A stretch of 64,000 bases of DNA. Source: Acinetobacter sp. Lineage in GTDB: Bacteria > Pseudomonadota > Gammaproteobacteria > Pseudomonadales > Moraxellaceae. The position numbers were made by a program, and so were the translations under genes. The DNA is taken from NCBI GenBank assembly GCA_031277915.1, contig JAITLL010000056.1, forward strand, positions 1 through 64,000. Reading direction: 5' to 3'. Below are positions 1 to 64,000 of the stretch, piece by piece (within the stretch, counting starts at the first letter, position 1; each line of letters opens with the position of its first letter). The notes under the pieces are model-generated. The model saw nothing but the letters and a program-made list of their open reading frames with translations. It searched no databases and had not been told where the DNA came from.

Positions 1-1667
1 AACACACCCAATTCAACTGCAATTTGCTTAATTGATTTTTGGTCTGGGTTACGAAGTACTGGCACAGTTAAACCATCAGGTGTTGCTACCGCAATTCCCA
101 TATGGATTTCATTGCGCAAGAGCACTGATTTACCATCATCAGATAGATGGCCTGCAAACTCACGCTCTTCTTTCAATAAATGCGCAACAGCTTTGATAAT
201 GAATGCCATAATCGTCAGGCTGATACCTTCTTTTTTGAAGTTGCCTTTCAGTTCATTACGCCAATCTTCTAACTCAGTGATATCAGCCAAATCAAACTGA
301 GTAACTTGCGGAATAAAGTTATTCAACGACAATTGCGGAATTGATACTTGCTGCAAACGCGTTAGTACTTTTTCTTCCACGCCACCAAACGCAGTGAAGT
401 CAGGAAGCTTTGGCAAACCCGAAACTGCTGGTGCAGCCGCAGCAACTGGGGCAGCTTGTGGCGCAGTTAAACGAGTCTTCACATAAGCAAAGATATCTTC
501 TTTAACAACGCGGCCATGCTCACCAGAAGTTTTAACTTGAGATAAAACTACACCAAGTTCACGAGCAAGCTTACGTACAGCAGGACCTGCATATACTTTA
601 GCGTTTTCGGCTTCTTGCTCTTTGGTCAACTTGTCACTTCCAGACGCTGGAGCAGATACAACCTGAGTCGGAGCAGGAGCTGCCGCTTTAGGTGCTGCTG
701 CCTGTGGAGCTGGAGCTACTTCTGCTTTTGCCGCTGGTGCCGCAGCAGGAGCTTGACCTTCAGTTTCAATTGTTGCAAGCAATATACCTTGTGAAACCTG
801 TTGGCCTGCTTGCAAATGAATCGCTTTCACAACACCTGCAACAGTACTTGGAACTTCAACAGTCGCTTTATCTGATTCAACTACAACAAGGCTTTGGTCT
901 ACATCAACTTTGTCGCCAACTTGTACCAAAATTTCAGCAACAACTGCTTTGTCTACGCCCAGATCAGGAACGTTAATATCAACTGGTCCAGATTGAGTAG
1001 CAGCCGCAGCTACAGTTTCTTGTTGAACTGGTGCAGGTGCTGCCGCTGTAGCTGCAGGAGCTTCAACTGGCGTACTTGATGCAGATGTTGTCTTCACTGT
1101 AATGAGCACAACACCTTCTTTAACTGTATCACCTTCTTTAACTTGAATGCTTTCTACAGTACCGGCAACACTGCTTGGTACTTCTACAGTTGCTTTGTCA
1201 GATTCAACCACAACGATGCTTTGCTCAACATCGATTTGCTCACCAACTTTTACTAAAATTTCACCAACTAGTGCTTTTTCAACACCAATATCAGGAACTT
1301 GAACTTCGACTACTTGGCTAGTGGTTGCCGCTGTTGGTTGTGCAGCAGTTGAAGCCTGTTGTACCGCTACCGGCGCTGCTGATTGTTCAGCTGCTGGTGC
1401 AGGTTTTGCAACTTCTTCTGCTTGAGCTACAGGTGCAGCACCCTCAGCTTCAAGTTCAAACAATACCGTACCTTCAGTTACGCTATCGCCTTCTTTGATT
1501 AAGATGCTTTTCACGACACCTGCTGAAGTGCTAGGCACTTCAACAGAGGCTTTATCTGACTCAAGCAAAACAAGGCTGTCATTTTCAGCAATGCTGTCAC
1601 CAACTTTTACCAAAATTTCAGCAACAACTGCTTTATCTACGCCAATATCAGGGGTCTTAATTTGCAT
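1..1667 (-). CDS. aceF: Pyruvate dehydrogenase E2, dihydrolipoamide acetyltransferase (C-terminus beyond left edge)
   Basis: E2 core of the pyruvate dehydrogenase complex; it moves the acetyl group from E1 to CoA. Reading leftward from ATG at 1667, the protein begins MQIKTPDIGVDKAVVAEILV. It has three tandem lipoyl domains of about 75 residues, each with an ESDKA(S/T)VEVPS lipoylation motif, separated by Ala/Pro-rich linkers. A peripheral subunit-binding domain (VYAGPAVRKLARELGV) and the start of the catalytic acyltransferase domain follow. The window ends before the catalytic HxxxDG motif, so the gene is partial. The start lies 2 bp after the aceE stop, and the ribosome site AGGGGA is inside the last aceE codons, so the two are co-transcribed and probably translationally coupled. 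Confidence 0.95.
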   Translation of the reverse strand, partial: MQIKTPDIGVDKAVVAEILVKVGDSIAENDSLVLLESDKASVEVPSTSAGVVKSILIKEGDSVTEGTVLFELEAEGAAPVAQAEEVAKPAPAAEQSAAPVAVQQASTAAQPTAATTSQVVEVQVPDIGVEKALVGEILVKVGEQIDVEQSIVVVESDKATVEVPSSVAGTVESIQVKEGDTVKEGVVLITVKTTSASSTPVEAPAATAAAPAPVQQETVAAAATQSGPVDINVPDLGVDKAVVAEILVQVGDKVDVDQSLVVVESDKATVEVPSTVAGVVKAIHLQAGQQVSQGILLATIETEGQAPAAAPAAKAEVAPAPQAAAPKAAAPAPTQVVSAPASGSDKLTKEQEAENAKVYAGPAVRKLARELGVVLSQVKTSGEHGRVVKEDIFAYVKTRLTAPQAAPVAAAAPAVSGLPKLPDFTAFGGVEEKVLTRLQQVSIPQLSLNNFIPQVTQFDLADITELEDWRNELKGNFKKEGISLTIMAFIIKAVAHLLKEEREFAGHLSDDGKSVLLRNEIHMGIAVATPDGLTVPVLRNPDQKSIKQIAVELGV

Positions 1668-1669
1668 AC

Positions 1670-4387
1670 TTAGTTCCCCTCACCTGTTTGCGTTTCATTG
1701 TATTCAGCCACTGCCTGAATTTCTGGATGTGCTTGTGGAGCCCATGCAACCGGACGGTCAGTATCTAACTCAAAGTTAGAAATTGCATCTTTCACCAAAC
1801 GTGCATCCACCTCACCTTCGTCAGCTAGTTTTTTCAACGTAGCAACAACGATATGCGCAGCATCAACACCAAAGAAACTACGTAAGTTAGCACGTGTATC
1901 TGAACGGCCATAACCATCTGTACCTAATGCAACAAATGGGCGGCCATCTGGAAGATAAGCACGGATTTGTTCGCTATACGCACGCATATGGTCTGTAGCA
2001 GAAACTACGATACCTTCTGTACCACGTAACTGTTTAGATACCCAAGATTCTTTCACTTCTTCAGTAAGTGGGTGTAAGCGGTTGTATTCTTCACATGCCA
2101 TACCATCACGTGACAACTCATTGAAGCTAGTTACACTCCAAACGTTTGAATGGATTTGGTATTCATCACGTAAGATTTTCGCAGCTTTAATCACTTCACG
2201 AAGAATTACACCTGAACCAAGTAATTGGACAGTTGCTTTTTCATCTTTTTCGAACAAGTACATACCACGTTTAATGCCCTCCTCAGCGCCTTCAGGCATT
2301 GCAGGATGCTCGTAGTTTTCGTTCATTACAGTTAGGTAATAGAACACACGCTCTTGGTTCACATACATACGTTGCAAACCGTCATGCACGATTACAGCCA
2401 ACTCATAACCAAAACATGGATCATAAGATACGCAGTTTGGAATCGTGTTCGCCAAGATATGTGAATGACCATCTTGATGCTGTAAACCTTCACCGTTCAA
2501 TGTAGTACGACCAGCTGTCGCACCTAACAAGAAACCTTGAGCTTGTGCATCACCAGCTGCCCATGCAATGTCACCAATACGTTGGAAACCAAACATTGAG
2601 TAGTACATGTACATTGGAATCATTGGCAAATTATTGGTTGAATAACTTGTTGCCAACGCAGCCCATGCGCTCATTGCACCAGCTTCGTTAATCCCCTCTT
2701 GAAGCATGTGACCGTCACTTGCTTCACGGTAATGCATTAACTGTTCTTGGTCTTCTGGAGTATATTTTTGACCGTGAGCGGCATAAATACCAAGCTGACG
2801 GAACATACCTTCTAGACCAAAAGTACGTGCTTCATCTGGAACGATTGGCACTACGCGGTCTTTAATTGCTTTTTCTTTAAGTAAAGCAGCAATTAAACGA
2901 ACCATCACCATCGTAGTAGATTGTTCTTTACCACCAGAACCGTTTAATACTGCATCAAATACAGATAATTCAGGAATCGCTAAAATTTCACTCTCTTTAC
3001 GACGTGCAGGTAGGTAACCACCTAATGCTTCACGACGCGCCTTCATGTACTTCATTTCTGGAGAGTTTTCACTTGGGCGGTAGAATGGAAGCTCTTCTAA
3101 TTTATCATCTGTAAATGGCAGATTAAAACGGTCACGTACATATTTTAAAGAATCGATCTGCATTTTTTTGATTTGGTGAGTTTTGTTCACCGCCTCAATT
3201 TCTTCAGACAAACCGTAACCTTTAACAGTTTTCGCAAGAATAACTGTCGGTTGACCTTTAGCTGTCATTGCTTCTGCATAGGCAGCAAAAACTTTGTACG
3301 GATCATGACCACCACGGTTAAGATTATCGATGTCTTCATCGCTTAAATCTTTTACAAGTTCCGCAGCTTCTGGGTACTTGCCAAAGAATTTCTCACGTGT
3401 ATATGCACCACCTTTCACTTGATAGCGTTGGTATTCACCATCAACAGTTTCTTCCATTACCGCTTTTAAAGCGCCTGTGTTGTCTTTTGCAAGCAGCGGA
3501 TCCCAATGACGACCCCATACCACTTTAATGACACGCCAGCCCGCACCACGGAATAAAGATTCTAATTCTTGAATGATTTTACCGTTACCACGTACAGGAC
3601 CATCTAGACGCTGTAAGTTACAGTTAACAACCCAGATCAAGTTATCAAGTTTTTCACGACCAGCAAGTGAAATTGCACCAGTACTTTCTGGCTCATCCAT
3701 TTCACCATCACCAAGATATGCCCAGACTTTACGATTTTCTTCTTTGATCAAGCCACGGTTCATCAAATATTTTTGAATGTGCGCTTGATAAATCGACATG
3801 ATTGGACCAAGACCCATTGATACAGTTGGGAATTGCCAATAGTCCGGCATTAAATATGGATGTGGATAGCTTGGTAAACCGTTACCGCCAACTTCACGGC
3901 GGAAATTACTTAACTGTTCTTCAGTCAAACGCCCTTCAAGGAATGAACGAGCATAAATACCAGGAGCACAGTGCCCTTGGTAATAAATCATATCTCCGCC
4001 AAAGTTATCGCTGTTTGCGCGGAAGAAATGGTTAAAACCTACGTCATATAATGTTGCACTTGATGCGAAACTCGCTAAGTGACCACCTAAATCATCACCT
4101 GTTTTATTCGCGCGAAGTACCATTGCTAAGGCATTCCAACGAATCAATGCACGAATACGGCGTTCCATATCTTGGTCGCCTGGCATTGCAGGTTGCTCTT
4201 CAACAGAAATTGTATTTAAGTAAGGTGTATTGAGACGTTGAATTGGAACATGCTTAGCAATTGCTTGTTGGTAAAGTTTTTCCAACAAGAATGCTGCTCG
4301 CTCAGTTCCCATATGTTGTAAAACTGAATCGAATGCATCTTGCCATTCTTGGGTTTCTTGTGCGTCGGAGTCACCGTAAAACGCCAT
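1670..4387 (-). CDS. aceE: Pyruvate dehydrogenase E1 component, homodimeric type
   Basis: Thiamine diphosphate enzyme that decarboxylates pyruvate and acetylates the lipoyl groups of E2. At 905 residues it has the usual length of the single-chain proteobacterial E1. The ThDP/Mg motif is visible as GDGEMDEPES at about residues 226-235, followed by NLIWVVNCNLQRLDG about 25 residues later. The N-terminal region that docks to E2 is present. ATG at 4387 is preceded by AGGTG. It is the first gene of the aceE-aceF operon. The 250 bp upstream hold the terminator of the neighbouring peptidase gene and must contain the promoter. Confidence 0.97.
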   Translation of the reverse strand: MAFYGDSDAQETQEWQDAFDSVLQHMGTERAAFLLEKLYQQAIAKHVPIQRLNTPYLNTISVEEQPAMPGDQDMERRIRALIRWNALAMVLRANKTGDDLGGHLASFASSATLYDVGFNHFFRANSDNFGGDMIYYQGHCAPGIYARSFLEGRLTEEQLSNFRREVGGNGLPSYPHPYLMPDYWQFPTVSMGLGPIMSIYQAHIQKYLMNRGLIKEENRKVWAYLGDGEMDEPESTGAISLAGREKLDNLIWVVNCNLQRLDGPVRGNGKIIQELESLFRGAGWRVIKVVWGRHWDPLLAKDNTGALKAVMEETVDGEYQRYQVKGGAYTREKFFGKYPEAAELVKDLSDEDIDNLNRGGHDPYKVFAAYAEAMTAKGQPTVILAKTVKGYGLSEEIEAVNKTHQIKKMQIDSLKYVRDRFNLPFTDDKLEELPFYRPSENSPEMKYMKARREALGGYLPARRKESEILAIPELSVFDAVLNGSGGKEQSTTMVMVRLIAALLKEKAIKDRVVPIVPDEARTFGLEGMFRQLGIYAAHGQKYTPEDQEQLMHYREASDGHMLQEGINEAGAMSAWAALATSYSTNNLPMIPMYMYYSMFGFQRIGDIAWAAGDAQAQGFLLGATAGRTTLNGEGLQHQDGHSHILANTIPNCVSYDPCFGYELAVIVHDGLQRMYVNQERVFYYLTVMNENYEHPAMPEGAEEGIKRGMYLFEKDEKATVQLLGSGVILREVIKAAKILRDEYQIHSNVWSVTSFNELSRDGMACEEYNRLHPLTEEVKESWVSKQLRGTEGIVVSATDHMRAYSEQIRAYLPDGRPFVALGTDGYGRSDTRANLRSFFGVDAAHIVVATLKKLADEGEVDARLVKDAISNFELDTDRPVAWAPQAHPEIQAVAEYNETQTGEGN

Positions 4388-4530
4388 AATTCACCTGTTC
4401 CTTGTTCTCTAATCTACTTTGTATTTTTACCACGTTTTGCCCCTCTCAAGTTATTGCCACGGGTGAATGTGAGGGGGCTCTATTATTTTCTGAATGAATA
4501 GTCATTGACCGAACATGACTCAAAATAACA

Positions 4531-4557
4531 AAAAAACGCCAATATAGGCGTTTTTTT
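4531..4557 (-). terminator. Intrinsic terminator of the M23 peptidase gene
   Basis: AACGCC-AATAT-GGCGTT type hairpin flanked by A and T runs on both sides, 80 bp beyond the stop of the leftward gene ending at 4639. The symmetrical A/T flanks would allow termination in either direction. Confidence 0.8.
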
Positions 4558-4638
4558 ATACGATTATTACGTTAAGAAAGGTTTATGTTCATTTTCAGAT
4601 TCAAAAATTTAATAACCTTGATCTTATAAGAAATGTAA

Positions 4639-5331
4639 TTAAGGCAACATTGCTAAGTAAGTTGATGGATTCTTACGTTGACCATCTTTAACTACTTCGT
4701 AATGTAAATGTGGCCCAGTACAGCGACCTGTACAACCCACATTCGCAATATGGTCACCAGCAGAAACCTGATCACCCACACGAACCATTAGACGTGAAGC
4801 ATGTGCATAGCGTGTTAAATAACCATTACCATGGTTAATTTCAACATATTGGCCATAACCTGTACCCCAGCCCGATTTAGTTACAATACCAGGACCTGTC
4901 GCATAGATTGGTGTGCCACTTGGCGCCGACATATCTAAACCACCATGGTGTTCTGCACGACCACTCATAGTGCGACCACCAAAGTTAGAAGAAACACGTA
5001 CAGTATCAGGAAGAGGATGAGAAACTAACCAAGAATAAGCATTTGAAGAAGAGGCATTAAAAGAGTTTTTAGCGGTCGTATGACCATATTTTTTTGCCAG
5101 TGAGTCGTTGTTGAGCTCAACTGTTTTTGGGCGTAAAGTGACTGAAACTTTTGCACTCGCCGGAAGATCTAAATCATCAGGATGCGTATATGAACCTTGA
5201 GATAATGTTTTTGATAACTGTTCCAATCGATCTGAGTCAGTAGATTGGTTAATATTTTGATAATCTGCAAAAGCAACTGATGCTGCCGAAGCGGCAAGTG
5301 AAAACGCTAATAAAATACGACGCGTGTGCAT
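4639..5331 (-). CDS. Secreted M23-family metallopeptidase (LytM/NlpD-like)
   Basis: Predicted periplasmic zinc peptidase acting on peptidoglycan cross-bridges, or an inactive activator of amidases. A signal peptide ends near residue 22 (SAASVAFA). The C-terminal M23 domain keeps the metal and catalytic residues: H129 and D133 in HHGGLDMSAPSGTP, H177 in TRYAHAS, and HLH at 208-210. Because these are intact, I expect an active enzyme. Residues 25-110 are a low-complexity linker without recognised domains. ATG at 5331 has GAGG five bases upstream. It stands alone between its own terminator and the divergent dciA-like gene. Confidence 0.88.
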   Translation of the reverse strand: MHTRRILLAFSLAASAASVAFADYQNINQSTDSDRLEQLSKTLSQGSYTHPDDLDLPASAKVSVTLRPKTVELNNDSLAKKYGHTTAKNSFNASSSNAYSWLVSHPLPDTVRVSSNFGGRTMSGRAEHHGGLDMSAPSGTPIYATGPGIVTKSGWGTGYGQYVEINHGNGYLTRYAHASRLMVRVGDQVSAGDHIANVGCTGRCTGPHLHYEVVKDGQRKNPSTYLAMLP

Positions 5332-5438
5332 AAAAACCTCTTGAAACTGTTCTTACTCAAGTTCCTTATGATCTCTTCCTTGATATCAGTTGAAATGAGC
5401 GCTTAAGATTAAGACAAGAATCTATCCGAGAATGACCC

Positions 5439-5879
5439 ATGTCCAAACCCGATAACGTTTTTCAACAAACCGGAAAACACATAAAAACAGGAAACCTTAC
5501 GTTTCTAACAACGCAAGTCGCGCAATGGCAAAGACTTACGAAAATAATCCAACCCTTATTGCCCCAACCGGAACAATGGCAGGTCGTGTGTTATCAAAAT
5601 GGCTCTTTAATTATTACCGGTGAAAATCAGGCAATGATTAGTCAACTCAGCTATTTACAGAGCCAATATGTATCTAAATTATCTCAACTTGAAGGATTAA
5701 AAGATCTACAAAGAATTCAAGTTCGCTTAAGAAATAAAACTGCTTCTATAACGACCCCATCTGAGCCTTCTAAATCCATCCCCCCGGAAACACAAGAAAT
5801 GTTACGTAGTGCCGCCGACTTCGTGAGCGACCCTAAGCTTAGCCAAGCTTTACTACGTTTGGCAAGCAATAAAAAATGA
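5439..5879 (+). CDS. dciA: DUF721/DciA-like protein, probable replicative helicase loader
   Basis: 146-residue protein of the DUF721 type. The family includes DciA, which loads DnaB helicase in bacteria lacking DnaC. Residues 15-100 fit the KH-like fold: an amphipathic segment (LTFLTTQVAQWQRLTKIIQP), a strand WQVVCYQNGSLIITGEN, a helix ISQLSYLQSQYVSKLSQL, then IQVRLRN. The C-terminus is polar, with a short helix (PKLSQALLRLASNKK). The position next to lpxC matches the place of dciA in other gammaproteobacteria, where it lies between lpxC and secA. Here it converges on lpxC. The helicase-loading role is inferred from family and position. Confidence 0.75.
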   Translation: MSKPDNVFQQTGKHIKTGNLTFLTTQVAQWQRLTKIIQPLLPQPEQWQVVCYQNGSLIITGENQAMISQLSYLQSQYVSKLSQLEGLKDLQRIQVRLRNKTASITTPSEPSKSIPPETQEMLRSAADFVSDPKLSQALLRLASNKK

Positions 5880-5976
5880 TGAGTTTTCTATTTCTTAATT
5901 AGAATCGTTCTTATTATGTGATAAAAATCACATTTTTTCATGTTACACTATAACATAGCCAAACAAAGACAATGAC

Positions 5977-6879
5977 TTATGTCACACTCACGTATGGAAT
6001 TGGACAGTCCATCTCGTCATCAAATGTTACAATTTCATAATTACTCGGATCACTTTGAACATTGCGTAATAGCTGATTATTCAAAGCATGTCCCGATTTA
6101 TACCCATCAAACTTGGCAATAATTTGATGACCAAGTAGATACAAATCACCCACTGCATCTAAAATTTTATGTCGGACAAATTCATCAGCAAACCGTAAAC
6201 CTTCTTCGTTCACAACCCCTGTATCATCTACACCAATTGCATTATCTAGACTCGCTCCTAAAGCCAAATTATTGGCTTTGAGATAGTCTAAATCTTTCAT
6301 AAATCCAAAAGTTCGCGCCTCACTGACTTCATATACAAACGTTTCGGTAGAAAAATCAATGGTTGCAGACTGATACTCTTTTGCAAAGGCAGGATGATCA
6401 AAATCAATCGTAAAGTTGAGCTGAAAACCATTATGCGGACTGAAAATAGCTTTTTTATCATCAATTAAAGCTGCAACTGGTTTCAATATTCTTATAAATT
6501 TTTTCGGAGCATCTTGTTCACGCAAACCGCCTTGCATCAACAAATAAATAAATGGGCCGGCACTACCATCCATAATAGGAACTTCGGATGCAGAGACTTC
6601 CACAATTAAATTATCAATTCCTAAACCCGCAATTGCACTCATCACATGTTCAATTGTGCCTACCTTAATATCACCAGTGACAAGATTTGAGCACATAAAT
6701 GCTTCTTGAATCAGCAATGCATCAGCTGAGATATCGACAGGTGGATTCAAATCGATACGGCGAAATACAATACCTCCATCCACGGTATGTGGAATGAAAT
6801 TGATCATCACTTTTTGACCGCTATGAAGACCTATTCCACTCGCTTTTACCACACGACTGAGAGTACGTTGTTTCACCAT
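5977..6879 (-). CDS. lpxC: UDP-3-O-acyl-N-acetylglucosamine deacetylase
   Basis: Zinc deacetylase that catalyses the first committed step of lipid A synthesis in the cytoplasm. It has 300 residues, the usual length. The zinc ligands are visible as H78 (GTIEHVMS), H237 and D241 ([14 protein letters not shown]), with the general base/acid H264 in KSGHALN. The MDGS motif is at 103-106. The N-terminus ([18 protein letters not shown]) is typical. It sits downstream of ftsZ as in other gammaproteobacteria, but the ftsZ terminator at 6941-6970 separates it, so it should have its own promoter in 6880-6940. Nothing looks altered; loss of this gene is a known colistin resistance route in Acinetobacter. 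Confidence 0.97.
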
Positions 6880-6940
6880 GCTTTGTAACTTCTTTTTTAA
6901 AACCGCTATACGTTAGCATATTTAGTCATTGATCAAAAAT

Positions 6941-6970
6941 AAAAAAGGCAGTGTTTACACACTGCCTTTT
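6941..6970 (-). terminator. Intrinsic terminator after ftsZ
   Basis: AAAAGGCAGTGT-TTAC-ACACTGCCTTTT hairpin, 19 bp beyond the ftsZ stop, with an A run on the left that becomes the U tract for leftward transcription. It closes the mur/fts transcription unit before lpxC. Confidence 0.85.
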
Positions 6971-6988
6971 AATGGATTGAATGCTAAA

Positions 6989-8164
6989 TTACTTACGTTG
7001 CTGATTTTTCAAGTAATCTTGAATGCTCATTGGCGATGAACGTGGCGATGAACTTGGTGCATTATTCACATCAGTTTCAGCATTTTGGCGCTTGTTAATT
7101 GCAGGAACATCATCTTCATCTACAGATTGTGCAGATTGAGTCGATGTATGGCTTACTGTATTACGCTTTCTTGGCTCTGCATCTGCTGCATTACGTGTTA
7201 AACCAGTTGCAATCACAGTTACACGTAATTCATCACGTGCATCTGGATCAAATACTGTACCGTAGAAGATTTCACCTTCATCAAGGTCAACAATCTGGTT
7301 AACCACATCAGTAATGATTTCTGTTTCACGTAACGTGATGTCATCACCACCCGTAATGTTAATTAACACGCCTTTAGCATTAATAATATTCACATTATCA
7401 AGTAATGGGCTACGGATTGCCTGTTCAGCAGCTTGACGTGCACGGTCTTCACCACGGCCTAAACCAGCACCCATCATTGCATAACCACGAGTACTCATTG
7501 CAGTTTTCAAATCGGCGAAGTCAAGGTTAATATGACCACGGTTAACCACTAGGTCAAAAATACTGCGTACAGCATTTAACAATACATCATCTGCCTTTTT
7601 ATAGGCATCTTTCATTGAAATATCACCATAAACACTTAACAAGCGCTGGTTAGGAATAATAATCAATGAATCAACATGTGCTTCAAGTGCTTCAATACCA
7701 CGCTCAGCAGACTTTTGACGACGACGACCTTCAAAGTTAAATGGAGTCGTTACAACACCAACAGTCAAAATTCCCATTTCTTTGGCAACTTCAGCAACAA
7801 CCGGAGCTGCGCCAGTACCTGTACCGCCACCCATACCAGCGGTTACAAATACCATGTCAGTGCCTTCAAGGTGCTGACGAATAATTTCACGACTTTCTTC
7901 TGCTGCAACTTGACCCACTTCAGGGTTAGCACCAGCACCTAGACCACGTGTACTTTGCTCACCTAACTGAATTTTGAAAGGTGCATTCATGCAATCAAGT
8001 GCTTGTTTATCTGTATTAGCACAAACGAATTTAACACCCTGAATATCAGACTGTACCATGTGCTGAACAGCATTACCGCCACCACCACCTACACCAAATA
8101 CAGTGAAACGGGCTTGACCGTTGCCATCGTTTAGTTCATCTTCTATAAATTCAAATGAGGCCAT
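6989..8164 (-). CDS. ftsZ: Cell division GTPase FtsZ
   Basis: Tubulin-like GTPase that polymerises into the Z-ring at midcell. The 391 residues include the tubulin signature [10 protein letters not shown] at 112-121, the N-terminal [10 protein letters not shown] nucleotide motif, and the T7-loop region NLDFADLKT. After about residue 320 comes a polar linker ([20 protein letters not shown]...). The tail [13 protein letters not shown] stands where the conserved D-I/V-P-x-F-L-R peptide binding FtsA and ZipA normally lies and is only a loose match. It is the last gene of the dcw cluster, 164 bp after ftsA, and may have its own promoter in that gap. Confidence 0.97.
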
Positions 8165-8328
8165 GACCTTTAGGGTTCCTAATACATTATGGCAGTCACT
8201 TCAGCCCGTATACTGCCTTGATTTTCAAAAATAACTAATTTTAAGAATGCTGTGCAATACAAACCTTGTCAAGTACAGTGGTTTTCTCTTACAACTTCCT
8301 AACAATTCTACCAATAAATCCATACATC

Positions 8329-9591
8329 CTAAAAAATGGCTTTAAGTTTGCTATTAAACGCATTCCAGCCATTCACCATTCGTTCCCATACCGAACGGTC
8401 ACTTCCCTCTTCAGGTTCCTCAACAGCATCTTGTAACTCGCTTTGGCTAAACATAAGCAAACCAGCTGCTGTCGCATACATTGATCGACGCAATGCAGCT
8501 TGATGCTGATCATCAGCATACACCTGTAACGGTGGATTACCTAAATGAGCAGACACGCCTAACATACGACGCGCTAAACTTACCATACCTTCGATTTGGC
8601 AAGCATCGCCCGTTAATACAACACCATGATATAAACCATGAATTGCACCGCTTTGTTCGAGTTCATCGCGAATATGACTAAAGATCTCTTCATAACGGGC
8701 AATAATAATTTCTGACAACTCAATTCGACTAATGGTTTGAGGGCCATCGATGCCTTCTACCTGAATCATGTGATCAGGTTTAACAGCACTTAAATCAACA
8801 CAACCATGCAGAATTTTAATGCGTTCAGCTTCTTCAGTGGTTGTTTGCAACACGGCAGCAATATCACGGGTAACATGCTCACCGCCTCGCTGTAATGTAC
8901 GTGCTAACGCTAAACGGCCATCTAAATAAACTGCCAGATTGGTAATGCCTGCGCCAATATCAACCAGACAAACACCATATTCTTTTTCATCTTTAAGCAA
9001 ACTTGCTTCAGCAGTTGCCAAGCAAGAAACCACCATTTTCTCAACCCCAATGTTCGCACCTTTCATTGCACGATCAAGGTTTTGCATGGTAGCAATCGGC
9101 ATCATCATCAACTGATAATGACCAGTCATGCTATGAGCGGTCATATTGATTGGGTTTTGAACCCATTCAGCAGAGTCACCTAACTCAAAACCTAGCGGTA
9201 CTGCACTCGCTAAATAATAGTCAGAAGTCACATGGCTTGCTTTTGCTAATTCTAATGCACGCACAACTTCGTTAGTTGTAATCACATGCGCTGGATTAGC
9301 AACTGGTGTACGACCAGAGGCATAAAAGCTTTGTAACTCGGTACTCGGAATAGACACCCATGCGCTATGAATGCGACACTCGGCCATATTCTCCGCTTCA
9401 GCAACGGCGTTTTTAATCGCAGCAATGACTTTATCGAGACTTACAATTTTTCCTTTGTTCATGCCTCGATTGCGAGCAGTCGCCATACCGATAACCTGAA
9501 TGTTATCCGGTGCATGAATTTTTCCAATCAAAACTGAAACTTTATGCGTCCCAATGTCAATCGCAACAACTGAGGGAACAGCTTCACTCAT
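8329..9591 (-). CDS. ftsA: Cell division protein FtsA
   Basis: Actin-like ATPase that tethers FtsZ to the membrane and recruits later division proteins. The N-terminus has the phosphate-1 motif VVAIDIGTHKVSVLIG, the middle has CLVDIGAGITNLAVY, and the C-terminus ends in an amphipathic membrane-targeting helix (WNAFNSKLKAIF). I place the start at ATG 9591 (420 residues); the frame also allows GTG one codon earlier. It lies 60 bp after ftsQ and before ftsZ, the normal order. Confidence 0.95.
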   Translation of the reverse strand: MSEAVPSVVAIDIGTHKVSVLIGKIHAPDNIQVIGMATARNRGMNKGKIVSLDKVIAAIKNAVAEAENMAECRIHSAWVSIPSTELQSFYASGRTPVANPAHVITTNEVVRALELAKASHVTSDYYLASAVPLGFELGDSAEWVQNPINMTAHSMTGHYQLMMMPIATMQNLDRAMKGANIGVEKMVVSCLATAEASLLKDEKEYGVCLVDIGAGITNLAVYLDGRLALARTLQRGGEHVTRDIAAVLQTTTEEAERIKILHGCVDLSAVKPDHMIQVEGIDGPQTISRIELSEIIIARYEEIFSHIRDELEQSGAIHGLYHGVVLTGDACQIEGMVSLARRMLGVSAHLGNPPLQVYADDQHQAALRRSMYATAAGLLMFSQSELQDAVEEPEEGSDRSVWERMVNGWNAFNSKLKAIF

Positions 9592-9651
9592 CACTCATAC
9601 CATTTCTTTGTTGTCTAATACCAGGCAAATTGCCTATTTTAAAGCCACGTA

Positions 9652-10506
9652 TTATGGCTTTGCTTTTGTACCACCTGCAATGCTTGTGTCATCACTCGTT
9701 ACAACAAACTGACCATTCACAATTTTAGGTGGGGTTGCATTCTTCCATTGAATAGATAATCCATTACGATATCGTAAATCAATGGCTGAGATTTTCGTCC
9801 ACACAGGTTTTAGGTCAGATTGTGCCAAGTGACTTAAACGTTGCAATTTATTCATTGTTTGATCTTGGTCAACAATAATTCGTAAACCAGAGTCAAACTG
9901 CATAAACCAAGTCATTCGCTCTGTTAGATATAACTCTTTTAAATGCAAATTAACAGGATGGAATAACTGATTAATTTCATTATAGCGTCGCATCATCATT
10001 TTAGACTGGCTTACCGGGCCATGTAACAGTGGAAGCTCAGGATGAAGTCTTGGTTCTGCCTCACTAAATACATCGCCACCATCGCTTAATAAGCGACCTG
10101 TTCCCCAACGGGCGATAGCATGTCGAGGCATAACACGAACGCGAATACCATTTGGCCAAGCACGAGATACAACGACTCGGTCTACCCATGAAATTTCTAA
10201 TGCTTTATCACGAATCTGCTCTAAGTCAGATGTAAAGTAATTATCTTTTACTATGGGTTGCACATATCGCATCACTTGTTGGGTTTCAACTGGAGTTGTT
10301 GAACCTACAACTTCAAGTTTTGCGATAGTTGCATCAGTAATAACTTTATATAGCCCGTAAATTCCGACCGCCAAGACCAAAAAGGCAATAACCAGCAACA
10401 CCCATCCGCCGACATTGGCAAGCTTCTGCTTACGCGTAGGCGGTTTTTCATGAATGGAGGTAATTGCCGCACGTTTACGGCGCATGGAAGCCGGAAGTTG
10501 TGCCAT
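9652..10506 (-). CDS. ftsQ: Cell division protein FtsQ
   Basis: Bitopic divisome protein linking early and late division proteins through FtsB and FtsL. It has a basic cytoplasmic N-terminus (RRKRAAITSIHEKPPTRKQK), one membrane segment at about 34-52 (VLLVIAFLVLAVGIYGLY), then a POTRA domain (IAKLEVVGSTTPVETQQV) and the FtsQ beta domain with RVRVMPRHAIARWG. The start ATG lies 2 bp after the ddl stop, so the two are translationally coupled. Its 284 residues are normal for the family. Confidence 0.95.
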   Translation of the reverse strand: MAQLPASMRRKRAAITSIHEKPPTRKQKLANVGGWVLLVIAFLVLAVGIYGLYKVITDATIAKLEVVGSTTPVETQQVMRYVQPIVKDNYFTSDLEQIRDKALEISWVDRVVVSRAWPNGIRVRVMPRHAIARWGTGRLLSDGGDVFSEAEPRLHPELPLLHGPVSQSKMMMRRYNEINQLFHPVNLHLKELYLTERMTWFMQFDSGLRIIVDQDQTMNKLQRLSHLAQSDLKPVWTKISAIDLRYRNGLSIQWKNATPPKIVNGQFVVTSDDTSIAGGTKAKP

Positions 10507-10508
10507 AT

Positions 10509-11435
10509 TTAAGCCGTACCTTCCAATGTTTGCTCAAGAATTGCGACACATAGTTTGTCAAAGCTATAACCTACTGCTTTTGCAGCCTTAGGTACAAGCG
10601 AATGACTAGTCATACCTGGCACAGTATTTACTTCTAAAAGCCAGAAATTGCCTTGCTCATCCTGCATGGCATCAATACGGCCCCAACCTTCTGCACCCAC
10701 TGATTGAAAAGCACGTAAACTTAAAGCTTGTAATTTTTTCTCTTCTGCGTCACTTAGACCACAAGGAATACCGTACTCGACATCATTACGCTCATATTTT
10801 GCTTCATAGTCATAAAAAGCAACATCTGCTGGTGGTTGCAAACGAATAACAGGTAAAGGCTGACCATTTAAGAATGAAATCGTAAATTCACGACCTGTAA
10901 TCCATTTTTCTGCCATAACTACAGCATCGTGCTGAGTTGCTTTTTCAATTGCTGCCGCAAAATCTTCAGCTTTCTCAACTTTACTCATGCCTACGCTTGA
11001 ACCTTCATGCACAGGCTTGATAATCATAGGCAAACCTAATTCGGCAATGACCGAATCCAGATCAGTCTCTTTAGTAATAATACGATATGGTGCAGTTGGT
11101 AAATCACTACCTTGCCAGATTTGTTTGGTTTTGACCTTATCCATACCAATCGCAGAACCTTGTACACCTGTTCCTGTATAAGGAATATTTAACCACTCAA
11201 GCACACCTTGGATCTGGCCATCTTCACCACCACGGCCATGCAATACAATAAATGCACGATCATAGTTTACAAGTTCAGTGACACTACGGTCTTGCGGATC
11301 AAATGCCTCAGCCTGAACACCTGAATTTAACAAAGCGTCCAAAACTGCTTGACCACTATCTAAAGACACAGCACGCTCAGCCGATTTTCCACCAAGTAAC
11401 ACAGCAACTTTGCCGAATTTTGTAGCATTTGACAC
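10509..11435 (-). CDS. ddl: D-alanine--D-alanine ligase
   Basis: ATP-grasp ligase that makes the D-Ala-D-Ala dipeptide of peptidoglycan. I choose GTG at 11435 (308 residues, starting (M)SNATKFGKVAVLLGG) because AAGGA stands seven bases before it. The in-frame extension upstream to 11462 adds nine residues and lacks a clear ribosome site. Family motifs are VLHGRGGEDG, HEGSSVGMSK, the ATP-grasp strand AVVMAEKWITGREFT, and EVNTVPGMTSHS at the metal site. It lies in the usual place between murC and ftsQ; murB is absent from this arrangement. Confidence 0.96.
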   Translation of the reverse strand: MSNATKFGKVAVLLGGKSAERAVSLDSGQAVLDALLNSGVQAEAFDPQDRSVTELVNYDRAFIVLHGRGGEDGQIQGVLEWLNIPYTGTGVQGSAIGMDKVKTKQIWQGSDLPTAPYRIITKETDLDSVIAELGLPMIIKPVHEGSSVGMSKVEKAEDFAAAIEKATQHDAVVMAEKWITGREFTISFLNGQPLPVIRLQPPADVAFYDYEAKYERNDVEYGIPCGLSDAEEKKLQALSLRAFQSVGAEGWGRIDAMQDEQGNFWLLEVNTVPGMTSHSLVPKAAKAVGYSFDKLCVAILEQTLEGTA

Positions 11436-11473
11436 GTTTAAATCCTTAACCCGATAATTCAATACTTTTTTGT

Positions 11474-12922
11474 TTATTTCACATACAAATGGTGCTGTGC
11501 AAGTTCTACTGAAATTGCTCCCACGTTACCTGCACCTTGTGTTAATAACAAGTCATTTGGTTGTAACACATTTTGCATGATGTTTTGCAAATTACCTTCA
11601 ACAGGATCAACCAAAATCGGTTCAACCTGACCACGCAAGCGAATACTACGTGCCAAAGTGCGACTATCTGCACCAACAATTGGCTTTTCGCCAGCCGGAT
11701 AAACTTCCAATAATAATAATTGATCAACTTGTGACAGTACTTCAATAAAGTCGTCAAAACAATCACGCGTACGTGAATAACGGTGAGGTTGGAAAAGCAT
11801 CACTAAACGGCGATCTGGATGGCTCTGACGAGCAGCTTTAATCGTTGCTTCCACTTCTTTCGGATGGTGTCCATAGTCATCGACTAATTTCACATTACCT
11901 TCACCAAGCTCAAATTCGCCTTGTACCTGAAAGCGACGTCCAACACCGCTAAAGCCTTTTAATGCTCGGCTAATTGCATCATCTGAAACGCCTTCATCGG
12001 TTGCAACCCCAATCGCAGCCAATGCATTTAAAATATTATGCAGACCAGGCTGATTGATCGTTAGGCGTAACGGCTCACGTCCTTTACGTAACACTGTAAA
12101 GTGTGAGCGCATACCGTCTTGCTCTACATCAATCGCACGAATGTCATTATCTTCGTTAAAACCATAGGTAATCACTGGACGGCCTACACGCGGTAAAATT
12201 TCACGAATATTGGCATCATCACCACAAACTACAGCTAAGCCATAAAACGGTAAGTTATGTAAGAACTGTACGAAGGTATCTTTTAACTTATCAAAGCTAC
12301 CTTCATAGGTGTCCATATGATCAGCATCGATATTGGTTACAATCGCTGCCATTGGCTGTAAATAAAGGAAAGATGCGTCCGATTCGTCAGCTTCAGCAAC
12401 AATAAAACGGCTCTCGCCAAGTGCTGCATTTACACCAGTACTGTTAAGCAAACCACCGATCACATAAGTTGGATCAAGGTTTTCTTCAGCTAACATCGTG
12501 GTTAACAAACTCGTTGTTGTGGTCTTACCATGAGTACCTGCCACAGCAATGCCATGACGGTAACGCATAAGCTCACCAAGCATTTCTGCACGACGTACAA
12601 TCGGAGTACGTTGTTCAATCGCTGCTTTAATTTCCGGATTTTCTGGATCAATAGCAGTTGAAACCACAAGCACATTAGCATTTTTAATATTTTCTGCTTC
12701 GTGTCCGATATAGACCTTAATGCCATTATCTTCTAATTGTTGTGTGGTTTTTGAGGCCTTAATATCTGAACCGGAAATTTTATATCCTTGGTTAGCTAAC
12801 ACCTCAGCAATACCACACATACCAGCACCACCAATTCCCACAAAATGAATGTGTTTGATACGGCGCATTTCAGGCACTTTAATCAATTTTTTTGCTTGGT
12901 TTGCAGCTGTTATTGGAGACAT
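11474..12922 (-). CDS. murC: UDP-N-acetylmuramate--L-alanine ligase
   Basis: Cytoplasmic Mur ligase adding L-Ala to UDP-MurNAc, the first step of the stem peptide. Its 482 residues show the N-terminal substrate domain ([17 protein letters not shown]), the ATP P-loop GTHGKTTTT at 129-137, central-domain residues in [12 protein letters not shown] and NIDADHMD, and the C-terminal [14 protein letters not shown] and FQPHRYSRT motifs. The start is 11 bp after the murG stop; ddl follows at the other end. No irregularity seen. Confidence 0.97.
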
Positions 12923-12933
12923 AGTAAATCCGA

Positions 12934-14031
12934 TTACATTTTTTGAATAAGATCAACCACATGCTGAGTTGCATCTGGTTGGGCATGTTGACGCGCTTTC
13001 ACTGCCATTTCTGTAAGTAACTGGCGGTTGGTCAGCGTAGTAAACAATTGATTTAAAACATCTGGCGTCATGGTCGATTGCTGGCAAATTTTTGCTGCAC
13101 CGACATCGGCCAGAAATTTGGCATTTGCAGTTTGGTGGTCATCTACCGCAATAGGAAGCGGTACAAAAACTGCCGCCACGCCTGCAGTTGCAACTTCAGT
13201 CACAGTTAAAGCACCAGCACGGCAAATAATCAGATCTGCTTCGCTATATGCCTTCGCCATGTCTTCAATAAATGGCAAAACCTGTACTGTTAAATTTGCT
13301 GGCGCATCTGCGTACAACGCTTGAGTTGCCTCAACTTGTTGCTGACCACACTGATGAAAAATATTAAGGGGAACTTGAAGTTGTTTTAATGCTGGAGGTA
13401 AACGTTCATTGAGTGCTTTGGCACCTAGAGACCCACCAACAATGAGAATATTTAACGGCTGGCCCGCTTGCGCACGCTCATCATAGCGCCACTTTGGGCT
13501 TAAGATATCTGTAATTTCACGGCGTACTGGATTTCCAGTGGTCACGACTTTTCCACCAGCAGGGAAAGTATGCGGAAATGCTTCGCACACCACTTTAGCC
13601 ACACGTGATAACTGTGCATTGGTAAAACCTGCAACCGCATTTTGCTCATGAATGAGAACAGGAATACCTAATAAACGCGCTGCTAGGCCACCCGGCCCTG
13701 CAACGTAGCCACCAAAGCCAGCAACCGCATCAACTTTAAGCTGTTTCATATAGCGCATTGCGCTCAAAGTTGCTTTTAAAATTTTAAAAGGCGCAGCAAG
13801 CTTACGGATGACTCCGTTTCCACGCACACCTTGAATATCAATTTGATAAATTGGAATATTTTGATCTTTTAATAAACGATTTTCCATACCTGTTGGCGTG
13901 GCTAACCATGAAACTTGACAACCTTGTTGTTGAAGTTGTTTGGCTACGGCGAGGGCTGGAAAAACATGTCCACCAGTACCGGCAGCCATCATCATGACAT
14001 GTTTAGGTTTGCTTTGCTGTGAATCGGTCAC
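12934..14031 (-). CDS. murG: UDP-N-acetylglucosamine--N-acetylmuramyl transferase
   Basis: Membrane-associated GT28 glycosyltransferase that turns lipid I into lipid II. The 365 residues start at GTG 14031. The donor-loop motif [13 protein letters not shown] is at 18-30, the second G-loop is [11 protein letters not shown], and the C-terminal UDP-GlcNAc site holds [11 protein letters not shown] and ADHQT-like VDDHQTANA. It is the first gene of the leftward mur/fts unit in this window; the usual upstream partner ftsW is not present, so the cluster is split in this genus. Confidence 0.96.
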
Positions 14032-14222
14032 GGTCTAATTCTTCAACTCAAAAAACAATGGAAATTGTCATCTATTTTTGTAGCCGTTTATTTTAATCCT
14101 AAAGCTTCATTAACGAAAAGCGAATTTCACTCGTTTATAACAGAAAGATGTGCTTTTTTGAAAATATGCCTACAAAGCCTAGCGTATTTCATATTGTGAT
14201 TTTATTAATTGATATATTTTTA

Positions 14223-14255
14223 GGTGATTTCCCATTATTAACAGAGGAAATCACC
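14223..14255 (-). terminator. Hairpin after gshB, weak terminator candidate
   Basis: Perfect 10-bp inverted repeat GGTGATTTCC / GGAAATCACC with a 13-base loop, 13 bp past the gshB stop. For leftward transcription it is followed by AAAAATA rather than a U tract, so it may stabilise the 3' end rather than terminate by itself. The rest of 14032-14267 shows no gene. Confidence 0.4.
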
Positions 14256-14267
14256 CAAAGTAGATTA

Positions 14268-15212
14268 TTAAGCAGGACGACCCGCTTCTAATACGTCAAA
14301 TAGATCATCGGCAATCGATGTACCAAACTGAGCATCAATTTCACGAATACAGGTTGGGCTGGTCACATTAATTTCAGTAACATAATTACCGATTACATCT
14401 AAACCAACAAAAATCAAACTTTTTTCGCGCAAGAAAGGTCCAATTTTAGCCGCAATGAGCTTATCGTTTTCAGTCAGTGGACGAGCTTGGCCTAAACCAC
14501 CAGCCGCCAAGTTACCACGGACTTCACCATTTTGTGGAATACGTGCCAGACAGTAAGGAATAGGTTCGCCATTTACCATTAAAATGCGTTTATCCCCTTC
14601 TACAATTTCAGGAATATAACGCTGCGCCATAATTGGGCGAGTACCTAACTCTGTCAGCATTTCTAAGGTAGAACCAATATTTACACCATCTTGGTATAAA
14701 CGGAAAATACCCATCCCACCCATACCATCAAGCGGCTTAACGATCACATCGCCATGCTCTTTAATAAATTCACGAATTAAACTTTGCTGTGATGTCACAA
14801 GTGTAGGCACTTGTAGCTCTGGAAATTGCGTTGCAAAAAGTTTTTCGTTGCAATCACGCAATGATTGAGGTTTATTAATAATCCATGAACCCTCGCGCTC
14901 AGCTTGCTCAAGTACGTAAGTCGTATAAATAAAATTCATGTCAAATGGCGGATCTTTACGCATGAGCACAACGTCATAAGCCGCAATCGATTCTTTTTTC
15001 TTTTCGCCAAGCTCATAGTAATGACTGTAATCTTCAAATACTTCTAAAGGAGAGATTAAACCGTAAGCTTTACCTTGATCGATATATAAATCTTGCTGTA
15101 ATGCATAACCCAATTCATGTCCACGACGGCTCGCCGCCCACAACATTGCCATGGTTGAATCCTTTTTCAGGTTTACGGTTTCAATCGGATCCATGACGAC
15201 AAGTACACGCAT
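14268..15212 (-). CDS. gshB: Glutathione synthetase
   Basis: ATP-grasp enzyme joining glycine to gamma-glutamylcysteine. I start it at ATG 15212 (314 residues, MRVLVVMDPIETVNLKKDST), the family's conserved N-terminus, with GAAGAG upstream. An upstream in-frame start at 15266 would add 18 untypical residues. Motifs seen: VLMRKDPPFDMNFIYTTY, INKPQSLRDCNEKLFA, the glycine-rich loop KPLDGMGGMGIF, and EINVTSPTCIREID at the C-terminus. Its partner gshA lies 38 kb away in the same window. Confidence 0.96.
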   Translation of the reverse strand: MRVLVVMDPIETVNLKKDSTMAMLWAASRRGHELGYALQQDLYIDQGKAYGLISPLEVFEDYSHYYELGEKKKESIAAYDVVLMRKDPPFDMNFIYTTYVLEQAEREGSWIINKPQSLRDCNEKLFATQFPELQVPTLVTSQQSLIREFIKEHGDVIVKPLDGMGGMGIFRLYQDGVNIGSTLEMLTELGTRPIMAQRYIPEIVEGDKRILMVNGEPIPYCLARIPQNGEVRGNLAAGGLGQARPLTENDKLIAAKIGPFLREKSLIFVGLDVIGNYVTEINVTSPTCIREIDAQFGTSIADDLFDVLEAGRPA

Positions 15213-15339
15213 GCTCAAGCTCTTCTTAAAATTTAAATTAACATGAGTATAACTGAGATTTTTCATTGGTTTTTCTTAATTTCAGTAAAACCTTATCTGT
15301 TATTTTTATCGACCTTTTCAGGGTAATCTCGCAACGATA

Positions 15340-15762
15340 TTATGCTTTATAAGTAGATAGCAAAATACTGGTTTCAGTATAAGAAATTCCATCAATCTGC
15401 CGAATTCGGCCCAGCGCCCGATCAAATTGTTCTAAGCTTTCTGCCTTTAATTCAACCAACAAATCCCATTTTCCATTTGTGGTATGCAAGGTATTCACTA
15501 CCGGTTCTCCACGCAATACTTTAATAATATTTTGCATTCGATTCCCTTCGACCACGATACTCATCCATGCTCGAATCATATTTTGTTCAAAGCCTGGCTT
15601 AATACGAACCGTATAACCCGTGATAATTCCACTGGCTTCAAGTGCTTCAATTCTCTTTTGAATTGTGGCACGGGAAACTCGCACTTTTTGTGCAAGCTCA
15701 GTGACAGACATGCGGGCATTTTCTCTGAGCAAACTTAATATTTGTCGATCTGTATCGTTCAT
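15340..15762 (-). CDS. Lrp/AsnC-family transcriptional regulator
   Basis: 140-residue leucine-responsive-type regulator. The N-terminal winged HTH is LRENARMSVTELAQKVRVSRATIQKRIEAL (quoted in parts: SVTELAQKVRVS is the recognition region), followed by the RAM ligand domain with GEPVVNTLHTTNGKWDLLVE. It is transcribed away from the ornithine cyclodeaminase gene, 119 bp apart, so it probably controls that operon in response to an amino acid such as ornithine, arginine or citrulline. The ligand is inference. Confidence 0.9.
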   Translation of the reverse strand: MNDTDRQILSLLRENARMSVTELAQKVRVSRATIQKRIEALEASGIITGYTVRIKPGFEQNMIRAWMSIVVEGNRMQNIIKVLRGEPVVNTLHTTNGKWDLLVELKAESLEQFDRALGRIRQIDGISYTETSILLSTYKA

Positions 15763-15881
15763 TTTGCTTATATTGCCTTATCAAAAAGATAATTTTTATA
15801 GCATTCTGATCATTTTATCAACTTTCTCAGATCATATTGATTTTTCATACTAGTGTCATACAAAACGCACAGGGAAAGAGA

Positions 15882-16910
15882 ATGACTCAGTTCATTGATA
15901 TAAATGACATGCAAAAGTTGGTGAGCCACTTAGGTGTAGCTGGATTTATTCGTGAGTTACTCAGCTACATTGAGCATGATTTTAAACGTTGGGAAAAGTT
16001 TGATAAAACTCCACGTGTCGCCAATCATTCAGAGGTTGGTGTGATTGAACTCATGCCAACATCAGACGAGACCCTTTATGGTTTTAAGTATGTCAATGGA
16101 CATCCTGGTAACGCACTTCACAATCAACTGACTGTCATGTCTTTTGGTGCCCTTGCAGAGACGGCAACAGGTTATCCACTGCTCTTAAGCGAATTTACAT
16201 TAGCCACAGCACTACGCACTGCAGCAACTTCAGTGTTAGCCGCAAAATATTTAGCCCGCCAAGATTCAAAAAGTATGGCAATTATTGGTAATGGTGCTCA
16301 ATGTGAATTTCAGATTATTGGTTTTAATGAAATTTTAAATATTACCGATTTTTATTTGTACGACATTGATACCCAAGCAACCGAAAAAGTGCTGCGAAAC
16401 TTAGATCATTATCCACATCTCAATTTACATGTCTGCCCATCTGTTGATGATGCGTTAAAACATGCCGACATTATTACAACCGTCACTGCTGACAAGGCTT
16501 ACGCTACGATTTTAACGGCTGCACAGATTCAAGCAGGTGTACATATCAATGCCGTTGGTGGTGACTGTCCAGGCAAAACTGAACTTGATGCCAACATTCT
16601 AAGCGCAGAACTTGCAGAAGTTTTTGTGGAATACACTCCTCAAACTCGTATTGAAGGTGAAATTCAGCAATTATCTGCCGATTTTCAGGTTACCGAGCTT
16701 TGGCAAGTCATGAATGGTCAAGCGAGCGGACGTAAAGACCAAAATACGATTACCATTTTTGATTCAGTCGGATTTGCTATTGAGGACTTCTCCACTTTAC
16801 GCCTCATTTATGACCTTGCCCAAAAGCACAAAATTGGTTCTGACATCGCATTGGTGCCAACACCAGACAACCCACGTGATTTGTATCGCCTTTTAGTTCA
16901 GCCGGAGTAA
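15882..16910 (+). CDS. Ornithine cyclodeaminase family protein
   Basis: Predicted NAD-dependent enzyme turning ornithine into proline and ammonia (mu-crystallin fold). I start at ATG 15882 (342 residues, MTQFIDINDMQKLVSHLG), which has AGGGAAAGAG directly upstream; the frame opens 15 codons earlier. Motifs: NAD-binding SMAIIGNGAQCEFQ, substrate-side LTVMSFGALAETATGYP, and INAVGGDCPGKTELD, where the conserved Asp matches the catalytic residue of the family. The next gene starts 6 bp after its stop. It sits in an operon with a CtlX-type hydrolase and downstream of a divergent Lrp regulator. Confidence 0.92.
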   Translation: MTQFIDINDMQKLVSHLGVAGFIRELLSYIEHDFKRWEKFDKTPRVANHSEVGVIELMPTSDETLYGFKYVNGHPGNALHNQLTVMSFGALAETATGYPLLLSEFTLATALRTAATSVLAAKYLARQDSKSMAIIGNGAQCEFQIIGFNEILNITDFYLYDIDTQATEKVLRNLDHYPHLNLHVCPSVDDALKHADIITTVTADKAYATILTAAQIQAGVHINAVGGDCPGKTELDANILSAELAEVFVEYTPQTRIEGEIQQLSADFQVTELWQVMNGQASGRKDQNTITIFDSVGFAIEDFSTLRLIYDLAQKHKIGSDIALVPTPDNPRDLYRLLVQPE

Positions 16911-16916
16911 CTGGTC

Positions 16917-17867
16917 ATGCAAACGACAAATAGCGTACTCATGGTTCGACCAACAGCGTTTCATGCCAACCCTGAAACCATGCGCAGTAATTACTTTCAA
17001 AAAACGCTCAACGGCGTAATGGATATCTCACAGCAAGCTCAGTCTGCTTTTGATGCCTATGTAAATGCATTGCAACAAGTGGGGATCGATGTCACGGTTA
17101 TTTATGATATTGCAAGTCATGAAACACCAGACTCATTATTTCCTAATAACTGGATTGCTATGTTGGAAAATGAAACTATTTTTACTTTTCCTATGGAAGC
17201 ATTGAACCGACGACGTGAAAGACGTGAAGATATTATTGCCAAAATCCGCAATGAGTTTGTTGTCAGCAAACGGATTGACCTTTCTCCGTATGAGTCAAAA
17301 GGGCTTTTCTTTGAAGGAACAGGCTCTTTAATCCTAGACCATGACCACAAACATGCCTATGTATGCCGTTCAAGTCGAAGTTCAAATGTTGTCGGGCAAG
17401 AGTTTGAGCATTTGTCTGGATACGATATTTTCTGGTTTGATGCCAAAGACCGTCAAGGCAATGCGATTTATCACACTAATGTCATGATGAGTATTGGTAA
17501 TCACTTTGCCATTGTGTGTCTAGAATCTATCGCTTGTAAGAATGAACGTGAACAACTGAGCATATTACTAGAAACCAGTGGCAAAACTATTATCGATGTC
17601 ACTTTTGAGCAAATGGAACAATTTACCTGCAATGTTTTAGAGCTCAAGAATCGGACGGGGCACCCTGTATATGCCATGTCAACTCGTGCTTGGCATGCAT
17701 TCACAGCTACACAACAAAAAATGATTGCCGATTATGCCTACTTAGCACTCGCACCGATCAACATTATTGAAGATTTAGGCGGTGGTGGCGCACGCTGCAT
17801 GCTCGCCGAGATTTTTCTTGAGAAACAATATTTAAGCAAACAAACATCTTCACTCTCTTTTGGTTAA
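16917..17867 (+). CDS. ctlX: CtlX-type citrulline/arginine hydrolase (amidinotransferase superfamily)
   Basis: 316-residue member of the guanidine-modifying (penta-propeller) superfamily. Landmarks are PDSLFPNNWIAML near the N-terminus, FFEGTGSLILDHDHKHAYVCRS with the catalytic Glu, a His in NVMMSIGNHFA, and a nucleophilic Cys at about residue 294 in GGGGARCMLAEIF. The close relatives are named citrulline utilisation hydrolases; the family also contains dimethylargininases. Next to ornithine cyclodeaminase the simplest reading is citrulline to ornithine, then proline. Substrate not proven by sequence. Confidence 0.82.
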   Translation: MQTTNSVLMVRPTAFHANPETMRSNYFQKTLNGVMDISQQAQSAFDAYVNALQQVGIDVTVIYDIASHETPDSLFPNNWIAMLENETIFTFPMEALNRRRERREDIIAKIRNEFVVSKRIDLSPYESKGLFFEGTGSLILDHDHKHAYVCRSSRSSNVVGQEFEHLSGYDIFWFDAKDRQGNAIYHTNVMMSIGNHFAIVCLESIACKNEREQLSILLETSGKTIIDVTFEQMEQFTCNVLELKNRTGHPVYAMSTRAWHAFTATQQKMIADYAYLALAPINIIEDLGGGGARCMLAEIFLEKQYLSKQTSSLSFG

Positions 17868-17923
17868 TAAAAGCATTTACTTCAACAATCTCCTCAACTT
17901 ACATTTTGAAACTTTATGACTTT

Positions 17924-17942
17924 ACCCCAGCCTGACTGGGGT
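17924..17942 (+). terminator. Hairpin between ctlX and the permease
   Basis: ACCCCAG-CCTGA-CTGGGGT perfect 7-bp stem, 56 bp after the ctlX stop and 26 bp before the permease start. The following GATCTTTC is a poor U tract, so it may attenuate rather than end transcription. Confidence 0.4.
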
Positions 17943-17968
17943 GATCTTTCATCGTAAAGGAGCGGTTT

Positions 17969-19387
17969 ATGGAAATAGATAAAGCCTCACATATGGAACA
18001 GAGCACGCAATACGATAATCAAGGGCTTCAAAAGAACCTTGAAAACCGACATATTCAATTAATCGCCATTGGTGGTGCCATTGGTACTGGCTTATTTATG
18101 GGAGCGGGCAAAACACTGAGTCTCTCTGGGACTTCCATCATTTTCACCTACATGATTACAGGATTCTTTCTTTTTTTCATGATGCGGGCCTTAGGAGAAT
18201 TACTCTTATCCAATACTCGCTATCATTCTTTTGCAGACTTTGCTGGGGAGTATTTAGGACCTTGGACGGGCTTTTTTATTGGTTGGTCATACTGGTTAAG
18301 TTGGGTGGTTGCCTGTATTGGAGACGTTGTTGTGATTGGCGGGTATATGCAATTTTGGTACCCCGATCTACCTCTTTGGATTCCGGCATTTGCAGCTCTC
18401 TCCATTTTACTATTTTTAAATATTTTGTCGGTCAAACTGTTTGGAGAGCTCGAATTTTGGTTTGCCATTATTAAAATTATTGCCATTATTGCGTTAATTG
18501 TGGTCGGCTTCTGGATGGCGACCACAGGTTATACATCTCCAGATGGGGTAAAAGCTTCTTTTAGCCACCTCACCGATAAAAATGCACTCTTTCCACATGG
18601 TGCAGCAGGGTTCCTTGCTGGATTCCAGATTGCGTTATTTTCTTTTATAGGTATTGAACTCGTAGGAGTGACTGCCGCTGAGGCCAAAAACCCAGAAAGA
18701 ACGCTTCCTAAAGCTATTAACTCAATTCCAATTCGCATTATTTTCTTTTATGTACTTTCACTCATTTGTATTGTCGCTGTTACTTCTTGGTATAAAGTGT
18801 CAGCAGATAAAAGCCCTTTTGTCGAACTATTTACACTTGCTGGATTACCTGCCGCAGCAGCAGTCATTAACTTTGTCGTTTTAACCTCTGCACTGTCTTC
18901 AGCAAACAGTGGTGTATTTTCAACAAGTCGTATGCTTTTTGGGCTCGCTTGTGAAGATGCAGCCCCGCGCCCATTACAAAAATTATCCGCATCTAATATC
19001 CCACTGAGAGGTCTGATTCTTTCTGGCTTTTGTATGTTCTGCGGCGCTATTCTTTTATTTATCATGCCTAGTGTGATGGCAATCTTCACCTTACTCTCCA
19101 CTCTCTCTGCCATTTTACTTATTTTTATTTGGGGTGTGATTGTTCTTTCATATCTGGCATACCGTAAAAAAAGACCAGACCTACATCAAAGATCTATTTA
19201 TAAAATGCCAGCGGGAATCCTTATGTCTTATGGTTGTCTAGGTTTCTTCTTCTTTGTACTTTGCGTGTTATCTTTGCAAGCAGATACCCGAGTAGGATTA
19301 TTGATTGCCCCTATCTGGTTCATCTGGCTTGCAATAGCATATAAAAAAAAGGATGCAATCAATCTAGCCTTCGTATTTAAAAAATAA
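17969..19387 (+). CDS. APC-superfamily amino acid permease (AAT family)
   Basis: Inner-membrane amino acid:proton symporter of 472 residues with 12 predicted hydrophobic spans. The N-terminus NRHIQLIAIGGAIGTGLFMG is the signature of the AAT group (AroP, GabP, ProY, LysP); FSFIGIELVGVTAAEAKNPE is the conserved helix-6 region. ATG 17969 has AAAGGAG eight bases upstream. It follows the ornithine cyclodeaminase/CtlX genes in the same direction, so import of citrulline, ornithine or proline is likely; specificity cannot be read from the sequence. Confidence 0.88.
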   Translation: MEIDKASHMEQSTQYDNQGLQKNLENRHIQLIAIGGAIGTGLFMGAGKTLSLSGTSIIFTYMITGFFLFFMMRALGELLLSNTRYHSFADFAGEYLGPWTGFFIGWSYWLSWVVACIGDVVVIGGYMQFWYPDLPLWIPAFAALSILLFLNILSVKLFGELEFWFAIIKIIAIIALIVVGFWMATTGYTSPDGVKASFSHLTDKNALFPHGAAGFLAGFQIALFSFIGIELVGVTAAEAKNPERTLPKAINSIPIRIIFFYVLSLICIVAVTSWYKVSADKSPFVELFTLAGLPAAAAVINFVVLTSALSSANSGVFSTSRMLFGLACEDAAPRPLQKLSASNIPLRGLILSGFCMFCGAILLFIMPSVMAIFTLLSTLSAILLIFIWGVIVLSYLAYRKKRPDLHQRSIYKMPAGILMSYGCLGFFFFVLCVLSLQADTRVGLLIAPIWFIWLAIAYKKKDAINLAFVFKK

Positions 19388-19392
19388 TTTAA

Positions 19393-19425
19393 AAGCAGCT
19401 GTTTGGTTAAAACTAAACAGCTTTC
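19393..19425 (+). terminator. Terminator-like hairpin after the permease
   Basis: AAGCAGCTGTTTGG / CTAAACAGCTTT hairpin starting 6 bp after the permease stop, ending in TTTCCTT. A short following gene (19478) is read in the same direction and would need its own promoter. Confidence 0.5.
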
Positions 19426-19477
19426 CTTCACATATTACGGTAAAGTTTTACATGGATTCTCTAATCGTTGGATTATT

Positions 19478-19690
19478 ATGAAATTTTATCGCTATTTAAC
19501 AGGTCCTGATGACTCTGCTTTTTGTGTGCGAGTAACTAAAGCGCTGAATCACGGTTGGGAGCTATATGAAGCACCCACTATGACCTTTAATGGTACTCAA
19601 GTGATTGTGGGGCAAGCAATTTGTAAAACGATTGATGAAAACTATGATCCAGAAATGGATATTTTAGATGTACTTAAAAACAATGCTTAA
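19478..19690 (+). CDS. Small DUF1737-type protein
   Basis: 70-residue protein beginning MKFYRYLTGPDDSAFCVRVT. The pattern of a conserved Tyr-rich start, KALNHGWELYEAPTMTFNG and a VGQAICK strand fits the DUF1737 family, small cytoplasmic proteins of unknown role. I use ATG 19478, because the frame's upstream 25 codons overlap the terminator hairpin and show no conservation; the ribosome site (TTGGAT) is weak. No function can be assigned. Confidence 0.7.
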   Translation: MKFYRYLTGPDDSAFCVRVTKALNHGWELYEAPTMTFNGTQVIVGQAICKTIDENYDPEMDILDVLKNNA

Positions 19691-19867
19691 CTCTAAGGGT
19701 GTTTTTTAATAACGAAGCACCCTCTCCATAACCCTATTCATAAATAAAACTAATTATTCACTTCAAGACCATCCTTTGGTACATAAAGTATATTGTTAAA
19801 AATCAATAATTAAATGTTAATCACAATAATTTCATAGGCAATAGTTCTTTTATTTTAAATGATTAAA

Positions 19868-19882
19868 TGATTATAATTATCA
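19868..19882 (+). promoter_or_regulatory. Fur box upstream of the TonB receptor
   Basis: TGATTATAATTATCA differs from the 7-1-7 Fur consensus TGATAATNATTATCA at one position. It lies 36 bp before the ATG of the siderophore receptor inside an AT-rich promoter region, so iron repression of the receptor is expected. Confidence 0.8.
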
Positions 19883-19918
19883 TTTATACTTTTATTTTTG
19901 TTAACAGACTTTATTTTT

Positions 19919-22111
19919 ATGTTAAAAATTTCTATACCATCTCCCCAAATTAAAGACTTATTCCCGCTTAGTTTACTCAGCTTAATAATCTTCAATATTC
20001 AAGGTGTCTACGCAGAGGAATTGGCCGAATCATCATCAAAAGTTGCAGCAGTCATGCCGACTATAAAAATTGAAGCGATGAGTGAGCTCGACCCGATTAA
20101 AAGCTATATCGACTATGACAAAGCCAATGTCACCCGTAATGGTTTAGACAAAAAAGATATTCCTCAAACTATTGATACCATTGATGTTCAGAAATATAAA
20201 ATTTATGGCTCAAACGATTTAAGCGTCATGCTGCAAGGTACCCCAGGGGTATCAACCAATTACGATATGCGTGGTGATGGAATTACCATTCGTGGTTTTG
20301 GTGCTGACACAGGCGATATTTATCGTGATGGCATACGTGAAAGCGGACAAGTACGTCGCAGTACAGCCAATATCGAACGTATTGAGATTTTGAAAGGCCC
20401 CGCCTCTGTTTTATATGGCCGTAGCGCTGGTGGTGGGGTTGTGAATATGGTGAGTAAATTCGCCAATTTTGACTCTAAAAGTTCAGTTGGTACATACGCA
20501 GGTTCTTATGATAACTATGGAACCACTGCCGACATCAACCAAGTACTTAACGACAATTTAGCAGTTCGTTTGACTGGAGAATATGGTGAGTCAGGTAGCT
20601 TCCGCTCGGATATTAAAAATAAAATTGAGATGCTCTCTCCAAGTTTTACCTATAAAAATGACGACGGAACACTCACTTGGACCACACAATATACCTATGA
20701 CAAATTAGGTCGAGTTCCTGACCGTGGGCCAACGCGTGACAATCTACCTGCAGGCACATCTATCAAAACAGGTTTTGCCCAAGATGGCGATTATGTTGAT
20801 GATATTTTGCAAGTGGTCCGCACCGATGTGAATTATGAATATGCGCCTGATTGGAACTTTCATTGGGCAGCAAGTTACCGCCAAGCAGAGCAGAACTTTG
20901 ACCACTTTTACTTTGGAACTTATTGTGGGTTAGATGGCAAAGATTTAAAAGGTAAAGCATGCACCACTAAAAAAGGCTATATCAATCAAATTTACTACTG
21001 GCAACAAACTAGCAATAAGACCACAACCAATACATTTGATATTAAGGGCAAGTTCAAGACAGGCTCGCTTGAGCACCAAATTATGGTCGGGACAGACTGG
21101 ACCTATGAGCAACGAGAACCACGTCTAGCCAATAAGACTCAAAACGGTTCAGCCATTTATGGTTATGTTAATCCGCTCACTGGTGAACGTGAATATAGCC
21201 GAGGTAATGGCCCTCTTTTAATTAGCCAACATAACTACAATGAAGGCACAACTTATGGTGTATTTGTTCAGGATTTAATTGGGCTAAATGACCAGCTTAA
21301 ACTCATGCTGGGTCTCCGCTATGATTACTTCGATTTTTCAACGACCAATAAACTCAATAATGACCATCGTAATGTAAAAGACAGCAGTTTTAGTCCAAAT
21401 GTGGGTTTGGTATGGCAACCATTTCCTGAACATAGTTTTTATACGTCTTATTCTAAAAGCTTTGCACCGTTCGGTGGGCAAATGGGTGTTAACCAAGTCA
21501 CTGGAAGCACCGATGTCACAAAAATGGATAAAGAGCCTCAATATAATGAGCAGTATGAAGTAGGTGTAAAAAGCGAATGGCTAGATAATCGTTTAAATAC
21601 TCAATTTTCGGTCTTCGATATTCGTAAAAATAATATTCGCTATAAACCAAACCCAGACAGTGAGCCAGATGAATGGGCAACTGCGGGTCAGCATCAATCT
21701 CGTGGTCTCGAATTTAGCTTTATTGGCCGTGTACTTGATAATGTGTTTGTTCGCGGTGGTTATGGTTATACCGATGCAAAAGTAAAAGAAGACAAGCAAA
21801 ATCCTGAGCGTGAAGGCAACTATTTAGCCAACACATCTAAAAACACGGGTAATTTATTTGTTCGTTATTTACCAACTGAACAGTGGTATACCGAAGTGGG
21901 CGTGACCTATGTCGGGTCTTATTATCCAAATATTAATAATCAAGTAAAAATGGAAGGCTTTAACCGTGTCGATGCAGCGATTGGCTATAGTGCAGACCCA
22001 TGGAATGTTACGCTTGCTGTGAATAATCTAACCAATAAAGAGTACTGGCGCTCAGACAGCATGCCAGACACGCCACGTAATGTGTTATTGCGTTTGAATT
22101 ATCAGTTTTAA
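19919..22111 (+). CDS. TonB-dependent siderophore receptor
   Basis: Outer-membrane gated beta-barrel for a ferric siderophore, 730 residues from ATG 19919. A TTG codon at 19898 opens the frame but has no better ribosome site. The hydrophobic signal segment ends near GVYAEE. The plug domain is visible as DIPQTIDTIDVQKYKIYGSN through LKGPASVLYGRSAGGGVVNM, and the barrel ends with the aromatic C-terminus RNVLLRLNYQF. The plug resembles the Fiu/PiuA catecholate group, which is my best guess at substrate class. A Fur box is upstream and a strong terminator downstream, so it is a single-gene unit. Confidence 0.93.
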   Translation: MLKISIPSPQIKDLFPLSLLSLIIFNIQGVYAEELAESSSKVAAVMPTIKIEAMSELDPIKSYIDYDKANVTRNGLDKKDIPQTIDTIDVQKYKIYGSNDLSVMLQGTPGVSTNYDMRGDGITIRGFGADTGDIYRDGIRESGQVRRSTANIERIEILKGPASVLYGRSAGGGVVNMVSKFANFDSKSSVGTYAGSYDNYGTTADINQVLNDNLAVRLTGEYGESGSFRSDIKNKIEMLSPSFTYKNDDGTLTWTTQYTYDKLGRVPDRGPTRDNLPAGTSIKTGFAQDGDYVDDILQVVRTDVNYEYAPDWNFHWAASYRQAEQNFDHFYFGTYCGLDGKDLKGKACTTKKGYINQIYYWQQTSNKTTTNTFDIKGKFKTGSLEHQIMVGTDWTYEQREPRLANKTQNGSAIYGYVNPLTGEREYSRGNGPLLISQHNYNEGTTYGVFVQDLIGLNDQLKLMLGLRYDYFDFSTTNKLNNDHRNVKDSSFSPNVGLVWQPFPEHSFYTSYSKSFAPFGGQMGVNQVTGSTDVTKMDKEPQYNEQYEVGVKSEWLDNRLNTQFSVFDIRKNNIRYKPNPDSEPDEWATAGQHQSRGLEFSFIGRVLDNVFVRGGYGYTDAKVKEDKQNPEREGNYLANTSKNTGNLFVRYLPTEQWYTEVGVTYVGSYYPNINNQVKMEGFNRVDAAIGYSADPWNVTLAVNNLTNKEYWRSDSMPDTPRNVLLRLNYQF

Positions 22112-22120
22112 GTAAATATT

Positions 22121-22156
22121 AAAAAGGCATACCCCTATTTAGAAGTATGCCTTTTT
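22121..22156 (+). terminator. Terminator after the TonB receptor
   Basis: AAAAAGGCATAC / GTATGCCTTTTT hairpin with a 12-base loop, 10 bp past the receptor stop. A pyrE-like 3' end, read leftward, finishes 5 bp to its right, so this looks like the original shared terminator between the receptor and an ancestral pyrE. Confidence 0.88.
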
Positions 22157-22160
22157 ATTT

Positions 22161-22220
22161 TTAGATATCATATTTCTCACGATACGCTTGCATATTTGCT
22201 AGCGCTTCTTTTTCGCCTTT
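22161..22220 (-). pseudogene. Orphan 3' end of pyrE (19 codons)
   Basis: Read leftward, this stretch encodes [19 protein letters not shown] and a stop. It matches the last 19 residues of the intact PyrE (25375-26025) at 18 of 19 positions, but only about 49 of 60 bases agree, mostly through synonymous changes. It has no start and the similarity ends abruptly at 22221. It therefore comes from a different pyrE allele, not a recent copy of the local gene, and marks the distal edge of an insertion at the pyrE 3' end. Confidence 0.85.
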
Positions 22221-22312
22221 GGTAATAACCGAATAATGGTGTAATGAAAAGTTAGGTTTGATCTTAGAGTGTAAGAGGTGTGGTGAGAAGTAATTCGTAA
22301 ATACCCATTATG

Positions 22313-22834
22313 TTAAATGGAGATATTATTATTAAATCTTTTCCATTTTCTAATTTGCGTTCTAAAATTAGTAAAAGGGGCAACTGTATTTATGTGAATC
22401 CATTTGTATACAGGCCATTTAGCAGGTGTTGTTGCCCATTTTCTTTGGTTTAATAAAAATAATTCATCATCTGTTAGACTTTGCACCCAATCTATAACTT
22501 CATTTACTTTATCTGATAATAAAATTGTATTTTGATCAAGAAAATTCTGGCCATATTCTTGGTAAAACTCTTGATATAGAGCACCTAGATTGTTCCATTT
22601 AAATCCTTCTTTTGGCGTTGTGACTCCTAGTCCTGCCTTTTCATCTCTTTCCCATTTTAATAGTAAATTGACCCATCCTAATTGATAGGAAATATTTTGT
22701 GAAGGTGTCTTATCGACACCGATAATTATTTTATTTTTATCATCTTCTGAAACATTGCTAAATTCTACTAAATATTTATTGAATGAGTTTCTAATCGTAT
22801 CTATTAATTCTTCTTTAGATTCATAAATTCTCAT
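22313..22834 (-). CDS. ClbS/DfsB-like four-helix-bundle protein (DUF1706)
   Basis: 173-residue cytoplasmic protein starting MRIYESKEELIDTIRNSF. The layout fits the DUF1706 family: ISYQLGWVNLLLKWERDE, a DKVNEVIDWVQSLTDDELF stretch and a C-terminal RTQIRKWKR. The family includes ClbS, which protects against colibactin, and DfsB, but most members have no known substrate. The gene is very AT-rich and has its own flanking hairpin at 23027. It is cargo of the island next to pyrE; no toxin-producing genes are visible near it. Confidence 0.82.
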   Translation of the reverse strand: MRIYESKEELIDTIRNSFNKYLVEFSNVSEDDKNKIIIGVDKTPSQNISYQLGWVNLLLKWERDEKAGLGVTTPKEGFKWNNLGALYQEFYQEYGQNFLDQNTILLSDKVNEVIDWVQSLTDDELFLLNQRKWATTPAKWPVYKWIHINTVAPFTNFRTQIRKWKRFNNNISI

Positions 22835-23026
22835 TTTTAACTTTTCCTAAAATTAACATAATACGCTTACACGAAATTCTTAAAATTTCCATTTCACATC
22901 AACACATTAGGTCAATATTCTCTAAAGTTCAGCACACCTGAACGGCTTTTTTATGATTTTTCACACCCCTCCCGACTACCATTTAACCAATGCCGTGAGA
23001 TTAATTCAATAACTTGATTAAATTAT

Positions 23027-23053
23027 AAAAAAAAGGAAGCCACAGCTTCCTTT
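23027..23053 (-). terminator. Terminator inside the pyrE island
   Basis: AAAAAGGAAGC-CACA-GCTTCCTTT hairpin with an A run on the left (U tract for leftward transcription), 40 bp beyond the stop of the dimethylformamidase-like gene. Its GGAAGC/GCTTCC stem is the same as that of the terminator after the intact pyrE (25336-25362). Confidence 0.8.
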
Positions 23054-23068
23054 CTATATATCTGACTT

Positions 23069-23083
23069 TTAGATACCGTATTT
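23069..23083 (-). pseudogene. Possible second pyrE 3'-end scar
   Basis: Read leftward, the 15 bases encode K-Y-G-I and a stop, the exact last residues of PyrE. They stand 18 bases from a GGAAGC-stem terminator, almost the same spacing as at the intact pyrE (17 bases). Thirteen of 15 bases match the remnant at 22161. The match is short and could be chance, but context favours a scar from an earlier insertion. Confidence 0.4.
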
Positions 23084-23092
23084 TGTATCATC

Positions 23093-24943
23093 TCAAGGCT
23101 GACGAAGTCCATAGAGATCGATTTTCCAAAGTACATTCTGCGTTGTAGCAACGAAGAGTACTGATTCAACAACTGCCAGACCAGCAGAATAATTACAGTG
23201 ATGAATATATACCCAAGCAGTACTTTCACCGATATAGTCAGAATTTGAACGTAATAAGCGATTATCTGTAGTAGAAGCAAAGAGAATATCACCATAAGCA
23301 CTCATTGCATTCACAGTTGCATCTTGCACAAATGCTGTCATCGCTACCCATGATGGCGTCGTTCTCGTTGCTGGAGCTCTCCACAGCGCCCCTACACTAT
23401 CGACTGCATAAAGCATTCCACCCGTAGCAGCTAAAGCCTTAGTTCCACCGGTAGGTCCCGTACCCATTGAGGTCCAAGACTGTCCTACTTCTGAAGCAGG
23501 ATACCACCAAAGTTGATTATCGGTTGTAATACAATAAAGTGTATCCCCAAGAGCGGCCATTGCAATAACATTATTCGCCTGACTAATATCACGCCAGGCC
23601 ACGTCTGCACCAATAGGGTAACGCTGTAAAAGCCTATTTAGGGTCGTAGCCATAAAAATTTTGCCATTTAATGCAGTAAGTGCAGAACAACCATTTGCAC
23701 TCCCAATATTCTCCCAGTCCCAAGCTATACGTTGTTTAAGACGAGAAAATACATTACGTGTAATAGTAGTTACAACAGAATCACTCCCCAGAACAGACAA
23801 CCAATCCGTTGTTCCACCATTAAAAACTGTGCCATTGTGAGAAAATATACTCATCGTCGCGCGTCCCGGCTTGCCAGTCCAAGAGCGCAGGTCCGCCGAA
23901 GCCAGTACCGTCGTAGTTAGTGGTGTATTTTGATCACCTGTAACACGTGGATAACCCTCTACTTCATCTACATAAGCTGCTGCATCGACTTCATAAGTCA
24001 TAAATGCTGAAGTTGTAGTTGCCGGAGAAACCCCATTAAACACCCAATGTCCTGGGAAACGGAGTGTATATGCTGTTGCTACTGTTCCACCATAAGCTCC
24101 ATCAGCAAAACCAACACCAAGAAAATAATTCTGTGGTCGGTTTAATGGTGGTTCTGCCCATGCTACAGTCGTATCATAAGCATTTAAGTTGGGGTCATTA
24201 CCAGCATATTTGTAAAAAACAACCATGCGATTCGCTTGTTCTAACCTTACGGCTCGATAACACGTATTCCCAGAGAGTACGATCATATTACCGCCATTGG
24301 CAATAAACTGTTCTGTTTGATCTCTCATTGCTCGCGTCCAGTACTCATCATGTCCTGCAATAATCAAACAATCATAATTAGTGAGCAAATTTGAGATACT
24401 ATGGAGATCGACACTCGAACAATATTCGATCGGTATCCCTTCTGTTTCAAGCCAGCGAATAAGTATAGATTCAGGTCCGTTACTCGCAGGAGTACCGCCT
24501 GATCGGTTAAAGGAAACTTTGCTCGCACGAGTTCCCGCCCCACCACTGTTATAGTCATATAAACTTTTACCACCCGCTGCATTATAAGCAGTTGGTGTTA
24601 AAAACGAGATTTGCAAAAGAACCTTTGAAACCGCAGCTTGAGTAACTGGTCTAATCACGAAAGTAAGTACATCTTGACCCGCATAAGCTAGCCGATATAG
24701 TCCAGGGGGCCAAGACGAAGGAATATTAAACGTTACTGAAACTGGCCAACCAAATCCTTCCCATGGGTTTGTCGTAGGAAGTGATCGAGTAAAAAGAGTT
24801 GTAGAGATTGTTGATGATACTGTAGTTATGCCTATACGCTCTACGGTTAAACTGGTTACCCCAGGTGAATCAGTGCTGAGGTAAAAACTTATTGAACTTC
24901 CAGGTAAAGCGGAAGTTGCTGATGAATATCCTAAAACTGCCAT
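23093..24943 (-). CDS. N,N-dimethylformamidase-like domain fused to tectonin-like propeller
   Basis: 616-residue protein of unknown role. After an N-terminal beta-sandwich-like region (1-110), residues about 115-420 resemble the C-terminal domain of the N,N-dimethylformamidase large subunit family: LLQISFLTPTAYNAAGG, LIIAGHDEYWTRAMRDQ, GGNMIVLSGNTCYRAVR, and GHWVFNGVSPATTT. Residues 425-616 hold about five repeats of the type LNGKIFMATTLNRLLQ / GDTLYCITTDNQLWWYP / GGMLYAVDSVGALWRAP, a tectonin-like beta-propeller. No signal peptide or membrane segment. The start is firm: GAGGTGGAG lies just upstream of ATG 24943. It is island cargo beside pyrE. Amidase activity is not established, and the propeller suggests carbohydrate or surface binding. 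Confidence 0.7.
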   Translation of the reverse strand: MAVLGYSSATSALPGSSISFYLSTDSPGVTSLTVERIGITTVSSTISTTLFTRSLPTTNPWEGFGWPVSVTFNIPSSWPPGLYRLAYAGQDVLTFVIRPVTQAAVSKVLLQISFLTPTAYNAAGGKSLYDYNSGGAGTRASKVSFNRSGGTPASNGPESILIRWLETEGIPIEYCSSVDLHSISNLLTNYDCLIIAGHDEYWTRAMRDQTEQFIANGGNMIVLSGNTCYRAVRLEQANRMVVFYKYAGNDPNLNAYDTTVAWAEPPLNRPQNYFLGVGFADGAYGGTVATAYTLRFPGHWVFNGVSPATTTSAFMTYEVDAAAYVDEVEGYPRVTGDQNTPLTTTVLASADLRSWTGKPGRATMSIFSHNGTVFNGGTTDWLSVLGSDSVVTTITRNVFSRLKQRIAWDWENIGSANGCSALTALNGKIFMATTLNRLLQRYPIGADVAWRDISQANNVIAMAALGDTLYCITTDNQLWWYPASEVGQSWTSMGTGPTGGTKALAATGGMLYAVDSVGALWRAPATRTTPSWVAMTAFVQDATVNAMSAYGDILFASTTDNRLLRSNSDYIGESTAWVYIHHCNYSAGLAVVESVLFVATTQNVLWKIDLYGLRQP

Positions 24944-25335
24944 ATCTCCACCTCTTATCCTTTTGAAATGAAAAACTGGAAAATTTTTTACATCTTTTAA
25001 AGCTTTTATATATAAATGAGCCGTTTTTTATCATTCGTCAAGATCAATAACTTACACATCTTTTAAAAAGAATTTTTATTATTCATCAATAATTTAAAAT
25101 ATTTTACCAAAAAGAAAAAAACATATCTTTCAGTCAACTTTTTAAGTCTTAAATATAATCACAAACTTCATATGAAAATTACAATAAAAATAGACCAAAA
25201 AATAAAAAAAAAAAAATTATTTAATAATAAAAATCAGGTTATTAGTTAATAATTTATACTCTTTAACAGACAAAAAAATATTCCGTATGTTTTTTACTGC
25301 ATTATTCGTATTTCATTTAAGGAAAATTAATAATG
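24944..25335. other. AT-rich gene-free stretch between island cargo and pyrE terminator
   Basis: About 390 bp, extremely AT-rich, with long A and T runs. No open frame worth calling. It must contain the promoter of the leftward dimethylformamidase-like gene. The 12-mer ACATCTTTTAAA occurs twice (24990 and 25056). I see no RNA gene or attachment site beyond this. Confidence 0.5.
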
Positions 25336-25362
25336 AAAAAGGAAGCTTTATGCTTCCTCTTT
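25336..25362 (-). terminator. Terminator after pyrE
   Basis: AAAAAGGAAGC-TTTAT-GCTTCCTCTTT hairpin 12 bp past the pyrE stop, with an A run on the left giving the U tract in leftward transcription. Confidence 0.85.
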
Positions 25363-25374
25363 AAATTATTAAAA

Positions 25375-26025
25375 TCAAATTCCATATTTTTCGCGGTAGG
25401 CTTGCATATTGGCTAAAGCTTCTTTTTCGCCTTTTCCATCTAAATAATCCATTAAATCTTTCATGGTAATCAGTGCGTGCACGGGAATTTCTAATTCTTT
25501 TTGAACTTCTTGAATTGCAGAAAGCTCACTTTGACCGCGTTCTTGACGATCTAATGCCACCAAAACACCCGCAATAGTTGCACCAGCGTTTTTCAAAATC
25601 GTTACCACTTCACGAATCGCTGTACCCGCAGTAATTACGTCATCAATAATCCAGACTTTTTTACCTTCAACCGCAGCACCAACTAAAACACCGCCTTCAC
25701 CATGATCTTTCGCTTCTTTACGGTTAAAGCCCCATGGCACGCTCTTATTATGTGTTTGAGACAAAGCAACAGCAGTCGCAGCTACAAATGGGATACCCTT
25801 ATAAGCTGGTCCAAAAATCACATCTACATTTTCACATTGTGTTAATTTATCTGCATAGCCTTGTGCTAAAAGAGATAAAGCTTCACCATCGTTGAGTAGG
25901 CCTGCATTAAAAAAATAAGGACTCACGCGTCCAGATTTTAAAGTAAACTCACCAAATTTAAGCACACCGCGTGATAATGCGAGTTCGATAAATGCTTGCG
26001 GGTTAAATGACACAGGCGTTGTCAT
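25375..26025 (-). CDS. pyrE: Orotate phosphoribosyltransferase
   Basis: Transfers ribose-5-phosphate from PRPP to orotate in pyrimidine synthesis. I place the start at ATG 26025 (216 residues, [20 protein letters not shown]) because GGAGCACCTC precedes it; the longer frame to 26088 runs into the divergent crc gene. The PRPP-binding motif is [16 protein letters not shown] and the flexible loop is [13 protein letters not shown]. It is divergent from the Crc-like gene with 38 bp between starts, the same pairing as pyrE-crc in Pseudomonas. Its 3' end has served as an insertion point (see 22161). Confidence 0.96.
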
Positions 26026-26063
26026 GAGGTGCTCCAAATTCACAATTGAGGTTAAATTTTCGC

Positions 26064-26888
26064 ATGATACCAAAGGATCAGTATCCAAGTGATGTAAAAA
26101 TTCTTCGAGTCGTTTCCATTAACGTAAATGGCTTACGTTCTTCAGTAACGAAAGGCTTACTTGAATGGTTAGAACAATCCGATGCCGATGTCGTATGCAT
26201 GCAGGAAAGCCGCATCACCCATGAACAATGGACTGAAAAGTTTAGACCCGAAGGATGGCATACCCATCTTTTTCCAGCAGAGCGTGCAGGTTACGCAGGT
26301 ACCGCAATTTATAGCCGCTTACCCTTCGTTTCTATTAAAGATGGTTTAGGGTTTGAATTGGCCGACAGTCAAGGCCGCTTCATTTCTGCTGAATTCGATT
26401 TAGGTTTGTCACATCCGGTACATATTGCGTCATTATACTTACCTTCAGGCTCAAGTGGTGAAGAAGCTCAAGCACGTAAAGATTTATTTTTAGGTGAGTA
26501 CGCAAAAATCTTGAAACAATGGCGTGATGAAAATAAGTCAGTCATCATTTGTGGCGACTACAACATTGTTCATAAACGCATTGATATTAAAAACTGGTCG
26601 GGTAATCAAAAATCATCTGGCTGCTTACCGCATGAGCGTGCATGGCTTGATCATATTTATGATGAACTTGGCTATGTCGATACCTTCCGTGTAGTTCGCG
26701 CAGAAGCAGAACTTTATTCATGGTGGTCAAATCGCGGTCAAGCTCGTGCAAAAAATGTAGGTTGGCGTATTGACTATCAAGCCTGCTCACCAGACTGGAA
26801 AACACGTACAGCAAATGCATGGGTCTATAAAGATCAATGGTTTAGCGACCATGCCCCAGTGATTATTGACTATAAAATTCAAGAATAA
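26064..26888 (+). CDS. crc: Crc / exonuclease III-family protein
   Basis: 274-residue EEP-superfamily protein. Position beside pyrE and the motifs DIKNW and [18 protein letters not shown] mark it as the Acinetobacter Crc, which in Pseudomonas acts with Hfq in catabolite repression. Unlike Pseudomonas Crc it keeps the nuclease residues: N20/N22 in [10 protein letters not shown]48 in CMQESR, D165 and N167 in [11 protein letters not shown], and a final DHAP motif. It could therefore be an active AP endonuclease/ExoIII as well as, or instead of, a regulator. I start at ATG 26064; a TTG at 26046 opens the frame. Confidence 0.82.
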
Positions 26889-26906
26889 GTGAACACATGT
26901 TCACTT
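26887..26906. repeat. Perfect palindrome at the crc stop
   Basis: AAGTGAACA-CA-TGTTCACTT, a 9-bp perfect inverted repeat overlapping the crc stop codon. No T run follows, so it is not a normal terminator. It could be a protein-binding site upstream of the RNA gene at about 26981. Confidence 0.55.
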
Positions 26907-26980
26907 ACATTGTCGCTTTTGCTTACAGCACATGTCGTTTTTGAGTATTTTTCTTACACACGTTTAACGGCATTATAGCC

Positions 26981-27130
26981 CCACGGCACAGGGAAGCAGT
27001 CAGGATGACGCAAAAGGATAGGACGCCGTAGGAAGATAAAATAAACTTAGATTAAGTTTATTTGCAAGGATGTGACAATGGACGTTGAAATGAGACCCGC
27101 ATGATCAGGATGATTAAATGCGGGTTTTCT
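26981..27130 (+). ncRNA. Candidate RsmX/Y/Z (CsrB)-type decoy small RNA
   Basis: The gap after crc has no reading frame but is RNA-like. Eight GGA triplets lie within 119 bases (starts 26992, 27003, 27016, 27021, 27031, 27068, 27080, 27108). Two sit in small perfect hairpins, GTCA-GGA-TGAC (26999-27009) and ATCA-GGA-TGAT inside the terminator loop. CAAGGATGT at 27066 closely follows the known CsrA/RsmA target ACARGGAUGU. A longer stem AAATAAACTT-AGATT-AAGTTTATTT occupies 27039-27063. An intrinsic terminator ends it. Ends are estimated: the 5' end from a CATTAT -10-like box at 26971. The family call is inference from these motifs. Confidence 0.72.
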
Positions 27131-27131
27131 C
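27095..27131 (+). terminator. Terminator of the Rsm-like RNA
   Basis: ACCCGCAT / ATGCGGGT 8-bp stem followed by TTTCTCTTTTCT. The loop itself holds a smaller ATCA-GGA-TGAT hairpin. Confidence 0.85.
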
Positions 27132-27344
27132 TTTTCTATCTCTTATTTTTTGCGCTAAGTTCTTTTAGTTTTTTCATTTCTTCTTATTGAAACCATTATT
27201 ACCTTGTCTTATGACAGTAACATGACATTTCTTATTGTTTTAATCATTATTTTTCATTTGTTTTAAAAGTATCTGTATAAAGTAGTGCTCAAATGCGTTT
27301 TGGGTTAGGCTGTGTGTTCTTTCTTTTTGACATGGTCCGATAAA

Positions 27345-27695
27345 ATGTTAAAAATTTATGGTATTAAAAACTGCAACTCAATGAAAAAAGCTTTTGATGC
27401 CTTACAAGCAGAAGGTCTAAGCTACGAATTTCATGATTATAAAAAACAAGGGATCGATGCAGATACCCTAAAAACTTGGCTACAAGAAATTGGGCAAGAT
27501 ACAGTTCTCAACAAGAAAGGTACCACGTGGAGAAAATTGTCTGAAGAAGAACAAACACGTGCCTTAAGCAGTCAAGATCATCTGATTGAAGCACTGATTG
27601 CTCAGCCAAGCTTAATTAAACGTCCAGTTCTACAAACATCTAAAGGTTTTCTGGTCGGCTTTGATGAAACAGCCTATCAAAACTTAAGCGTATAA
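27345..27695 (+). CDS. ArsC/Spx-family (YffB-like) protein
   Basis: 116 residues with a thioredoxin-like fold of the arsenate reductase family. The N-terminus IYGIKNCNSMKKAFDAL carries a single Cys where ArsC has its nucleophile, and KKGTTWRKLSEEEQ plus LIKRPVLQ are typical of the YffB/Spx side of the family. The role in proteobacteria is unclear; probably glutathione-linked reduction rather than arsenate resistance, since no ars genes are near. ATG 27345 gives the normal N-terminus; the upstream in-frame extension is not family-like. Confidence 0.85.
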   Translation: MLKIYGIKNCNSMKKAFDALQAEGLSYEFHDYKKQGIDADTLKTWLQEIGQDTVLNKKGTTWRKLSEEEQTRALSSQDHLIEALIAQPSLIKRPVLQTSKGFLVGFDETAYQNLSV

Positions 27696-27722
27696 AAAAA
27701 CGAGCCAAATGGCTCGTTTTTT
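27695..27722. terminator. Bidirectional terminator between two converging genes
   Basis: AAAAAACGAGCC-AAAT-GGCTCGTTTTTT hairpin, A run on the left and T run on the right. It serves the rightward ArsC-like gene and the leftward DUF2147 gene. Confidence 0.9.
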
Positions 27723-27732
27723 ATTTATGGTC

Positions 27733-28170
27733 TTAGTTAGCGCGAATCCACGTTTGGTTACGGCCCAGAGCAGAAACACCAATATAACCACGTAATTTAA
27801 GCTTTTTACCACCGTCAGCTAACTCACCTTTTAATTTGTAAGTTTTGCCAGATTTCGGATCTAAAATTGTACCGTTTTCATAACTGCTGCCACCTACATT
27901 TTTTAAATTATGTACAATGGTCACACCTTTAAGCGGTTTGTTTTTATACGGCCCTTCACATTTTGTACACGAATTTTCTTCACCTGGTGTCAAAATATTT
28001 TGAATGGTTGCAGTTAAGGTTCCATCCTTCTGTTCCGTAAACTTTACTACGGCTTTGGGCTTATTGGTTTGGTCATCAATCGTTTTCCATACCGTTCCGT
28101 TTAGTGGGTCAGCCGCATTGGCAAATGCAGCCATACCAACAAGTCCTAAAGCTAAAGCAATCTTTTTCAT
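27733..28170 (-). CDS. Secreted DUF2147 protein
   Basis: 145 residues with a clear signal peptide (MKKIALALGLVGMAAFANA). The mature part follows the DUF2147 pattern: NGTVWKTIDDQTNKPKAVVKF, two Cys in ENSCTKCEGPYKNKPLKG, and LKLRGYIGVSALGRNQTWIR at the end. The family is periplasmic, lipocalin-like, with no agreed function; the two close cysteines could form a disulfide. ATG 28170. It is a single gene ending at the shared terminator. Confidence 0.85.
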   Translation of the reverse strand: MKKIALALGLVGMAAFANAADPLNGTVWKTIDDQTNKPKAVVKFTEQKDGTLTATIQNILTPGEENSCTKCEGPYKNKPLKGVTIVHNLKNVGGSSYENGTILDPKSGKTYKLKGELADGGKKLKLRGYIGVSALGRNQTWIRAN

Positions 28171-28319
28171 TTTTGTAATATCCTTGGGTCTTTCAAGACT
28201 TCAGTATTCAAAACTCGCGGCGATATTGCAATTTTTGAATGTGACTGTTTCGTGTAACCTTGTAACCTTGAAAAATAAAATTTATAGGGAAACAAGTTAT
28301 TAACATAAGCGGATACTAT

Positions 28320-29231
28320 ATGAATATACCAAACGTTTTAAAATATTATTTAACAGAAACATTCCTTAAAACAGCTATTCGCACACCAAGTCAGTTGAAT
28401 TTACCCCCAACTGCTCTACGTCCCATGCTTGACCAACTTTGCAGGGCATTTCCAAAACAAAAAAATGTAACCGTTCGTCCAATTCGACTCGCTGGTGTCA
28501 AAGGTGAAGAGATTAAACCGCAAGATTCTGCGACCCAGCTTATTTTTCATATTCACGGCGGGGCTTTTTTTCTGGGAAGTTTAAAAACCCATCATGCTTT
28601 CATGACAGATTTGGCAGCTCGTACTCAAATGCAAATTATTCATGTGGACTATCCGCTTGCACCGGAACATCCATATCCTGAGGCGACCGAAGCGCTGTAT
28701 GACATCTATCACTCTTTATTGGTTCAGGGTATTCAACCCAAAGATATTATTTTATCGGGCGACTCATGTGGGGCCAATTTAGCTTTGGCACTATGTCTAC
28801 GCTTAAAAGAGCAACCTGAACTTATGCCAAGCGGCTTAATTTTATTGTCACCTTTTTTAGATTTAACGCTGACCAGTGAGTCTTTAAGGTTTAACCAAAA
28901 ACATGATGCCCTACTTTCTTTTGAAGCCCTCCAAATAGGCATTCAACACTATCTTGGCAATCATATTGCAGCAGATGACCCACGGGTTTCACCTATTTTT
29001 GATAACTTAGCAGGTTTGCCGCCGACTTTAGTACAGATAGGTTCTAAAGAAATTTTATTAGACGACGCGAAACGCTTTAGAGAAAAAGCTGAAGAAGCAG
29101 GTGTCAAAGTTCATTTTAAACTTTATACAGGTATGTGGCATAACTTCCAAATGTTTAATGCTTGGTTCGATGAAGCAAAACAAGCGATGGCGGATATTGC
29201 CGAGTTTGCCCATGAACTTGATAAAACTTAA
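28320..29231 (+). CDS. Alpha/beta hydrolase, hormone-sensitive lipase family
   Basis: 303-residue esterase. The HGGAFFLGS oxyanion motif at 79-87 and the nucleophile elbow GDSCG (Ser at about 149) identify the HSL family. DPRVSPIFDN, the acid region LVQIGSKEILLDDA and a catalytic His in GMWHNFQMF follow. No signal peptide, so it should act in the cytoplasm on short acyl esters. The nucleophile elbow has Cys after Ser (GDSCG) rather than the common Ala. The ribosome site is weak. Confidence 0.9.
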   Translation: MNIPNVLKYYLTETFLKTAIRTPSQLNLPPTALRPMLDQLCRAFPKQKNVTVRPIRLAGVKGEEIKPQDSATQLIFHIHGGAFFLGSLKTHHAFMTDLAARTQMQIIHVDYPLAPEHPYPEATEALYDIYHSLLVQGIQPKDIILSGDSCGANLALALCLRLKEQPELMPSGLILLSPFLDLTLTSESLRFNQKHDALLSFEALQIGIQHYLGNHIAADDPRVSPIFDNLAGLPPTLVQIGSKEILLDDAKRFREKAEEAGVKVHFKLYTGMWHNFQMFNAWFDEAKQAMADIAEFAHELDKT

Positions 29232-29409
29232 TTGAAATAAATGAAGTGATGAGTCTTAACTACTTGTCACTTTACCTTATTTATAAAAACCTTAATCTTA
29301 AGGTTTAATGAGTGAATCATGATATGTTTAGGTTATGAATCACTCAAACTCTCCCACTTTAGGATGGTCTGACTAAGAGACATCTCTATTTTGGAGTTCC
29401 TTTATTATT

Positions 29410-30603
29410 ATGAAAATCCGATTAATCACTCATCCTATAAATAAAATAAAACAGGTGATTCTCGAATTCATCCATAACAATCACATTATTAACTGGACGC
29501 CATTACAAAAAAGTGCCTTGATGCTTGTACTCGCTTGTGCCATGAGTTTCAGTTGGCTTTTATGGAAAGGCTATATTTTAATGATGCCTAGTCTCTGGCA
29601 ATGGGCAAATTTACCTTTAGTCAAATCACAAATCTGGCTCAATTTAATTACCTTACTTTTGTTAGCTTTACTCATTATTCCGTGTTACCGCTACAAAGAC
29701 CAAGAGTGGGCACAAAAAATTGTCCCTCTCATTAGCGTACAATTCTTTATGCTCATGCTGTGCCATGATGGCTATTTAATTGGCAGCATCAGTCCCGCCA
29801 CAATGGTCGGTTATGTCGGCACTATTGGGGTAGGTCTAGTTTTATTTGAAAGAAAAATTGTTTATAGCGCTTTTATACCAGCAACGATTATTTTAGCAGT
29901 ATGCACCTATTTAAGTATGAATGGGGTTATCCCCTACGCTCCACTTTTTAACTTCACGGCATTTCGACATGCTCAAACCAATCCATTTTGGTTAGCAAGT
30001 ATGCTGTTTTTTATTATGCCAATTTTAGGCGTTTGTTTTGTTTTATTTGAAATATTATTGACTCAATGGCGCCAAAGAGAAACTTATATTCAACGCTTAA
30101 GCCAACTTGACCCGTTAACCAATGTATTAAACAGACGCAGTTTAAACACACATTTAGAATTAATGCACCAACAGCAATTTGACTATGCGATAGTACTTCT
30201 TGATATCGATCATTTTAAAAAAATTAATGATATATATGGACATCATCAAGGTGATCAGGTCTTAATTGAAATCGCTCAATGCCTTTCTAAGAACTTGCGC
30301 AATGAAGATATTATTGGTCGATTTGGTGGAGAAGAATTTATTTTATTACTTCCCCACACTGATATTATTCAAGCAGAAAGAATTGCTGAGCGTTGTCGTC
30401 ATGCTTTGCAAGAATTGCCTGTTTTTAGCACTCAAAACAATCCCATTCATATTAGTGCAAGTTTTGGAATTAGCAGTTCCACCTTTGCAAACGATCCATA
30501 CCTTGTCATTCGACAGGCAGATCAGGCACTTTATGCAGTAAAGGCTTCAGGGCGCAATCAAGTGCGCACTTTTCAGCAAATAACCCATATAGAATCAATT
30601 TGA
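29410..30603 (+). CDS. Membrane-bound diguanylate cyclase (GGDEF)
   Basis: 397 residues. Five or six hydrophobic spans fill residues 35-215; the rest is a GGDEF domain beginning LDPLTNVLNRRSLN. The active-site motif is intact as GGEEF at 306-310, and the product-inhibition site RxxD is present (RNED, 297-300), so it should make c-di-GMP under feedback control. The N-terminal spans do not match a sensor domain I recognise. Its last 9 bp overlap the 3' end of the converging dsbD. Confidence 0.92.
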   Translation: MKIRLITHPINKIKQVILEFIHNNHIINWTPLQKSALMLVLACAMSFSWLLWKGYILMMPSLWQWANLPLVKSQIWLNLITLLLLALLIIPCYRYKDQEWAQKIVPLISVQFFMLMLCHDGYLIGSISPATMVGYVGTIGVGLVLFERKIVYSAFIPATIILAVCTYLSMNGVIPYAPLFNFTAFRHAQTNPFWLASMLFFIMPILGVCFVLFEILLTQWRQRETYIQRLSQLDPLTNVLNRRSLNTHLELMHQQQFDYAIVLLDIDHFKKINDIYGHHQGDQVLIEIAQCLSKNLRNEDIIGRFGGEEFILLLPHTDIIQAERIAERCRHALQELPVFSTQNNPIHISASFGISSSTFANDPYLVIRQADQALYAVKASGRNQVRTFQQITHIESI

Positions 30604-32418
30604 ATTATGAGCTTTCGATAAGCTTGCAAGCTGCTGCAAAAGCTCTTGCTGACTAAATGCACCTGTTAAACGTAAAGAGCGAATTTCTTGTCGCTGCTCG
30701 TTTAAGAAGAGATACGTCGGCGGCCCAAGAATATTCCATTGCTTGAGCAGGGCTTCGTGTGACTGGTCATAATGACTCAAATCAAGCTTAATTAAGTAGT
30801 AAGGTGCAAGAGCTGACTGAACCTCGGCTGCTTTTAAAATACGATGTTCAATAGGCTGACAAGCCACGCACCAGTCTGCGTAGATATCTATCACAATCGC
30901 TTGATCAGCAGGTGCTGCTGCTAAAATTTTCTGAAAGTCTGCTGCCGTAGTCGCGACATGCCACGTAGCCATATGCTCAGAACTTTGCAAACTTCGATTT
31001 TGAAAATGTTGATACTGGTTGTAAGCAACAAATGGAGTAACCAGTAAAAGTAGTAGTGCGTAGAGCCACTGTAACTGCCCTTTTTTCCAAAAGAACTGAT
31101 AAAGTGCATAGGCAATAAAAGCCAGCCCTAGCAACAAACTAAGCACTTGCATGCCCCAATCTGGCAATAAAGGGCGAATAAAATAAAGGCTTAGACCCAA
31201 CATCAAAAAAGCAAAAATCACTTTAATCTGATGCATCCAGTCACCTGCTTTAGGTAAAAATTTTGCACCTAAAACACTAGCGATGAGCAAAGGAATTCCC
31301 ATTCCAAAACCTAAGCAAAATAAAAGCAAAGCGCCTTGCCATTGGTTTTGAGTTTGAGAAATAAATAATAAGGTTCCAGCCAGAGGTGCGGTCATGCATG
31401 GGCCAACCAAGAGCGCAGAAACCACGCCCATGATGCCTGCACCAAGCAAAGTGCCACCCTGTTGCATAGACTGAATACGATCAAGTCGATTTAACCATGT
31501 TTGCGGTAAACGAATCTCAAACAACCCAAACAGGTTTAGTGCAAAAACAACAAATAGCAAACTAAACGTGATCAGTGTGGCCGGTTGTTGTAGCCAGCGC
31601 TGGAAATTGAGCCCTGCAGAAGAAGCAATTAAGCCTAGACCTGCATAAACTAATGCCATGCTACATACAAAAGTAAGTGCAATTGTCCAAGCTTTTAAAC
31701 CTTTATGTTCACGAATAATCAATGAAGTTAAAATCGGCAGCATTGGTAAGGAACATGGTGTAAATGCGAGCAGCATGCCCAAACCTAGAAATAGTAAAAC
31801 ACCATACCAGAGTGAGTGTTCAATGAGCTTAGCCGACCAAATCTGGTCTTGTGCAATTTGTGGAGCAATTGCATCTACATTAGCTTCTGAGCTTGTCTGG
31901 TTATCTAAAGATTCATTAGAAGTTGCTGCTTGTGTATTTGCCAAATCTAACAAGCGTTTTGGTGCTACACCGGCCTGATTTTGCACACCAACCAAACCAT
32001 CTGCGTCAGTTTGAAACTCCATGGTTTGAGGCGGATAACAAATCCGGTCTTTAGCACAACCTTGCCATGTTACCTTGTAATGTTCTGAAGCTTTGGTCTT
32101 AATTTGGAAATTGATTTGATGATAATAAACCTGACTTTTCCCATAGTTTTCATCATATTGAGAAATGGCTTTAGGCAAATTTAAAGTTAAAGGCTGATTG
32201 CCCTGTTGTACGGTAAATTTATGCTGATACAAATAATAATTCGGCTGAATCTGCCACGATAATTTCGCTGTATGCGATTGTGGCGACTCAACCGAAAATG
32301 AAAAAGCCTGTTCTGGCGACAATAGCTTATCTTCTGCAAAAACAAACTGGCTCAATATAAAAGTAGCGGCTGCTAGAAAATAAATAATTCCCTGAGAAAT
32401 AAGCTTTTTCATTAACAT
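30595..32418 (-). CDS. dsbD: Thiol:disulfide interchange protein DsbD
   Basis: Inner-membrane protein that carries electrons from cytoplasmic thioredoxin to periplasmic DsbC, DsbG and CcmG. All three parts are present: a signal peptide and N-terminal domain with paired Cys (GCAKDRICYPPQ), eight membrane spans with the redox Cys in FTPCSLPMLP and GPCMTAPLAG, and a C-terminal thioredoxin domain with WCVACQPIE. Start uncertain between ATG 32418 and ATG 32412; neither has a strong ribosome site. It follows an outer-membrane protein gene in the same direction with an 18-bp gap. Confidence 0.94.
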   Translation of the reverse strand: MLMKKLISQGIIYFLAAATFILSQFVFAEDKLLSPEQAFSFSVESPQSHTAKLSWQIQPNYYLYQHKFTVQQGNQPLTLNLPKAISQYDENYGKSQVYYHQINFQIKTKASEHYKVTWQGCAKDRICYPPQTMEFQTDADGLVGVQNQAGVAPKRLLDLANTQAATSNESLDNQTSSEANVDAIAPQIAQDQIWSAKLIEHSLWYGVLLFLGLGMLLAFTPCSLPMLPILTSLIIREHKGLKAWTIALTFVCSMALVYAGLGLIASSAGLNFQRWLQQPATLITFSLLFVVFALNLFGLFEIRLPQTWLNRLDRIQSMQQGGTLLGAGIMGVVSALLVGPCMTAPLAGTLLFISQTQNQWQGALLLFCLGFGMGIPLLIASVLGAKFLPKAGDWMHQIKVIFAFLMLGLSLYFIRPLLPDWGMQVLSLLLGLAFIAYALYQFFWKKGQLQWLYALLLLLVTPFVAYNQYQHFQNRSLQSSEHMATWHVATTAADFQKILAAAPADQAIVIDIYADWCVACQPIEHRILKAAEVQSALAPYYLIKLDLSHYDQSHEALLKQWNILGPPTYLFLNEQRQEIRSLRLTGAFSQQELLQQLASLSKAHNSN

Positions 32419-32436
32419 CAATTCAAGTTGGTTTTA

Positions 32437-33204
32437 TCAGAATAAGAATGCCATACCTAAGCCACCTCGGTAGCCCTTATCTTGACCGTCTAAATCGACA
32501 CCTACACTTGCATCAAGTTGAGTACGTTTATTGACTGCATAAACTAAACCTGTGCCTAAACTATATTGGTAGTCTTGGCTTTCAGCTTTACGATAAACAA
32601 ATTCAGAATAGCCTGAAAGTTTACCAGCAATTTTATAGTTGATTGTTGGAATGGCAGTGACAGCCCAGTTGCTGTTTTGCACTTCGTAACGCATCGTAAT
32701 GGCAGTATTGATCAAATCATTATATTGATAAGCTACCGCTGAGCTTAAACTATAAATATCGTCATGCGCAGTAAATTTATCATTACCCGTTGCAATCAGC
32801 GCTTGAGCTAACACAGCCATTGTTAAATTTTCATCATTTAAATCAATAGCTCTTTTTAAGCCGATGCTTACATCACCTAAACCAGAGGTATCCGTCGTTT
32901 TACCGGCACGTTTGGTTTGAGTCCAACCCGGACCTTGCCAACCTAATTGTAATTCTAAGTCTTTAGCCAAACCTGTACGGAATAACATATCTCCATTTAC
33001 GGTTACGGTTTTTTCTTTCACGCCATCAACAGTTGATTCTGTATAAGTTGCACTTGGTAAACCTTGTTCCCAAGCTAACTGCCCCACTGGCGTGATGCCT
33101 GTCCCGAAGCCTGAACCTGGACGGTCAAACGAGAACTCTGCTGCAAAACAGCTTCCTGCAGCAACAGTGGTCAGAGCAAAAGTTAAAATTTGAAATGTTC
33201 TCAT
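32437..33204 (-). CDS. Outer-membrane beta-barrel protein, phenol MetA-degradation type
   Basis: 255 residues from ATG 33204 (TTGGA upstream). A signal peptide ends after SCFA-A. The mature protein starts EFSFDRPGSGFGTGITPVG and consists of alternating amphipathic strands ending AFLF, as in the Phenol_MetA_deg / transporter family. Such proteins are thought to be channels or surface barrels, and the substrate cannot be inferred. It lies between an ankyrin-repeat gene (12 bp upstream) and dsbD, all leftward, so the three may form an operon. Confidence 0.75.
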   Translation of the reverse strand: MRTFQILTFALTTVAAGSCFAAEFSFDRPGSGFGTGITPVGQLAWEQGLPSATYTESTVDGVKEKTVTVNGDMLFRTGLAKDLELQLGWQGPGWTQTKRAGKTTDTSGLGDVSIGLKRAIDLNDENLTMAVLAQALIATGNDKFTAHDDIYSLSSAVAYQYNDLINTAITMRYEVQNSNWAVTAIPTINYKIAGKLSGYSEFVYRKAESQDYQYSLGTGLVYAVNKRTQLDASVGVDLDGQDKGYRGGLGMAFLF

Positions 33205-33216
33205 TCTATATTCCAA

Positions 33217-33762
33217 TCAAGTAGTTAGTTCTTTTGACATTTTTGCTCCATGATGGCGCAATAACTCTAGTGTTTCACGCTCTTCTTGAAGCGCCTCTGA
33301 CCAATCTATTTCATCAAAATCACAATCAAAGAACAACTGACTGATTGAAGATAAAATGGTGAGTCCTTCTTCATCACGTGTGTTTGGATCAACTTTTTCA
33401 TCAAGTAAACGTTGAACCGCCGGTGCACATGCTGAACTTGCTGCATCCCATAGAGGACCATAAAATTCTTCTGCATCCCAAAGATGAACATTTGCCTTTG
33501 CCTGAATTAAGGCATCAAGGATCTCGAGATAAACTTGTAATGCGTCTTGCTTTTCTTGTTTTGATAAAGGAGTCCCCGCTTCATAAGCTTCTGAAACGTC
33601 TTCCCACCATTTAAAAATTCCATCACAGATAATTGACACGGGTGGTCCTTGTTCCAGATCAATGAAATTCGGATCAAGCCCCTCAGCAAGTAATTTTTGT
33701 ACTTGCGTAAGTTCTAATTCTTCTATGGCTTTAATTAAAGCCTGCTGCTGGGTGGTTAACAT
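33217..33762 (-). CDS. Ankyrin-repeat protein
   Basis: 181 residues (MLTTQQQALIKAIEELELTQ). At least two ankyrin units can be seen: LIKAIEELELTQVQKLLAEGLDPNF and PLWDAASSACAPAVQRLLDEKVDPNTRDEEGLTIL (shown here only as landmarks LLAEGLDPN and LLDEKVDPN). Acidic overall, no signal peptide. I prefer ATG 33762 over 33768 because GAGAG then has better spacing. Function unknown; a protein-binding role is all the fold implies. Confidence 0.8.
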   Translation of the reverse strand: MLTTQQQALIKAIEELELTQVQKLLAEGLDPNFIDLEQGPPVSIICDGIFKWWEDVSEAYEAGTPLSKQEKQDALQVYLEILDALIQAKANVHLWDAEEFYGPLWDAASSACAPAVQRLLDEKVDPNTRDEEGLTILSSISQLFFDCDFDEIDWSEALQEERETLELLRHHGAKMSKELTT

Positions 33763-33891
33763 GACCATCTCTCAAAAATATATTAGGGCTATTATGCCTA
33801 ATCTCTCATAAAGATTTTAGAGGTCAATGCTATTGCATTGCAAACCAAAAGTTGTGAAGAGTTTTTATTCTTCTTTTTTAATGTTTCATAA

Positions 33892-33913
33892 AAAAAGCCC
33901 CGAAGGGCTTTTT
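33892..33913 (-). terminator. Terminator after the HPF-like gene
   Basis: AAAAAGCCC-CGAA-GGGCTTTTT hairpin 9 bp past the stop of the leftward HPF-like gene. Confidence 0.88.
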
Positions 33914-33921
33914 AGCTACTT

Positions 33922-34272
33922 TTAAGCTTCATCATCAATGAATTCAGGTTGACCACCTCTCAGGTGTTCCTTTTTCTCAAAAGTATGTTCAAGGCTGCGT
34001 TTTAGTTTTTCAATCGCGCCATGAATTGAAGCATCAATATTTCCTGCTTTATGGTGCACTGCAACTGGTTTCAAACCAGCAGGACGTGCTTCGATCATAC
34101 ATTGGATGTCTTTGTCGCCACCTTTGTCCCCATTTTCATCGCTGAAATGAACCGAAAAATGCGTAATACGCTCGCTATGACGCTGGAATTCTTGGGCAAG
34201 TTCTGCACGTACATAAGTAATTAAACGTTCGCTATTTTGGATGTTTTTATCTGTGCGGATTTCTATATTCAT
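33922..34272 (-). CDS. HPF/RaiA-family ribosome-associated protein
   Basis: 116 residues starting MNIEIRTDKNIQNSERLITY. The fold pattern (beta-alpha-beta-beta-beta-alpha) fits hibernation-promoting factor: ITHFSVHFSDENGDKGGDKD, CMIEARPAGLKPVAVHH and DASIHGAIEKLKRSLEHTF. It should bind the 30S subunit in stationary phase. I use ATG 34272 with AGAGGA upstream; the frame extends 30 codons further but without conservation. The tail HLRGGQPEFIDDEA is short and acidic, so it is not the long-form HPF. Confidence 0.8.
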   Translation of the reverse strand: MNIEIRTDKNIQNSERLITYVRAELAQEFQRHSERITHFSVHFSDENGDKGGDKDIQCMIEARPAGLKPVAVHHKAGNIDASIHGAIEKLKRSLEHTFEKKEHLRGGQPEFIDDEA

Positions 34273-34328
34273 AAATACCATCCTCTCTTTCTTACTGTGG
34301 ATCTTTTCTATGCAAAACTTTTTTATGT

Positions 34329-34344
34329 TGGCATGTTTTAAGCA
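34329..34344 (+). promoter_or_regulatory. Sigma-54-like promoter upstream of the puuE operon
   Basis: TGGCATGTTTTAAGCA has the essential GG-N10-GC spacing of -24/-12 promoters. It is about 180 bp before the puuE start, so a long leader or a second promoter is possible. It is nearly identical to the site before hpxO. Confidence 0.5.
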
Positions 34345-34524
34345 TGCATGAACCGACTTCAATTGTACATTTTGATGGTGTAATGGTTTGTTATCTCCTC
34401 ACTTAAACGTACTGGTTTTAATTTATTTTGAAGATCTTCATATCTTCAATATCAGTCCATCTATAAAAATATGCAAGCTGATTTTTTAAATTTTTATGAA
34501 AAATTGAACAAAAGGAGAACAATT

Positions 34525-35490
34525 GTGAACGAATCTTATCTATCTGGAGCCGAGCTTATTACACAGATTCAAAAGTCTCCTTATTCACGTGATTTAATCG
34601 GTTATCACGGTCAACCACCACAGGTGAAATGGCCCAATAATGCTAAAATTGCCGTGCAATTTGTCTTGAATTATGAAGAAGGTGGCGAAAAACATATTGA
34701 ACATGGTGATGAGGGCTCGGAGCAGTTTTTATCAGAGATTATTGGTGCTGCAAGCTATCCCGCTAAACATATGTCGATGGACTCTATGTACGAATATGGT
34801 TCGCGAACAGGCTTCTGGCGCATTCATACTGAATTTCAAAAACGTAAGCTTCCAATGACCATTTTTGGCGTTGCAATGGCACTCGTTCGTAATGCTTATA
34901 TTGTCGAAGCGATTAAGCAAGCTGATTATGATGTAGTTTCTCATGGCTACCGCTGGCTTCACTATCAAGATACCGACATTGAAGTCGAAAAACAGCATAT
35001 GAAACAAGCTTTGTCGGTTCTAGAAAACTTGTTTGGAAATAAAACCATAGGTTGGTACACCGGACGCGATAGTCCTCATACCCGTGAGCTACTTGCAGAG
35101 TTTTCACAAATTCAATATGACTCTGATTATTATGGTGATGACCTGCCTTTTTGGACAACGCTCACCAATGCTACGGGTACAACTCGCCCTCATCTCATTA
35201 TTCCTTACACCCTAGAATGCAACGATATGAAGTTCTGCTCACCGAGTGGATTTAATAATTCAGAACAGTTTTTTCAATATTTAAAAGATAGTTTTGATGT
35301 GCTGTATGCAGAAGGTGAAACTGCACCAAAAATGATGTCGATTGGAATGCATTGTCGTATTTTAGGGCGTCCGGGTCGTTTTAAAGCCTTACAAAAATTT
35401 CTGGACTATATTGAAATGCACGATCGTGTCTGGATCTGTCGCCGTCAGGATATTGCAGAGCATTGGTATAAAAATCACATAACTCAATAA
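34525..35490 (+). CDS. puuE: Allantoinase PuuE
   Basis: Metal-dependent or cofactor-free allantoinase of the polysaccharide deacetylase fold; opens allantoin to allantoate. Motifs are IAVQFVLNYEEGGEKH near the N-terminus, VSHGYRWLHYQ and GWYTGRDSPHTRELL, all typical of PuuE. Start is GTG 34525 (321 residues), where AAAGGAG stands eight bases upstream; an ATG at 34471 opens the frame but lacks this. First gene of an operon with uraD, uraH and the urate permease. Confidence 0.93.
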   Translation: MNESYLSGAELITQIQKSPYSRDLIGYHGQPPQVKWPNNAKIAVQFVLNYEEGGEKHIEHGDEGSEQFLSEIIGAASYPAKHMSMDSMYEYGSRTGFWRIHTEFQKRKLPMTIFGVAMALVRNAYIVEAIKQADYDVVSHGYRWLHYQDTDIEVEKQHMKQALSVLENLFGNKTIGWYTGRDSPHTRELLAEFSQIQYDSDYYGDDLPFWTTLTNATGTTRPHLIIPYTLECNDMKFCSPSGFNNSEQFFQYLKDSFDVLYAEGETAPKMMSIGMHCRILGRPGRFKALQKFLDYIEMHDRVWICRRQDIAEHWYKNHITQ

Positions 35491-35583
35491 TTGATTTTTA
35501 ATTTTCTAAATTTATCGGCGAATCACAAACTACTCTTGGCACTGTTATTGCTAAAACTCTATATGACAACCATGAGTTTAGGA

Positions 35584-36093
35584 ATGACAGTGTTTTTAGC
35601 CGAGTTTAATCAAGCCCCACCCGACCAACTCAAGACGCTGTTAAAAAGCTGCGCCCATATTCCAGCTTGGACCGAAAAAATTATTTCAGAACGCCCCTAC
35701 TCATCAACATCAGTTCTATTAGGGCATGCAGAACAATTAAGCCATACGTGGTCATGGCAAGAAATACAAGCAGCCTTAGCCACCCATCCAAAAATTGGTG
35801 AACGCCAGGCAAAAAAGCAACTCAATGCAAAAGAACAAGACTTTTCAGCTCAAGAACAAGCCAGCATTTCGTTAGATGAACAAACACAACAAGCTTTACT
35901 ACAAGGCAATCTAGATTATGAACAAAAGTTTGGTTTTATTTTTTTAATTAAAGCAGCGGGCCTTAGTAGCGAAGAGATTTTAAAAAACCTTCATAAGCGT
36001 CTTCAAAACAACTTAGCTATAGAAAAACTAATTGTACATGAGCAACTCGCAGCTATTGCTCTATTACGTCTGTCTCAGGAAATACAAGCATGA
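35584..36093 (+). CDS. uraD: OHCU decarboxylase
   Basis: Decarboxylates 2-oxo-4-hydroxy-4-carboxy-5-ureidoimidazoline to S-allantoin, the third step of urate breakdown. About 169 residues. Conserved segments are SCAHIPAWTEKIISERPY, the catalytic HPKIGERQAKK, SLDEQTQQALLQGNLDYEQKFGFIFL and the closing LAAIALLRL. In-frame ATGs at 35563, 35572 and 35584 are all possible starts; I take the last because GAG is well spaced. It overlaps uraH by 4 bp (ATGA), showing coupling. Confidence 0.92.
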   Translation: MTVFLAEFNQAPPDQLKTLLKSCAHIPAWTEKIISERPYSSTSVLLGHAEQLSHTWSWQEIQAALATHPKIGERQAKKQLNAKEQDFSAQEQASISLDEQTQQALLQGNLDYEQKFGFIFLIKAAGLSSEEILKNLHKRLQNNLAIEKLIVHEQLAAIALLRLSQEIQA

Positions 36094-36413
36094 TCAGCAC
36101 TCATATTTTAGATACAAATTTAGGTAAACCAGCCGCATACGTAGAAGTGAAGTTATTTCATGTCGTAACTCATGAACTGATTGCCACAGCAACTACTAAT
36201 CAAGATGGGCGTGTGAGTAATTTTGGGATAAAGGGCTTGATAGCAGGACCATATCAGCTTGAATTTGAAATTGCGCCTTATTTTTTCTCACAGCACATCA
36301 AAACTTTTTTCCCGCGTGTTTGTATTCAATTTTTTATAGAAGACATCAACCAGCATTACCACATTCCATTACTGATTAGTCCATTTGCTTACTCCACATA
36401 TCGCGGTAGCTAA
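36090..36413 (+). CDS. uraH: 5-hydroxyisourate hydrolase
   Basis: Transthyretin-like protein that hydrolyses 5-hydroxyisourate to OHCU. 107 residues. The N-terminal ISTHILDTNLGKPAA holds the active-site His; the C-terminal signature tetrapeptide YRGS is present. It overlaps uraD by 4 bp and is followed after 23 bp by the permease. No signal peptide, so it acts in the cytoplasm with UraD. Confidence 0.95.
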   Translation: MISTHILDTNLGKPAAYVEVKLFHVVTHELIATATTNQDGRVSNFGIKGLIAGPYQLEFEIAPYFFSQHIKTFFPRVCIQFFIEDINQHYHIPLLISPFAYSTYRGS

Positions 36414-36436
36414 CAAAATATAAATAGGAGAAAAAT

Positions 36437-37807
36437 ATGAACCCTCGACAAAAAAATGCGATTTCTCCAGAGCATGAATATTTAGGAATCTCCAAAAGTT
36501 TTGCTTACGGTTTGCAGCATGTACTCACCATGTATGGCGGCATTGTGGCTCCACCCCTCATTATCGGAACAGCAGCTGGATTAAGCTCGGCACAGGTCGG
36601 AATGCTCATTGCAGCAGCCCTATTTGTCGGGGGATTGGCAACACTGATACAAACCATTGGAACCAAATATCTAGGCGCAAAATTACCTTTGGTACAGGGA
36701 GTCTCTTTTGCGGGTGTGGCAACTATGGTGGCAATTATCACCACGGGTGGTGGCTTACCTGCGGTTTATGGGGCAGTCATTGTAGCTTCTCTGATTGGAC
36801 TATGCCTTGCACCTTACTTTTCAAAAATTATTCGATTTTTCCCACCTGTTGTGACTGGATGCGTCATCACGATTATAGGGCTATCTTTGTTACCCGTTGC
36901 AATTCACTGGATGATGGGAGGCAACGACAAAGCCCCCAACTGGGGAAGCGTGGGAAATATCTCTATAGCCCTCATGACCTTAGGCATAGTCATTATTTTA
37001 AATATGCTGCCGCAAGCAGGCATTCGTCGTTTATCAATTTTGTTGGCTATTGTTGCTGGTACCACCCTCGCCTACTTTATGGGCTTTGGTGACTTTAGTC
37101 AGGTGAGCTCCGGTGCATGGTTACAATTCCCACATTTATTTGCATTTGGCTTACCAACTTTCGAACTCAGTGCAATCTTATCGATGCTCATCGTGACCTT
37201 AGTGATTATGACTGAAACCACAGCCGATATTATTGCTGTCGGAGATATTGTAGGAACTGAAGTCGACTCGAAACGTATCGCCAATGGTGTTCGTGCGGAT
37301 ATGTTCTCAAGTGCGTTTGCGCCTATCTTTGGTTCGTTCATGCAAAGCGCTTTTGCCCAAAACGTAGGACTGGTTGCGATTACAGGCATTAAAAGCCGAT
37401 TTGTCGTGGCAACAGGTGGTGTGATTCTGATTATTTTGGGGCTATTGCCTGTTATGGGTCGCCTCATTACCGCAATTCCTATGCCCGTACTTGGTGGGGC
37501 AGGTCTGGTCTTATTTGGGTCGGTTGCAGCAAGCGGAATTCGCACTTTGGCAAAAATTAATTATAACGATCAGAAAAATTTAATTATTGTCGCGACCGCA
37601 TTATCGGCAGGAATGATCCCCATTATTAACCATGAGTTTTATGCACACTTCCCAATTTGGGTACAAACTTTATTTCATTCAGGTATTAGCTCAACTTGCA
37701 TATTCTCTATCTTATTGAATTTATTATTTAATCATTTTCCTTCTTTTCGTAGCTCACCAACTCCTCATTTAAGCCAAACCGTAAACACGCGAAATACACA
37801 TTCATAA
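36437..37807 (+). CDS. NCS2-family purine/urate permease
   Basis: Inner-membrane nucleobase symporter, 456 residues with about 14 hydrophobic spans. It has LGISKSFAYGLQHVLTMYGG at the N-terminus, the TM3 QTIGTKYLGAKLPLVQGVSF region, and the family motif stretch around MTETTADIIAVGDIVG and SAFAQNVGLVAITG. The Q-N in AQNVG fits the urate/xanthine branch (UacT/UapA type) more than uracil carriers. AGGAG stands seven bases before ATG 36437. Last gene of the puuE operon, which supports urate or allantoin as substrate. Confidence 0.9.
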   Translation: MNPRQKNAISPEHEYLGISKSFAYGLQHVLTMYGGIVAPPLIIGTAAGLSSAQVGMLIAAALFVGGLATLIQTIGTKYLGAKLPLVQGVSFAGVATMVAIITTGGGLPAVYGAVIVASLIGLCLAPYFSKIIRFFPPVVTGCVITIIGLSLLPVAIHWMMGGNDKAPNWGSVGNISIALMTLGIVIILNMLPQAGIRRLSILLAIVAGTTLAYFMGFGDFSQVSSGAWLQFPHLFAFGLPTFELSAILSMLIVTLVIMTETTADIIAVGDIVGTEVDSKRIANGVRADMFSSAFAPIFGSFMQSAFAQNVGLVAITGIKSRFVVATGGVILIILGLLPVMGRLITAIPMPVLGGAGLVLFGSVAASGIRTLAKINYNDQKNLIIVATALSAGMIPIINHEFYAHFPIWVQTLFHSGISSTCIFSILLNLLFNHFPSFRSSPTPHLSQTVNTRNTHS

Positions 37808-37818
37808 ATTCGTTTTTA

Positions 37819-37845
37819 GAGCCACCCTCAGTGGGCTTTTTTTTT
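37819..37845 (+). terminator. Terminator of the puuE-uraD-uraH-permease operon
   Basis: AGCCAC-CCTCA-GTGGGCT hairpin with one bulged base followed by nine T, 11 bp past the permease stop. Confidence 0.75.
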
Positions 37846-37861
37846 AACCGTTGATCAAATT

Positions 37862-37877
37862 TGGCTTCATTTTTGCT
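37862..37877 (+). promoter_or_regulatory. Sigma-54-like promoter upstream of the Tsx-type channel
   Basis: TGGCTTCATTTTTGCT has GG-N10-GC spacing and the full TTGC -12 element. It is 49 bp before the ATG of the channel gene, a normal distance for a sigma-54 promoter. Confidence 0.55.
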
Positions 37878-37925
37878 TAAGACTCTGTATCCTTAGCGTG
37901 CTTTATTTGGGGGGAGATCATTTAA

Positions 37926-38651
37926 ATGCGATTAAAGCAACTGGCGGCGACTTGTGCCTTGTTATCTGCAACTGCCATGGTTCAGGCAAAACCAATCTGG
38001 CAAGATTTTAGCGTAACGGGTCTTTATGGTGAAAACTATGAAGTTGTAGACGCAAAAGAAACCACCATTACTTTGGAATATGCAGCGAAAGTTAAATATG
38101 CTGATGTGTTCTTTTTCATGGACCGCATGCGTGGTGCAAACGATCACAAAAGCACATATTTTGAGTTATCACCACGTTTAAGCTTAGGTGAAATCTCTGG
38201 CAAAAAATTGGCGTATGGGCCAATTAAAGATGTGTTAATTAGTACCACTTGGGAAAGTAACAGCGAAAACGGCAATAACTTCGATAACTTCTTATATGGT
38301 TTTGCTGTCGATTTAGACATTCCATATTTTAAATATGCGAATTTAAACTTCTACCGCGCGAGCAATGAGAAAACCGACGATGATTATCAAATGACATTCG
38401 TCTATGGAATTCCATTTAATATTGCATCTGAAGAGTTCTTAGTAGATGGTTTCTTGGATTGGTCAACTGCTGAAGGTGACCATGCCAGTGAAATGAATTG
38501 GACAACTCAGTGGAAATGGAATGTGGGTAAACACATTTCTCCTGACACACGTTTATACCTCGGTATTGAACACTCCATATGGAATAATAAATTCGGTCTG
38601 CAAGGCCGAGACGAAAATAACGTGAGTGCCTTGATTAAATACCACTTCTAA
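37926..38651 (+). CDS. Tsx-type nucleoside channel (outer membrane)
   Basis: 241 residues with a signal peptide (MRLKQLAATCALLSATAMVQA). The mature protein starts with WQDFSVTGLYGENYE and shows TITLEYAAKVKYADVFFFMDR, a hallmark of the Tsx/OmpK channel family, and ends with a barrel-type C-terminus (ALIKYHF). Being inside the urate cluster with its own sigma-54-like promoter, it probably brings purines, nucleosides or allantoin across the outer membrane. Specificity is inferred from position. Confidence 0.88.
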   Translation: MRLKQLAATCALLSATAMVQAKPIWQDFSVTGLYGENYEVVDAKETTITLEYAAKVKYADVFFFMDRMRGANDHKSTYFELSPRLSLGEISGKKLAYGPIKDVLISTTWESNSENGNNFDNFLYGFAVDLDIPYFKYANLNFYRASNEKTDDDYQMTFVYGIPFNIASEEFLVDGFLDWSTAEGDHASEMNWTTQWKWNVGKHISPDTRLYLGIEHSIWNNKFGLQGRDENNVSALIKYHF

Positions 38652-38672
38652 AATTTTTTATTTAGAAGCATG

Positions 38673-38702
38673 AAACGGCAAGGAAAACCCCTTGCTGTTT
38701 TT
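38673..38702. terminator. Shared terminator between the Tsx-type gene and hpxO
   Basis: AAACGGCAAGG / CCTTGCTGTTT hairpin with a T run on the right and A-rich left side, between converging genes. Confidence 0.75.
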
Positions 38703-38705
38703 GTT

Positions 38706-39863
38706 TTAATCGAGTGGATTACCCACAATATGACTAATAATACCTTGCATAATATGGCTGCCTTGTTCACGGCGTAATTCTGCATACCAAGCTTGGGTCA
38801 CAGTTTCATCTTTCATATGGGTCACATCACAGCGTTTACGCGCACGAAGTACCAATTCATTTGCACGCTCATTGCGCTTGTTTTGATAGCGACGTAAAGC
38901 ATCTTCGACACCTAAAGTGTTAATTTGCAGAGAACGCGCTAAATAAATCGCATCTTCCATCGCTTGGCAACCGCCTTGACCAATATCAGGTGTTGTGCTG
39001 TGTGCAGCATCACCCAAAATCACCACACGACCTTTATAAAATTGAGTGAACGGTTCAATATCATGGATTTCTACCCGATTCGTCTTTTGCGGGTCTAAGC
39101 GTTCAATGAGCTGCTGTACTGGTTGGCACCAATCAGCAAAATATTGTTTTAAAAGTTTTTTATATTCATCTCGATTATTGTCTAAACCTGCTGGCAAAGG
39201 CACATCTAAAAAGAAATAGAACTTGCCATCTGCAACTGGCATTAAAGAAGCTCGCTTGCCTTCTCCGACATAAGTTGTCCATTGCTCGGCCGGAGCTAAG
39301 TCTTCAGATATTTCAACCAAACCATTCCAGTTCACATAACCTGCATAACGGCGCTGTACTTGCTGGCCGAGCACATAAGTACGAGTCAGTGAATGAGTAC
39401 CATCAGCCCCAATCAATAGATCAGCCTCTGTTGAACTGCCATCTGCAAAATGAATCTCAACATAATCAGCTTTGTCTTCAAGGCTGACCATTTTTTTGCC
39501 TAAATAAATCTGATCTCTGTCAAATTCATCCATGAGCATATTTTGTAAATCGGCACGTGCAACTGGATATGGTCGTTGGCCGACTTCTTCAATTAATGGT
39601 ATTAAACTGAATTGTGTCATCACATCTCCAGTTAAACCATCCATATAAGCCAAATCATCCATTTGTCCGCCAAGTTTGGCGATTTTGTCTGTTAACCCCA
39701 GATAGTTTAGACATTTCACACCATTCGACCACAGCGAAATTGCAGCGCCAACTGGAAGAATCTTTTCAGTTTGCTCAAAAATGCGAACTTGGTGACCAAA
39801 TTTCTTTAATGCAATGCCTGTGGTTAGACCTCCCATTCCCGCACCAATAATCACCACATTCAT
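38706..39863 (-). CDS. hpxO: FAD-dependent urate hydroxylase HpxO
   Basis: NADH/FAD monooxygenase that turns urate into 5-hydroxyisourate, the first step of the cluster's pathway. The 385 residues include [48 protein letters not shown] and the FAD motif [15 protein letters not shown], which read like Klebsiella HpxO nearly throughout. AGGAG precedes ATG 39863. It is leftward, divergent from allantoicase, with a sigma-54-like site 38 bp upstream. No uricase (uaZ/puuD type) was seen, so this enzyme does the job. Confidence 0.95.
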
Positions 39864-39871
39864 AACATGCT

Positions 39872-39893
39872 CCTATAGATATTCACCTATAGG
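39872..39893. repeat. Inverted repeat upstream of hpxO
   Basis: CCTATAG-N8-CTATAGG, perfect 7-bp arms. It spans the expected hpxO start point and ends at its ribosome site, so it may be an operator. An RNA hairpin that masks the ribosome site is possible if transcription starts further upstream. Confidence 0.5.
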
Positions 39894-39900
39894 GTGCTTA

Positions 39901-39916
39901 TGCTAAAAACATGCCA
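39901..39916 (-). promoter_or_regulatory. Sigma-54-like promoter for hpxO
   Basis: Read leftward TGGCATGTTTTTAGCA: GG-N10-GC spacing, 38 bp before the hpxO ATG. It differs from the puuE-operon site at one base in sixteen. Confidence 0.55.
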
Positions 39917-39949
39917 TTGTTCAAAATTTATTTAGCTTTTCCACAAAAC

Positions 39950-39965
39950 TGGCATGCACCATGCT
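39950..39965 (+). promoter_or_regulatory. Sigma-54-like promoter for allantoicase
   Basis: TGGCATGCACCATGCT fits the consensus TGGCACGNNNNTTGCW at all but two positions, with GG-N10-GC spacing. It is about 100 bp before the allantoicase start, divergent from the hpxO site with 33 bp between them. Confidence 0.6.
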
Positions 39966-40062
39966 TATATATTTACGTGTAAAACTTGTCTTTGCACATT
40001 CCGTGTGATGGCAGTTTTAAATGAAAAATCATATTTTTAACAAGAAATACGGATACTCCACT

Positions 40063-41073
40063 ATGGCAACACTACACGCCCCAGCTTTTGAACTTCCTGA
40101 AATTCTGAATACAAAAACCAATTTGGCAGATGCCAGAATTGGTGCAAAAATCATTGAGTGTTCAGACGATTTCTTTGCAGAAGCAAAGCGTATGCTGCAA
40201 TTTGAAGCACCTGTTTTTGTTGAAGATAAATTTGATGACAACGGCAAATGGATGGATGGTTGGGAGACCCGTCGTAAGCGTCACGCAGGCTATGACTGGT
40301 GCATTGTAAAGCTTGGTGTAAGTGGAAAAATCACTGCACTTGATATTGATACCAGTTTTTTTACAGGAAATTATCCTGCTTCTGCATCATTAGAAGCGTG
40401 TTATGCACCAAATGGTGACCTGACAGGAGCAAAATGGGAGAGTGTTTTAGAAAATACTGAACTTGGCCCAAGCCAGCATCATATTTTTATGGTCAATAAT
40501 GATGCACTATTCACCCATATACGTCTCAATATTTTCCCAGATGGTGGTATTGCCCGTTTACGTGTCTATGGAGATGTTCATATTCAGGTGACTGATCGTG
40601 AGCAAACGCTTGATTTATTAGCCCTTGAAAATGGTGGCCGCGTAGTTGCCTATAGCGATGCGCATTTTGGACACCCACGTAATTTGATTAACCCAGGTCG
40701 TGGTGTCAACATGGGTGATGGCTGGGAAACCAAGCGCCGCCGTGCACCGGGTTATGACTGGTGTATTCTGGCGTTGGGTAAAAGCGGAAAAATTGAAAAG
40801 CTTGAAATTGATACAGCGCACTTTAAAGGCAATTTCCCTGCCCAAGTATCTATACAAGCGGTTTACCTTGAAAATGCAACCGACGCACAACTAATTCCAC
40901 AAAGTATGTTCTGGTCTTACTTGCTTGAAGCCCAATCGATGCAAATGGACTATCTTCATGAATATGTGAATGAGATTTTGCAGCATGAAAAAATCTCTCA
41001 TATTCGGATTAACATGATTCCTGATGGTGGTATTAGCCGAATTCGTTTATGGGGAAAAATTGCCAAGTCATGA
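40063..41073 (+). CDS. alc: Allantoicase
   Basis: Hydrolyses allantoate to ureidoglycolate and urea. 336 residues made of two repeats of the same jelly-roll domain, visible as MDGWETRRKRHAGYDWCIVK and GDGWETKRRRAPGYDWCIL, each with a DGGI(A/S)R(L/I)R ending. I use ATG 40063 (MATLHAPAFELPEILNT); an ATG at 40021 adds 14 residues that are not family-like. It overlaps the next gene by 4 bp. Confidence 0.95.
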   Translation: MATLHAPAFELPEILNTKTNLADARIGAKIIECSDDFFAEAKRMLQFEAPVFVEDKFDDNGKWMDGWETRRKRHAGYDWCIVKLGVSGKITALDIDTSFFTGNYPASASLEACYAPNGDLTGAKWESVLENTELGPSQHHIFMVNNDALFTHIRLNIFPDGGIARLRVYGDVHIQVTDREQTLDLLALENGGRVVAYSDAHFGHPRNLINPGRGVNMGDGWETKRRRAPGYDWCILALGKSGKIEKLEIDTAHFKGNFPAQVSIQAVYLENATDAQLIPQSMFWSYLLEAQSMQMDYLHEYVNEILQHEKISHIRINMIPDGGISRIRLWGKIAKS

Positions 41074-41573
41074 TCATGAAAAATGTCCAAATTAAGCCTT
41101 TAACAATTGAGAACTTTCAGCCCTTCGGAGAAGTCATTTGTTGTGATGGGCATGACTTTTTTCATATTAATGATACCCACACCGAGCGCTACCATGCGCT
41201 CGTTGAAACTGAAATTGAAGGGGAAGCAAAAGCAGGAATTAGTATTTTCCGTAATATTAAGGCCAGTGTGTTACCTCTGGAAATTTGTATGCTAGAGCGC
41301 CATCCGAAAGGCTCTCAGGCATTTATTCAATTACAGCAACAAAAGTTTTTAATTATTGTCGCACCCGCTTTGGATGAAAATACTCCCGACATTTCAAAGC
41401 TATGTGCTTTTATCTCAGATGGGAAGCAAAGTATTAATTATCGGGCAGGCACATGGCATCATCCTTTGCTTACCTTTGAGGCACCAAGTGATTTTGTGGT
41501 AGTAGATCGAATTGGGGGTGGCACAAATTGCGATGTTTTTCAATTTCCTCACGCTATAAAAATTACGGCTTAA
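41070..41573 (+). CDS. allA: Ureidoglycolate lyase
   Basis: Splits ureidoglycolate into glyoxylate and urea, the last step of the pathway. 167 residues from ATG 41070, which overlaps the alc stop as ATGA; ATG 41076 is the other option. Motifs: IKPLTIENFQPFGEVI, MLERHPKGSQAFIQL, FISDGKQSINYRAGTWHHPL. The urea released would need a urease, which is not in this window. Confidence 0.93.
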   Translation: MIMKNVQIKPLTIENFQPFGEVICCDGHDFFHINDTHTERYHALVETEIEGEAKAGISIFRNIKASVLPLEICMLERHPKGSQAFIQLQQQKFLIIVAPALDENTPDISKLCAFISDGKQSINYRAGTWHHPLLTFEAPSDFVVVDRIGGGTNCDVFQFPHAIKITA

Positions 41574-41768
41574 ATTAAAAAATATAGATCTGTCTATTTT
41601 AATTTAATGGCCGAAAATACCAATAGCAGCAACTGTTGTTGTGATTTCCAACAATTTAGATTTACACCCAGAAAAGGCCGCTACTTCAGTCATGTTGAGT
41701 ACAGTACTCTCCATTTTCACTGTCCCACTTACCCTTTATTAGATAACGAACTATCTGTAATTCATATA

Positions 41769-41802
41769 AAAAAATCCCCGCTCAATTGAGCGGGGATTTT
41801 TT
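41769..41802. terminator. Strong bidirectional terminator between allA and parE
   Basis: AATCCCCGCTC-AATT-GAGCGGGGATT with A and T runs on both sides; an 11-bp GC-rich core. It can serve the leftward parE, 9 bp away. The 195 bp between allA and it hold no convincing gene. Confidence 0.92.
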
Positions 41803-41810
41803 ATATTTTT

Positions 41811-43694
41811 TTAGACAGTGATATCGGCTAAGTTACCTTTTTGTTCAAGCCACTGCTTACGATCTGCCGAACGTTTTTTTGCAAGCAACTTGTCGAGTAA
41901 TCCTGCTGTTAAATGTGCATCATCTAGATCAAGCTGCACCAAACGACGGGTGTTTGGGTCCATCGTTGTTTCACGAAGCTGAATCGCGTTCATCTCACCT
42001 AATCCCTTGAATCGGGTAATTTGTGGATTACGATTGCCCTTAATATTTTTCAAGATAACTTCAAGCTCATCATCATCTAGTGCGTAATGGACATCCTTAC
42101 CAATGTCAATACGGAACAATGGCGGCATCGCTACAAATAGATGGCCTTCTTCGACTAATGCAGGAAAATGCTTAACGAATAAAGCACATAGCAAAGTCGC
42201 AATATGTAAACCGTCGGAGTCGGCATCGGCCAAAATACAGATTTTGCCATAGCGTAGTTCAGACAAATCATCACTACCCGGATCTACACCAATCGCAATT
42301 GCAATGTCGTGAACTTCTTGAGAAGCGAGTACTTCATCTGAAGAAACTTCCCACGTGTTTAAGATTTTTCCACGGATTGGCATGATAGCCTGAAAGTTTT
42401 TATTACGAGCCTGCTTAGCACTACCACCCGCAGAGTCACCCTCGACAATAAATAGCTCACTTTCTTCACGCGTTTGGCCAACACAGTCTGCCAACTTACC
42501 CGGTAAAGCTGGGCCAGAAACAATCTTTTTACGCTCAACTTTTTTCGCAGCTTTTAAACGACGACCCGCTTTAGAAATTGCCATTTCCGCAAGTTGCATA
42601 GCAATTTCAGCATGTTGGTTGAGCCAAAGCGAAAAGGCATCTTTAGCAATATTTAAAACAATATTGGCAGCTTCACGACTCGAAAGACGCTCTTTGGTTT
42701 GACCAGAAAATTGTGGTTCTTGGAACTTGAGCGATAAAATATAGTTCACGCCATCCCAAACATCTTCAGCCGAGAGTTTAAGATTACGCGGTAATAAGTT
42801 ACGTAACTCACAGAACTCACGTAAGGCTTCTGTCACACCCGAACGTAAACCGTTCACATGCGTACCGCCTTGTGCAGTCGGAATCAAGTTGACGTAACTT
42901 TCTTGAACCTGCTCACCGCCTTCTACATTCCAACAAATTGCAAATTCACATGCCGCACGGTCTGCCTGACCATTACTCACAAAAGCGGGATTTGGCAAAA
43001 TTTCACGGTCTTGCAATTCATCCATCAAATAATCGACAAGGCCATTTTCAAATTGCCATTCGATTTTTTCATCATTAATTTGATCAATATAAGTAATTTT
43101 TAGGCCAGCCGCTAAAACAGCTTTGGCTTTTAAATTATGTTTAAGTGCTTTTAAAGCAAATTTTGGACTATCAAAATATTTAGCTTCTGGCCAAAAGTGT
43201 ACTGTTGTACCTGTCGCACGTTTTGGCGCTTTACCTTCCAACACAGCTAAAGGAGCAACGGGCTCACCTTGCTCAAATGCCATCTGGTATAAATTACCCT
43301 GACGCTGAACCTCTACCTCAACACGTGTAGATAAAGCGTTTACAACCGAAATCCCCACCCCATGTAAACCACCTGAGAACTGGTAATTATCGGTACTGAA
43401 CTTACCACCAGCATGCAGCTTGGTTAAAATGATTTCGATACCACTTTGGCCATATTCAGGGTGAATATCGACCGGCATACCACGCCCATTATCTTCAACC
43501 GACAATGAACCATCTTTATAAACTGTGACACATATTTTGTCGGCATGACCAGCTAATGCTTCATCGACAGCATTATCAATAACTTCTTGGGCTAAATGGT
43601 TAGGTCGAGTCGTATCGGTATACATCCCTGGACGACGACGAACAGGGTCTAAACCGGAAAGGACTTCAAGCGATTGAGCCGTATATTGTGTCAC
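41811..43694 (-). CDS. parE: DNA topoisomerase IV subunit B
   Basis: ATPase subunit of the decatenating topoisomerase. 627 residues from GTG 43694 with AAGGA upstream. It has the GHKL ATPase motif EVIDNAVDEALAG, GRGMPVDIHPEYG and GGLHGVGISVVNALS, then the TOPRIM motifs VEGDSAGGSAKQARN (quinolone pocket region) and DADSDGLHI. No substitution in the pocket is obvious to me. It lies 14 bp after the YqiA-like gene, as in E. coli yqiA-parE. Confidence 0.97.
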   Translation of the reverse strand: MTQYTAQSLEVLSGLDPVRRRPGMYTDTTRPNHLAQEVIDNAVDEALAGHADKICVTVYKDGSLSVEDNGRGMPVDIHPEYGQSGIEIILTKLHAGGKFSTDNYQFSGGLHGVGISVVNALSTRVEVEVQRQGNLYQMAFEQGEPVAPLAVLEGKAPKRATGTTVHFWPEAKYFDSPKFALKALKHNLKAKAVLAAGLKITYIDQINDEKIEWQFENGLVDYLMDELQDREILPNPAFVSNGQADRAACEFAICWNVEGGEQVQESYVNLIPTAQGGTHVNGLRSGVTEALREFCELRNLLPRNLKLSAEDVWDGVNYILSLKFQEPQFSGQTKERLSSREAANIVLNIAKDAFSLWLNQHAEIAMQLAEMAISKAGRRLKAAKKVERKKIVSGPALPGKLADCVGQTREESELFIVEGDSAGGSAKQARNKNFQAIMPIRGKILNTWEVSSDEVLASQEVHDIAIAIGVDPGSDDLSELRYGKICILADADSDGLHIATLLCALFVKHFPALVEEGHLFVAMPPLFRIDIGKDVHYALDDDELEVILKNIKGNRNPQITRFKGLGEMNAIQLRETTMDPNTRRLVQLDLDDAHLTAGLLDKLLAKKRSADRKQWLEQKGNLADITV

Positions 43695-43708
43695 GTTGTA
43701 CGTTTTCC

Positions 43709-44290
43709 TTATTTGATGGTGTGCGCAAAGAATTCGATTACTAACGGTAATTTTTCTTCAAAATCTTCCATGGCATGATTGCCATGAGCATCCGTCAAAA
43801 TCAATGAGGATGGTGTTGCAGCACTATAATAGCGTTGTGCTTGACGATAATCCAAAATTTCATCGCCTTGTTGCAATAAGACGAGTATTTTGTCAGCATT
43901 TTCAGGTTGTTTCAGTTCCAGTTGTTCTAACTGTCGTAACTGAATATGATCAATTGACCACTGATCATTCACCTTATAAGGCATGCTTTTAACTTGAAAT
44001 AACTTATCAAACAACGTCCATGGTTGCATAGCAGGGTTAATCAGTACAGCCGGAATATTATATTTCGCGACAAAATATGTCGCAAAAAACCCGCCGAGAC
44101 TACTACCGACTAAAGCCACATTGGGTAAGGATTCAATCAGCTCTGAAATTTGCTCTACCACTTGATCGGGAGATCTATTTAAATCTGGCAAATGCACATT
44201 TATGCCCAATTCGCTACAATACTGCTTAAGGCTCAGTCCTTTAATCGAAGAAGAGCTGCTATTAAAGCCATGGAGGTAGATAATATTCAT
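43709..44290 (-). CDS. YqiA/YcfP-type alpha/beta hydrolase
   Basis: 193-residue small esterase of the UPF0227 family. IIYLHGFNSSSSSIKG, the nucleophile elbow GSSLGGFFATYFV, the acid in QQGDEILDYRQA and a His in GNHAMEDFE form a complete triad. Located directly upstream of parE, as in enterobacteria. Likely a thioesterase or acyl-CoA esterase; substrate unknown. Confidence 0.88.
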   Translation of the reverse strand: MNIIYLHGFNSSSSSIKGLSLKQYCSELGINVHLPDLNRSPDQVVEQISELIESLPNVALVGSSLGGFFATYFVAKYNIPAVLINPAMQPWTLFDKLFQVKSMPYKVNDQWSIDHIQLRQLEQLELKQPENADKILVLLQQGDEILDYRQAQRYYSAATPSSLILTDAHGNHAMEDFEEKLPLVIEFFAHTIK

Positions 44291-44501
44291 ATATTTCCCT
44301 CTTAAATTGAGAATGAACTCACATTTTTGTTCTCAGTTTGTATATAAAAACACTATTGTCAGACAAGAAAAACGACTCAACTTACCATTCATCAGTATTT
44401 TAAAAACATGTGTTATTTAAACTACTAAGATGGAAATGTTAGCTGCCGTTCATAAAAAGTACAGCTTAAAACGTCAGTGATAACGTAAATGGGGAAAAGA
44501 T

Positions 44502-45845
44502 ATGCCGAGCTTAACACCGTTACATGAAACTTATTGTAAATGGGATCGTACGCCACCGAGTCAGGCAGACGTACTAGAAGGTTTAGCTCAACTGTTTAGC
44601 ACCAGCCTAAATGGTGTCCATGAATTAATACAAGTCATTAATATTGAAGTATTAAAAAATGCTTTTGGTATTAGTGCCCAAAATGCTAATAATTTTCAAA
44701 AACGCCCTTCTGTGCAAAAGGCATATCAGTTTTCTTATGGTGCCTTACAGAAATATGGTCGTTATTTTTTAGCGCCAAGTTTACGTCACATTATTGAAAA
44801 ATATCCCACACTTCACGAAAAACCACTCAGCCCAAGCCAACATTTTTTGGTGGGGATTTTAAATGGTATTTTCGGAGACTATTTGCTTAAACAACATAGC
44901 CCTCTCGCTTTGCCCATGGTTCTATATGATCACTACGGTGCAATACAACAAGGGGAACTTGCAGGACGTATTGTGATTTTGGTTCATGGTTTATGTATGA
45001 ATCATCTTAGTTGGTCAAACGCACATTATGGTGGTATTGGAGAACGTCTGTTAGCGCAGCGGGACCATAACACTATGCTGTATTTAAATTACAATACAGG
45101 TCGCCGCATTTCAGCCAATGGCCGCAGCTTTTCAAATGTATTAGAAGACTTGGTACAACGTAACCCAAGAATCACCAGTATTGATATCATTGGTCATAGT
45201 ATGGGTGGACTGGTTTCCCGTAGTGCACTGTTTTACGGCAAACAAAATATGTACCAATGGATTCATATGGTCGAGAACCTTGTCTGTATTGGGTCTCCGC
45301 ACCATGGTGCGGTACTTGAGCGCTTTGGTTTTGCACTACAAGATCGACTCGGTGCCTTCCCATTTGTCGGATTACTAGGCCAATTGGTTAATATACGTAG
45401 CAATGGAATTTTAGACCTACGCCACGGCAGCGTTCGAGATGATGACTGGGAATATATGGATGCCCGTATTGGCATGATGGATGATAACCGAGCCCCAGCT
45501 CCTCTACCTTCCCATATCAATACCTTTTTAGTGGCAGGTACGCTCGAGTTTGAAAAAGTGCGTAATAAAGCGCTTACCGTGATTGGCGACTACCTAGTGA
45601 GTGTGAAAAGCGCGCTGGGTGAACACCCGAATCCACGTTTTCAGCTCAAAGTTCCAGATTCGCACAAAGCCGTGTTCTATGGCTTAAATCACTTTGAAAT
45701 TCAGTATCACTCGAGTGTTGCTGAACAGATTACTCGCTGGCTATATCCTAATGTTAATGATTATGTGCAAGAAGGTATTCAAACCCATATTATTGATATG
45801 CCGAACTATACGCTCGAAGATTTAGAAGGAATTGTAGAGACGTAA
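44502..45845 (+). CDS. Lipase-like alpha/beta hydrolase (PGAP1-type)
   Basis: 447 residues. The catalytic core starts near residue 155 with GRIVILVHGLCMNHLSW and the nucleophile elbow GHSMGGLVSRSALFYG (Ser in GHSMGG). CIGSPHHGAVLERFG follows. The N-terminal 150 residues are helical and unassigned; no signal peptide. The C-terminal NHFEIQYH supplies the His. Probably a cytoplasmic or membrane-associated lipase or esterase; the gene ends at the terminator that bounds the T6SS module. Confidence 0.82.
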   Translation: MPSLTPLHETYCKWDRTPPSQADVLEGLAQLFSTSLNGVHELIQVINIEVLKNAFGISAQNANNFQKRPSVQKAYQFSYGALQKYGRYFLAPSLRHIIEKYPTLHEKPLSPSQHFLVGILNGIFGDYLLKQHSPLALPMVLYDHYGAIQQGELAGRIVILVHGLCMNHLSWSNAHYGGIGERLLAQRDHNTMLYLNYNTGRRISANGRSFSNVLEDLVQRNPRITSIDIIGHSMGGLVSRSALFYGKQNMYQWIHMVENLVCIGSPHHGAVLERFGFALQDRLGAFPFVGLLGQLVNIRSNGILDLRHGSVRDDDWEYMDARIGMMDDNRAPAPLPSHINTFLVAGTLEFEKVRNKALTVIGDYLVSVKSALGEHPNPRFQLKVPDSHKAVFYGLNHFEIQYHSSVAEQITRWLYPNVNDYVQEGIQTHIIDMPNYTLEDLEGIVET

Positions 45846-45873
45846 AAAAAGCCCAACTTAAGTTGGGCTTTTT
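45844..45873. terminator. Left terminator bounding the T6SS module
   Basis: AAAAAAAGCCCAACTTAAGTTGGGC followed by TTTTT; a perfect stem shared by the rightward lipase gene and the leftward vgrG operon. 28 of its 30 bases reappear at 52075-52105. Confidence 0.92.
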
Positions 45874-45876
45874 AAA

Positions 45877-46575
45877 TTAATTAGCTTTTGTAGCAGGAAG
45901 AACCCCTATTGTTTCACATCCTAAAGTAGATGAAATACACTTTAAACTACTATTAAAAATAGTTTTTATAGATTGAATTTTTCCTGTTTTATAAGATTTT
46001 ATATTGGCTAAATAAATATATTGTCCTTTTTTTGAATCATATGTCAATTGATCCCCTTGTAAGACATCTGTAGACTTACTTTTATTCTCGCTATCTGAAT
46101 TTAAAATAGGAACCTCAAGAAACCTATTATTTATAAAATTATAAAAATATGCATTTGCAGTAAAATTTTTATAAGGCTCTTTTACATAATCTATATTACT
46201 ATTTTCGCGAACTCTAAAAGCCACAATATTTTTATCACTGTATAATAAAGTAAAATCAACATTTGACTTTAGAGGAACTTTACTTTCAAAAACATTATAT
46301 ATTTCTTTCTTATTTAAAATTTGAACTCCATACTTTTTTAAAGAATATTTAATCTCTTTTTTTGTTTTTTCAATATCACCAAAATCTGTTAATTTAATTT
46401 TTAAATTAGGATTTATAACCGTATATTTGTTATAAGTATCTATATACTCTATAGGTGAATTTGTTTGTGTAGAATCTTGCAAATAATCATTCCACTCACT
46501 ATTTTCTTTTGCATAGCAAATATTGAAAGAAAGACTACAAGCTATCATCATTGCAAAAGAATTTAAAACTTTCAT
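45877..46575 (-). CDS. Secreted protein, candidate T6SS immunity protein
   Basis: 232 residues from ATG 46575, with GAGGTACTT upstream. A signal peptide ends at FNICYA-KENSEW, so the mature protein is periplasmic. I recognise no domain; the body is Lys/Asn/Tyr-rich with strand-like stretches (NVDFTLLYSDKNIVAFRVRE, KGQYIYLANIKSY) and two Cys in SLKCISSTLGCETIG near the end. It lies 13 bp downstream of the peptidoglycan-attacking effector, in the position where immunity genes are found, and the periplasm is where immunity is needed. Function is inference from context. Confidence 0.65.
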   Translation of the reverse strand: MKVLNSFAMMIACSLSFNICYAKENSEWNDYLQDSTQTNSPIEYIDTYNKYTVINPNLKIKLTDFGDIEKTKKEIKYSLKKYGVQILNKKEIYNVFESKVPLKSNVDFTLLYSDKNIVAFRVRENSNIDYVKEPYKNFTANAYFYNFINNRFLEVPILNSDSENKSKSTDVLQGDQLTYDSKKGQYIYLANIKSYKTGKIQSIKTIFNSSLKCISSTLGCETIGVLPATKAN

Positions 46576-46588
46576 AAGTACCTCAAAA

Positions 46589-48616
46589 TTAATATGGTAA
46601 ATTTGCATTTATAAATGGTATTGGGTCAATTCTTCCATCTAATCCTACCCCTAATAAGGGAGCACTTCTAGATTCAAAATGAAGATGAGCACCTTTGGAT
46701 ATAGTGGTCATTTTATTCGCATTACCTGTTGCACCAGTTGTTCCAATTACTTCTCCAGTATCTACTGGATCACCTTTATCTACATCAATAACCGATAAAT
46801 GAGCATAAAAGAAGTAGACATATTTATTTTTTGTAAGTCTAGTTTGAGCATATTTCTTTTGCTTTTCGGGTAAATCGTTTATATCAACTTTTAAGACAAT
46901 GACTTTACCATATGCACCACCAGTTGCCCCAGCAAAAGCAATAATGCCACCACAGACTGCATATATTTTTGTACCTGGATTAGCTTGTAAATCAACACCC
47001 TGGTGATTTTTAGTACCATTATTTCTTACTTTACCAAATGTTGCACCTTTAGCATTAGCCAAACCTGCTGTTCTTAATTTGCAATCTGCTAAGGGATTAT
47101 GCCACTTATTATCTCCTCCAACATTATTTGTTGAGGCTTGTGAAGTATTAATTCCAATTTTAGATTCAGATTTTTCAGTAGTACTGACTTTTGTTGTCTC
47201 TTGATTATTAGAAGTAGTTGATATTTTAGGAGCAGGAGTGGAAATTGTTTGTCCTTTCAATAACTTTATAGTTTCATCCGTACTTAAGTTTATTCCAGAA
47301 GTCTTACTCTTATCTACAACATATTGATAAATATTTATATGGCCATCAATATAATTTCTCAGCCATGCTCCATAAGCAGCTTTTGCATCACCTTTATATC
47401 GATTTAAAAAATCTGCAGCTTGCTTGGCACCATTCTTTCCAAATTGAGTAAAAAGTAATTTTTTTGCACGTTCCTGACTTAAAGTGTTTAGTACAAAATT
47501 TTTCCCTCCTGTAGCTCCTTCATGATGTAACAAATAAGCAAACTTAGCGATTGAACTTGGTTCTGTTAGTTTTTGATAAGGTAAACCAGATGATTTAAAG
47601 TTACTAATTGCATAGGCAGCAGCAGCATCAATCGCCATTTCAGCATTAAATCTTAAATTTAATCTCTGCTGTATCGTTAGTTTAGGATGATTCATTACAT
47701 ATTGACCAACTAATGAACTTTTATCCTTACACATAGCTAACCATGTTTCATCTAAGAATTGGGTCAATCCTGCTGCAGTACTCGAATTTGCTTTACTATT
47801 AGTATTCCATTCGCCTGTCTTTTTTATTTTTGCTGCTTCAGCTTCAATAACAGCCGCTAAAGAGTGAGGAGTAAAACCATGTCTTTTAGCTGCGCTCACA
47901 ATATAAGCTCGATATTTATTATTAACAGGTTTTAATAAAAAATTATCTTCTGTAAATTGTGCAGCAATTATATGGGTACTACTACCATTATCGGTACGCT
48001 TTTGCTCTATTTTTTCTTCAGGTATTTTTGGTTGTGGTTGCTTATTCTTCAATTCATCTTTATTAGATGCAGTAGTAGATATACTTTCAACTATAGGTTT
48101 TCCAATCCTTTTTAAATTATTCATAATCTGATTAACTGTTTCATTTACTATTCCATCTTTTGCATAATGAGAACCTTCTACTTTCATTTTTCTCGATGTT
48201 AATTTTAGTACTTTTCGCCCTAATGGAAGCACTTTATGATCAGCAATCAAATCGAAAGTACCGTTTAAATTTTTAAAAAAAACTTTCAAACCTTTCGAAT
48301 GATCTTGAATTTTTATATCTTCAAAAATACTATTTTTTGTATTTATAATAATTTTTTTTTCATCAAACTCTAATTGAATGGTAGCTTTTGATATAGGCTT
48401 AAAAGAAAGATCCATTAAAATAATCTTTAATTGGGTTTCAAAATTATTAGTATTATTTACATCATCTTGTAAATAAATCTTTTGCCCAATTTTTAGATTA
48501 TGAATCATTCCACCTGATAATGAATTAATTCTAGCTAACTCTTTTACTGAAGTATGATGCTTTTTTGAAATTCCCCAAAGAGTATCACCTGATTTAACAA
48601 TATAAATTTTTGACAT
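46589..48616 (-). CDS. T6SS effector: LysM, lysozyme-like and M23 peptidase domains
   Basis: 675 residues, no signal peptide. Residues 3-50 are a LysM domain (YIVKSGDTLWGISKKHH). About 235-440 form a lysozyme/transglycosylase-like domain with SLAAVIEAEAAK (Glu258 or Glu260 as candidate acid) and STAAGLTQFLDETW. A Thr/Ser-rich linker (460-500) leads to an M23 domain with all metal residues: H538 and D542, H606 (FFYAHL), HLH 644-646. Two wall-cutting domains in one protein recall Aeromonas TseP and the Acinetobacter peptidase effector Tpe1. The gene starts 9 bp after vgrG and is more AT-rich than vgrG. Cytoplasmic, delivered by VgrG into a rival's periplasm. Confidence 0.85.
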   Translation of the reverse strand: MSKIYIVKSGDTLWGISKKHHTSVKELARINSLSGGMIHNLKIGQKIYLQDDVNNTNNFETQLKIILMDLSFKPISKATIQLEFDEKKIIINTKNSIFEDIKIQDHSKGLKVFFKNLNGTFDLIADHKVLPLGRKVLKLTSRKMKVEGSHYAKDGIVNETVNQIMNNLKRIGKPIVESISTTASNKDELKNKQPQPKIPEEKIEQKRTDNGSSTHIIAAQFTEDNFLLKPVNNKYRAYIVSAAKRHGFTPHSLAAVIEAEAAKIKKTGEWNTNSKANSSTAAGLTQFLDETWLAMCKDKSSLVGQYVMNHPKLTIQQRLNLRFNAEMAIDAAAAYAISNFKSSGLPYQKLTEPSSIAKFAYLLHHEGATGGKNFVLNTLSQERAKKLLFTQFGKNGAKQAADFLNRYKGDAKAAYGAWLRNYIDGHINIYQYVVDKSKTSGINLSTDETIKLLKGQTISTPAPKISTTSNNQETTKVSTTEKSESKIGINTSQASTNNVGGDNKWHNPLADCKLRTAGLANAKGATFGKVRNNGTKNHQGVDLQANPGTKIYAVCGGIIAFAGATGGAYGKVIVLKVDINDLPEKQKKYAQTRLTKNKYVYFFYAHLSVIDVDKGDPVDTGEVIGTTGATGNANKMTTISKGAHLHFESRSAPLLGVGLDGRIDPIPFINANLPY

Positions 48617-48625
48617 AAATTATAC

Positions 48626-51600
48626 CTATTCTTCTAAGTTATTTTCTTCAGCTTGCATACCATGCTCACCTACTTCAAATTCTTCTTCATGTTCTTCTTC
48701 ATAATTATCTTCATCATCAAATATACTTGACCAATCATCAAAACCAATCAGAGCTTCATATCGTTTTGCCTCATTCTGGAGAGATAAATTACTTTTCCCC
48801 GTTAAATCTGTTTTACCCTCCCAAATAATTTCTTTTTTGTCTGGTTCATATAACTGTATTTTTGCATTTCCTATACCATTTCCAGCTAAACTAGCAAATA
48901 AAAAATCAACAGCATACGGCCCCATTTTTGGCAACTCAGGAACCTCATAAGAAACCTTGGCTCCACTCGTAAACAAATGCTGCCCAGCTTTACTTTCAAA
49001 CTTACCGCCTGTTGTTGAAAATACTCCATCTGCATTAATTTTGAGCTGCGATCCACCTGCTGTTAATACAATTTCTTTTGGACTCGTAAGCTCGATTTTA
49101 TCTTCAGTAGAAATCAGCTTAATGACCTTCTTCGCAATTGCTTCAATGGCATCATCTTGTGCTTGTAGTTCGAGCTTTCCTTTTGCTGCATAAGCCCGCA
49201 AACCCTTTTGTGCAGCAAACAAACTGATTTTGTCTTGTGCATGCCCAATAATATTTTTCTGCGCGCTTAAATTAATTGAACCGCTAGCACTTTGGGCAAT
49301 ATCTTGTGACGCTTGCAGAATAATATTTTCAGGTGTCGTCAAAGCAATACCATTTGGCGATGCTAATAACATTAGGGCTTGTCTAAAGATTTTGCCTTGT
49401 TCTTGCTGTTTAGTATCGGAACTACTTTCTAAACCTTGGGTATAACCTTCCATAAAGCCTTGTAAAGAACTCAATGCTTTAGAAGGTGATACTTCCAACT
49501 TACTGCCTTTACTAAAAGTTCCGCATACACTCATCATGTCAAAGTCTTTAGTCTCGACATTTGCTAAGACTTTTCCGACCTCTTGAATACTTTCAAATGG
49601 ATTTTTATGAATGCGGTCTTTAATGCTAGCAAGTTTTCCTTTAACGATGTCGGCACCATGTTCTTCAACGTTTTCAATAAATGCTTTTAAGTTTTCTACC
49701 GCATCTTTAGCGTCGCTAAAGAAAGCATTAAATTCGTCTACAACGCCTTTTGTATTTCCACCTAGTGCACCAATGTCTTGAATAAAGCCACCACAGCTTT
49801 TTAGTGCGTGAATAGGATCGTTATTAATCCCTTCTTTAAATAGATTCACCGTACTATCTAATGCCTGTCCTGTGGTTTTTAACTCAAGTGACTGGATAAA
49901 TTTAGGCAAGCGATTGATCACGTTCAAAGCATCAGTTTGTTGCTTGGCTGCAACGTCACTGAGCATTTTCATGCTTTCATAGCCTTGTGAAAGTAATGAT
50001 TGTGCTTGTGCGGCCTCTAAATGGTCGGCAATCGCTTGCTCTTGTGCATAGGTACTAATGAGCATGCCTTTGCCCGCACGCACAGCTCCCCAAGCGTCTG
50101 TTCTCAGCTCAAAGCCTTCTCCACGGCCTTGACTCGTCTCTTGTTCTTTTGGATGGCTTAAATTACCCAAATTCAGCTGCGTTGCTGCATGACTACTTTG
50201 GAGTTGGGTACTAATTTGTCCAGTTGTGTCATCAAAGCGTAATTGGTTGAAGCCACTACCACTGATTTCCTGACTGCGAATCCCACTCAATTTTTTAGTC
50301 GCAGGAAGTTGCCCTTTTACATCGAACTTGGTTGGTGAGCGCTGCGCTTCATGGATGCGCCCAGTCACAAATGGACGGTCGATATTGCCATCAAAGAAGT
50401 CAATGACAACTACCTCACCAATACGTGGCAAGAAACGTGCGCCATAGCCTTCTCCTGCCCAAGGAGTCAGTACATCGACCCAAGCCGAGTCGGTATCATT
50501 GTCATTGCTACCTGCACCACCGTCATGGCCATGATCATCACTACGGGTAAATAGAAAACGTACTTTAATGCGCCCCCATTCATCGACATGAAGGGTCTCT
50601 CCTTGTGGCCCCACGACTTTTGCTCGTTGTGGGTAGGCAATTGGGCGATGCTGCTCTGGATTATACTCAGGCGCAGTCTTGATTTGACGGCGTATTAGGG
50701 TCAGCTCATTACCTTGACGCTCGATATCATCATAACCATGTTGATCCCAACGACTTTGGGTTAATAACTGGCTTACTTGCTGATGTAAGTCTTTAGGTAA
50801 GTTATTTTGGTTATAGAAGTTTTTAGCAATGATCAAGAACTCTTGATCTGCCCCTTCATGCTGATCAATTTCAGGATGCTCGCGTAAATTAAACCAATAG
50901 CCGACTTGGCTGTCACGAACACTACTATAGGCTTTAAAGTATTTCGCCCGACTCGCATGCATGTCGGTGAAGTGCTGATTTAATTTTTCTAATTGACCAC
51001 TGCCTGAAGCCGTTGCCTGATCTTCCCCTTTTAAGTCTTGCATCCAAGCGGGGCTTACATGCCATGCCTGCTCAAGACTTAAAGTGGCTGAGTCAAAGCT
51101 GTCTGAATGTGTATGTGTCGTAACAACCGAACCATTACCCTCTTCTTGTGCTAATGCATCGGGTTGCCAGCGCTGCACATGCACCGCTGTTGGTTGCAAA
51201 CTTCGTACTGCAACAAAACCAGTAATACTATCTTGATATTCGGTTGCGCTACTTCTGTGATAGCGGATACTACGACGTGCTAAAGCCTGATACTGGCTAT
51301 TGTCATCAATTAATCTTAATTTTTGAGCTTGTATTGGCACAGTAAAATGAGGGACAAAAAGCTCTGATTCATCAATGAGCCAACTAATGCCTTCACTTCG
51401 CCATAAGCGCGTAAGGAAGTCATAGTCAGACTCATTGTGCTGCATGGTGAAAGGTCGAATGTCATAGTTTTGACTTAAACCACCCAAATCGAGACTTAAA
51501 CTCGCAGCAAAAAGTGGACTTTTTTCTTGCCACTCTTTAAATAAAATTTCGGTAATTTCTACAATACTTTTATTCATAAAAACACGACTATTACGGCGTT

Positions 51601-51952
51601 TGTGCCATAAATTTGTCGCATCTTCTATAGTCAGCTTATAGAGCGTTAAAGCACCATCACTTTGTCCATAACTGGCTTCAGTCACAATACCTGTTGTTCG
51701 GAACAATTGCCCCGAATCTGTGACCTGATCAACGGCGACTTGCACACCAATAAATTGCTTCAGTGCAATTTGAGAATTGGTTGAAAGACAGATCAACTCC
51801 GCCATTAGGCCACCATTCAATTGATGTTGGCCTTCTATACGTTGTAAGAATACTTGGTTATTGAGTAGTTCATTAGAGAACTGTACGTGAATAGCACGTT
51901 TCTGAGCATTTAGCCCTATTTTTTCCAAGACACTAAATATATTAAAAAGCAT
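48626..51952 (-). CDS. vgrG: Type VI secretion spike protein VgrG
   Basis: 1108 residues. The N-terminal half (to about 450) is the gp27-like VgrG core with FVGIQVAVDQ-type strands and PFTMQHNESDYDFLTRLWRSEGISWL. The gp5 OB-fold follows (HVDEWGRIKVRFLFTRSDDH), then SDNDTDSAWVDVLTPWAGEGYGARFLPRIGEVV (shortened landmark: WAGEGYGARFLPRIGE). A helical insert (about 660-850) and a DUF2345 region (NIILQASQDIAQSASGSINL, SPKEIVLTAGGSQLKIN) come next. The last ~100 residues are a transthyretin-like domain (GIGNAKIQLYEPDK) and a very acidic tail, a likely effector docking site. No core T6SS genes are in the window, so this is an orphan vgrG module. Confidence 0.95.
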   Translation of the reverse strand: MLFNIFSVLEKIGLNAQKRAIHVQFSNELLNNQVFLQRIEGQHQLNGGLMAELICLSTNSQIALKQFIGVQVAVDQVTDSGQLFRTTGIVTEASYGQSDGALTLYKLTIEDATNLWHKRRNSRVFMNKSIVEITEILFKEWQEKSPLFAASLSLDLGGLSQNYDIRPFTMQHNESDYDFLTRLWRSEGISWLIDESELFVPHFTVPIQAQKLRLIDDNSQYQALARRSIRYHRSSATEYQDSITGFVAVRSLQPTAVHVQRWQPDALAQEEGNGSVVTTHTHSDSFDSATLSLEQAWHVSPAWMQDLKGEDQATASGSGQLEKLNQHFTDMHASRAKYFKAYSSVRDSQVGYWFNLREHPEIDQHEGADQEFLIIAKNFYNQNNLPKDLHQQVSQLLTQSRWDQHGYDDIERQGNELTLIRRQIKTAPEYNPEQHRPIAYPQRAKVVGPQGETLHVDEWGRIKVRFLFTRSDDHGHDGGAGSNDNDTDSAWVDVLTPWAGEGYGARFLPRIGEVVVIDFFDGNIDRPFVTGRIHEAQRSPTKFDVKGQLPATKKLSGIRSQEISGSGFNQLRFDDTTGQISTQLQSSHAATQLNLGNLSHPKEQETSQGRGEGFELRTDAWGAVRAGKGMLISTYAQEQAIADHLEAAQAQSLLSQGYESMKMLSDVAAKQQTDALNVINRLPKFIQSLELKTTGQALDSTVNLFKEGINNDPIHALKSCGGFIQDIGALGGNTKGVVDEFNAFFSDAKDAVENLKAFIENVEEHGADIVKGKLASIKDRIHKNPFESIQEVGKVLANVETKDFDMMSVCGTFSKGSKLEVSPSKALSSLQGFMEGYTQGLESSSDTKQQEQGKIFRQALMLLASPNGIALTTPENIILQASQDIAQSASGSINLSAQKNIIGHAQDKISLFAAQKGLRAYAAKGKLELQAQDDAIEAIAKKVIKLISTEDKIELTSPKEIVLTAGGSQLKINADGVFSTTGGKFESKAGQHLFTSGAKVSYEVPELPKMGPYAVDFLFASLAGNGIGNAKIQLYEPDKKEIIWEGKTDLTGKSNLSLQNEAKRYEALIGFDDWSSIFDDEDNYEEEHEEEFEVGEHGMQAEENNLEE

Positions 51953-52074
51953 TTTTTATAATCGTAAGGATATATAAACGGCTGCACTTTATAAAAAACA
52001 GAACTATCTGTCTACAAAATTATGCGTTATTTTTATCAATTTTTCTTATATTTTCACTTATTCGAATGTGATTA

Positions 52075-52105
52075 AAAAAAAGCCCAACCTAAGTTGAGCT
52101 TTTTT
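52075..52105 (-). terminator. Right terminator bounding the T6SS module (after dsbB)
   Basis: AAAAAAAGCCCAACCTAAGTTGAGCTTTTT, 16 bp past the dsbB stop. Two bases differ from the copy at 45844, one of which breaks a stem pair. Confidence 0.85.
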
Positions 52106-52120
52106 TTAATCACATTAAAC

Positions 52121-52636
52121 TCACTTTTTAGCAGTCTTAAATACTGGATAAAAACGGAATAACTGCCATAAACAAACCAGTAATAGCAAAAAGAAATAAA
52201 CCAATGACCAAACTGGTAAAGACTGACCTAAAAAGGTCCAACCAATTGCCGCACACTCACCTGAACCAGAAAGCACTTCTTGTAAAACTGCTTTCATAGG
52301 TAAAACATCAATTAAATAATTTAAACCCGGTCCACAACTTGGTACTTGATCTGGTGGTAAATGTTGTAGCCAAATGTGACGTCCTGCTACGCCCACTGAC
52401 CATAAAATTGCGATGCCTGCTAAAAATGCGTAGAAGCGTTTAACTGCATTGGAAACTGGGTTATGCAAAAATGCAATGAGCGCCACAAAACCCATTGCCA
52501 TTAAGCCAACACGTTGAAAAATACAGAGCGGACATGGCTCTAACCCTTTTACATGTTCCAAATACAACGCAAAAGACATGCCGACAATGCTTGCCAGTAC
52601 AAGCAGGCCACTCACCAAACGGTAACTTAATCGCAT
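52121..52636 (-). CDS. dsbB: Disulfide bond formation protein B
   Basis: Inner-membrane quinone reductase that reoxidises DsbA. 171 residues, four membrane spans. The first redox pair is C35/C38 in [10 protein letters not shown], the second C101/C128 in the periplasmic loop (VPSCGPG and [10 protein letters not shown]). It begins 14 bp after gshA in the same direction, so the two thiol genes are probably co-transcribed. Confidence 0.95.
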
Positions 52637-52650
52637 GTAAAACCTCGTTT

Positions 52651-54228
52651 TTATCTATATTGTTCAAGATACTGATCAAAGCTGATCTGACTATCTTGCT
52701 CAAGTTGTTCTTGCTGCTGTAAAGATTGTGCAGCTAATTGTTCAAAATATTGTAAAGTCTCTGCACTGATTTCATGCTTTTCATAACTTTCAGCATGCAT
52801 CTGTGCCATATGACTGCCAAAGCTCCAAGTTCCACCATGCTTTAATGTGTCATCAATCACATGTGCAGATAATGTTTCATCTACTTCATCAATGCGTTCT
52901 TGCATCACAGTTAAAGCCGAGCTGTACAGATTTGTCGCATAGGTCTGATCAAGTAAATGAGCACAATCTTGCATATTAGAAATGTGCTGACGTGCCCAGT
53001 CTTCAATATGGTAAGACCCGTTTAGATCAGTAATGGTTGCATTTGGCGCTCGACCACGGTTAACCACTTCTGTCTGGTTCTTCTCAATCAAATCTTGCTC
53101 AGGGCATAACAACTCAGGGCTATCGCTTAATAAGCAATAAAGCGCTAAGACCTCAAGGAAACCCGCCGTTGTTTCATTCAAACCAATTGCCGAATATGGA
53201 TTGACATCCACTGCACGAAGTTCAACGTAACCTACTCCTCGATTTTGCAAGGCTTGAGATGGCGTTTCACCTGCGTGTGGCACCTGTTTTGGACGCACGA
53301 GACTGTAATATTCATTCTCGATTTGTAAAACATGGTCATTAATTTGCAACGGTTCACCAGAGGCATCATTTAACCCTAAACGGCTAAATGGCGGGTAAGG
53401 AGAATGTACAGCTTTTTGTAAACCAGCCAAATAACCAGATAAATTGTTGTAGTGAATACCTAAACTTTTTTGTGCCGAGTTTTGGTAGCCTAAACGTCCC
53501 ATACGTAGCGCTGTAGCATACGGTAAATAGTATGACCCTTTGATTAAAGGCAACAAATGATGTTCATGGCCCGTCAAAAAACAACGACAAACCGAAGGGC
53601 TCGCCCCGACCAAGAACATAACCAGCGGCGTTAAACGAATAAAGTTACGGATCAGTCCAAAATAGCGATGACTACGATAATCTTGCAGACTCAGTGATTT
53701 TAATTTTTCGTCAGTTTCATGTTCCTGCAAAGCAGAAAAAAGAGTATCGGGAAAAGATAAATTATAGTGTACGCCTGAAATGGTTTGCATACGGCGTCCA
53801 TAACGGATACCCAAACCACGGCGATAAAGCGTCTTAAAGCGACCAATATTAGACGTGCCATACTGGGCTAAACGAATGCGTTCATCATTGTCATCCAACA
53901 TACATGGCATAGACAACGGCCAGAGTTTTTCACCATTTTCTAAATGACGGTGTACAACTGCATGAATATCGGTAAGCTCATGCAAGGCATCACCAATGGT
54001 TGGCTGTGGTGAAGTAATAAACTCCATCAATGCTTCAGAATAATCTGTGGTAATTTTTGGATGTGTTAAAGCTGAGCCTAATGCCTTTGGATGTAACTCT
54101 TGTGATAAGAACCCATTACTTTGCATACGTAAGCTTTCACGTTCTATTCCACGTAACATGCCTTGTAGTAGCGACGAATCCACCCAAGCAGGAATAACTG
54201 ATTGAGATGGTGTAGTGGGTTGACTCAT
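52651..54228 (-). CDS. gshA: Glutamate--cysteine ligase
   Basis: First enzyme of glutathione synthesis, proteobacterial type 1, 525 residues. Motifs: [20 protein letters not shown], the substrate region [26 protein letters not shown], and [22 protein letters not shown] 54228; the 168 bp to the divergent gene hold the promoter. gshB is at the other end of the window. Confidence 0.96.
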
Positions 54229-54396
54229 GCATTTGCTCGCTTATAAAAGATCACTATATACAAAATCGTGACATGATATAGATGTTGATATGATCACATC
54301 ATTTCAGTTTGGCAATTTTTATCACAATCTTGTTATTTAAGACACGAAAGAATTGTGATTTTATTGAAGAATAATTGCTAAAGAGTTGTCAATATC

Positions 54397-54936
54397 ATGA
54401 ACGATCAAGACATTTTAAACTTCTGGTTTTCACCTGAACACCGTTCACTTTGGTTTGCAAAAAGTGATGAGTTTGACAAAAAAATCCGTGATCAATTTGC
54501 AGACATTCATCGGCAGGCAACTCAAGCAGAACTTTGGTCTTGGCGAAAAACGGTAGAAGGTCGTCTTGCAGAGATTATTGTGCTAGATCAGTTTTCTCGC
54601 AACATTTATCGTGATCAACCTGAATCTTTTGCTTATGACAGCCTCGCTTTAGCTTTGTCACAAGAAGCGATTAGTTTGCAACTCGATGTCCAGCTTAACC
54701 CAGAGCAGCGCTCGTTTTTGTACATGCCGTTTATGCATAGTGAATCAAAACAGATTCATGAGTTTGCCTTAAAATTATTTCAACGCCTCGGCAATGAAAT
54801 TAATTTAAGCTTTGAGAAAAAACATAAAGTGATTATTGATCGCTTTGGACGTTATCCTCATCGCAATGCCATCCTTGGACGTGTCTCAACACCAGAGGAA
54901 ACTGAATTTTTATTAGAACCAAACAGTAGTTTTTAA
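54397..54936 (+). CDS. DUF924 family protein
   Basis: 179 residues starting ILNFWFSPEHRSLWFAKSDEFD. The family pattern is plain: RLAEIIVLDQFSRNIYRDQP, FLYMPFMHSESKQIHE, and HKVIIDRFGRYPHRNAILGR. All-alpha tetratricopeptide-like protein of unknown role, widespread in proteobacteria. Single gene divergent from gshA. Confidence 0.88.
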   Translation: MNDQDILNFWFSPEHRSLWFAKSDEFDKKIRDQFADIHRQATQAELWSWRKTVEGRLAEIIVLDQFSRNIYRDQPESFAYDSLALALSQEAISLQLDVQLNPEQRSFLYMPFMHSESKQIHEFALKLFQRLGNEINLSFEKKHKVIIDRFGRYPHRNAILGRVSTPEETEFLLEPNSSF

Positions 54937-54996
54937 GACTGCTCTATTTTTTAATGCTGAGTTATCCATTCTTCCATGCTCAGCAGGGAGTTCATC

Positions 54997-55560
54997 ATGA
55001 AATATCTCTCTCTTTGTTTAGCTTTAGGCACTGCCTTAACTTTAAGTGCTTGTTCAACCCTACCAAGTAAGCCAAAAACGTTTGATCAGCTTGGACAGTT
55101 TTCGGCCTATCCATTAAATGCTCAAACATTTCGGATCAGCTTCCAAGCTGACTCAAATATGAGCTATGGAACAGCTGAAGAAATTACTTTGGTGAAATCA
55201 GCACAAACGACTGTACAAAAAGGCTTCCGCTTTTTTAAAGTGCAAAATGACCCAAGTAATCAAAGCCAAAAACCACCGCGTCAGGCCGTGGTTTACCCAT
55301 CTGCACCGAGTTTCTACCCATATGGTTATGGTCGTCGCTATCCAGGTTTCTGGCATGATCCGTTCTATGATTTCCCTCAAGTGGTCAATATCGACCCTGT
55401 TCAAGTGTCGTATACTATTGAATGTTATCGGGATCAAAAGCAGGCTCCTCAAGATGCTTTTGATGCAACGTTAATTCTCAGATCTATCGGACAAAAATAT
55501 GGCTTAAGTCCGACAGGTGAGTTGTTGCCGCCACTTGAGCCACCAGTAAAACAAAAATGA
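54997..55560 (+). CDS. CC0125/CC1285-type lipoprotein
   Basis: 187 residues from ATG 54997, with AGGGAG eight bases upstream. The signal peptide ends in the lipobox LSAC, so it is a lipoprotein; the residues after Cys (STLP) do not include Asp at +2, consistent with the outer membrane. NAQTFRISFQADSNMSYGTAE followed by VQKGFRFFKV fits the CC0125/CC1285 family. A Pro/Tyr/Gly-rich loop (SFYPYGYGRRYPGFWHDPFY) is in the middle. Function unknown. The DUF445 gene starts 13 bp later. Confidence 0.75.
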   Translation: MKYLSLCLALGTALTLSACSTLPSKPKTFDQLGQFSAYPLNAQTFRISFQADSNMSYGTAEEITLVKSAQTTVQKGFRFFKVQNDPSNQSQKPPRQAVVYPSAPSFYPYGYGRRYPGFWHDPFYDFPQVVNIDPVQVSYTIECYRDQKQAPQDAFDATLILRSIGQKYGLSPTGELLPPLEPPVKQK

Positions 55561-55573
55561 ATAGGATGACCGT

Positions 55574-56884
55574 ATGAATATGGCAGAAGAAGTACACCAT
55601 GCACCCAATCTAAAACGCAGCAAATACTTTGCGACAATGGCGCTTGTTATTGTGGTAGTGCTGTGGATTGGGTTATTGGTTGCCAATCGATTTTTGCCAG
55701 AGTACACAAACTTAATTCATATTTTAATGTTAGGTGCGGAAGCTGGCGTAGTGGGTGGACTAGCAGACTGGTATGCAATTACCGTTTTGTTTCGAAATCC
55801 CTTTGGTAAGCTTCCTATCCCTAAGTTTTTGCGGGATCATACCGAAATTATTCCGCGCAATAAGGCCCGTATTGCAGAGTCAATGGGCCGATTTGTGCAG
55901 GAAAACTTCCTGTCACCTCAAGTAGTCGAAAGAAGTTTAGAAAAAACCGATTTAAGCCTTGCTATTGGACAATGGCTAGCAAGCCCACAAAACAATACGC
56001 AAGTGGTACAGCTCATTCAGCAAACTGTACCGAAAATTTTTGAATTTGTGAGCCAAGAGCAAATTGCTAATTTCGTGCAAAACAATAGTGTGCAATGGGT
56101 GCGTAATACCCAAGTCAATAAACTCGCCAGCGAAATGCTACGTGCAGTCTTGGAAAATGACTTCCACCAAGACGTATTGCAACGTGGTCTTGATATCGCG
56201 CATGAGTGGGTCGTACAAAATCCAGATAAAACCCGTGATTTAACCCGAAAAATGTTTAAAGCACTGGGAGTCTGGTCACTTGCAAAGGGTGCAAGCTGGA
56301 TTGGGATTGATGTTCAGCAGCGCACCATCGACTCACTGATTGAAAAAGTAGAATCAATGCTGGCTGACCCTGAACACCCATGGCGGCAAGAAATTGAAAC
56401 TGTTGCTCACTCGCTTATGCTCGAATTAGCAAAACCAGATAGTGTTGCGAGCCAACGTCTAAATAGCGGTAAAGATGCACTGCTAGATAGTCCTCAAGTC
56501 CTGAACTTCATTAGCGGTGCTGTCACAATTTTATGTGATGCCATTAAAGAAGATTTAATGAAAGAAGACTCTGGCATTGCAATGAACCTACGCGCAGCGA
56601 TTCAGCAACTTGGTGAAAACCTTGTCCAAAATGTAAAAGTACGTGATGTTCTCAACAAAGAAATGACAGGACTTGCACTGACCTTTACGGACCAATACAG
56701 CCATAAAATCATCCGCTATGTGAGTGAACGCATTCATGAATGGGACTCACGTGAAATGATTGGCAAAATTGAGAATGAAGTCGGTGGCGACTTACATATG
56801 ATCCGTGTAAACGGCGTTGTAGTCGGTGCATTTATTGGTTTAACACTCGGTGTAATTCGGGCAGTGATTGAATCAATTTTATAA
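55574..56884 (+). CDS. DUF445 membrane protein
   Basis: 436 residues. Hydrophobic segments occur at about 20-38 and 46-70 (LIHILMLGAEAGVVGGLADW) and at the C-terminus (VVVGAFIGLTLGVIRAVIES). Between them is a long helical soluble domain with ITVLFRNPFGKLPIPKFLRDHTEIIP near its start (landmark FRNPFGKLPIP). This is the DUF445/YjiN layout; the role is unknown. AGGA is seven bases before ATG 55574. Confidence 0.88.
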   Translation: MNMAEEVHHAPNLKRSKYFATMALVIVVVLWIGLLVANRFLPEYTNLIHILMLGAEAGVVGGLADWYAITVLFRNPFGKLPIPKFLRDHTEIIPRNKARIAESMGRFVQENFLSPQVVERSLEKTDLSLAIGQWLASPQNNTQVVQLIQQTVPKIFEFVSQEQIANFVQNNSVQWVRNTQVNKLASEMLRAVLENDFHQDVLQRGLDIAHEWVVQNPDKTRDLTRKMFKALGVWSLAKGASWIGIDVQQRTIDSLIEKVESMLADPEHPWRQEIETVAHSLMLELAKPDSVASQRLNSGKDALLDSPQVLNFISGAVTILCDAIKEDLMKEDSGIAMNLRAAIQQLGENLVQNVKVRDVLNKEMTGLALTFTDQYSHKIIRYVSERIHEWDSREMIGKIENEVGGDLHMIRVNGVVVGAFIGLTLGVIRAVIESIL

Positions 56885-56911
56885 CCCTAATAATTATCTT
56901 AAGAGAACAAT

Positions 56912-58066
56912 ATGCTACAGCTACAGTCAAAATTTCCCGCTCAAGGCGTGACTATTTTTAGTACCATGACAGCATTGGCACACCGTCTAGATGCACTTAA
57001 CCTTTCACAAGGTTTCCCAGATTTCCCTGCCCCTCCTGCTCTGCTAGAAGCATTATCTCAGGCAACTTTGGCTGGACATAATCAGTACCCGCCTGGTGAT
57101 GGTATTCTCGCACTACGTGAACAGCTTGCCTCACAATTTCAGCAACGTGACCAACTTCAACTTGACCCTGTCACCCAAATCACGATTACGCCGGGTGCAA
57201 CCATTGCAATTTTCTGTGCCATACAAGCCTGCATCAATGCAGGTGATGAAGTCATTATTTTTGACCCAAGTTACGACAGCTATGGCCCTTCTGTTCAGCT
57301 AGCAGGTGGTAAAGCAGTTCATATTGCTCTGCCAGCACCTGACTTTAAGGTTGACTGGCAGCAAGTTAAAGATCTGGTCAACGACAAAACCCGTATGATT
57401 GTGGTCAACACTCCCCACAACCCAACTGGTACTATCTGGGAAAAACAAGACTGGTTAGAGCTTATTGAACTGATTCGCGATAAAAATATTGTGGTTTTAT
57501 CCGATGAAGTCTATGAACACTTGGTTTTTGACGGTCAGCAACACTTTAGTGCTTTGCATTTTCCAGAGCTTAGAGAACGTAGTTTTGTGATTGGCTCTTT
57601 TGGAAAAACCTTTCATGTGACGGGTTGGAAAACAGGTTACTGTGTTGCTTCACCTGAATTAATGCGTCTATTCCGTCAGATTTACCAATATGCGAATTTC
57701 TGTGGCACGACACCTTGCCAAATTGCGCTAGCACAGTATATGCAGCAACATCCAGAACATATTCAGGAACTTTCACAGTTTTACCAGACTAAGCGAGATC
57801 GATTTAATCAGGCAATCCACAACAGCCGTTTCTTGCTAAGACCATCTCAAGGTACTTATTTCCAAAACCTTGATTACAGTCAAATTAGACCCGACTTAAA
57901 CGATGTAGAAATGTGTCAGTTTCTTGCCGAGCAACATAAAATTGTGGCCATTCCTGTTTCGGTGTTTTACCAACACGCACCTAAGTCTTTACGCCTAATT
58001 CGTTTCTGCTTTGCTAAAAATGATGAAACATTGCAAAAAGCAGGAGAAATCTTGAATGAATGTTAA
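56912..58066 (+). CDS. PLP-dependent aminotransferase, YbdL-like (methionine type)
   Basis: 384-residue class I/II aminotransferase. NLSQGFPDFPAPPALLEAL near the N-terminus, TPGATIAIFCAIQA, the VVNTPHNPTGTIW loop and the Schiff-base lysine in SFGKTFHVTGWKTGY are all present. The sequence follows YbdL, which prefers methionine, phenylalanine and other aromatic donors. AGAG precedes ATG 56912. Independent gene downstream of DUF445 with a 27-bp gap. Confidence 0.88.
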   Translation: MLQLQSKFPAQGVTIFSTMTALAHRLDALNLSQGFPDFPAPPALLEALSQATLAGHNQYPPGDGILALREQLASQFQQRDQLQLDPVTQITITPGATIAIFCAIQACINAGDEVIIFDPSYDSYGPSVQLAGGKAVHIALPAPDFKVDWQQVKDLVNDKTRMIVVNTPHNPTGTIWEKQDWLELIELIRDKNIVVLSDEVYEHLVFDGQQHFSALHFPELRERSFVIGSFGKTFHVTGWKTGYCVASPELMRLFRQIYQYANFCGTTPCQIALAQYMQQHPEHIQELSQFYQTKRDRFNQAIHNSRFLLRPSQGTYFQNLDYSQIRPDLNDVEMCQFLAEQHKIVAIPVSVFYQHAPKSLRLIRFCFAKNDETLQKAGEILNEC

Positions 58067-58171
58067 TAAATTTAGAAACTTAGCATAGCAAAACACTACA
58101 AGAATCTTCCCCTAAGTATGCTAAGTTGAATATCCGCCCCGCTCATCAAAGGGATGGGCGATGGAGAATAC

Positions 58172-59539
58172 ATGCCACCAAGACAGTCTTTAATTCATCA
58201 GCAAAATCTATGGAAAACATTTTTTGTTTTCCTACTTCCCCTGATTGCAACCAATATTTTGCAAAACCTGTCAGGTACCATTAACACCATCTTTGTTGGA
58301 CAAATGATGGGGGTCGATGCAATTGCCGCAGTCTCTGTTTTTTTCCCTATTTTATTCTTGCTGCTCGCTTTTATTATCGGAATTTCAACGGGTACGACTA
58401 TTTTAGTAGGGCAAGCTTGGGGCGCGCAGAATATTGAAAAAGTTCAAAGTGTCGTAGGCTCTACTCTATTTATGACCATTATTGGCGGTATCATTACCGC
58501 AATTATTGGTGTGTTTTTTGCCCATGATGTTTTAGAACTTTTAGGCACCGACCCAAAGGTCATGCATCTCTCTTTGCCTTATGTGCAATGGATGTTGGCA
58601 GGTAGTCCACTCCTATTTGTCTATATTATCTATACCTCAATTTTACGGGGTGTAGGTGACAGTACGACACCTTTACTGGCGCTTGCTTTAACCAGTGTGA
58701 TTGGTTTGGTCATTACCCCTATTTTGCTTAAGGGTTATTTTGGTTTACCTGCGCTAGGAATTATTGCTCCAGCAATTGCAACCATCACGGGCTATGTGGC
58801 TATCTTAATTTTTCTTGCGATTTACCTAAACAAGAAAAAGCACCCACTTCGACCGAATCGCCAGCTTTTGCAACATATCCGTCACAATCCAGAGCTGAGT
58901 AAAATCATTTTACGCTTAGGTGTGCCAACTGGTATTCAAATGATTACCACCTCTATGGCGGGACTCGTGATTGTAGGTTTGGTTAACCGCTTTGGTGCAC
59001 ATGCGACAGCGGCGTACGGTGCCGTAAACCAAGTACTCAACTATATTCAGTTCCCTGCTTTATCAATCTCAATTGCCGCTTCAATTTTTGCAGCACAAGC
59101 AATTGGTGCAGGTAAATCAGATCTACTCGCACGTGTTACCCGCACAGCTTTAGGTATGAACTTTTTATTTACGGGTGCCTTAATTACGCTTGGATATCTC
59201 TTTTCAAAATATTTAATGGCTTTATTTATTACCGATCCAACTGTGGTGGTGTTAGGGCAGCAGCTTTTATTCATTGTACTTTGGGCAATTTTATTCTTTG
59301 GTGCAGGTGCTATTTTTGCATCGATCATGCGTGCCAGTGGTACCGTGACAGCCCCAATGTTATTAAACATCTCGGCTATTTTGTTTATTGAAATTCCATG
59401 TGCTTACTGGTTCAGCTCAATGTGGGGACTTAAAGGAATCTGGTTTGCCTATGCCTTGGCATTTGTCAGCCTCTGTATTGTTCAAGGCTTGTATTACCAG
59501 TTTATTTGGAAGAAAAAGAAGATCAAAGTCCTAATTTAA
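58172..59539 (+). CDS. MATE-family efflux transporter
   Basis: 455 residues, twelve hydrophobic spans in two similar halves, each starting with a LP/VP-x-x-x-x-N-type motif (FFVFLLPLIATNILQNLSG and ILRLGVPTGIQMITTSMAG). It should export cationic compounds with Na+ or H+. It is not AbeM, whose N-terminus I recall as different. I start at ATG 58172, where GGAG is six bases upstream, rather than ATG 58154. Confidence 0.9.
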   Translation: MPPRQSLIHQQNLWKTFFVFLLPLIATNILQNLSGTINTIFVGQMMGVDAIAAVSVFFPILFLLLAFIIGISTGTTILVGQAWGAQNIEKVQSVVGSTLFMTIIGGIITAIIGVFFAHDVLELLGTDPKVMHLSLPYVQWMLAGSPLLFVYIIYTSILRGVGDSTTPLLALALTSVIGLVITPILLKGYFGLPALGIIAPAIATITGYVAILIFLAIYLNKKKHPLRPNRQLLQHIRHNPELSKIILRLGVPTGIQMITTSMAGLVIVGLVNRFGAHATAAYGAVNQVLNYIQFPALSISIAASIFAAQAIGAGKSDLLARVTRTALGMNFLFTGALITLGYLFSKYLMALFITDPTVVVLGQQLLFIVLWAILFFGAGAIFASIMRASGTVTAPMLLNISAILFIEIPCAYWFSSMWGLKGIWFAYALAFVSLCIVQGLYYQFIWKKKKIKVLI

Positions 59540-59556
59540 AAGCAGCTTAAGCCTTA

Positions 59557-59586
59557 TAAAAAAAGCCATCGATTGATGGCTTTTTT
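59557..59586. terminator. Bidirectional terminator between MATE and SDR genes
   Basis: AAAAAAAGCCATC-GATT-GATGGCTTTTTT hairpin between converging genes. Confidence 0.92.
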
Positions 59587-59597
59587 GAATTTTAATA

Positions 59598-60431
59598 TTA
59601 TTTCATCCATTTCGTCACAATAGTTGAAGCACGTTGGTACCCTGTCGGGAACAAACGCTGAAATGCATCCAGAATTTTTGCATCACTACCAATAAGTAAA
59701 CGACGTTTATTTTTCAAAACTGCATCCAGAATTTGACGAGCTGCCTCTTCTGGTGGGGTACGCAGGAACTTATCAAAGTTTTCAATCGATTTATTTGGGT
59801 CCATACCTAAAGTACACAAGCTATCACTCATTTTTGCAGCTTTAGCAATATTGGTACGAATACCCCCTGGATGTACACATAACGAACTCACGCCACATTT
59901 TTCAATATCTAATTCTTGACGCAATGACTCGGTAAAACCACGTACCGCAAATTTAGTTGCATTATAACCAGATTGGGTCGGCTGAGCAGTTAAACCAAAT
60001 AAGCTTGAAATATTAATGATATGGCCATCTTGGGTTTGCTTAATAAATGGTAAAAATTCTTTGGTACCGTAAACCACGCCCCAAAAGTTAATTCCCACGA
60101 TCCACTCTAAATCTTCGTAGGTTGCACCTTCTACAGTTGAGCCTAGAGCAACCCCAGCATTGTTAAAAATTAGATTAACAGAGCCATGATCTTGCACAGT
60201 TTCTTGTGCCCACTGTTTTACTGCTTCACGGTTAGAAACGTCTAGTTTTTTAGTTGTTACACTAATGTTGCTGTAAGGTTTTAATAGCTCAACGGTTTTC
60301 TCTAAGCCTTTTTCATTAATATCACTTAACGAAAGATGGCAGCCTTGTTTCGCCAAAAGAATTGCTAATTGTTGCCCAATGCCAGAACCTGCGCCCGTGA
60401 TTGCAGCGACTTTGTTTTTAAAATTTTTCAT
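59598..60431 (-). CDS. SDR-family oxidoreductase
   Basis: 277 residues from ATG 60431 with AAGGATGG upstream; the frame extends 13 codons more without a ribosome site. Classical short-chain dehydrogenase: VAAITGAGSGIGQQLA for the cofactor, NNAGVAL, the active-site Ser in INISSLFG and YNATK. The Asp after the second strand (SLSDINEKG) suggests NAD(H). Divergent from a TetR regulator, which probably controls it. Confidence 0.92.
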   Translation of the reverse strand: MKNFKNKVAAITGAGSGIGQQLAILLAKQGCHLSLSDINEKGLEKTVELLKPYSNISVTTKKLDVSNREAVKQWAQETVQDHGSVNLIFNNAGVALGSTVEGATYEDLEWIVGINFWGVVYGTKEFLPFIKQTQDGHIINISSLFGLTAQPTQSGYNATKFAVRGFTESLRQELDIEKCGVSSLCVHPGGIRTNIAKAAKMSDSLCTLGMDPNKSIENFDKFLRTPPEEAARQILDAVLKNKRRLLIGSDAKILDAFQRLFPTGYQRASTIVTKWMK

Positions 60432-60506
60432 TGTCCATCCTTTGTTTTTCGATTTGCACAGTCGGTTCATTGCATGTGCATTTTAGACCCTTTCAATATA
60501 ATTTTG

Positions 60507-60522
60507 ACAATACATATTGTCA
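60507..60522. promoter_or_regulatory. Candidate TetR operator between SDR and TetR genes
   Basis: GACAATACATATTGTC, an almost perfect 16-bp palindrome in the divergent promoter region, followed by another ATTGTC-like half (TTGTCAATAT). Typical size and place for a TetR-family operator. Confidence 0.5.
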
Positions 60523-60625
60523 ATATAGTACACTGTAATTTCAGATAGATTGGCACAATTCTACTGACGGCTTTATCATAGGCCCATATTTGCTGAAAAA
60601 CCGATAAATCAGGAACCATTTAGTT

Positions 60626-61297
60626 ATGGCGACAAACGACTCAACCAGTAAAAAGAAGACAAAAACTGTGAGTAAAGAACGTCAGTTCAAAGGGTTATCT
60701 CTTTCTGAACGCAAAGAGGCACGCCGCGAAAAACTCATTGAAGCGGGTATTGCGACTTATGGAACCATTGGCTTTTTTTCAGTGACGGTCAAAGATGTCT
60801 GCCAAGAAGCAAAACTCACCGAACGCTATTTTTACGAATCTTTTAAAAAGAGTGAGGATTTGTTCCAGACCATCTTTTTAAAAATGATTGAAGAGTTACA
60901 GCAGAACTTGATGCAAGCTGTCATTAAAGCAGCGCCAGATCCGGAAAAAATGGTCGATGCAGGTTTAAGAGCACTGCTAACAACATTAAAAGAAGACCCA
61001 AGATTAGCTCGTATCGTCTATGTCGATGCAGTTTTGGTTCAGGAATTACATAATCAGGCGACCATTCAAGAAACACTTGCCCAGTTTGATCGCATGATTC
61101 AGGCCTTTGTTATGCTGACCATGCCACAAATCCAGCACAAGGAAAATGAGCTCTCTTTAATTGCAACCGGTTTAAACGGATACGTCACACAAATTGCAAT
61201 TCGATGGGTGATGGGTGGGTTTGAACAGTCCCTGGAACAAGTTTTGACAGCTTGCCGTATTGTTTTCTTATCTTTATTGGCACAAGTTTCAAAATAA
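60626..61297 (+). CDS. TetR-family transcriptional regulator
   Basis: 223 residues. Basic N-terminal tail (STSKKKTKTVSKERQFKG), then a TetR HTH: REKLIEAGIATYGTIGFFSVTVKDV with ERYFYESFKKSEDLF as helix 3 and 4. The C-terminal domain has no assigned ligand. It is divergent from the SDR gene with 194 bp between, in which ACAATACATATTGTCAATATAG near 60508 contains an inverted repeat (GACAATACATATTGTC) that could be its operator. Confidence 0.9.
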   Translation: MATNDSTSKKKTKTVSKERQFKGLSLSERKEARREKLIEAGIATYGTIGFFSVTVKDVCQEAKLTERYFYESFKKSEDLFQTIFLKMIEELQQNLMQAVIKAAPDPEKMVDAGLRALLTTLKEDPRLARIVYVDAVLVQELHNQATIQETLAQFDRMIQAFVMLTMPQIQHKENELSLIATGLNGYVTQIAIRWVMGGFEQSLEQVLTACRIVFLSLLAQVSK

Positions 61298-61391
61298 TAT
61301 TAAAGTTTTTTGACACTTATTTTGATCAAACGGCTTCTCACAAAGTAAGTTTGTAACATATTGAATGGTTTTAAGAAACTTTTTATAGCTC

Positions 61392-61409
61392 TGTCATCAT
61401 TTGGTCATG
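61392..61409 (+). promoter_or_regulatory. Candidate Pho box upstream of phoB
   Basis: CTGTCATCATTTGGTCAT: the first half-site is the exact consensus CTGTCAT and the second (TGGTCAT) differs at two bases, with the correct 4-base spacing. Located 144 bp before phoB. Two further (C/T)TGTCAT words occur at 61476 and 61502. Confidence 0.55.
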
Positions 61410-61552
61410 TGCTTGCCGTATTTTTGTCACAAATTATTGCTAAATTCGATTTTATAGACTTTTCTGCAATGAAATTGTCATAATTAATCTTTGTAATAAG
61501 CCTGTCATAACTACAAAACGGTTCACCGTTAAAATCTACAAGGTATTACGCT

Positions 61553-62263
61553 GTGAAAGATGACTATATTTTAATTGTCGATGATGAGCTTCCTATTCGC
61601 GAAATGATCCATACTTCTTTGGACATGGCAGGCTTTCAATGTTTACAGGCTGAAGATGCCAAACAGGCTCATCAAATTATCGTCGACCAACGTCCGGCGC
61701 TTATCTTGCTCGATTGGATGTTACCTGGGGGCGTAAGTGGTGTCGACTTATGCCGTCGCTTAAAACGCGATGAAAACTTAGCAGAAATCCCAGTCATTAT
61801 GTTGACCGCTCGCGGAGAAGAAGACCATAAAGTACAAGGTCTAGATGCCGGTGCAGATGACTATATGACTAAGCCATTCTCTACCCGCGAATTGGTTTCT
61901 CGTATTAAGGCTGTTTTACGCCGCGCCAATGCATTAAGTGGTGAAAAAACAATTGATGCCAACGGTTTAATTCTTGATCCTGTCAGTCAACGCGTGAGCT
62001 TTGGTAATAACATTTTAGATATGGGACCAACAGAATATCGCTTACTTGCATTTTTTATGACCCATCCAGAACGTGCATATACACGTGCGCAGTTGCTCGA
62101 TCAGGTATGGGGCGGTAATGTATACATCGAAGATCGTACCATCGATGTACATATCCGTCGTTTGCGTAAAGTTTTAGAACCTTTTGGTGTTGACCGATTT
62201 GTTCAAACCGTTCGTGGTACAGGTTATCGTTTCTCAACACGTGCAGATTTAGCCGCAGGTTAA
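61553..62263 (+). CDS. phoB: Phosphate regulon response regulator
   Basis: 236 residues from GTG 61553 with AAGG upstream. Receiver domain with acidic pair D10/D11, phosphoacceptor D54 (LLDWMLPGG) and K107 (TKPFS), then an OmpR-type winged helix ending [15 protein letters not shown] and [11 protein letters not shown]-like VRGTGYRFS. It activates phosphate uptake genes when phosphorylated by PhoR, whose gene starts 9 bp later. Confidence 0.96.
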
Positions 62264-62272
62264 CCAAAATTT

Positions 62273-63631
62273 ATGTATGAACCCTACCCCGTCCCTGAAC
62301 AGGTACGTGAACAAAAGCTTTCCCGTTACAGTAGTTTATGGACGTTTGCTAAACAAGATTTACGGCTTTTATTATTTTTCCTGATTATTGCAGGTCTAGT
62401 CGGTTTAGGTGTTGGGTATTTCTGGAGCTGTATTTTTATCGCCTTCGTGGTGTTTTTTGCACTCCAGTTGCGTTCTTTATATTTGGTCAATGACTGGATT
62501 GCCAACAATCCTTACGATGTTCCTCCCAACCTAAGTGGAATTTGGGGGGCATTATTATTTAATGTGTATCGTGCTCAGCGTCAGGAACGTATTGTTCAGG
62601 CCGAAATGGTTGGACTGATTGACCGCGCTCAATCCTCTTTAGTTGCCCTTGCTGAAGCAGTTGTTCTCATCGATGATCAGCATCAAATTGAATGGTGGAA
62701 CCCAGCCGCAGAGCGTTTATTGGGTATTAGTCCACTCGATCGTGGTCGCAACTTATTAACCATTTTACGCCAACCTAGTTTTATTGAATATTTTAACAAT
62801 ATTGATCAGGCACCAGATGGGATTAAACTCCATTCGAATTTTGATGAAGACCGTTATGTTCAGGTCAAACTCACACGTTTCGGTGGAGAAAGTCGCTTAC
62901 TTGTAGCTTACGACGTGACGCGTATGCACAACCTTGAGCAAATGCGTAAAGACTTCGTCGATAATATTTCGCATGAACTTCGTACTCCATTAACTGTACT
63001 GAGTGGCTATATCGAAACATTTACCGATCAAGAAGATATTAGTCCACGCTGGAAACGTGCATTTGATCAGATGCAATCACAAACCAAACGTATGAACGCA
63101 TTGGTCAATGATTTATTGCTGTTATCAAATTTAGAAAATAATAAGAAAATTGCGAAAAATCAGATTATTGAAATGCCGAGCTTGATGAATCAACTCTTTG
63201 ATGATGCTCAGGCCTACAATGCCGACTATGGACACACGCTCAATTTACATATTGATAGTCACTGTGACCTCATCGGCTCTGACATGGAAATTGCCAGTGC
63301 GTTTAGTAATTTAATTACCAATGCCATTAAATACACGCCAAAAGGTGGAACCATTACCATTGGTTGGCACGATGATGGTGAGCATGCTTACTTTAGCGTG
63401 CAAGATACAGGCATCGGTATTAACCCAAAACATTTACCACGTCTGACTGAACGCTTTTATCGTGTAGACAGTGACCGTAGTCGCCAAACAGGTGGAACTG
63501 GTTTAGGTCTTGCCATTGTAAAACACGTACTGATGCAACATGGTGCTTATTTAGATGTACAATCTAAAGAAAATGAAGGGTCAATATTTACCGTAGTTTT
63601 TCCGAAAGAAAGACTATATAACATGACTTAA
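62273..63631 (+). CDS. phoR: Phosphate regulon sensor kinase
   Basis: 452 residues. Two membrane spans (about 30-50 and 52-68) with almost no periplasmic loop, as in PhoR. A PAS domain (about 125-215, VVLIDDQHQIEWWNPAAERLLG) precedes the H-box with H234 in DNISHELRTPLTVLSGY. The ATPase domain has NAIKYTPKGG, DTGIGI and GGTGLGLAIVKHVL. It senses phosphate status through the Pst system, not present in this window. Confidence 0.96.
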   Translation: MYEPYPVPEQVREQKLSRYSSLWTFAKQDLRLLLFFLIIAGLVGLGVGYFWSCIFIAFVVFFALQLRSLYLVNDWIANNPYDVPPNLSGIWGALLFNVYRAQRQERIVQAEMVGLIDRAQSSLVALAEAVVLIDDQHQIEWWNPAAERLLGISPLDRGRNLLTILRQPSFIEYFNNIDQAPDGIKLHSNFDEDRYVQVKLTRFGGESRLLVAYDVTRMHNLEQMRKDFVDNISHELRTPLTVLSGYIETFTDQEDISPRWKRAFDQMQSQTKRMNALVNDLLLLSNLENNKKIAKNQIIEMPSLMNQLFDDAQAYNADYGHTLNLHIDSHCDLIGSDMEIASAFSNLITNAIKYTPKGGTITIGWHDDGEHAYFSVQDTGIGINPKHLPRLTERFYRVDSDRSRQTGGTGLGLAIVKHVLMQHGAYLDVQSKENEGSIFTVVFPKERLYNMT

Positions 63632-63648
63632 AGTTACCCTCTCACATA

Positions 63649-63682
63649 TAAAAAAGCCGACTCATGAAAAGTCGGTTTTTTT
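63649..63682. terminator. Terminator after phoR
   Basis: AAAAAGCCGACT-CATGAA-AAGTCGGTTTTTTT hairpin between phoR and the converging gene. Confidence 0.9.
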
Positions 63683-63699
63683 GTCGCATTTCAACTCAT

Positions 63700-64000
63700 T
63701 TATTTAAAATTAGAGCAATACGATTTGGCCTGATTTTTCTCTATGACATTTAAGAAATTAGTGGCAAAAGTATTACTCTGACGCAGTGCATCGCGATGAT
63801 CTCCGCCATCAATTGTCTGATAAATGGTTGGTTTTTTTAATTTGCATAGCTGTTGGTAATAAGCATATGTTCCTCTCGGGTCAACCAAATGATCTTTAGA
63901 ACCCTGAACAATCATTAATGGTACGGTAGGTACCATATGTTCAATGGACTGCTGTTTTAGATAAACCAAAAGAGGTTTTAAGTCCGCATTAGCTTTAAAT
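63700..64000 (-). CDS. Alpha/beta hydrolase, C-terminal part (runs off right edge)
   Basis: About 100 residues of an open frame that continues past the window edge. VPLMIVQGSKDHLVDPRGTYAY carries the catalytic acid (D in KDHLVDP) and DGGDHRDALRQSN the catalytic His, the typical end of a lipase/esterase-type hydrolase. The nucleophile lies outside. The stop is at 63700. Confidence 0.75.
   Translation of the reverse strand, partial: FKANADLKPLLVYLKQQSIEHMVPTVPLMIVQGSKDHLVDPRGTYAYYQQLCKLKKPTIYQTIDGGDHRDALRQSNTFATNFLNVIEKNQAKSYCSNFK

Follow-up and report, generated by a model that had tools for sequence, protein, structure and literature searches.

Small RNAs of the RsmX/Y/Z class carry several GGA hairpin loops, measure about 110-160 nt and end in an intrinsic terminator, and the consensus of the GacA-type box is TGTAAG-N6-CTTACA. 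CrcZ and CrcY titrate Hfq-Crc through AAYAAYAA-type CA motifs. A short hairpin that holds GGA in its loop is a known signature of a CsrA site, and an arginine of CsrA is needed for GGA recognition (PMC7366521). In A. baumannii, CsrA is reported to be essential on rich media (PMC12802169), and GacSA is described as a global regulator whose reach includes virulence genes (PMC5295007). The sRNAs that are expected to link GacSA and CsrA were found by genome inspection and are described as uncharacterised (PMC7366521); Table 1 of that source lists RsmX, RsmY and RsmZ for A. baumannii in square brackets, which carry this meaning, citing Kulkarni 2006. Two predicted RsmA-regulating sRNAs of strain ADP1 are placed at ACIAD0018/0019 and ACIAD2750/2751 in a passage of PMC5568370, which also mentions others predicted earlier. 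A transcript catalogue of A. baumannii comprises 110 sRNAs (Kroger 2018, as described in PMC9810633), and catalogues of this kind may contain the RNA treated here.

Here we report a stretch of Acinetobacter sp. DNA just after crc, within a window of 64,000 nt (the whole stretch of DNA analysed), that very probably encodes a CsrA-titrating sRNA, which would add a new member to the CsrB/RsmXYZ functional class. An RsmX/Y/Z-like RNA had been proposed at this place in the initial annotation; the likeness stood as far as anatomy goes, and membership in an Rfam family did not, as the recommended search with the RsmX/Y/Z and CsrB models of Rfam found no family at gathering score in the window. With a relaxed E-value, rsmX was the only one of the Rsm/Csr families to appear in the window (18.2 bits, E 0.39, gathering score 56); the RsmY model had no match in the genome of the window, and rsmX matched one copy only (23.9 bits, E 2) in 11 fetched loci of other genera. 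No paper naming the crc-linked RNA turned up in a literature search at the level of listings and passages, and neither CsrA nor crc is mentioned in the main text of PMC11472050.

Anatomy, conservation and covariation

The features of the locus are listed in Table 1 together with related RNAs of the same genome. Eight GGA words had been claimed within 119 nt, and they lie at 26992, 27003, 27016, 27021, 27031, 27068, 27080 and 27108. Windows of this length hold on average 0.90 GGA on the plus strand and 0.97 on the minus strand of the 64 kb, with maxima of 8 (plus strand, at the crc-linked stretch) and 6 (minus strand). Mononucleotide shuffles of the 123 nt around the GGA words had a mean of 3.7 and reached at least eight in 170 of 20,000 cases; part of the excess is thus due to the G/A-rich composition of the stretch, and GGA density alone is suggestive evidence, not decisive. 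The fold of the whole stretch is mildly better than that of shuffled sequences (z -1.95; 9 of 200 shuffles equally good).

Table 1. Positions of features at the crc locus (window coordinates) and of multicopy GGA-rich RNAs on other contigs of the same genome.
Feature	Position	Strand	Remarks
crc (catabolite repression control protein homologue), upstream neighbour	26064..26888	+	ORF, listed from TTG 26046; ATG 26064
Hairpin at crc end, candidate terminator separating crc from the RNA gene	26885..26908	.	palindrome largely kept in alignment
CTTACA, putative surviving right half of a GacA-type box	26922..26927	+	55 nt before ACGGC
GCATTAT, likely -10 region (putative assignment)	26970..26976	+	exact in 28/30 loci
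RNA gene	26980..27134	+	covariance models R1 (179.9 bits) and R2 (156.1 bits); both were built with the window sequence among their input
Outer stem ACGGC (26983-26987) / GCCGT (27025-27029)	26983..27029	+	encloses GGA 1-4
GGA hairpin GUC-AGGAU-GAC, candidate CsrA site	26999..27009	+	both-side changes in 3/4 helix pairs
AT-rich hairpin between GGA 5 and GGA 6	27039..27063	+	hairpin in 30/30 loci
GCAAGGAUGU, 9/10 to CsrA consensus ACARGGAUGU	27064..27073	+	its GGA kept in 30/30 loci
GGA 7, then CGTT	27080..27082	+	kept in 30/30 loci
Intrinsic terminator GAGACCCGCAU/AUGCGGGUUUU, GGA 8 in apical hairpin AUCA-GGA-UGAU	27092..27134	+	folds, alignment
arsC/Spx-like gene, downstream neighbour	27345..27695	+	ORF, listed from GTG 27312; label from sequence character
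Multicopy GGA RNA, contig C48	about 48099-48289, 49280-49460, plus one cut by contig end	-	
Multicopy GGA RNA, contig C20	77725-77907		loci of family: L200-L202, L207
Multicopy GGA RNA, contig C6	4510-4690		

Two mini-hairpins that had been described as perfect are indeed so (GTCA-GGA-TGAC, 26999-27009; ATCA-GGA-TGAT, 27104-27114), and the separate long stem was recovered as the AT-rich one at about 27039-27063. The word GCAAGGATGT (27064-27073), reported as a match to the CsrA consensus, is present but agrees at nine of its ten positions only. The stem of the strong terminator that had been read here (27092-27128) is clear from sequence and folds, though it was missed by a simple pattern scan, which listed only a minus-strand hairpin at the crc end. 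A conserved upstream block and the terminator stem are observed, and a putative promoter is assigned from sequence, with the 5' end of the RNA probably at about 26982. In 28 sequences, the RNA has a length of 147-163 nt.

Of 58 genomes searched at the DNA level, 33 gave a match, and all of these belong to the 37 from the window's genus; the 30 best matches served as loci, which were anchored on crc, set to one strand and aligned from the upstream box to the terminator. In this alignment across Acinetobacter, which had been proposed as a check, all eight GGA words are kept in 30/30 loci; several conserved GGA words, some of them in hairpin loops, are a feature of CsrA-sequestering sRNAs, and the crc-linked RNA shows it with two GGA hairpins. 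The hairpin in the spacer between GGA 5 and GGA 6 forms in every locus (z from -1.1 to -4.7), and its sequence varies among lineages.

The covariation check that had also been proposed gave little within the genus, where 1/24 pairs changed on both sides because mean column identity is as high as 84% (28 distinct sequences), and gave a positive result across genera. The cross-genus alignment comprised 20 sequences from four genera (nine from Acinetobacter, eleven from others; the g26 copy, truncated by the model, was left out), with 97.4% of the cells paired. Against a shuffle control that ignores relatedness, and with a structure drawn from the same 20 sequences, both-side changes were found in 7/23 pairs (3.5 in shuffles; reached by 0/500) and in 27 cells (7.4 in shuffles; 0/500), and there were 12 further pair types (10.0 in shuffles; matched by 31/500). 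When partners were slid out of register, pairing fell to 30-50%. In the GGA hairpin at 26999, UA is exchanged for CG and CG for AU around a GGA that is invariant in 20/20 aligned sequences of the four genera, and the terminator has both-side changes in 4/11 stem pairs. The outer stem is paired in 98.0% of cells; four of its five pairs never vary, and a stem that hardly varies receives no support from covariation. We consider the compensatory changes around GGA to be the strongest evidence for a structured, GGA-presenting RNA, and regard the stretch as a real, genus-wide RNA gene of this kind.

The half GacA box and other GGA-rich RNAs

Three CTTACA words upstream (26904, 26922, 26953) had been noted as resembling halves of the GacA box. 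All three are present, none is part of a full box, and it is the word at 26922 that holds its position throughout the genus. No full box, TGTAAG-N6-CTTACA, lies upstream of the RNA in any of the 30 Acinetobacter loci, that of the window included. At the right half, 5-6/6 positions match in 28/30 loci and 4/6 in two, and TG(A/T)CG follows in 27/30; automatic picking took other sites in loci L003 and L016, where the alignment shows CTTACA (L003) and CGCACA (L016), and L017 also has CGCACA (4/6) at the conserved column. The left-half site, which reads TTGTCG at 26910-26915 of the window, matches at no more than 2/6 positions in 30/30 loci (mean 1.07/6), at or below chance. Further downstream, GCATTAT lies 81-116 nt after the crc stop in 28/30 loci. 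In the copies from other genera, by contrast, both halves are present in 12/12 of those fetched (left 4-6/6, right 5-6/6), with 55-56 nt between box and ACGGC. As the box is present in all four other genera, we infer that an ancestral GacA box has decayed to its right half, a loss within Acinetobacter and not an unfinished gain, which would partly explain the CTTACA words of the initial annotation, the one at 26922 being the remaining right half. Another, unrecognised GacA site could have taken the place of the half box.

The window's own genome was scanned for GacA boxes with at most two mismatches; the 167 places found compare with 150 for a reversed control pattern, so most of them are due to chance. 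Among the best places, a GGA-rich, hairpin-terminated stretch comes after two on contig C48 and after a single one on each of C6, C20 and C38. The copies on C20 and at the end of C48 both lie at contig ends and may be one copy. The GGA hairpins of the multicopy family (C48, C20 and C6) include GGAACAGGAUGUUCC, with CAACAGGAUGUUG in the terminator. RNAs of the C48 type were found in 23/25 genomes of the genus (in one only at E 8e-4), at up to 8 places per genome, and in 0/13 genomes outside it. Seventeen copies were caught by motif in 10/20 loci, and 16/16 copies with upstream sequence have a box with 9-12/12 matches at 59-60 nt. GacA-type boxes are therefore maintained in the genus, and against this background the absence of one half at the crc-linked RNA carries more weight. 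The C48 copies had no convincing Rfam match at E <=2, and a 101-nt part of the C48 RNA folds no better than shuffles (z -0.95). The CA motif was discarded as a feature of the multicopy RNAs: AAYAAYAA occurs in 9/17 copies (from the window's genome, its closest relatives and genome G021) and is thus not general.

On the minus strand of contig C38, from 14270 downstream (L203, L199), the box TGTAAGCAATATCGTACA is followed by 9 GGA in 130 nt and a terminator with the loop GCAGGACGC, a further candidate CsrA decoy. Contig C30 carries one perfect and one one-mismatch GacA-type box 447 nt apart (10587 and 11034; L204), with no adjoining GGA cluster (<=3 in 130 nt); these boxes possibly mark other GacA targets.

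The alternative that fares best accepts CsrA binding and holds that the half box keeps expression under full GacA control, with nothing rewired. The conservation of the right half and of the TG(A/T)CG that follows it fits this view; the chance-level left half in every Acinetobacter locus and the near-complete boxes before all copies of the genus's other GGA-rich RNAs that have upstream sequence speak against it, and we regard it as possible but doubtful. On a bolder reading, Acinetobacter would have CsrA decoys in two layers: the multicopy RNAs, which GacA would still control, and an older decoy at crc that lost the left half of its box and passed to another signal. We hold this tentative arrangement to be possible, if somewhat less likely than not. 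If it is true, two independent inputs would titrate CsrA, one of them beside the gene of a carbon catabolite regulator.

Distribution and gene context

Model R1 matched 131/299 genomes of a sample of the family, comprising 121/126 within the genus and 10/173 in other genera (g29, g31, g33 and g26). Twelve of the 14 copies from other genera were fetched and read, and each of the 12 has 8 to 10 GGA. The window's own genome has a single copy, with no second R1 match up to E=10. CsrA is encoded in 291/299 genomes of the family, so its co-occurrence with the RNA is uninformative; the five of 126 same-genus genomes without an R1 match also keep CsrA, and the RNA is either dispensable or diverged in these. 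Nine genomes of the genus without a match in the DNA or the model search were checked at crc, which is present in eight (all except G030); in these eight (L081-L088), the RNA is absent after crc, the fetched 1.5 kb holds no arsC-like neighbour, and scores from the unfiltered model do not exceed 11.2 bits (E 0.45). A pattern derived from the RNA found 95 stretches in a named genome collection, and among the 80 listed, 79 were from Acinetobacter and one from a Moraxellaceae bacterium; a record of A. baylyi also holds the pattern (locus L092). Of six named records compared with positions 25001-29500 of the window, one of A. nosocomialis (L137) came closest, with 92.9% identity over 4501 nt. Over 390 genomes of the order, model R2 gave 7 matches at E <=0.01, two of them from the window's genus; those at L185-L188 were rejected as apparent chance matches, the plainest case being one to a terminator.

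The RNA has multiplied in sister genera, with four copies on four contigs in G064 (g29, L062-L065) and a tandem pair 580 nt apart in G068 (g33, L068); in both genomes, every copy has the two halves of a GacA-type box. G077 holds a homologue of low score (33.8 bits; L072, 2358-2480 minus and beyond) that seems to be longer, with more GGA words past the end of the model, and is perhaps a larger CsrB-like variant. In G416, a genome from a different family of the order, R2 weakly matches a GGA-rich stretch that has the perfect box TGTAAGCCATGGCTTACA (L189, E 0.009).

The order in the window is crc, gap and arsC/Spx-like gene, all on the plus strand; the upstream gene is taken to be crc, as in the initial annotation. 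The RNA had been said to lie just after crc, and a crc homologue was found by tblastn, adjoining the RNA, in 30/30 Acinetobacter loci; an arsC/Spx-like homologue follows the RNA in all of them, roughly 350 to 1270 nt from crc (recounted from coordinates). The RNA also follows crc in both fetched g31 loci, where the arsC-like gene comes next too, and in one g29 copy. Around the remaining nine fetched copies from other genera (three of the four in g29 and those in g33 and g26), the 4.5-5.5 kb retrieved contain no match to crc; the RNA is therefore not simply a 3' UTR of crc.

These contexts bear on two further readings. The constant position next to crc in Acinetobacter, g31 and one g29 copy suggests an Hfq-Crc decoy of the kind found in Pseudomonas (CrcZ/CrcY), and an Acinetobacter RNA, sRNA99, is described as CrcZ-like in a passage of PMC12802169; AAYAAYAA is nevertheless absent from the 160 nt starting at ACGGC in 30/30 loci, the conserved words are GGA instead of CA repeats, and nine of the fetched copies from other genera have no crc match nearby, all of which makes this reading very unlikely. 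It is equally improbable that the RNA serves the arsC/Spx-like gene as a 5' leader or attenuator, or derives from the 3' UTR of the crc mRNA: it does lie between homologues of both genes in 30/30 loci, but the distance between these genes varies severalfold, a hairpin separates the RNA from crc, the RNA has its own conserved upstream block, and its gene contexts differ in other genera.

The claim that the gene has no reading frame applies to ORFs of at least 60 aa, none of which lies in the gap; it does not extend to short frames, as an 8-codon ATG/TTG frame exists (27079-27105 of the window). That a dual-function RNA also encodes this peptide (M/L-D-V-x-M/L-R-P-A, after the Shine-Dalgarno-like word AAGGA) is hardly credible, for although 29/30 loci have the start codon (12 ATG, 17 TTG) and 28/30 an 8-codon frame with a stop, codon 4 can stand for E, V, I, K or G, the start is lacking in one locus and the frame extended in another, the copies from other genera have neither ATG nor TTG at this place, and the bases are shared with GGA 7 and the terminator.

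The probable CsrA decoy and its relatives

The motif set had been attributed to RNAs that sequester CsrA/RsmA, and the attribution is supported by the conserved GGA words, the compensatory changes in hairpins, the varied gene contexts and the GacA-type boxes of the sister genera. The window's genome has one CsrA gene, with the segment ...VHREEIYQRI..., the arginine of which we take to be the one needed for GGA recognition, and a GacA homologue that scores 266.5 bits against NF007018 (presumably UvrY), below the cut-off of 280 of that model.

In the mechanism that we propose from sequence comparison, the stretch would give rise to a separate sRNA, about 150 nt long, as a decoy for the RNA-binding protein CsrA. 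With GGA words placed in hairpin loops or single-stranded linkers, one RNA could hold several CsrA dimers, and accumulation of the RNA would pull CsrA off its target mRNAs and reverse their control. With the ancestral GacA box kept in sister genera and decayed to its right half in Acinetobacter, the RNA would probably be expressed with weak or altered GacA dependence; or else a different activator may read the conserved block CTTACA-N5-TG(A/T)CG. Transcription, CsrA binding, titration and altered control of the crc-linked RNA are all predicted in this scheme, in which it may act as a CsrA sink that has partly escaped GacA.

This study adds a conserved RNA gene unmatched by Rfam and a covariance model that detects it. 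The locus also offers a natural experiment in promoter decay, with the box intact in sister genera and halved in Acinetobacter, and opens to direct test the idea that a CsrA decoy can be transferred between signals.

Among known systems, CrcZ/CrcY share the decoy principle, and the link of the crc-linked RNA to Crc is one of position only, the CA motifs being absent here. The RsmXYZ predicted in Acinetobacter ADP1 and A. baumannii are of the same genus and the same proposed function, and both they and our RNA are computational only; the two listed ADP1 sRNAs flank ACIAD0018/0019 and ACIAD2750/2751, and the predictions may include the crc-linked RNA. The multicopy GGA RNAs (C48, C20, C6) and the 9-GGA RNA of C38 resemble the crc-linked RNA in their GGA hairpins and in the GGA of the terminator loop; the multicopy RNAs differ from it in occupying up to 8 places per genome, with a box at 59-60 nt, whereas the crc-linked RNA has a single copy in the window's genome. 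With rsmX (RF02144) and the RsmX/Y/Z of Pseudomonas it has in common GGA hairpin loops, a terminator and, in the sister-genus homologues, a GacA-type box; it is distinguished from them by the ACGGC/GCCGU outer stem, by the GGA in its terminator loop and, in Acinetobacter, by having only half a GacA box.
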